Below, in pieces: positions 1 through 11,373 of a DNA stretch of 11,373 nucleotides. Position 1 is the stretch's first letter. Every line of letters begins with the position of its first letter. A program made the position numbers and the translations under genes. The stretch is from Acidimicrobiales bacterium (GTDB lineage Bacteria; Actinomycetota; Acidimicrobiia; Acidimicrobiales; Poriferisodaliceae). A model generated the notes under the pieces. It had not been told where the DNA came from. It saw only the letters and a list, made by a program, of their open reading frames with translations, and ran no database searches. The stretch lies in NCBI GenBank assembly GCA_020631315.1, contig JAHDHM010000079.1, positions 1 through 11,373 on the forward strand. Reading direction: 5' to 3'.

Positions 1-485
1 ACGTGCTCGCTCGCACCGCCAGCCCCGGGAGCCCGAACGAGGTGCAGGTCGCCCGCCCCAGCGACGCGCTCGCCGCACGTGCCGAGGTCGACGAGAACCT
101 GCAGAACCTGCTGCTCGGTCTCGGCGCCGTGGCCTTGTTGGTCGGCGGCGTCGGCATCGCCAACGTGATGGTGATCAGCGTCCTCGAACGCAGATCCGAG
201 ATCGGTCTCCGCCGCAGCCTCGGCGCAACGCGACGCCATGTGCGCAACCAGTTCGTGGTCGAGAGCAGTTTGCTCTCGCTCCTCGGCGGCGTGCTCGGCG
301 TGGCCGTCGGCTTCGGCGTGACGACGTTCTACGCACGTCGCCAGGGATGGCTCGTCGACCTACCGGCGGAGGCTCTCGTGCTCGGCATCGTCGGCGCCCT
401 GGCCATCGGTGCCCTCGCCGGCCTCTACCCGGCAGTCAGAGCAGCACGACTCGACCCGGCCGACGCGATCCGGCCTGCGGCATGA
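1..485 (+). CDS. MacB/FtsX-type ABC transporter permease, C-terminal part
   Basis: This is the 3' part of a gene whose beginning lies upstream of the window; the frame is open from base 3, and the first GTG need not be the real start. The visible 160 residues end in the typical FtsX/MacB permease domain: a membrane helix at about residues 36-60, the cytoplasmic coupling segment ERRSEIGLRRSLGATRRHV (about 62-80), a helix at about 88-110 and a last helix at about 122-145, then the usual end (YPAVRAARLDPADAIRPAA). In this family the permease sits in the inner membrane, works with a separate or fused ATPase, and moves peptides, lipoproteins or drugs, or acts as a sensory partner for a two-component system. 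The response regulator follows after 25 nt, so the three genes probably form one operon. The family call is firm; the substrate cannot be read. Confidence 0.9.
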   Translation, partial: VLARTASPGSPNEVQVARPSDALAARAEVDENLQNLLLGLGAVALLVGGVGIANVMVISVLERRSEIGLRRSLGATRRHVRNQFVVESSLLSLLGGVLGVAVGFGVTTFYARRQGWLVDLPAEALVLGIVGALAIGALAGLYPAVRAARLDPADAIRPAA

Positions 486-501
486 GCCCCTCGGTACCTT
501 C

Positions 502-505
502 GGAG
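502..505 (+). promoter_or_regulatory. Shine-Dalgarno GGAG deciding the response regulator start
   Basis: GGAG lies 5 nt before the ATG at 511. The same frame is open further upstream to about 409, inside the permease gene, but the receiver domain begins exactly at this ATG (MRLLIVEDDDD), so 511 is the start chosen. Confidence 0.6.
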
Positions 506-510
506 ACGTC

Positions 511-1170
511 ATGCGCCTGCTGATCGTGGAAGACGACGACGACATCGCCGTCGTCATCGAACAGACCCTCCGGGCTGACGGCCATGACGTCGACCGAGCC
601 AGCAACGGCGTCGACGGACTGTGGATGGCGAAGGAAGGCAGCTACGGCGCCGTCGTTCTCGACGTACTCATGCCCGGCAAGAACGGCTACGTCGTCTGCC
701 GAGAACTACGCGAAGCAGGCAGCGACGTGCCGGTGCTCATGCTCACCGCGAAGGCCGGCGAGTACGACGAGACCGACGGTCTCGACAGCGGCGCCGATGA
801 CTACCTCCGCAAGCCCTTCTCGCCGAACGTCCTCCAGGCCAGAGTCCGCGCACTGCTTCGCCGAGGCGGCTCCCAGTCCGCAACCGGCGAACTGGTGCGC
901 GGCGGTGTCCGCCTCGTCCCGTCCACCCGCGAGTGCTCGCTCGACGGAGAGCCGATCGAGCTCACGGGCCGGCAGGCAGATGTGCTCGAAGCGCTCCTGC
1001 GGGCGGGCTCGACCCCGATCTCTCGACTCGATCTCGTCACCGAGGTGTGGGGTCTCGACTTCGACGGAGATCCGAACATCGCCGACGTCTACCTCCGCTA
1101 CCTGCGGAACAAGCTCGGTCGCGACACGATCGAGAACGTGCGAGGTCTCGGCTACCGGGTGCGGGCATGA
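511..1170 (+). CDS. OmpR/PhoB-family response regulator
   Basis: A 219-residue DNA-binding response regulator of normal length for the family. The N-terminal receiver domain (about 1-118) has the acidic pocket (E7, D8, D9), the phosphoacceptor D51 in VVLDVLMPGKNGYV, T79 in MLTAKAG and K101 in LRKPFSP. The C-terminal winged-helix domain (about 128-219) has the recognition-helix region IADVYLRYLRNKLG and the closing ENVRGLGYRV. It should be phosphorylated by the kinase encoded immediately downstream, whose ATG overlaps this stop codon (ATGA). The permease gene ends 25 nt upstream, so the likely targets include this operon's transporter; that is inference from position. I saw no binding repeat in the short leader. 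All key residues are present. Confidence 0.95.
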   Translation: MRLLIVEDDDDIAVVIEQTLRADGHDVDRASNGVDGLWMAKEGSYGAVVLDVLMPGKNGYVVCRELREAGSDVPVLMLTAKAGEYDETDGLDSGADDYLRKPFSPNVLQARVRALLRRGGSQSATGELVRGGVRLVPSTRECSLDGEPIELTGRQADVLEALLRAGSTPISRLDLVTEVWGLDFDGDPNIADVYLRYLRNKLGRDTIENVRGLGYRVRA

Positions 1171-2699
1171 GGCCCCGTTCGCTGAGGGCACGCATCACCG
1201 CAGCGGGCGTGGTGGCGCTCGCCCTCGTGTTGGGCATCGGCGGCTGGGTGACGGCAGCGACGCTGTCGGCCTCCCTGCGTGCGGACACCGAAGCCCAGAA
1301 CAACGAGGTGCTCGACGGTCTGGCGGACGAGATCACCGCAGGCGCCGACCCGGCGGCACTTCGGATCCCCGCCGGCGCCGACGGCACCGAGTTCCTCATC
1401 CTCGACAGTGCCGGCAGCATCGTCAACGTCGGCTTCGCACCGATCCTGTTCCAGGACGTGCCGGCGGTCGAGGCGACAGCCGTCGACAGTGCACTCATCG
1501 ACGCGGCGGCCTTGTCGTTCGAGTCGCCTGTCGTGGTGAGTTCCGAAGCCGAGCTCATCGAGCTCCTGGCGTCACTGGAAGCCAGTGCTGCGTTCGGTGT
1601 CGCCGAGTTCGACGAACTGACGGATGAGGAACTGGCGGAGTTGGGCATCGACCCGCTCACGCTGCTGCCGGACGGCACGGCGCAGAACGTGGCCGTCGGC
1701 GGGATCATCACCGCGGTCGGCACCGACCAGTGGTTCGAGACCCAGCGAGAGGTCGAGTCACCGACCGCCGGCGACCTCACCCTCATCGCCAGGTCGCCGT
1801 TCGCGATCACGGCCAGATCGATCGACCGGCTGACCACCGCGCTGTGGATCATCGTTCCCGGTTTGGTGGTTCTGGGCGGCCTGGCGATCTGGTGGATCGT
1901 CGGCAGAGCGCTGCGGCCCGTGCGGTCGATCGCCGACGAGGCGGGCCGCATCGCTCCGTCGAACTCGGGTGATCGGCTCCCGGTACCGGCGTCCGGCGAC
2001 GAACTCGCTGCGCTCACGGTGACCTTGAACGAGATGCTCGACCGGCTCGACGACGGACTCGTCCGACAACGGCAGTTCGTCTCCGACGCCTCCCACGAGC
2101 TGCGCTCACCGTTGACCGCCGTGAAGGGCGCGGCCGAACTCGTGACCGCGGATTCTCGAATGCCCGCCGAACTCGCTCCCACCGCCAACGCGCTGGGCAA
2201 CGGTGTACGCCGCCTGGAGGCGGTGCTCGACGATCTCACCGAGTTGGCCGACCACGGTGGCGCCGGCGATGTGGCTGCGTTCGACCTGGTCGGTCTGGCG
2301 CGAGACGTCGTGTCGGATCTCGATGTGGCCGACTCCGTGGAGGTCCGTGTCGTGGGCGACGGCGCGGTCGAGATCGTCGGCAATCGGGTTCGTCTCCGGC
2401 GGGCGATCGAGAACCTGGTTCGCAATGCCACGGCCCACGCAAGTTCCGAGGTGGTCGTCACCGTGCAGCACGAGCCTGCACCGACGATCGTGGTCGACGA
2501 CGACGGCCCCGGTGTACCTGCCGATGACCGCACGAGGGTGTTCGACCGGTTCGTCCGGCTCGACGACGCCCGCAGCCGTCATGACGGAGGCGCCGGTCTC
2601 GGGCTGGCGATCGTCGCCTCGATCGCTGCGGACCATGACGCCGACGTGCGCTGCGAGGAGAGCCCTTCAGGCGGCGCCCGCTTCGTCATCGGCTTCTGA
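1167..2699 (+). CDS. Membrane sensor histidine kinase
   Basis: A 510-residue HisKA/HATPase kinase. It has a first membrane helix at about 11-33, an extracytoplasmic sensor of about 190 residues (34-224), a second helix at about 226-248, and then a HAMP linker beginning with the RALRPV element. The H-box SDASHELRSPLTAV holds the phosphorylated H310. The ATP domain shows the N-box (IENLVRNATAH, N420), the G1 box DDDGPG (444-449) and the G2 box GGAGLGL (474-480). The start was chosen at the ATGA overlap with the response regulator, because translation upstream of it runs inside the regulator gene. The sensor domain is strongly acidic, including a run EFDELTDEELAELGID, and I recognise no named fold in it. 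The signal is unknown; an envelope stress or peptide exported by the neighbouring ABC system is a reasonable guess. The last 33 nt overlap the convergent membrane protein gene. Confidence 0.95.
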   Translation: MRPRSLRARITAAGVVALALVLGIGGWVTAATLSASLRADTEAQNNEVLDGLADEITAGADPAALRIPAGADGTEFLILDSAGSIVNVGFAPILFQDVPAVEATAVDSALIDAAALSFESPVVVSSEAELIELLASLEASAAFGVAEFDELTDEELAELGIDPLTLLPDGTAQNVAVGGIITAVGTDQWFETQREVESPTAGDLTLIARSPFAITARSIDRLTTALWIIVPGLVVLGGLAIWWIVGRALRPVRSIADEAGRIAPSNSGDRLPVPASGDELAALTVTLNEMLDRLDDGLVRQRQFVSDASHELRSPLTAVKGAAELVTADSRMPAELAPTANALGNGVRRLEAVLDDLTELADHGGAGDVAAFDLVGLARDVVSDLDVADSVEVRVVGDGAVEIVGNRVRLRRAIENLVRNATAHASSEVVVTVQHEPAPTIVVDDDGPGVPADDRTRVFDRFVRLDDARSRHDGGAGLGLAIVASIAADHDADVRCEESPSGGARFVIGF

Positions 2700-3323
2700 C
2701 CGGGCGGTATCCGGGCGCCTGAACGTCATGCCGAACACGGCGGCGAGCATGGCCAACGCCAGCAGGGCCGGGCCGAGCCAGGCCGGTGGTCGGTGCCACC
2801 ACGGCGTCGCGGAGCACGGTGAGGCGTCGACGGCGGCCGCGCGGAACGCCGCAACGCCATCGAACGAGGCTCGGCCAGATGCGACGCCGTCGACGCGCAC
2901 CGGAAGCCACACGCCGGTCGACACCGCTCGCCGGTCGGTGACGACGTTGATCGACAGGCGCTCCGACGAGCCGGGCAAGACACCAGGGCCACGCGTCGTC
3001 GTCATTCCCTGCGGGGGTTCGCCGAACTCCAGCGTCTGCCCGGTGGAGCCGTCGCCGTCGAGCTGCCAGGTCGGGCTGCGCGGATCGCCGATGACCACGC
3101 GGGTGATCCGCTCCCCCGCACAGCCACCGAGCTCGATCTGGCTCGGCGACGACGACGTCACACCGACCAGCAGCGGGGTGCCACGAGTCTCCTGGACCCA
3201 CTGGGCGAGTTCGAGACCACCGAGCAGCAGGCCGAGCACTGCTGCGCCGAGGGCAAGGCGGACTCCGCCCACCCCAGCCAACCCGCGACTACTTGGCTCG
3301 GTAGATCGTGTCGGCACCTGCAC
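2667..3323 (-). CDS. Two-helix membrane protein of unknown function
   Basis: I do not recognise this 218-residue protein. A hydrophobic helix lies at about 21-42, followed by an exported-looking domain of about 140 residues rich in beta-forming stretches, with just two cysteines (C68 and C170) that could pair. A second helix at about 183-200 is followed by FRRP and a short acidic tail. Arg after the last helix suggests a cytoplasmic C-terminus, so the central domain would lie outside the membrane. The start is uncertain: GTG at 3323 gives a 35-nt overlap with the upstream lipoprotein gene, while TTG at 3281 or GTG at 3272 would begin just after that gene's stop; none has a strong ribosome site. 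The gene is read with the hydrolase upstream and ends inside the convergent kinase gene. The reading is supported by the two hydrophobic segments and by G/C-rich third positions. Confidence 0.7.
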   Translation of the reverse strand: MQVPTRSTEPSSRGLAGVGGVRLALGAAVLGLLLGGLELAQWVQETRGTPLLVGVTSSSPSQIELGGCAGERITRVVIGDPRSPTWQLDGDGSTGQTLEFGEPPQGMTTTRGPGVLPGSSERLSINVVTDRRAVSTGVWLPVRVDGVASGRASFDGVAAFRAAAVDASPCSATPWWHRPPAWLGPALLALAMLAAVFGMTFRRPDTARSEADDEAGAA

Positions 3324-4596
3324 TCGACACGGCAGGGTCGATCATCTCGCCCTCGCCGAACACCGAGTCGAGGAACCGCAGCACGAACGTGTTCGTGAGG
3401 TCCTGCACCCGTTGGATGGGCATCTGGCCTTCCTGGCAACCGGCGGCGGCGAACTCGTCGATGATGCCGCGCACGACGGCGGTGACCTCGAGGCCCGCCT
3501 CGAAGGCGTCCTGGTAGTCGCACACGTCGGTGAAGCTCTGGTGATCGGCGGCGATCAGTTCGAGCCGATAGTGCGGCGAGCTGTTCGTCAGCTCCCAGGC
3601 CCGGTTGACGTTCGGCTCGACCGGGGTGGTGCCGTCGTCGGTGCCGGCGATGACGAGTGCGGGGATCTCGATGCGAGCGAGCATCTCGTCGGTGAGCAGG
3701 GTCGGACCGGTCCGTGCACCGACAGCCGGTGCCAGCGGGATGATCGCCTTGACCCGGTCGTCGGCGGGGACGGTGCCGACGGCGTTCTCGAACCCGGAGG
3801 CGATGCCATACGAGGTGAAGCCGCCGAAGCTGTGGCCGGTGACGGCGATGCGCTCCGGGTCGACGATGGCCTGGATCGGGCCGAGGCCACGGTCACCGGA
3901 CAAGACGGTGTCGAGCACCCAGGTGATGTCGCTGACGCGATTGAACGCCACGGTGTCGCGGTCGTCCTCGGAACCGAGGAACTGTTCGACGGCCGTGTTG
4001 CCGACGTGGTCCGGTGCCACCACGACGTGGCCGTGACTGGCGAGCACCTCGGTGTAGTCGCTGTGGATGAAGCGGAGGCCGCCGGAACCGTGCGAGTAGA
4101 CCACCAGCGGGAACGGCCCGTCGGCCGAGGTGTTGCTGTCGTCCGCAGTGATGTCGAGCGCTCGTGGCGACGGGTACGAGTCACCGGTGATGAACGTGTA
4201 GCTCATCGGCTCCGCACTGACGCCGTCGGCGAGCGGGAACCAGACCTGGACGGCGAGCGGGCGACCGTTCTCGGTGCCGTCGAGCAGGATGTTGAACGAG
4301 CCGACGGTGTACGGACCGTCGCCGATGAGCTCGACCGCTTCCAGGTCGTCGCTGTGTGACGGCGTCGTCGTGGTCGGCCCGGGCTCGGTGGTGAGCGGCG
4401 CCGTCGTCGTCGGAGCAACGGTCGTGGGTGCTGCGATGGTGGTCGGCGCCGCCGTGGTGGTGACGGCAGTCGTGGTCGGCGCATCGGTCGTCGACGTCAC
4501 GGCCGTCGTCTCCTCCGGAGCGGTCTCGTCGTCGCTGTCGGAGCCACACGCGGCGGCGAGCAGCGCGAGCGCGAGCAGTGCGGTCAGGGTTCGCAT
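3289..4596 (-). CDS. Secreted lipoprotein alpha/beta hydrolase (PAF-acetylhydrolase/dienelactone-hydrolase-like)
   Basis: A 435-residue exported hydrolase. Residues 1-17 are a lipoprotein signal (MRTLTALLALALLAAAC), with C17 the expected lipid-modified residue. A low-complexity Thr/Ala/Pro linker (about 25-80) holds the enzyme away from the membrane. The catalytic domain follows, with the oxyanion segment VVYSHGSGG, the nucleophile elbow GHSFGG (S256), the acid in IAGTDD (D320 or D321) and H352 in AADHQSF, giving a complete triad in the right order. This layout matches the platelet-activating-factor-acetylhydrolase/chlorophyllase-like group of esterases, probably acting on an ester or lipid outside the cell; the substrate is not readable. 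GAGGA (complement of 4604-4608) lies 7 nt before the ATG and supports the start. It lies 81 nt downstream of the HAD gene and overlaps or abuts the membrane protein gene that follows. Confidence 0.9.
   Translation of the reverse strand: MRTLTALLALALLAAACGSDSDDETAPEETTAVTSTTDAPTTTAVTTTAAPTTIAAPTTVAPTTTAPLTTEPGPTTTTPSHSDDLEAVELIGDGPYTVGSFNILLDGTENGRPLAVQVWFPLADGVSAEPMSYTFITGDSYPSPRALDITADDSNTSADGPFPLVVYSHGSGGLRFIHSDYTEVLASHGHVVVAPDHVGNTAVEQFLGSEDDRDTVAFNRVSDITWVLDTVLSGDRGLGPIQAIVDPERIAVTGHSFGGFTSYGIASGFENAVGTVPADDRVKAIIPLAPAVGARTGPTLLTDEMLARIEIPALVIAGTDDGTTPVEPNVNRAWELTNSSPHYRLELIAADHQSFTDVCDYQDAFEAGLEVTAVVRGIIDEFAAAGCQEGQMPIQRVQDLTNTFVLRFLDSVFGEGEMIDPAVSSAGADTIYRAK
4370..4540. repeat. Low-complexity DNA coding the Thr-rich linker
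   Basis: Degenerate repeats built from GTCGTCGTCGG, GTGGTCGG and similar units encode the Thr/Ala/Pro tether of the lipoprotein on the minus strand. This is a protein-level repeat rather than a mobile or regulatory element. Such tracts can change length by slippage. Confidence 0.6.
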
Positions 4597-4658
4597 CTCG
4601 ACATCCTCGCAGCGCGTTCTCGCCTTGCCTCGCGAGACCGGCCGTCGGAACGGAACCG

Positions 4659-4690
4659 ACTCACAACTGGAATCAACTCACAACTGGAAT
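4659..4690. repeat. 15-bp direct repeat, period 17, at the HAD gene stop codon
   Basis: ACTCACAACTGGAAT occurs at 4659-4673 and again at 4676-4690, separated by CA. The second copy contains the end of the HAD gene (Phe-Gln-Leu-stop on the minus strand). The first copy lies just beyond the stop and would encode the same ending in another frame position. It looks like a recent tandem duplication. Confidence 0.9.
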
Positions 4691-5313
4691 GTCGTGTGCT
4701 CCAAGAGCTCGGGAAGGGCGGAGATGTCGTCGACGAGCCAGGTCGGGTCGAGCGCGCTCAGGAACTGATCGTCGCGCAGGCCGGATCGGACTGCGACCGA
4801 TCGGATGCCGAGTTCGTGGGCGGCCAGCACGTCGGATTCGGTGTCGCCGATCATCACGTCACCGCGGGACGCGAGGTCACCGAGCATCCTGGCCTTGGCG
4901 GTCCGGTCCCCCGGCTGCGCGGGCGCGCTGAGGACGTCGGCGAAATGGGGCCGCAGGCCGAGCGCGTCGAGCTGCGCCAGCAGGTTGTGGCGGTGCCAGC
5001 GGTGGGTGACGAGGTAGACACGAGCGAACGTAGCGAGCGCTTCGATGCACCCAGGTGCGAGGAGCGTGTCGAACGCCAGGAGCTCGGCCTGCTCGACGGT
5101 GTGTGCGAAGCGCCGGACGAACTCGCCCTCGTCGAGGTCCACGCCGGAAGCACCGAGCAACTCACCCCACTTGGTGCCGCTGCGTTTGGCGGGCCAGACG
5201 ACCTCGATCGGCAACGCCTCACCGCCGACCGCATCGACGACCCGTCGATACGTCTCGTGATGTCGAGCTGCGACGTCGACGACGGTGCCGTCGAGGTCGA
5301 AGAAGAGATTCAC
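4678..5313 (-). CDS. HAD-superfamily phosphatase (phosphoglycolate-phosphatase-like)
   Basis: A 211-residue hydrolase with the HAD core motifs: FFDLDGT at the N-terminus (nucleophile D6, acid/base D8), a helical cap at about 15-85, motif II in YLVTHR, a lysine in RTAKARML and the Mg2+-binding MIGDTESD (D157, D161). The length and cap position fit subfamily IA small-molecule phosphatases. The start is GTG at 5313, overlapping the ATP-grasp stop codon as GTGA; the first motif begins four residues later, so no other start fits. Tight coupling suggests that it acts in the same pathway as the ATP-grasp protein, for example removing phosphate from a precursor or product, but the substrate is unknown. 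The stop codon lies in a tandem duplication. Confidence 0.9.
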   Translation of the reverse strand: MNLFFDLDGTVVDVAARHHETYRRVVDAVGGEALPIEVVWPAKRSGTKWGELLGASGVDLDEGEFVRRFAHTVEQAELLAFDTLLAPGCIEALATFARVYLVTHRWHRHNLLAQLDALGLRPHFADVLSAPAQPGDRTAKARMLGDLASRGDVMIGDTESDVLAAHELGIRSVAVRSGLRDDQFLSALDPTWLVDDISALPELLEHTTFQL

Positions 5314-6416
5314 GACCCGGCGGGCTGCCCGGCAACCGATGCCTGGATGTCGGCGAGCCGCTCACGCGAACGCTCGACCGCGGCGACCGTGGTGAGCACG
5401 GGCTCGAAGTCGACGCCGCGGATCCACAACATGTCCGACGGGCACGGGTGCAACGCCGGCACAGGCCGTTCGAACTCTTCACCGAAGGCCAGCTGCACGA
5501 ACATGTGGGGCATGTTCACGCCGAGGGCCGTGAAGAACTCGTGGGTGGTGAAGAACCGCCCGATGTTGATCTCGGTCGGCTGAGGAACACGGTTGCGGTC
5601 GTAGGCCATGTCGACGCCGAACAAGCCGTGTGGCCGTGAGTCGATCGCCAGCACGGCCGCCTGCGCGACCTCGTCGAGGTGCGGATCGGCGTGGGTCTGG
5701 CCGACACCCGTCACGCCGGTGACACCGCTCGGCGCGATGCGAGACAGCTCCCAGCGCAGGCGCTCACGTCCCTGCGCGACGACCAGTTCGCCCTCGTGCC
5801 ACAGCGACATCCAGGTGACGGTCTGGGGCTCGAGCAGTTCGGCCGCCGTGAAGTTGCCGTCCCAGGCGCCGTTGCCGACGAGCTGCTGATGGTCGAGCCA
5901 GCTCTTGGCGAGCTCGACGGAGTCCACGGCCAGCGAACCACGACCACCTGCGCCCGAGATGGCGCGGACCCACATCGCACCGCCGAAGCGATCGAGCAGC
6001 TCCTGCAGGTCGGTGTCGCGATCGATCAGGACGGTGTCGGGCACCTTGATGCCCGCGGCTTGCCACTTGGCGAACGACACGAACTTGTCCTGGCAGACGC
6101 GCACGGTCTCGGCGTCCGGCAGGAACATCGGCGCGGCCAGCTCGTCGCGGCGGGCCGACAGGACCTCGATCTCGACGTCGTTCTGGGCGTGGACGAACTC
6201 GATGCCCTCGCGGCGGATGATCTCGTTCAGCACCGGGATGTAGCTCGCGTCCCTGGCGCTCGGCACGAGGTAGTGCTCGTCGGTCTCGGCGCGCTGGAGC
6301 GAGTACTCGTCTGCGTCGGTGGCGACGAGGTACATCGGCTCGCTGCTGGCACGCAGCGATCGGATGAAGTTGGCCGACGGGGAACCACCACCGCCGGCGA
6401 CCATGATGCGTTTCAT
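5310..6416 (-). CDS. ATP-grasp carboxylate-amine ligase-like protein
   Basis: A 368-residue protein resembling the CarB/PylC type of ATP-grasp enzymes. The N-terminal Rossmann-like pre-ATP-grasp domain starts with a glycine-rich loop (RIMVAGGGGSPSANFIRSL). The ATP-grasp fold follows: CQDKFVSFAKWQAAGIKVP at about 110-130, the flexible glycine loop VRAISGAGGRGS at about 150-160, the hinge strand AELLEPQTVTWMSLW, and the Mg2+-binding segment TEINIGRFF (E282, N284). These enzymes activate a carboxylate as acyl phosphate and join it to an amine or thiol. The start was set at ATG 6416, where the pre-domain begins; GAGGG lies about 10 nt upstream. The frame is open further upstream with no homology. 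The HAD gene overlaps its end by 4 nt. Substrates are unknown. It is divergent from the SDR gene, sharing a 150-bp gap. Confidence 0.85.
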   Translation of the reverse strand: MKRIMVAGGGGSPSANFIRSLRASSEPMYLVATDADEYSLQRAETDEHYLVPSARDASYIPVLNEIIRREGIEFVHAQNDVEIEVLSARRDELAAPMFLPDAETVRVCQDKFVSFAKWQAAGIKVPDTVLIDRDTDLQELLDRFGGAMWVRAISGAGGRGSLAVDSVELAKSWLDHQQLVGNGAWDGNFTAAELLEPQTVTWMSLWHEGELVVAQGRERLRWELSRIAPSGVTGVTGVGQTHADPHLDEVAQAAVLAIDSRPHGLFGVDMAYDRNRVPQPTEINIGRFFTTHEFFTALGVNMPHMFVQLAFGEEFERPVPALHPCPSDMLWIRGVDFEPVLTTVAAVERSRERLADIQASVAGQPAGS

Positions 6417-6566
6417 TGGTTCTGCACCCTCAGTGCGCTCGGATGTGGTGCCGCCACGGCCACGCACTGTATACGTCAACTACTCTCCGTGGCGAACGGC
6501 GGCGCTGGGTCCACCGACACGGCGCCGATGACGCAGTCGCACTTCGACGAATCGACGAGGACGAAC
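6417..6566. promoter_or_regulatory. Divergent intergenic region with candidate promoters
   Basis: This 150-bp gap separates the starts of the ATP-grasp gene (minus) and the SDR gene (plus), so promoters for both directions should lie here. The only A/T-leaning spot is at 6467-6486, with GTATAC at 6469-6474. Read on the minus strand, TATACA (6473-6468) is a fair -10 box for the ATP-grasp gene; no clear -35 stands at the usual spacing. On the plus strand TACTCT at 6481-6486 is a weaker candidate. I saw no strong inverted repeat for an operator. Confidence 0.35.
6557..6560 (+). promoter_or_regulatory. Shine-Dalgarno GAGG deciding the SDR start
   Basis: GAGG lies 6 nt before ATG 6567. An in-frame ATG at 6528 would add 13 residues unlike an SDR N-terminus and has no comparable site, so 6567 is preferred. 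Confidence 0.6.
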
Positions 6567-7343
6567 ATGGATCTGGGCATCGACAACAAGGTCGCCATCG
6601 TGGCCGGCGGCAGCAAGGGCATCGGCCGCTCGATCGCCAGGACCCTTGCGACCGAGGGCGCACGCGTCGTGATCTGCGCCCGCAACGCCGACGAGGTCGA
6701 GGACACGGCGGCGGCGATGCGAGCCGACGACCTCGACGTGATCGGCGTGGCCGACGATCTCACCGACGCCGGAGCGGGCGACCGTCTGGTGGCGCGGACC
6801 CTCGACCACTTCGGTGGCGTGGACATCGTCGTCAACAACATCGGCGGCAACCTGAAGGGCGCCGCCGCCGAGCTGACCGACGACGAATGGGTCGAGATCC
6901 TCGACCTCAACCTGTTGTCCTCGATGCGCCTCACACGCGCCGCCGTGCCCCACCTCGTCGAACAGCAGAGCGGCTCGATCGTGTTCATCGCCTCGATCTT
7001 CGGACGCGAGACGGGTGGCGCCGGCCGAGCGGCGTACACGACGTCGAAGGCGGCGATGATCAGCGCGGCCAAGGTGATGGCCCTCGAGCTGGCCCCGACC
7101 GGCGTGCGGGTGAACTCCGTGGCTCCCGGCTCGATCGCCCATCCCGAGAGCACCTGGGCGCGCTACCTCGAGCAGGACCCCGAGGGGATGTCGCGCTTCA
7201 TCGAAGCGAACCTCCCACTCGGCCGCTTCGGCACCGCCGAGGAGGTCGCCGACGTCGTCACGTTCCTCGCATCGGAGCGAGCGAGCCTCATCACCGGCGC
7301 CTGCCTCACTGTCGACGGCAGCCAGTCCCGCTCCGGCATCTGA
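6567..7343 (+). CDS. SDR-family NAD(P)-dependent oxidoreductase
   Basis: A 258-residue classical short-chain dehydrogenase/reductase. The cofactor loop is GGSKGIG at about residues 13-19, and NNIGG stands in the place of the NNAG motif. The catalytic set is S143 (in FIASIFG), Y157 and K161 (YTTSK), followed by the PGSI segment after strand 6 and a normal C-terminus (ITGACLTVDGSQSRSGI). The family oxidises alcohols or reduces ketones in the cytoplasm. ICARN after the second strand has an Arg that often goes with NADP(H), but this is not decisive. The enolase-superfamily gene follows after 63 nt on the same strand, so the two probably act on one substrate chain, for instance oxidation before or after a dehydration. 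The substrate is not readable. Confidence 0.93.
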   Translation: MDLGIDNKVAIVAGGSKGIGRSIARTLATEGARVVICARNADEVEDTAAAMRADDLDVIGVADDLTDAGAGDRLVARTLDHFGGVDIVVNNIGGNLKGAAAELTDDEWVEILDLNLLSSMRLTRAAVPHLVEQQSGSIVFIASIFGRETGGAGRAAYTTSKAAMISAAKVMALELAPTGVRVNSVAPGSIAHPESTWARYLEQDPEGMSRFIEANLPLGRFGTAEEVADVVTFLASERASLITGACLTVDGSQSRSGI

Positions 7344-7375
7344 TCGCGGTGGCGCAGTCACACGGCCACGAGATC
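7342..7375 (+). terminator. Weak stem-loop after the SDR gene
   Basis: GTGGC (7349-7353) can pair with GCCAC (7365-7369), with outer pairing GATC/GATC (7342-7345 with 7372-7375) across an internal loop. There is no T-tract. It may be a weak terminator or attenuating hairpin, or chance in high-GC DNA. Confidence 0.22.
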
Positions 7376-7393
7376 GCGCCCAGCCACTCGGAC

Positions 7394-7399
7394 TAGGTT
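7394..7399 (+). promoter_or_regulatory. TAGGTT -10 box, likely leaderless start of the enolase-superfamily gene
   Basis: TAGGTT fits the actinobacterial TANNNT -10 and ends 7 nt before ATG 7407. That spacing puts the transcript start at or next to the start codon. No ribosome-binding site precedes this ATG, which agrees with a leaderless mRNA. No clear -35 is visible. Confidence 0.45.
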
Positions 7400-7406
7400 C
7401 CCGGCG

Positions 7407-8528
7407 ATGTCGACGGCCACGATCACCGAACTCCTGCTGCACCGTCACGAGCTGCCCGTCGCAGGCGGTGAGTACGAGATGTCCACGTCCACCGTCGAGA
7501 CCCTCGTCTCGTGGGTGGTGGAGCTGCGCACCGACCGAGGCGCCGTCGGCTTCGGCGAGGTCTGCCCCCTCGGCCCGGCCTACCAGGCGGAGTTCGCGGA
7601 CGGTGCAGCCGCCGCCATCCTCGAGCTCGCGCCGACGGTGATCGGTCTCGACCCGACGCAGACCACGCTGGTCAACCGACACATGGACGCTGCGCTCGTC
7701 GGGCACAACTACGCCAAGTCGGCAATCGACCTGGCGTGCTGGGACGTCACGGGAAAGCTGCTCGACCGTCGCGTCGTCGACCTGCTCGGCGGCACCGATG
7801 CCACCTCCGTACCGACCTACTGGGGGCTCATGCCCGCGTCGGTCGAGGAGACCGTCGCCAAGGCCGTGTCGTTGGTCGAGGTCGGCTACGAACGCCTGCA
7901 GCTCAAGACCGGCGGACGGCCACTCGCCGACGACATCGCCTGCATGCGCGGCATCGCCGCCGCCGTTCCGCCGACGGTCAGGTTGCTCGCCGATGCCAAC
8001 CGGGGCTGGACGATGCGCGACGCGATGGAGTTCAGCATCGCCTGCCGTGACATCCCGCTGGCGCTCGAGCAGCCCTGCGCCACCCTCGACGAGCATCGGG
8101 ACCTCGTCGGCCGCGTGGCCCATCCGGTGTTCCTGGACGAGTCGACGACCGACGTGGCGACGATCGTGCGCATCGCCGGCCAGGGCATCGCCCAGGGATT
8201 CGGCATGAAGCTCTCACGCGTCGGCGGCCTCACCAAGCTGCGTGCCGTGCGCGACATCTGCGACGCCATGCGGTTGCCGATGACCGTCGACGACACCTGG
8301 GGCGGCGACCTCGTCGCGTCGGCCATCACTCAGATGGGCGCCACCCTCGACCCGGACCTCTACGAGGGTTCGTGGATCTCGGCGCCGTACACGACCGAGA
8401 ACTACCCGGTGCAGTCCACACCGATCACGGTCGAGCACGGACGCATCGCGCTGCTCGACGGCCCCGGCCTCGGCGTCGACATCGACACCTCGCACTGGTC
8501 GCTGCCGGTCGCGACCGTCACGGGCTGA
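7407..8528 (+). CDS. Enolase-superfamily (MR/MLE) enzyme, cis-3-hydroxy-L-proline dehydratase-like
   Basis: A 373-residue mandelate racemase/muconate lactonizing enzyme with a complete capping domain (about 1-130) and barrel. Mg2+ ligands appear at D196 (ADANRGW), E221 (ALEQPC) and D244 (FLDES). The acid/base lysines are K167 (LQLKTGG) and K268 (MKLSRVGGLTK), one on each face of the active site, followed by VDDTWGGD near 293. The capping-domain stretch GFGEVCPLGPAY, then AIDLACWDVTGK, LQLKTGG and DTWGGD are, from memory, typical of the group annotated as cis-3-hydroxy-L-proline dehydratase or related proline-type epimerases. In that group Gln often stands in the first place of the KxK motif. 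The family chemistry (proton abstraction next to a carboxylate) is secure; the proline-like substrate is inference. The ATG at 7407 was chosen because the capping domain starts there. Confidence 0.9.
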   Translation: MSTATITELLLHRHELPVAGGEYEMSTSTVETLVSWVVELRTDRGAVGFGEVCPLGPAYQAEFADGAAAAILELAPTVIGLDPTQTTLVNRHMDAALVGHNYAKSAIDLACWDVTGKLLDRRVVDLLGGTDATSVPTYWGLMPASVEETVAKAVSLVEVGYERLQLKTGGRPLADDIACMRGIAAAVPPTVRLLADANRGWTMRDAMEFSIACRDIPLALEQPCATLDEHRDLVGRVAHPVFLDESTTDVATIVRIAGQGIAQGFGMKLSRVGGLTKLRAVRDICDAMRLPMTVDDTWGGDLVASAITQMGATLDPDLYEGSWISAPYTTENYPVQSTPITVEHGRIALLDGPGLGVDIDTSHWSLPVATVTG

Positions 8529-8530
8529 GG

Positions 8531-8546
8531 GCTCGCTCCGACGAGC
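8531..8546. terminator. Short hairpin between convergent genes
   Basis: GCTCG (8531-8535) and CGAGC (8542-8546) form a 5-bp stem with a 6-nt loop in the 34-nt gap between two converging stop codons. Position favours a bidirectional terminator, but the stem is short and no T-run follows. Confidence 0.25.
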
Positions 8547-8562
8547 AACCACGGTCGGTAGT

Positions 8563-9228
8563 TCAGCCGGCCTCGGGCACCGTCGCGTAGGCCCGGACGG
8601 TGAAGGTGCCGGCGCCTTCGAGCTTGGGCGGCACGGCGGTGAACGTGAACCCGCCGGCGGGCAGTTGGTCGAGCCCGCGGAGGTGTTCGACGATCGGGAT
8701 GCCGGCGCGCAGCAGCGTCGTGTGCACCGGTCGCTGGGCGTCGTCGGTGCTGTCGATGTTGAGCGAGTCGATGCCGACGCAGGCGACACCGGCGGCGACC
8801 AGGCGACGCGCTGCGTTCTCGGTGAGGAACGGGTGGTCGACGAAGTAGTCGTCGGTCCCGAAGCGTTCGCCGTGGTCGGTGCGGATGAGCACGGCCGTGC
8901 CCCGGTGACCCGCGACGTCGAAGTCGGCCAGGTCGATCGAGCGCTCCCCCACCCGATCAAGACACACCGCCGGCACGTCGGCGACCCGTTCGAGCGCGAG
9001 TCCGGTCAGGTCGTGACCGTCGGCGAAGCGGTGGTACGGCACGTCGAGGTACGTCCCGGTGTTGGTGCACAGGTGCACCATGCCGATCTCGAAGGTCACA
9101 CCCGGCCCGTAGGCCTCCTCGGCCGCCTCCCGGCTCAGGTGGACCTCGACCTCGGGCGTCGGCAGACCGGGATAGGTCTGCATGCCCGAGCTGATCGTGT
9201 GGCTGAGGTCGACGAGTCGGCGAGACAT
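8563..9228 (-). CDS. Cyclase/kynurenine-formamidase-family hydrolase with altered metal motif
   Basis: A 221-residue protein of the cyclase family (KynB-type formamidases, isatin hydrolase and related enzymes), of usual length. It opens with the family's RLVDLSHTISSGMQTYPG. The signature HxGTHxDxPxH appears as NTGTYLDVPYH: N56 and Y60 replace two metal-binding histidines, while D62 and H66 are kept. Further conserved elements are VLIRTDHG in mid-protein and GIDSLNID followed by HTTLLRAGIPIVEHL. I believe an Asn/Tyr variant is found in other actinobacterial members, so this may be a subfamily trait rather than a dead enzyme. Family members open cyclic or N-formyl amides. ATG 9228 was chosen because the conserved N-terminus starts there; the longer open frame is low-complexity. 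It converges with the enolase-superfamily gene and diverges from the 567-residue gene. Confidence 0.88.
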   Translation of the reverse strand: MSRRLVDLSHTISSGMQTYPGLPTPEVEVHLSREAAEEAYGPGVTFEIGMVHLCTNTGTYLDVPYHRFADGHDLTGLALERVADVPAVCLDRVGERSIDLADFDVAGHRGTAVLIRTDHGERFGTDDYFVDHPFLTENAARRLVAAGVACVGIDSLNIDSTDDAQRPVHTTLLRAGIPIVEHLRGLDQLPAGGFTFTAVPPKLEGAGTFTVRAYATVPEAG

Positions 9229-9236
9229 CGCCGAGG

Positions 9237-9242
9237 ATCCTA
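9237..9242 (-). promoter_or_regulatory. TAGGAT -10 box, likely leaderless start of the cyclase gene
   Basis: On the minus strand TAGGAT lies 8 nt before the ATG at 9228. It matches TANNNT and the spacing seen ahead of the enolase-superfamily gene. The transcript would begin at or within a base or two of the start codon. No convincing -35 box is present. Confidence 0.42.
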
Positions 9243-9261
9243 CGACCGAGGCACCCTGCCC

Positions 9262-9267
9262 TAGAGT
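9262..9267 (+). promoter_or_regulatory. TAGAGT -10 box for the 567-residue gene
   Basis: TAGAGT matches TANNNT and would start transcription near 9274, leaving a leader of about 22 nt with the strong ribosome site at 9285-9290. It lies in the 67-bp divergent gap, only 19 bp from the minus-strand box, so one bound protein could affect both. Confidence 0.4.
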
Positions 9268-9284
9268 TCGGGGTTCCGCCGAGC

Positions 9285-9290
9285 AGGAGG
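9285..9290 (+). promoter_or_regulatory. Strong Shine-Dalgarno AGGAGG deciding the start at 9296
   Basis: A perfect AGGAGG lies 5 nt before ATG 9296. The frame is open back to about 9182, but that part overlaps the cyclase gene on the other strand and lacks a ribosome site, so 9296 is the start. It is the best ribosome site in the window. Confidence 0.85.
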
Positions 9291-9295
9291 GGCCG

Positions 9296-10999
9296 ATGGC
9301 GACCAGCACCAACGCGCCATCGCTGCTCGATCGGCTGCTCGACGCCGAGGAACGAGTGCGCGCCCCCGAGGTGGTCCTGGACCCCGCCGTGATGGGCGCC
9401 GCCCGCCTCACCCGCTACAGCTTCAACCGGACGATGCTGCGACGTGCTGCGGCCGACGGCTGGACCGCCCGCCTCGCCGTGCAGGAGTTGGACGACGACG
9501 GCCGAGGCCGCAGCGTCTACGAGATCGACACCGGCACCCACCTGTTCAGCTTCGTGGCCGTGACGACCACGATCGACGAGGCCGACCACACGGACAGGGT
9601 GATCGCCGACCGTTGGGAGATCGCCGCCGTCCTCGCCGAGGGTGAGGTGCGCGGCGAGCGGCTCGACCGGTTGTGCCGTCTGGCTCCCGGCCAGGAGTCG
9701 GCGCGCCTCGACTCGTCGGTCTTGGTGCTCACCCGTGGCAACCGCAGCGTCCGGTTCTTCGACTATCTCGTCGAACGTCTCGCCGCAGGGCTCCAGCCCG
9801 AGGCGGACAAGGTCGGCGATGCCGGCTACATCATGCGGTCGACGGCCTTCTACGCCAACGGCAAGTACGGGATGCGTTCGTTCGAGGGCTACGACGACGA
9901 GCACCCGCTTCGAGCGCCGTACCGAGCGCAGTTCGTCGCCTCGTGGTGCTTCCGTGAACTGTCCTACGACGTGGTCGAACACTGCGCCAGGGCCAAGGGC
10001 GGCGACGCCGCCGTCGCGTTCGACGACGAGTGGCGACGCTTCTTCGGACTCGGCAACGCGACCGGACTCGGTCTCGTCCCGTACGCCTTCCACCACCCCG
10101 ACGTCATCCATGCCTGGTGCGGTGTGCGCGAACTCGCGCTCGCCGAGGTGCGGGCGCTTCCCTCGACGCCCGAGCGCCGGGCGACGTTGGAGCGTTGGCT
10201 CGAGCGTGCCGCGGCGCACGTCGCGAACGGCACCGACCGCGACTGCACACCGTTCCTCAGCCCCACCCAGCTCGTCCCGGTCGTCGAGCAACTCCGGGCT
10301 GCATGGGCCGAGGTCGCCGACGAACCGAACCCGTTCGACGCGTTCTACACACGCGGCACGACACTCGGCGTCGAAGCGCAGGAGCTGGCGGTGTCGCTGC
10401 TGGTCGAGCTGCACGACGGTGACGACGACCTGTTCGATCAGCTCTTCGTCGCCGACGAACGGCAACGGCTCGATCTGACGATGCCGGTCGGCGAGCTGGC
10501 CACAACGATCGACGGGCACTACGCATGGCTCGACGACCTGGCGCTCGACCATCCCGACGCCGACACGTTCTGGTGGGTCATCAGCGACAACACCGAAGAA
10601 CCGCGCCGAGTGCGCCGGGACCGGCTGGACCCCGAAGGCAGAGATGTCGCGATCGACGTCGCGCTGCGCGTCCACCGGCTCCGCGTCACCCTCGACGCGC
10701 TCGACCCGGCCCTGACCGTCGGCGAGCTGCTCATGGACTGGCCTGTCCACCGGCTGGCCGTGCGACGCGTCCAGAACCACCGAGGTCGCTACAGCGAGCC
10801 ACGCGACAACCCGTGCGCAGCCGACTACCTGCCGTTGCAGCTGCAGCGCTTCCAACTGGCGATGTACGGCATGGACGACTTCACGCCGAAGTCCACCGAC
10901 TGGCTGCGAGTCACCCTCAACCAGGGCGCCCCACGCTTCGCCGACCTCGGCCTCAGCATGACCGACGAGTGGGCACTCCCGGCACGCCCGGCTTCCTGA
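9296..10999 (+). CDS. Unrecognised 567-residue soluble protein
   Basis: I do not recognise this protein. It is 567 residues with no signal peptide or membrane helix, so probably cytoplasmic; it is acidic and rich in Trp, Tyr, Arg and Asp. Segments that look structured are RLTRYSFNRTMLRRAAADGW (about 37-56), AFYANGKYGMRSFEGYDDEH (about 182-201), an internal GNATGLGLVPYAFHHPDVIH near 250-270, FWWVISDNTEE near 424 and a C-terminal DFTPKSTDWLRVTLNQGAP. His, Asp and Arg clusters in the middle could form an active site, but no known nucleotide, metal or nucleophile motif stands out. The codon pattern is like its neighbours, so it is not a recent foreign gene. The strong ribosome site suggests high expression. 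It diverges from the cyclase gene, and the M19 gene begins 19 nt downstream, so it is probably part of the same catabolic unit. Confidence 0.85.
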   Translation: MATSTNAPSLLDRLLDAEERVRAPEVVLDPAVMGAARLTRYSFNRTMLRRAAADGWTARLAVQELDDDGRGRSVYEIDTGTHLFSFVAVTTTIDEADHTDRVIADRWEIAAVLAEGEVRGERLDRLCRLAPGQESARLDSSVLVLTRGNRSVRFFDYLVERLAAGLQPEADKVGDAGYIMRSTAFYANGKYGMRSFEGYDDEHPLRAPYRAQFVASWCFRELSYDVVEHCARAKGGDAAVAFDDEWRRFFGLGNATGLGLVPYAFHHPDVIHAWCGVRELALAEVRALPSTPERRATLERWLERAAAHVANGTDRDCTPFLSPTQLVPVVEQLRAAWAEVADEPNPFDAFYTRGTTLGVEAQELAVSLLVELHDGDDDLFDQLFVADERQRLDLTMPVGELATTIDGHYAWLDDLALDHPDADTFWWVISDNTEEPRRVRRDRLDPEGRDVAIDVALRVHRLRVTLDALDPALTVGELLMDWPVHRLAVRRVQNHRGRYSEPRDNPCAADYLPLQLQRFQLAMYGMDDFTPKSTDWLRVTLNQGAPRFADLGLSMTDEWALPARPAS

Positions 11000-11018
11000 G
11001 CAGAACGAGAATCAGCAC

Positions 11019-11373
11019 GTGATCGTCGACGGACTGCAGATCAACAACTGGACCCGCCCGGTCATCGACGAGGTCCGCTCGGGTGGCGTCGATGTCGTCC
11101 ACGCCACGGTCGGTGTGTGGGAGGACCTCGCCGGCGCGATGACGCGCATCGGCGCCTTCCGTCATCTGTGCCGGGTCAACAGCGACGTCATCCGCATCAC
11201 CCGCACCATCGACGAGATCGAACAGGCGAAGGCCGACGGTGTGCTGGCGATCGTCATGGGCTTCCAGAACAGCTCGATGCTCGGCGACGACCCCGAGATG
11301 GCCGGCATCTTCGCCGATGTCGGGATCCGTGTCGTCCAGCTGACCTACAACATCGCGAACCATCTCGGTTCGA
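11019..11373 (+). CDS. Peptidase M19 (membrane dipeptidase) family protein, N-terminal part
   Basis: The gene starts at GTG 11019 and runs off the window after 118 codons. The start agrees with the family N-terminus (VIVDGLQINNW), and ACGAGA lies about 8 nt upstream as a weak ribosome site. The later segments AIVMGFQNSS and GIRVVQLTYNIANHLGS clearly match the M19 barrel (in classical members, EGG followed by a stretch ending in LT). The zinc ligands usually seen here, the HxD after the opening DG and the Glu of EGG, are replaced by LQI and by FQN. From memory this is a distinct M19 subfamily found near enolase-superfamily genes. It may still be a hydrolase with rearranged ligands or a different activity; the His ligands of the second half are outside the window. 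It probably shares a transcript with the 567-residue gene, 19 nt upstream. Confidence 0.88.
   Translation, partial: MIVDGLQINNWTRPVIDEVRSGGVDVVHATVGVWEDLAGAMTRIGAFRHLCRVNSDVIRITRTIDEIEQAKADGVLAIVMGFQNSSMLGDDPEMAGIFADVGIRVVQLTYNIANHLGS

Follow-up and report, generated by a model that had tools for sequence, protein, structure and literature searches.

The gene at positions 9296 to 10999 (+ strand) of the window, as we call the whole analysed stretch of 11,373 nucleotides, encodes a protein of 567 residues that belongs to no recognised family and that, as judged from its open reading frame, its homologues, its place in a phylogenetic tree and its gene linkage, is a core member of a larger unit. 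Together with a DUF3726-type protein and an M19-family protein with altered active site, it almost certainly forms a conserved module, in which two of the three core proteins are altered relatives of known enzymes. The module probably acts in the catabolism of N-methylated compounds and betaines, and in the best overall reading, to which we give an even chance, the 567-residue protein constitutes the unnamed first component of a catabolic module for N-methylated cyclic betaines, most likely homarine. A widespread bacterial protein without a name or a recognised shape is thus found almost constantly next to the two altered enzyme relatives, in clusters whose gene content points to the consumption of osmolytes that contain nitrogen, for instance the marine compound homarine.

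A coding gene for a soluble protein of unrecognised family

The open reading frame between positions 9296 and 10999 is confirmed as a real coding gene. Its GC content at the three codon positions (0.73/0.47/0.88) is of coding type and a search with the window protein retrieved 324 relatives at E≤0.001, two of which are full length and share 84% and 77% of identical residues. The ribosome-binding site AGGAGG (9285 to 9290, + strand), which had been noticed in a previous sequence-only reading, is located 5 nt ahead of the ATG at 9296. In a mechanical list of open reading frames, the longest version of the gene opens upstream at ATG 9182 and encompasses 605 residues, but the start at 9296 is preferred based on the ribosome-binding site and the starts of homologues. 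The same reading had ascribed an own TAGAGT box to the gene. Whereas this hexamer is present at positions 9262 to 9267, a scan of the region 9100 to 9400 revealed no sigma-70-like promoter and the proposed box thus comes down to the hexamer itself.

The earlier description of the protein as soluble and uncharacterised is borne out by its properties. Kyte-Doolittle windows of 19 residues reach a maximal mean of 0.96 and define no membrane segment, and neither the family libraries Pfam, NCBIfam, PHROG and PADLOC nor a sequence search of the PDB returned a match. The same libraries show no correspondence to a flavin monooxygenase family, and a DNA-binding domain was not found in the Pfam search. 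A structure predicted by AlphaFold (pLDDT 88, pTM 0.89) was used for a fold search of the PDB, in which T-fold and START-like proteins were considered and no solved fold was convincingly similar; profile and fold searches, which had been suggested as a way to identify the protein, hence gave no confident match to a characterised family or PDB fold. Within the family, 47 positions are near-invariant, with at least 98% of the 113 members compared sharing the respective residue. These include 13 arginines and four tryptophans, in line with the conserved clusters that had been anticipated for both residues, whereas histidine and tyrosine, which had been named alongside, contribute one position each. 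In the literature on homarine genes, betaine and M19 clusters, DUF3726 and the Pseudomonas relatives, we found no accessible functional study of the protein.

The family counts thousands of relatives, which are distributed over Actinomycetota and Proteobacteria. When searching from a proteobacterial member, all 7998 scored candidates matched at E≤0.001 and the family thus contains at least that many clusters. Among the 120 matches listed, the source names are 'hypothetical' or 'uncharacterized' except for P0282 and one bare MGnify tag. The UniRef name of P0282, which comes from Tritonibacter scottomollicae, begins with 'Zorya protein'; since PADLOC assigns the window protein to none of its defence families, this looks like a naming error. 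A different relative (P0091) carries a TetR domain. In a phylogenetic tree of 115 rows, which was calculated with a quick method and SH-aLRT support, the window protein is placed beside P0003 in a clade of Acidimicrobiia (67 rows, support 100), and members from clusters with an IclR gene, which are described below, group in their own clade on a long branch.

Linkage of three core genes

For a survey of gene neighbourhoods, we have used the best 80 of 95 relatives located in genome contigs and 14 loci taken from 168 plasmid records with a match to the 567-residue protein. In 70 of the 80 genome loci, an M19 gene is located directly downstream on the same strand at a distance of at most 75 nt. 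Three of the ten other loci (L049, L060 and L066) are on contigs that end with the 567-residue gene, and seven (L038-L043 and L061) contain no adjacent M19 gene. In four of these seven (L038, L039, L040 and L042), the edge of the locus, some 9.5 kb upstream, holds an M19-like piece. A DUF3726-type gene is present in 68 of the 80 genome loci. In the plasmid loci, this gene directly follows the 567-residue gene in 14 out of 14 cases and an M19 gene is found within 2.7 kb in equally many. As the partner and M19 queries were partly derived from the same loci, the counts measure presence and place of the respective genes.

A similar organization is found in 396 genomes of the phylum, five of which encode the 567-residue protein. 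The DUF3726-type partner was detected in these five genomes, and the M19 profile matches 105 genomes with the five top scores belonging to the ones that contain the 567-residue protein. On the contigs of all five, the three genes are found side by side. Two of these genomes (G001 and G271, the latter identical to L017) overlap with the sequences used for building the profiles, which leaves G095, G137 and G159 as independent cases, and in these three the partner is matched weakly and over part of its length (E 2.7e-9 to 7.6e-7). Since the partner search scored at most eight candidates per genome, absences are less certain than presences.

The association with M19 that had been proposed from the window is therefore found in most of its relatives, which retain their M19 neighbour and are part of catabolic clusters instead of being dispersed in unrelated contexts. 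What the sequence-only reading had missed is the altered active site of the M19 protein and the third core gene, which is not contained in the window and which in relatives lies past the point where the window ends. The upstream neighbours of the window gene differ from those of its relatives. The identity of the flanking genes was correctly assigned, with a divergent gene on the – strand (8563 to 9228) encoding a cyclase-family protein similar to kynurenine formamidases (PF04199, E 4.1e-21), a gene at 7407 to 8528 (+ strand) encoding a member of the enolase superfamily (PF13378/PF02746) and the downstream gene belonging to M19 (PF01244). Conversely, neither the cyclase nor the enolase is part of the unit to which they had been assigned. 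For the cyclase, whose nearest solved structures are metal-dependent hydrolases and kynurenine formamidases, tblastn searches identified near relatives in none of the 80 genome and 14 plasmid loci, although a very distant one could escape such a search. Matches to the enolase are contained in one genome and three plasmid loci (L080, L081, L084 and L093), where they are 5.3-8.8 kb away and never adjacent. Both proteins were thus rejected as module members.

The M19 partner carries an altered active site

The gene of the M19-family partner (11019 to 11373, + strand) starts 19 nt past the stop codon of the 567-residue gene and is cut by the end of the window, which contains its 5' part. This fragment matches PF01244 with an E-value of 1.3e-17 and 64.4 bits at a cut-off of 26, operon partners reach 217-250 bits, and in closer Acidimicrobiia loci the gene directly downstream encodes a protein that is 73-88% identical. 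In the window protein, the histidine of the HxD motif is replaced by leucine, the bridging glutamate by glutamine and the histidine of the LTH motif by tyrosine. Leucine and glutamine occupy the first two of these sites in 12 out of 12 aligned operon rows, the window included, and the site of the HxD histidine contains asparagine or valine in L108, L110 and L111. A GxQN segment is found in 84 of the 88 M19 matches from the 94 loci, with the other four being fragments that do not extend over this region. We take the HxD and bridging glutamate positions, with respect to their roles and numbering, to be metal ligands of the M19 family. As far as its sequence indicates, the operon protein is thus an M19-family member with an altered active site, in which metal ligands are replaced. 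Two later histidines and a later aspartate of the M19 membrane dipeptidase family are kept. A function as plain deformylase or dipeptidase was rejected in light of the apparent loss of metal ligands.

As controls, we have inspected the 25 best-scoring non-operon M19 sequences from the 396 genomes. The bridging position is a glutamate in 19 of them and a glutamine in six, which are the nearest relatives of the operon proteins. The same changes as in the operon partner are also found in PDB 2i5g, which presumably is the Pseudomonas protein of the dgcAB locus described below. The glutamine thus marks a clade that is wider than the operon, and the idea that the altered M19 protein would be specific to the operon was rejected on the grounds of the six further controls. 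An M19 relative with the same glutamine (L112) is encoded in genome G353, where the 567-residue gene was not found.

The DUF3726-type partner as predicted shortened dehydrogenase

The relationship between the 567-residue protein and its DUF3726-type partner extends to a natural fusion in Mesorhizobium sp. 131-2-1 (L083, 11947-14391), where both are combined in a single open reading frame of 814 residues that is annotated as one gene. This is the only such fusion observed among the loci. A structure model of the partner from L009 (12615-13151), which is of the Acidimicrobiia type, shows a predicted Ldh_2 fold as found in type-2 malate/lactate dehydrogenases (PF02615), with 178 residues aligning to the two terminal parts of a chain of 339 residues, whose middle is absent in the partner. 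In the Ldh_2 target fold, this absent middle constitutes the NAD(P) domain. With about half the length of an Ldh_2 protein, the DUF3726-type partner is thus predicted to adopt an Ldh_2 fold without its middle part, a prediction that may extend to DUF3726 proteins as a whole.

The [SA]HG motif of Ldh_2 proteins is found in one out of 55 partner rows, but its loss is not decisive since 18 of the 25 full-size Ldh rows in our data carry CGL instead. In hhalign comparisons, the partner groups show a value of 99.9 between two groups from Acidimicrobiia, 93-96 between mixed proteobacterial rows and two actinobacterial groups, 1.8 between DUF3726 rows and the Arthrobacter partner and about 50-89 for most other pairs. 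When aligned to Ldh_2, the pooled partner set reaches 78, single groups between 2.4 and 69 and nine controls below 1. Due to these uneven values, the link among the partner groups is based on their position and on pooled profiles. A joint alignment of fused and single proteins had misplaced the single partners and was left out of the results.

Gene clusters and their relation to known pathways

The genes surrounding the module define different types of clusters. Several proteobacterial clusters contain six genes in the order LysR-ALDH-M19-567-DUF3726-Ldh, which are followed by a betaine ABC carrier in L082, L088 and L089, and a BCCT carrier is located between M19 and the 567-residue gene in L086 and L094. 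In Arthrobacter-type loci, the order is LysR-ALDH-567-M19-partner-RidA-transporter. Laboratory roseobacters with the cluster include Phaeobacter inhibens DSM 17395 and Ruegeria sp. TM1040 (genes TM1040_RS02315 to RS02345). Compared to roseobacter-type clusters, the Acidimicrobiia version contains M19 after instead of before the 567-residue gene and its outer genes differ. A ProX-type betaine-binding protein is encoded upstream in 13 of the 80 genome loci, 12 of which belong to the set of 32 rows that includes the window, and carriers in plasmid loci are of the ProX type in 3/14 and of the BCCT type in 5/14 cases; the 11,373 nt of the window itself contain no betaine-type carrier. BHMT-like genes are found in 12 of the 80 genome loci. 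The aldehyde dehydrogenases of the clusters score highest with 2,5-dioxovalerate/ketoglutarate-semialdehyde dehydrogenases, at values under the curated cut-offs, and the fold family of the cluster Ldh includes piperideine-carboxylate reductase. In a further type (L087, L090, L092 and L093) with the order IclR-567-partner-M19, the module is accompanied by polyamine-like ABC carriers and RidA, and some of these clusters are near genes of GabT-type aminotransferases or acetolactate-synthase-like proteins. Since this type contains no ALDH and Ldh neighbours and different carriers, the substrates appear to vary.

In three of the 13 annotated plasmid loci that were read (L082, L086 and L094), the cluster borders on a soxBDAG-like operon together with a regulator of the AraC/DJ-1 type, and L082 also contains purU and folD. 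As the subfamily models combine Mgd and sarcosine oxidase in a single model, the soxBDAG-like operon could not be assigned to either of the two. SoxA/Mgd-like proteins show any match in three of the 80 genome loci, with full-length ones being scarce. We take the published homarine cluster to carry the name homABCDER. It was described by Ferrer-Gonzalez et al. 2026 (Nat Microbiol 11:1531, as cited in a section of PMC13390433), and the pathway of the module has probably already been published in that study (Nat Microbiol 2026). According to the same section, tmaR adjoins mgdABCD in Ruegeria pomeroyi and Mgd takes part in homarine catabolism (PMC13390433), an arrangement that resembles the AraC-type regulator and soxBDAG/mgd-like operon of the three plasmid loci. 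A second known locus, from Vibrio natriegens and Pseudomonas aeruginosa, similarly combines an N-demethylase, the dimethylglycine demethylase dgcAB, with a hypothetical gene and pepD, which encodes a predicted dipeptidase, but the accessible part of its description makes no mention of a relative of the 567-residue protein (PMC12093977). Trigonelline, an isomer of homarine, is subject to opening of its aromatic ring by TgnAB, whose action on homarine was judged unlikely in the available text (PMC8269262), and unlike this system the 567-residue protein shows no match to a flavin monooxygenase family. For the substrate of the module, we infer from these clusters that homarine is rather likely to be used by the roseobacter-type members, whereas the chances are balanced that homarine or a close analogue is the substrate of the Acidimicrobiia-type member in the window.

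Proposed role and alternative explanations

In the mechanism we propose, betaine carriers would import N-methylated cyclic betaines, most likely homarine (N-methylpicolinate), whose ring carboxylate would bind to the arginine-rich conserved core of the 567-residue protein, with the dehydrogenase-derived partner acting as subunit. In an early step, the protein would attack the pyridinium ring by either hydrating or opening it, and the altered M19 protein would handle the resulting enamine or imine without classic two-metal hydrolysis. RidA, Ldh, whose family holds cyclic-imine reductases, and the aldehyde dehydrogenase would then lead to N-methylglutamate, which a Mgd-type four-subunit enzyme would convert to glutamate and methylene-tetrahydrofolate. 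An early attack on an N-methylated ring is suggested by the core rich in arginine and tryptophan, the two altered partner enzymes and the downstream genes. The earlier proposal that the protein would either convert the pathway substrate as an enzyme or bind it is plausible; that the 567-residue protein would itself attack the ring is a tentative assignment. Similarly tentative is the idea of the family as a new class of enzymes with unrecognised fold that would attack the ring of N-methylpyridinium carboxylates. Its members, present in thousands of bacteria from sea and soil, would form a complex with a dehydrogenase devoid of its middle domain and an M19 protein devoid of its metal pair, both of them repurposed.

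The presence of two core proteins that look like enzymes lacking catalytic parts would also be compatible with a general accessory complex, which serves several betaine and N-heterocycle pathways as scaffold, sensor or protector of unstable imine or enamine intermediates and in which the 567-residue protein is not the ring-attacking enzyme. Such a complex would account for a core that is common to LysR/ALDH clusters and to IclR clusters with polyamine-type ABC carriers and for the frequent occurrence of RidA (in 12/80 genome and 8/14 plasmid loci), but we consider it rather unlikely, since 47 near-invariant positions, including 13 arginines, exceed the needs of a scaffold and since the clusters hold no other obvious and constant ring-attacking enzyme.

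A different substrate could be assumed from the enolase in the window, which scores with 341 bits against PDB 4e8g and 304 bits against 2pmq and 4h2h, the latter being a 4-hydroxyproline betaine 2-epimerase according to PMC11961199. The K-D-E-D-K motif named there is readable by eye in the unaligned window sequence. In NCBIfam, the nearest family is cis-3-hydroxyproline dehydratase, which was matched below its cut-off. In light of its similarity to the epimerase, the area of the window may be a betaine island and the gene could be part of a proline-betaine/hydroxyproline-betaine pathway, where the enolase would epimerise the betaine and the module act on that substrate. GbcA-like Rieske oxygenase genes within 3 kb in 20 of the 80 genome loci would fit this assignment. 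We nevertheless regard it as improbable, as the enolase is matched in just 4 of the 94 loci, at the large distances given above, and since a gene on the opposite strand lies between enolase and 567-residue gene in the window, a gene order that argues against a single operon for both. Finally, a regulatory or ligand-binding function within the cluster, instead of a role as enzyme or enzyme subunit, is very improbable for a protein with no detected DNA-binding domain that is naturally fused to an enzyme-derived partner in clusters with their own LysR or IclR genes.

If the 567-residue protein would engage in ring chemistry, as in the proposed breakdown of homarine, this would assign a function to thousands of unnamed proteins and provide a marker gene for the flow of carbon and nitrogen from this compound. 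Homarine was described to account for up to 3% of particulate carbon on a North Pacific transect in PMC8269262; according to a later correction, the homarine values were overstated (PMC10134881). With DUF3726-type proteins predicted to be dehydrogenases of reduced length and with an altered M19 protein, the complex lends itself to immediate testing.

Further upstream, the window contains a gene for an ATP-grasp protein with PylC-like N-terminal domain (5310-6422) that adjoins a gene for a HAD-type hydrolase (4678-5313). The region 3289-4596 encodes an apparently secreted lipoprotein of the PAF-acetylhydrolase/chlorophyllase type, with a cysteine following a signal-like start and a threonine-rich linker.
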